Part shown: piece after piece, positions 1 through 7,991 of the stretch
Layout of the letters: each line of letters opens with the position of its first letter
Numbering within the stretch: the stretch's first letter is position 1
Source: Sediminibacterium sp.
GTDB lineage: Bacteria > Bacteroidota > Bacteroidia > Chitinophagales > Chitinophagaceae
NCBI GenBank assembly: GCA_023263235.1
Contig: JALQXE010000172.1
Coordinates: forward strand, 1-7,991
Direction of reading: 5' to 3'
DNA: 7,991 nucleotides
Notes under the pieces: model-generated
Told to the model about the DNA's origin: nothing
Databases searched by the model: none
What the model saw: only the letters and a program-made list of their open reading frames with translations
Program-made: the position numbers and the translations under genes

Positions 1-125
1 ACAGTTCAATTCTCATTTATAAAGATGAAGTAATTAAAGAAGAATTTATTATTAGTACCAATAATAAAACTAATGCCAAAATAATTGTAAAATTAGATCC
101 TAAAGTAAAAACAAGTAGCGATTAA
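1..125 (+). CDS. 3' end of an unidentified protein gene (5' part outside window)
   Basis: One plus-strand frame (codons beginning at base 3) is open from the left edge to a TAA at 123-125 and gives a 40-residue C-terminal tail that begins SSILIYKDEVIKEEF and ends KVKTSSD. The other two plus frames stop within the first 35 bases. Alternating hydrophobic and polar residues (ILIY, EEFIIS, AKIIVKLD) suggest beta strands, followed by a charged, polar tail. I do not recognise the family and cannot assign a function from so little sequence. The gene converges on the lipoprotein gene, with only 11 bp between the two stop codons and no obvious hairpin terminator between them. The composition matches the neighbouring genes. 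Confidence is moderate because a 40-codon open frame in AT-rich DNA could arise by chance. Confidence 0.55.
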   Translation, partial: SSILIYKDEVIKEEFIISTNNKTNAKIIVKLDPKVKTSSD

Positions 126-136
126 TTACGTCTTTG

Positions 137-712
137 TTATCTCATTTCTTGCAAAACACCCATTGCATTCATTTCCACTTTTTCAACATAGTTAAATGGA
201 TTTATAGATCGCTTCTGAATACCAAACCAATAAACGCCATCTTCAATATACTCATTTGAAGCATTAAATACGTAAATGGAGTGTTGCTTATACCCTATTT
301 CACTTAACAAATTCAACAACTGAACAGTAGCCATATTCATAGAAAGGGTTAATTCTTTTAAATCTTGTGAGGCATTACTTTCAATAACGCCTTGTAATTC
401 AGCATTAAAATTCCCTAATCCATTTATCCAATTCTTTTTAAGTAAGGTATCCGTAGTTAAAGGTAGTCCAGCCAAAGAATCTGCAATTTGAATAAGCAGG
501 CTGCTTTTTTGCCTAATATAAAAAGTATCTTTTGTTGACAAGCTTTTCAATAAATCCTGATATCCTGTAATAATGGGTTGAATCAGCCCGTCCAATTGAA
601 CATTATTTTGCTTAGCATTAAAATGCCATAATTCATTGGAAGCTGTTTTTTGCGTATTAGTAGTGCAAGCAAACAAGCTAAAACACAGTATTGTCATTAA
701 AAAAGGTTTCAT
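137..712 (-). CDS. Putative lipoprotein, divergent DUF3347-like
   Basis: This encodes a predicted lipoprotein of 191 residues, probably anchored in the outer membrane or facing the periplasm. The N-terminus is a short lipoprotein signal peptide (MKPF, then a hydrophobic run) with a lipobox LFAC whose lipidated cysteine is residue 16. I chose the ATG at 710-712. The frame is open to an earlier ATG at 730, but that start would overlap the -7 promoter element at 728-735 and would give an odd N-terminus. The mature part is mostly helical, followed by a C-terminal block (about residues 146-185) with IYVFNA, then GVYWFG, then INPF. This order resembles the end of DUF3347 proteins, roughly VY..CPMA....GAYWLS...I.NPYFG..M..CG. 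The Cys, Met and Cys positions that would bind metal in that family are not conserved here. The family link is made by eye and the function is unknown. The gene is divergent from the ABC-F gene and convergent with the fragment at 1-125. Confidence 0.8.
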   Translation of the reverse strand: MKPFLMTILCFSLFACTTNTQKTASNELWHFNAKQNNVQLDGLIQPIITGYQDLLKSLSTKDTFYIRQKSSLLIQIADSLAGLPLTTDTLLKKNWINGLGNFNAELQGVIESNASQDLKELTLSMNMATVQLLNLLSEIGYKQHSIYVFNASNEYIEDGVYWFGIQKRSINPFNYVEKVEMNAMGVLQEMR

Positions 713-727
713 GGGGAAGAATTTTAT

Positions 728-735
728 CAAAATTA
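728..735 (-). promoter_or_regulatory. Putative -7 element of the lipoprotein gene promoter
   Basis: Read on the minus strand this is TAATTTTG, a full match to the Bacteroidota -7 consensus TAnnTTTG. It lies 15 bp upstream of the ATG at 712, which predicts a very short 5' leader. I see no convincing -33 TTG at 17-23 bp spacing, so the call rests on the -7 box and its position. Confidence 0.4.
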
Positions 736-742
736 TGCATAA

Positions 743-762
743 TTAGCCCATTCATAGGCTAA
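743..762. repeat. Short dyad between divergent promoters (possible operator)
   Basis: TTAGCC at 743-748 is mirrored exactly by GGCTAA at 757-762 across an 8-bp spacer. The dyad sits between the two opposing -7 boxes, and its right arm overlaps the first three bases of the plus-strand box. It could bind a dimeric regulator affecting both genes. It is short enough to be chance. Confidence 0.3.
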
Positions 763-767
763 CTTTG
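760..767 (+). promoter_or_regulatory. Putative -7 element of the ABC-F gene promoter
   Basis: TAACTTTG matches the Bacteroidota -7 consensus TAnnTTTG and lies 19 bp before the ATG at 787, predicting a leader of roughly 10-15 nt. The only -33 candidate is a weak TATG at 734-737 with 22-bp spacing. The A-rich stretch just before the ATG, without a Shine-Dalgarno, is usual for this phylum. Confidence 0.45.
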
Positions 768-786
768 CGCTCTGAATTTAAAAAAT

Positions 787-2763
787 ATGTTGATAGGATT
801 ACAAAATGTAACGTTTGAGTTTGGTGCTAGAGTCATTGTAAGTGAAGCTACATGGCATATTCAACCAGGTGAACGAATTGGGCTCATTGGTTATAATGGT
901 ACCGGTAAATCAACCATATTAAAATTATTAGTAGGTCAGTATACGCCTAGTAAAGGAACAGTTGAAAAGGGAAGAGATACCACCATTGGATATTTACATC
1001 AGGATCTATTAAGTTTTGACACCAATGAAACTATCACCGAAGTAGCGTTAGGTGCATTTGAACGTGTTCGTGAATTGGAGAAACAAATTGAAGCATTGGG
1101 GATAGCCTTGGAAGCTAATCCTGAGGATAATGATATTCTTATTCAATATACAGATGCATTGCATGAATTAGATGTTTTGGACGGTTATAATATTAGCCAT
1201 AAAGCAGAAGAAGTTCTACATGGTCTTGGATTTACCAATAATGATTTAACCAGACCTTATAAAGAGTTTAGTGGAGGTTGGAGAATGCGCGTATTACTTG
1301 CTAAAATGATTTTACAAGCACCCGATGTTTTATTATTGGACGAGCCTACGAACCATTTGGACTTACCAAGTATCGAATGGCTAGAAAAATACCTTCTACA
1401 TTATAAAGGAAGTGTGGTAATTGTAAGTCACGACAAATTCTTCCTGAATAAAATGGTCAACAAGATTGTTGAAGTTTACCAACAACAACTTAATTTTTAC
1501 ACGGGTGATTATGAATATTATGAAGTAGAAAAAGTTCAAAGAATTGAAATCCAACAACGTGCTTTTGAAAACCAACAAGACTATATACGTCAACAAGAAC
1601 GTTTCATAGAAAGATTCAAGGCCAAGGCATCGAAAGCTGCGCAAGCTCAATCCATTCAAAAACGTTTAGACCGGTTAGATGTGATTGAAGATGTTCAATT
1701 AGAAAGACCCAATATAAAAATTAATTTTGCTGTAGATAAAACGCCAGGAAAGGTATTAGTGGATTTAAAAGGGATTCACAAATCCTATCCTACTTTAACC
1801 ATTCTTGATAATGCTTTTGCTGAAATTGAAAGAGGAGATAAAATAGCTTTGATTGGAGCCAACGGTAAAGGAAAAAGTACCCTTTTAAGAATTGTAGCAG
1901 GAATGGAAAGCTTTGAAGGTGAAAGGGTTTGGGGGCATAATGTTGACGAAAGCTTTTATGCACAACATCAATTAGAATCTTTAAATTTAAACAATACCAT
2001 TTTACAAGAGGTTCAAGAATGCGGTACTAAAAAAACCGATTTAGAATTACGTGCCTTATTAGGTTGCTTTTTATTTGGAGGAGATGATGTAGATAAGAAA
2101 ATTAAAATTTTAAGTGGTGGCGAAAAAGCAAGGGTTGCATTAACCAAAACAATTATTAGTAAGGCTAACTTTTTAATGCTGGATGAACCTACCAATCACT
2201 TAGATATGGCTACTGTTGAACTGTTAGCGGAAGCTTTAACAAAATATGACGGTACAATTATTTTGGTAAGTCACGATCGTTATTTTATTTCAAAAACAGC
2301 AAATAAAATATGGGAAATAGAGGATGAAAAAATTATTGAATTCAAAGGGGATTACAATGAATGGGTTGCATGGAAGGAAAGAATGGCAAAGCAAAAAGCG
2401 GCTCATCCTGATGGGCAAAAAACTACGGTCACAAAAACAACCTCTGTAGCAGAAAAAAAAGTAGCACCAGTTGCTGCACCTGAATTAAAGACAACTCCAA
2501 AAGGTCCCATCGACAAAGATTTACAAAAGCAAATTCAAAAATTACAAAAAGCAATGTCTCAATTAGAAAAAAATATTGAAACATTAAATAAGGAAAAAAT
2601 GGAGATAGAAAATCAAATGGCCGATCCTACTATCTATTCAGATGTTGCTAAATTTCAAGCTATTGAAAAAAGTTATCATGATAAGAATGCATTAATCAAT
2701 TCCATGAATAAGGAATATGAAATTGCATTTAATGACCTAGCAGACTTGGAAAGTAAAATGTAA
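787..2763 (+). CDS. ABC-F family ATP-binding protein (Uup/YdiF/EttA-like)
   Basis: This is a cytosolic duplicated ATPase of the ABC-F class. The family has no membrane domain and acts on ribosomes, by analogy with EttA and Uup, to resolve stalled or misassembled translation states. In this 658-residue protein the first ATPase domain has Walker A GYNGTGKST (35-43), signature FSGGWRMR (161-168), Walker B VLLLDE (181-186) followed by PTNHLD, and the H-switch His215. Residues about 240-305 form the charged, Gln/Arg/Lys-rich helical interdomain linker that enters the ribosomal E site in this family. The second domain has Walker A GANGKGKST (357-365), signature LSGGEKAR (442-449), Walker B FLMLDE (462-467) and His496. 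A Lys/Pro/Ala-rich tether (about 535-575) leads to a C-terminal coiled coil (about 576-658), as in Uup-type members. All catalytic residues are intact. It is more likely a housekeeping factor than a resistance protein, and the exact subfamily is not settled. Confidence 0.95.
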   Translation: MLIGLQNVTFEFGARVIVSEATWHIQPGERIGLIGYNGTGKSTILKLLVGQYTPSKGTVEKGRDTTIGYLHQDLLSFDTNETITEVALGAFERVRELEKQIEALGIALEANPEDNDILIQYTDALHELDVLDGYNISHKAEEVLHGLGFTNNDLTRPYKEFSGGWRMRVLLAKMILQAPDVLLLDEPTNHLDLPSIEWLEKYLLHYKGSVVIVSHDKFFLNKMVNKIVEVYQQQLNFYTGDYEYYEVEKVQRIEIQQRAFENQQDYIRQQERFIERFKAKASKAAQAQSIQKRLDRLDVIEDVQLERPNIKINFAVDKTPGKVLVDLKGIHKSYPTLTILDNAFAEIERGDKIALIGANGKGKSTLLRIVAGMESFEGERVWGHNVDESFYAQHQLESLNLNNTILQEVQECGTKKTDLELRALLGCFLFGGDDVDKKIKILSGGEKARVALTKTIISKANFLMLDEPTNHLDMATVELLAEALTKYDGTIILVSHDRYFISKTANKIWEIEDEKIIEFKGDYNEWVAWKERMAKQKAAHPDGQKTTVTKTTSVAEKKVAPVAAPELKTTPKGPIDKDLQKQIQKLQKAMSQLEKNIETLNKEKMEIENQMADPTIYSDVAKFQAIEKSYHDKNALINSMNKEYEIAFNDLADLESKM

Positions 2764-2810
2764 ATGCAGGTAATTGCACAAAAAATAAATTAAATTTATC
2801 ATTCAAATAC

Positions 2811-2845
2811 AAAGGGGGTCATCTACAAAGATGAACCCCCTTTTT
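2811..2845. terminator. Probable bidirectional rho-independent terminator
   Basis: The left arm (2811-2824, AAA, five G, then TCATCT) pairs with the right arm (2829-2843, AGATG, one bulged A, then A, five C and TTT) around a 4-nt ACAA loop. On the plus strand the stem runs into five T (2841-2845), terminating the ABC-F gene 48 bp past its stop. On the minus strand the arm ends in only three T, so termination of the peptidase gene (stop at 2866) should be weaker. Its place between two convergent genes fits a shared terminator. Confidence 0.85.
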
Positions 2846-2865
2846 GGTATAGGTAGTAAAATTAA

Positions 2866-5280
2866 TTATTTCAAATACTTGTCCAACCAGCGTCCTTGCT
2901 CATACAATAAATGCAATAAGTTTTCTTTACCTCTATAACTATGGGCTTCATAAGGCAAATAAACAAATCTTGTAGTACCGCCATGTCCTTTAATTGCAGC
3001 ATACAAACGCTCACTATTAATTGGGAATGTACCAGTATTATCATCCATTTCACCATGCGTTAACAAAATGGGTGCTTTAATTTTATCGGCAAAAGCAAAT
3101 GGACTCATCCCTAAATATAATTGTGGTGCTTGCCAAAAAGTACGTTCCTCATTTTGAAAACCAAAAGGCGTTAGGGTTCTGTTATAAGCACCACTACGTG
3201 CAATACCTGTTTTAAATAAGTTGGTATGTGCTAATAAATTAGCAGTCATAAATGCACCATAACTGTGCCCTCCTACTGCCATTCTATTTCTATCTCCTAC
3301 CCCCATTTCCACTAACTTATCAATAGCAGCGGAAGCATTTAAACCTAATTGATTCACAAAATCATCATTAGGTTTTTTATCTGGTGAAGTAGCAACAATT
3401 GGCATTTCGGCATTGTCTAAAATAGCATAGCCTTGAGTTACATAAAATACTGGTGTAGCCCATGAAAGCATGGTAAATTTATGTTGGTTTCCTCTAATTT
3501 GACTTGCATCCGCAGCATTAGTGAACTCTCTAGGATAAGCCCAAATTAATGTTGGTAATGGGCCATCTTTTACTTTATCATAACCTTTTGGTAAATACAA
3601 GTCTCCAGTTAAATCAATACCATCTTTTCTTTTGTATTTAATTTTTTCTTTGGTTACACCATCCATTCCAGCATATGGATTTAAAAATTGAGTAAGTGCA
3701 GTGGCATGTGCTAAAGTGCTTCCTTCTCTTATATAGTAATTAGGCACCTCCTTCTCTGTTTCACGACGTGTGATTACTTTTAAATTGTTTATGTCTAACA
3801 CATCGGCAACATATTCAAAACAATCCTCAGCACATCTCCATATAATTTCTTTAGTTTTCGTTTGCAAATTAAACTTCGCTAAATAAGGTAAATCTCCTTT
3901 AGCTGAAGCGCCTGTGGTGTTATTAAATAAAATGGTTTGTCCGTCCTTTGAAACAGCAAGTACGTCTTCGCCAAAACTATTTTTTTCAGTTACAGGGTTA
4001 CCGGGATTATTATATAAATCGGTACTATTGCCTTCATACAAAGTACTAATTAAATTAGTCTTACTATTATATAAACTTACTTTATACTGTTGTTTAGATC
4101 TTAATTGTTCCGAAACCAATGCAACCTGTTCATTGCCCCAATTGGTTCTACTATATCTATTCTCCGTTTTAAACAATTCTTTTGGATTGCCGTTAAATGG
4201 TGCTTCTAATGCAAAAACTGCATCATGAAAAGGTACTTTCTTTTTAATCAAACCACTGTCCAAAGGCATTGCATATATAATTGTTGCAGGTACATCATTT
4301 CTCCAATCAAATCCACGTGCTATATTCTGCACATTATCATAACCTGAAGGGGTATTTTCTGAAGAAGGAAGCGAAGCTAAGGTATGAACTAAATTACCTT
4401 TATTATCGGTTATCGTAACTGTTGAAGCAAAACCATAAGCGGGAACTAAATATGAAAATGGTTTATTTAAATTACGTGTTAAAAAATATTGTTTATTAGG
4501 AGCTACTGAAATACTTGACAAAATACTTGGCTTACCAATTTTAGTTTCAACACCATTATTGTTTTTTACCAATTGAACGGTTGTATAATATTCGAATAAA
4601 TATTCATCAAAAGGTGATTTGATTAAATCCTGATATGTGACACTTGGGGCAACTTTACCAAGGTTTTCTTGGATAGTTGGCCCTTTAGGCGTTATTGGTT
4701 TTTTAGCCACTTTTGCAGGATCATTCACACTCGTCTTATACATTAGGTTGTTATCATCTAACCATACTAATGTATTACCTAAAACTAAATTTGCAGCTGC
4801 TGTATTAATCTTCTTACAAGTCAAAGAAGGAATATCTATTACATAAACATCTACTCTATTTGACAACACATTAAAAAAGGCAATTTTATGTTCTGCAGGA
4901 TTCCAAACAGGGCTCAATGCAGAAAGTGCGGATGGCATTCCTTTAATCTCCAATGGCTTATCCGTGCCAATTTGTTTTATGACTAATCTATTAATATAAG
5001 TTTGCCTTGTTAAAGAGGAATTTAGTGGATTAATTCTAAGTCCTGCAATCTTCAATTCAGGTTGTCCTAATTCTTCTACAGTGGGATAAGAATTTCGCTC
5101 CATCACCAACATATATTTTGCGGTTGAATTAACGCTAATACTAGGTGTTGGAGGTGCCAATAATAAATCGGCAATAACTTTAGGTGGAACCTGATAACCT
5201 GCATTGTCCTGTGCAATCAAATTTGTGCATACAATAAAAAACAAAGTGGTTAAGAATGATAATTTAAATATTTTCTTCAT
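2866..5280 (-). CDS. Exported S9 family serine peptidase, S9D (glutamyl endopeptidase-like)
   Basis: This is an 804-residue secreted alpha/beta-hydrolase peptidase. A Sec signal peptide (MKKIFK, then a hydrophobic core to about residue 20) is probably cut at LIA|Q near residue 23. Residues about 45-510 form an N-terminal beta-propeller-like region with the S9D-like segments GPTIQENLGK (200-209) and TYQDLIKSPFDEYLFEYY (215-232). The C-terminal catalytic domain (about 545-804) has AYPREF (581-586), the nucleophile Ser673 in GGHSYG (670-675), Asp746 in HGEMDDN (742-748) and His780 in YEAH (777-780), so the Ser-Asp-His triad is complete. The block around Ser673 and the GAYNRTLTPFGFQNE stretch (697-711) closely resemble, from memory, plant chloroplast glutamyl endopeptidase, hence S9D rather than generic prolyl oligopeptidase. 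It probably degrades periplasmic peptides. Its own promoter is unclear: the best -7 box is a one-mismatch TCAATTTG on the minus strand at 5312-5319. It is divergent from pfkA and convergent with the ABC-F gene. Confidence 0.93.
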   Translation of the reverse strand: MKKIFKLSFLTTLFFIVCTNLIAQDNAGYQVPPKVIADLLLAPPTPSISVNSTAKYMLVMERNSYPTVEELGQPELKIAGLRINPLNSSLTRQTYINRLVIKQIGTDKPLEIKGMPSALSALSPVWNPAEHKIAFFNVLSNRVDVYVIDIPSLTCKKINTAAANLVLGNTLVWLDDNNLMYKTSVNDPAKVAKKPITPKGPTIQENLGKVAPSVTYQDLIKSPFDEYLFEYYTTVQLVKNNNGVETKIGKPSILSSISVAPNKQYFLTRNLNKPFSYLVPAYGFASTVTITDNKGNLVHTLASLPSSENTPSGYDNVQNIARGFDWRNDVPATIIYAMPLDSGLIKKKVPFHDAVFALEAPFNGNPKELFKTENRYSRTNWGNEQVALVSEQLRSKQQYKVSLYNSKTNLISTLYEGNSTDLYNNPGNPVTEKNSFGEDVLAVSKDGQTILFNNTTGASAKGDLPYLAKFNLQTKTKEIIWRCAEDCFEYVADVLDINNLKVITRRETEKEVPNYYIREGSTLAHATALTQFLNPYAGMDGVTKEKIKYKRKDGIDLTGDLYLPKGYDKVKDGPLPTLIWAYPREFTNAADASQIRGNQHKFTMLSWATPVFYVTQGYAILDNAEMPIVATSPDKKPNDDFVNQLGLNASAAIDKLVEMGVGDRNRMAVGGHSYGAFMTANLLAHTNLFKTGIARSGAYNRTLTPFGFQNEERTFWQAPQLYLGMSPFAFADKIKAPILLTHGEMDDNTGTFPINSERLYAAIKGHGGTTRFVYLPYEAHSYRGKENLLHLLYEQGRWLDKYLK

Positions 5281-5406
5281 ATGAATAATTTGAATGAATT
5301 TAACAATAAAACAAATTGATTTATTTTAAAATGGATGAATAAAGGCCAAAATACTAACGATTGATTGGAAAATAGTAGAAAAATACCCACATCGCAAACG
5401 TTATCG

Positions 5407-5436
5407 TTGAAAATTGCTTTCAAATGTTTAAATTTG
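5407..5436 (+). promoter_or_regulatory. Predicted promoter of pfkA-pyk (TTG-N19-TAAATTTG)
   Basis: A -33 TTG at 5407-5409 is followed after 19 bp by TAAATTTG at 5429-5436, a full match to the Bacteroidota -7 consensus TAnnTTTG with the preferred spacing. Transcription would start near 5441-5445, giving a leader of about 65 nt before the pfkA ATG. This is the best promoter match in the window. Confidence 0.65.
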
Positions 5437-5456
5437 TGGCTCCGTTTAGACGATAG

Positions 5457-5494
5457 TCAATTGATTTATTATTGTAAATCAATACTTTAAAGTA
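5457..5494. repeat. Symmetric sequence cluster in the pfkA leader
   Basis: Three symmetric elements lie next to each other in the predicted leader: the palindrome TCAATTGA (5457-5464), an inverted repeat with perfect 9-bp arms ATTGATTTA and TAAATCAAT (5460-5468 and 5475-5483) around TTATTG, and the perfect 12-bp palindrome TACTTTAAAGTA (5483-5494). CAATTG recurs at 5495-5500. They could be operator half-sites or a weak AU-rich RNA hairpin. AT-rich DNA yields such symmetry fairly easily, so function is uncertain. Confidence 0.35.
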
Positions 5495-5508
5495 CAATTG
5501 AATAAATT

Positions 5509-6495
5509 ATGTCAGCAAAAAAAGTAACCAAAATTGCAGTATTAACCTCCGGAGGTGATGCCCCAGGAATGAATGCAGCAATTAGAGCAGTAGTAAGAAC
5601 AGGAGTTTATCATGGTTTAGAAGTTTTTGGCGTAACAAGAGGTTATAATGGCATGATTGAGGATGATATTTTTCCTATGGACTCAAGATCGGTTGGAAAT
5701 ATCATACAAAGAGGTGGTACTATTTTAAAAACTGCAAGAAGTAAAGAATTTTTCACACCAGAAGGTCGTCAAATCGCCTACAACAATCTAAAGAAAAGAG
5801 GCATTGATGGTATAGTAGTAATAGGTGGAGACGGAAGTTTTAAAGGAGCTCAAAAATTTAGTAATGAATTTGATATCCCTTGTATTGGATTGCCAGGAAC
5901 CATTGATAAAGATATAGCGGGAAGTGATTTTACGATTGGTTTTGACACTGCTGTTAATACAGCAGTTGAAGCAATTGATAAAATTAGAGATACTGCCGAT
6001 GCTCATGATCGTTTATTTGTGGTAGAAGTGATGGGTCGAGATGCAGGTTATATTGCTTTGCATAGTGGTATTGCAACAGGGGCAGAAAATATATTAATTC
6101 CAGAATCAAAAACCGATATGGAAGCCTTGGTAGGCGCTTTGGCGGAAAAGGAAAAGCGCAAAAAGTTGGTGAATCTAATCATCGTTGCAGAAGGTGACGA
6201 ATTTGGAGGGGGCACACAGGTTGGAGATTTCTTAAAACAAAGATTACCTAATGCAGACATTCGTGTATGTATTTTAGGACATATACAAAGAGGTGGTGCA
6301 CCAAGTTGTTTAGATCGTTTAATTGCTAGCAGAATGGGCTATCATGCTGTTGAATGTTTATTAAATGGTACACACAATGTAATGGTGGGTATTGAAGATA
6401 ACAAAATGAAATACACACCACTTGATAATGCTGTAAAAGCAAAACAAAAAATTTCTGAGGAATGGCTAAAAATTGTAAAAATCTTAGCGAGCTAA
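5509..6495 (+). CDS. pfkA: ATP-dependent 6-phosphofructokinase
   Basis: This cytosolic glycolytic enzyme phosphorylates fructose 6-phosphate to fructose 1,6-bisphosphate. The 328-residue length is typical of bacterial PfkA. Visible motifs are the ATP-site loop GGDAPGMN (15-22), GGDGS (106-110), the catalytic segment PGTIDKD (129-135) with the likely base Asp133, EVMGRDAG (173-180), and the PFK signature GHIQRGG followed by DR (257-270). Gly109 and Gly130 occupy the two positions (E. coli 104 and 124) that are Asp and Lys in PPi-dependent enzymes, so ATP is the expected donor. Basic residues Arg26, Arg30 and Arg60 and the KRKK run (216-219) fall roughly where the E. coli allosteric site lies, so effector control is plausible. 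Lys134 replaces the usual Asn of GTIDND. The ATG at 5509 has no Shine-Dalgarno but follows a good promoter, and pyruvate kinase starts 53 bp after the stop without an evident promoter of its own, suggesting an operon. Confidence 0.97.
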   Translation: MSAKKVTKIAVLTSGGDAPGMNAAIRAVVRTGVYHGLEVFGVTRGYNGMIEDDIFPMDSRSVGNIIQRGGTILKTARSKEFFTPEGRQIAYNNLKKRGIDGIVVIGGDGSFKGAQKFSNEFDIPCIGLPGTIDKDIAGSDFTIGFDTAVNTAVEAIDKIRDTADAHDRLFVVEVMGRDAGYIALHSGIATGAENILIPESKTDMEALVGALAEKEKRKKLVNLIIVAEGDEFGGGTQVGDFLKQRLPNADIRVCILGHIQRGGAPSCLDRLIASRMGYHAVECLLNGTHNVMVGIEDNKMKYTPLDNAVKAKQKISEEWLKIVKILAS

Positions 6496-6548
6496 TTCCC
6501 AAAATAAAAACAAATAATTAACCCCAATACATACATAACAAACATCTA

Positions 6549-7991
6549 ATGAGTCAACAAAATTTAAAACAAATACATCACAAAACAAAAATCGTAGCAA
6601 CCGTAGGCCCTGCTTGCGAAACCTATGACCAATTAAAAGCATTAGTGATTGCAGGTGTGAATGTATTTCGTTTAAACTTCTCTCATGGAAGCCACGAAGA
6701 CAAGAAAAAAATAATTGATAATATTCGAGGAATTAATAAAGAATTAGGATGCACTGTTGCCATATTAGGTGATTTGCAAGGTCCTAAATTAAGAGTAGGT
6801 GAAATTGAAAATAACCGTTTAGAAGTTAAAGTGGGCGATGTACTTACACTCACTAATGAGAAGTGTGTTGGCACTATGGAAAAAATATATGTATCCTACC
6901 CTAACCTTGCTGGAGATGTAGTAGTAGGCAATACAATTATGATTGACGATGGCAAGATTGAAGTAAAAGTGCAAAGTGTTGAAGCTAATAATGATGTTAA
7001 GGTTGTGGTAAGCTTAGGAGGAATTATCTCATCAAAAAAAGGATTAAACTTACCTGACACCAAAATATCCCTACCTGCATTAACCGAAAAGGATTTAATT
7101 GATGCTGAATTTATAATTAAAGAAGAATTAGACTGGGTAGCATTAAGCTTTGTAAAAAGAGTTGCTGATATTGAAATGTTAAGAGAAATCTTAAATAAAC
7201 ACAAGAGCAAATCTAAAATAGTTGCTAAAATTGAAATGCCTGAGGCTATCGTAAACTTAAGAGACATTATTATTGCAAGTGATGCAATCATGGTAGCACG
7301 TGGTGACTTAGGTGTAGAATTACCAGTAGAGAAAATCCCTTTAATCCAAAAAGAGATCATTAAAAAGTGTTTGCATAGAGCAAAACCAGTGATTGTGGCT
7401 ACACAAATGATGGAGTCAATGATTGATCGCGTAAAACCCAATCGTTCGGAAATCACCGACGTTGCAAACGCAGTTATTGAAGGAGCGGATGCAGTTATGT
7501 TAAGTGGTGAAACAGCTACAGGTCAATTCCCAGTTTTGGTGATTGAAACCATGCGTAAAATTATATCAGAAGTTGAACAATATGGTTATAACTATAACCG
7601 CTCTGAGGATTTAAAACCACAACCACATTCCCCTTCATTTGTAAGTGATGCTTTATGCTATAATGCATGCCGTTTAGCAGAGGATGCGAATGCACAAGGA
7701 TTGGTGGGTATGACACAAAGTGGCTACACTGCGTTTCAATTAAGTAGTTTCCGTCCAAAGTCTCCATTATTTATCTTTACCAAAGAAAAAAGCTTAGTAA
7801 ATCAATTGAGTTTGAGTTGGGGTGTTAAAGCTTTCTATTATGATAAAGAAGAGAGTTTAGATAAAATTGATTGGTCTAATTTATCATTAAATCCAAATGC
7901 TATTGAACTTTTAGAAAAGAATTTAGATAAGATTGATTGGAATAAATTATCTCAAAATCCTAATGCTATCCCAATTCTTGAAAAAAATCTT
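6549..7991 (+). CDS. pyk: Pyruvate kinase, 3' end aberrant: C-domain runs into NPNAI-type repeats; incomplete at window edge
   Basis: Pyruvate kinase transfers phosphate from phosphoenolpyruvate to ADP in the last step of glycolysis. The frame is open from ATG 6549 to the window edge (481 codons, no stop). The barrel domain shows Arg41 and FSHG (44-47), GDLQGPKLRVG (74-84), catalytic Lys227 and metal-ligand Glu229 in AKIEMPE, VARGDLGVE (249-257) and Thr285 in ATQMMES. The B domain is intact at about 85-175. The C domain begins near 355 and reads normally through SWGVKAFYYDKEESLD (423-438). A normal enzyme would then have about 40 more residues with a GD.VV...G-type strand. Here two copies of a 22-residue LDKIDW/NPNAI repeat follow instead. 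The reading frame is unbroken across the change. The ATG has no Shine-Dalgarno, and the 53-bp gap after pfkA shows no TAnnTTTG box. The kinase identity is secure. The tail may be a real fusion or an assembly chimera. Confidence 0.93.
   Translation, partial: MSQQNLKQIHHKTKIVATVGPACETYDQLKALVIAGVNVFRLNFSHGSHEDKKKIIDNIRGINKELGCTVAILGDLQGPKLRVGEIENNRLEVKVGDVLTLTNEKCVGTMEKIYVSYPNLAGDVVVGNTIMIDDGKIEVKVQSVEANNDVKVVVSLGGIISSKKGLNLPDTKISLPALTEKDLIDAEFIIKEELDWVALSFVKRVADIEMLREILNKHKSKSKIVAKIEMPEAIVNLRDIIIASDAIMVARGDLGVELPVEKIPLIQKEIIKKCLHRAKPVIVATQMMESMIDRVKPNRSEITDVANAVIEGADAVMLSGETATGQFPVLVIETMRKIISEVEQYGYNYNRSEDLKPQPHSPSFVSDALCYNACRLAEDANAQGLVGMTQSGYTAFQLSSFRPKSPLFIFTKEKSLVNQLSLSWGVKAFYYDKEESLDKIDWSNLSLNPNAIELLEKNLDKIDWNKLSQNPNAIPILEKNL
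7857..7991 (+). repeat. Tandem 66-bp protein-coding repeat (LDKIDW..LS.NPNAI..LEKN type)
   Basis: There are two full units, 7857-7922 and 7923-7988, plus the first Leu codon of a third. Each encodes 22 residues with fixed LDKIDW, LS, NPNAI and LEKN blocks. The units agree at 17 of 22 residues and about 51 of 66 bases. Six of the 17 conserved residues use different codons in the two units, which indicates an old coding repeat kept at protein level rather than a fresh DNA duplication. I recall this repeat mainly from long repeat proteins of giant DNA viruses and environmental sequences. It probably forms a helical solenoid, which is inference. Function is unknown. Confidence 0.85.

Follow-up and report, generated by a model that had tools for sequence, protein, structure and literature searches.

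A probable chimeric contig end behind an apparent in-frame fusion of pyruvate kinase to viral-type tandem repeats

The last open reading frame of a contig assigned to Sediminibacterium sp. starts as an ordinary pyruvate kinase and turns, without any change of frame, into LDKIDW/NPNAI repeats. The whole contig, 7,991 nucleotides in length, was analyzed and is referred to here as the window. An earlier note on this DNA had drawn attention to the transition, which was borne out by the open reading frame, Pfam, alignment and Tandem Repeats Finder. Two fundamentally different explanations had been offered: either a real fusion that arose by viral insertion or capture, or a chimeric contig end. In the former case, a core glycolytic enzyme would carry an acquired viral repeat arm, and this would be startling. 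The sequence comparisons presented here make it very probable that the stretch 7857-7991 is a chimeric contig end and that the in-frame pyk fusion is an artefact. The apparent artefact is thus most likely not a new enzyme. The features discussed are collected in Table 1.

Table 1 Features of the window and their coordinates.
Feature	Position	Strand	Remarks
ABC-F ATPase gene	787-2763		Bacteroidota-type contig
S9 peptidase gene	2866-5280	-	
pfkA (6-phosphofructokinase)	5509-6495	+	Pfam; conserved upstream neighbour of pyk
pyk (pyruvate kinase), genuine part	6549-7868	+	Residues 1-440 of the normal 483; C domain cut short
Join zone	7857-7868	+	LDKI codons common to the pyk tail (EESLDKI) and the repeat (NLDKIDW)
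Foreign stretch	7869-7991	+	Slightly less than two 66-base units that encode DWSNLSLNPNAIELLEKNLDKIDWNKLSQNPNAIPILEKNL, of the viral 'tryptophan repeat' type; truncated where the contig stops

The contig body and pyruvate kinase up to residue 440

Two proteins encoded in the window closely resemble those of the loci L025-L030, with identities of 95-98% for PfkA and 95-97% for pyruvate kinase. In 24 of 24 loci (L025-L048), two of which hold a partial pfkA, this gene is located 22-147 bases upstream of pyk. The conserved pfkA-pyk order and the normal pyk relatives identify the contig body as typical Bacteroidota sequence. These findings bear on the idea that a pyruvate kinase gene of bacterial origin was taken up by a virus and became fused to a viral repeat gene, in which case the window itself would be viral. 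The viral type of the repeat, described further below, is in line with such a capture. However, the window is otherwise syntenic with Bacteroidota MAGs, not only with respect to the position of pfkA beside pyk but also with respect to the high identities of both gene products, and we regard the capture as exceedingly improbable. The S9 peptidase gene, which separates ABC-F from pfkA in the window, is variably present among relatives: of 24 of them with upstream DNA of up to about 3 kb, six showed the S9 peptidase upstream of pfkA, 13 showed ABC-F instead and five showed neither. Neither Rfam nor tRNA scans found a match in the window.

The complete pyk open reading frame (6549-7991) comprises 481 residues and contains no stop before the end of the contig. 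Its PK barrel (PF00224) is complete (residues 11-330, profile positions 2-326 of 328, E = 1.1e-114). The PK_C domain (PF02887) is incomplete and covers profile positions 1-73 of 114 only (residues 367-439), compared with positions 1-113 in the intact relative P0001. We ascribe this truncation to the join and not to evolution of the gene. An alignment with other pyruvate kinases, proposed as a check in the earlier note, was run with 22 of the 120 relatives listed (8000 were scored). The window protein proved regular up to ...KAFYYDKEESLDKI, i.e., through residue 440, and unrelated afterwards. A change near residues 436-438, as originally suggested, is therefore real, but the actual switch lies at 440/441, since LDKI is common to both sides. 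Accordingly, the number of normal residues lost is about 43 and not about 40.

None of the 120 listed pyk relatives contains the motif NPNA. A normal tail is present in 119 of them, 118 with a length of 483 residues and one with 482, all featuring the (V/I)NTGS motif; the exception, P0049, ends at residue 443. The pyk genes in the nearest genome loci (L025-L049, 25 of 80 fetched) continue without exception via ...DQI...NTGSTP... to the stop codon. Six close genomes yielded one pyk match each, which covered positions 1-483 without internal stop, and a seventh, more distant genome yielded two pyk matches.

The tail and its relatives

From residue 441 (base 7869) onwards the frame encodes the LDKIDW/NPNAI units, and the contig ends 123 bases past the switch. 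Tandem Repeats Finder reported a repeat at 7847-7988 with a period of 66, 2.2 copies and a score of 165. The two units match at 41 of 57 compared bases and use different codons at six of 14 shared residues, which suggests a protein-coding repeat of some age and not a recent duplication of DNA. Evidence from base composition on the origin of the tail is ambiguous: its G+C content of 0.24 falls below the value of each of the 51 non-overlapping windows taken from the upstream genes, and its GC3 is 0.12 versus 0.26, while the normal last 125 bases of the gene in six relatives have G+C contents of 0.256-0.312. When the tail alone was scanned against Pfam, nothing emerged above any cut-off. The AlphaFold model of the complete open reading frame was left unused (mean pLDDT 61.4, residues 416-481 almost all below 50).

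With residues 436-481 as query and proteins of 0.55-1.75 times the length of the open reading frame as targets, 161 repeat proteins were found, and the 120 listed were examined. The best phmmer E-value (1.7e-103) is inflated by the tandem-array nature of the targets. Without gaps, as many as 33 of 41 residues are identical to P0147, P0135 and P0126. Taken together, E-value and ungapped identity put the likeness of the tail to the repeat proteins far beyond chance. NPNA is contained in 109 of the 120 listed proteins, and at least three units are present in 103 (simple motif count). Neither the ARGDLG motif of pyruvate kinase nor, according to precomputed Pfam lists, a PK domain occurs in any of the 120 listed of the 161. 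Four members of the repeat family that were tested matched no Pfam family at E ≤ 0.001. Tryptophan-repeat/NPNAI proteins (P0121-P0240) are numerous in metagenomes; one of them, P0129, has two ubiquitin stretches ahead of its repeat array.

The structure model of P0147 has a mean pLDDT of 78.5, with block means of 94-98 at residues 111-240. A fold search with this protein against predicted viral structures returned 161 matches at E ≤ 10, 24 of them at E ≤ 0.001, with low TM-scores. Among these 24 are proteins of 'Marseillevirus LCMAC101', Solumvirus, Megaviridae samples, Orpheovirus and Bacillus phage G as well as entomopoxvirus proteins of the 'tryptophan repeat gene family'; several matches are unnamed. 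MSV027, which bears the family name, was matched through P0147 with a fold E-value of 1.8e-05, likewise at low TM-scores. Against the PDB, no solved relative of P0147 was found at E ≤ 0.001 by sequence or fold, and the sequence search gave three weak matches to the N-terminal part only (E 0.014-0.024). The best phage match of the tail itself is weak (E 0.03) and concerns a 'tryptophan repeat gene family' protein of Bacillus phage vB_BpuM-BpSp. This large phage carries a cluster of the family, with six neighbouring genes (L115, 43211-49324) annotated as putative tryptophan repeat gene family proteins. A match to an Enterococcus phage, the second for the tail, was taken as chance (E 1). Furthermore, P0135 has a match in a Listeria phage (25% identity), and repeat proteins are matched by two PHROG families whose function is unknown. 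The name is found in the literature for an entomopoxvirus protein (PMC5561611) and for entomopoxvirus and Kaumoebavirus proteins (PMC6669658). A literature search for NPNAI led to titles unrelated to such repeats.

The repeat thus appears to be viral in type and broader in distribution than giant viruses, and we infer a viral origin for the repeat DNA of the tail. The original description as giant-virus-like is in agreement with the fold matches of P0147 but is too narrow, since entomopoxviruses and large phages carry related repeats. A collection of viral contigs was also searched. An 18-mer from the repeat occurred in 24 stretches, each with none or one NPNA-type motif in its richest frame, and these were dismissed as chance. 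Fourteen pattern matches for P0147 in the same collection included no relative, and two degenerate patterns gave no matches. This collection thus supplied no repeat DNA of a real donor with which to gauge the word shared at the join.

Occurrence of the repeat in bacterial genomes and a second case

With P0135 as query, no match was obtained in the six close genomes and the more distant one, and P0124 found none in 395 genomes of the phylum; both searches were run without a positive control. Among 294 genomes of the family, P0135 matched in two, G172 and G128. The match in G172 (L107) was set aside as weak, because it shows 34% identity in a 119-residue frame with one internal stop. In the related genomes searched, the repeat is thus rare or absent.

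The match in MAG G128 (52% identity over 42 residues) is located at the end of contig C104 (10,900 bases). Residues 1-195 of the frame at this end (L108, about 10,600-10,900) match residues 1-186 of the 389-residue integrase L110 with 39% identity. With five fetched relatives, the alignment extends to residues 193-198 in four cases and to residue 169 in one. The frame then turns into the ...NRSKINWFFLMRNPNPGAIRFIEENRDKIIWSELSANPSAIHLL repeat, and a stretch with 64% G+C comes next. A second contig of the same MAG (C239; L116 at its end) starts inside this gene. As far as the switch it shares 96 alignment columns with C104 at 94.8% identity, and the C239 frame matches residues 164-389 of L110 (48%) as well as the Pfam family Phage_integrase (PF00589). 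The C104 fragment alone matched no Pfam family, as is to be expected in the absence of the catalytic part; its identity as an integrase is based on L110 and C239. In the simplest reading of these sequences, C104 and C239 apparently split one integrase gene, and the end of C104 would be a chimera onto the repeat family that arose independently of the window. The overlap is not 100% identical, which would also be in line with strain variation or with an integrase present in two copies, but we do not favour either over a misjoin.

The join, its probable origin and its place among known systems

In the window, the switch follows directly after LDKI. EESLDKI occurs in 39 of the 120 listed pyk relatives, where the next residue is I (32), F (6) or L (1), and LDKI is found in 73 of the 120 listed repeat proteins (of 161). 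Because both sides share LDKI, a finer placement of the breakpoint is impossible. Joining two genes at codons that they share necessarily preserves the frame, and the open frame therefore does not speak for a real gene. In all 25 relatives, the most repeat-like 24-base window at the join site belongs to the top 4% of the gene; the join site is the most repeat-like place of the gene in six, while another window is more alike in 19. Note that the best of several windows near the join site was taken, which flatters this ranking. The likeness of the join site to the repeat is suggestive and may be mildly supportive of a misjoin. Between the join zone and the second unit, the exact match is limited to TTTAGATAA, which ends after 9 bases with a mismatch and is shorter than the usual assembly k, so that one has to postulate either that the true donor shares a longer word or that a chimeric read was involved.

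In principle, illegitimate recombination at the LDKI codons in a bacterium could have swapped the last 43 residues for viral-type tandem repeats, perhaps as a binding arm that replaces part of the C domain. Such a fusion would be in keeping with the frame that is open across the join and with the fact that the repeat occurs joined to other domains, as exemplified by the ubiquitin stretches of P0129. However, it was seen neither in the 120 listed pyk relatives nor in the 120 listed repeat proteins, and pyk is normal at each of the 25 nearest loci. The fusion would also cost the C domain the segment that corresponds to PK_C profile positions 74-114. Moreover, the repeat is rarely or never encountered in those related genomes that were searched, and the contig ends 123 bases past the join. 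We therefore consider a real bacterial fusion very unlikely. Just as improbable is the corresponding scenario for host and donor, a living Bacteroidota strain that received the arm from a protist virus or a large phage. The viral insertion or capture entertained in the earlier note has thus found no support, while the chimeric contig end named there as the alternative fits both the normal tails of the relatives and the shared LDKI at the switch.

The chimeric end may be pictured as follows. An ordinary Bacteroidota (Chitinophagaceae-like) contig with the genes for ABC-F, S9 peptidase, pfkA and pyk would have been linked, close to the 3' end of pyk, with DNA of a gene that consists of tandem repeats of the viral 'tryptophan repeat' type; the probable source is a virus present in the sample. 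The two genes would have been connected in frame where both encode LDKI, either by a wrong path through the assembly graph or by a chimeric read. The contig would then have stopped since a 66-base tandem array is hard to extend. Short-read assembly crosses tandem arrays badly. Presumably, the join was made in the library or during assembly. It is quite possible that it was created physically in the library, by template switching during PCR or amplification, and not by the assembler, a variant that is compatible with a chimeric end. Template switching needs only short homology, and the join features the 9-base run and near matches. In addition, the foreign stretch is shorter than a read of 150 bases, which is a common size. 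Nothing here separates a library origin from an assembler error, though, and the verdict for biology is the same.

The chimeric contig end is favoured by the normal pyk tails, the absence of PK from the listed repeat proteins, the LDKI at the switch, the scarcity of the repeat and the G128 case. On the other side we count the short shared run, the more repeat-like windows elsewhere in the gene in 19 of 25 relatives, the ambiguous G+C content, the empty genome searches run without a positive control, the inexact overlap in G128 and the frame that is open across the join. The practical value of the case is that tandem arrays of the tryptophan-repeat type can create false in-frame fusions at the ends of metagenome contigs, and the integrase in MAG G128 apparently represents a second, better documented example. 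Filtering is advisable for fusions reported no further than roughly one read length from where a contig ends.

According to a review of metagenome assemblers (PMC7299287), de Bruijn graphs can join disparate sequence via shared k-mers, and chimeric contigs have been described. Like chimeric contigs from short-read metagenomes, the window switches sequence type at a shared stretch near its end, and the partner is of repeat type. Relatives show the normal continuation, and shared sequence is found at the switch in the form of the LDKI codons and a short exact DNA run. For the window, the case for a chimera is built on sequence comparison. As a pyruvate kinase of the Sediminibacterium/Chitinophagaceae type (PF00224 plus PF02887; TIGR01064), the window protein is 96-98% identical over residues 1-440 to the closest of the listed relatives, about 30 in number, but lacks residues 441-483, i.e., the end of the C domain, and carries unrelated sequence instead. 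With the viral tryptophan repeat family of Melanoplus sanguinipes and other entomopoxviruses, the tail shares tandem 22-residue units with a DKI(D/N)W and SxNPNAI core, features that were drawn from the proteins found here and are not a published definition. The best environmental members for the tail in turn match named viral proteins by fold (Solumvirus, Orpheovirus, Megaviridae samples, Bacillus phage G). The environmental proteins inspected here have longer arrays together with N-terminal and often C-terminal parts of their own, whereas about two units, attached to a pyruvate kinase, are visible in the tail before the contig ends.
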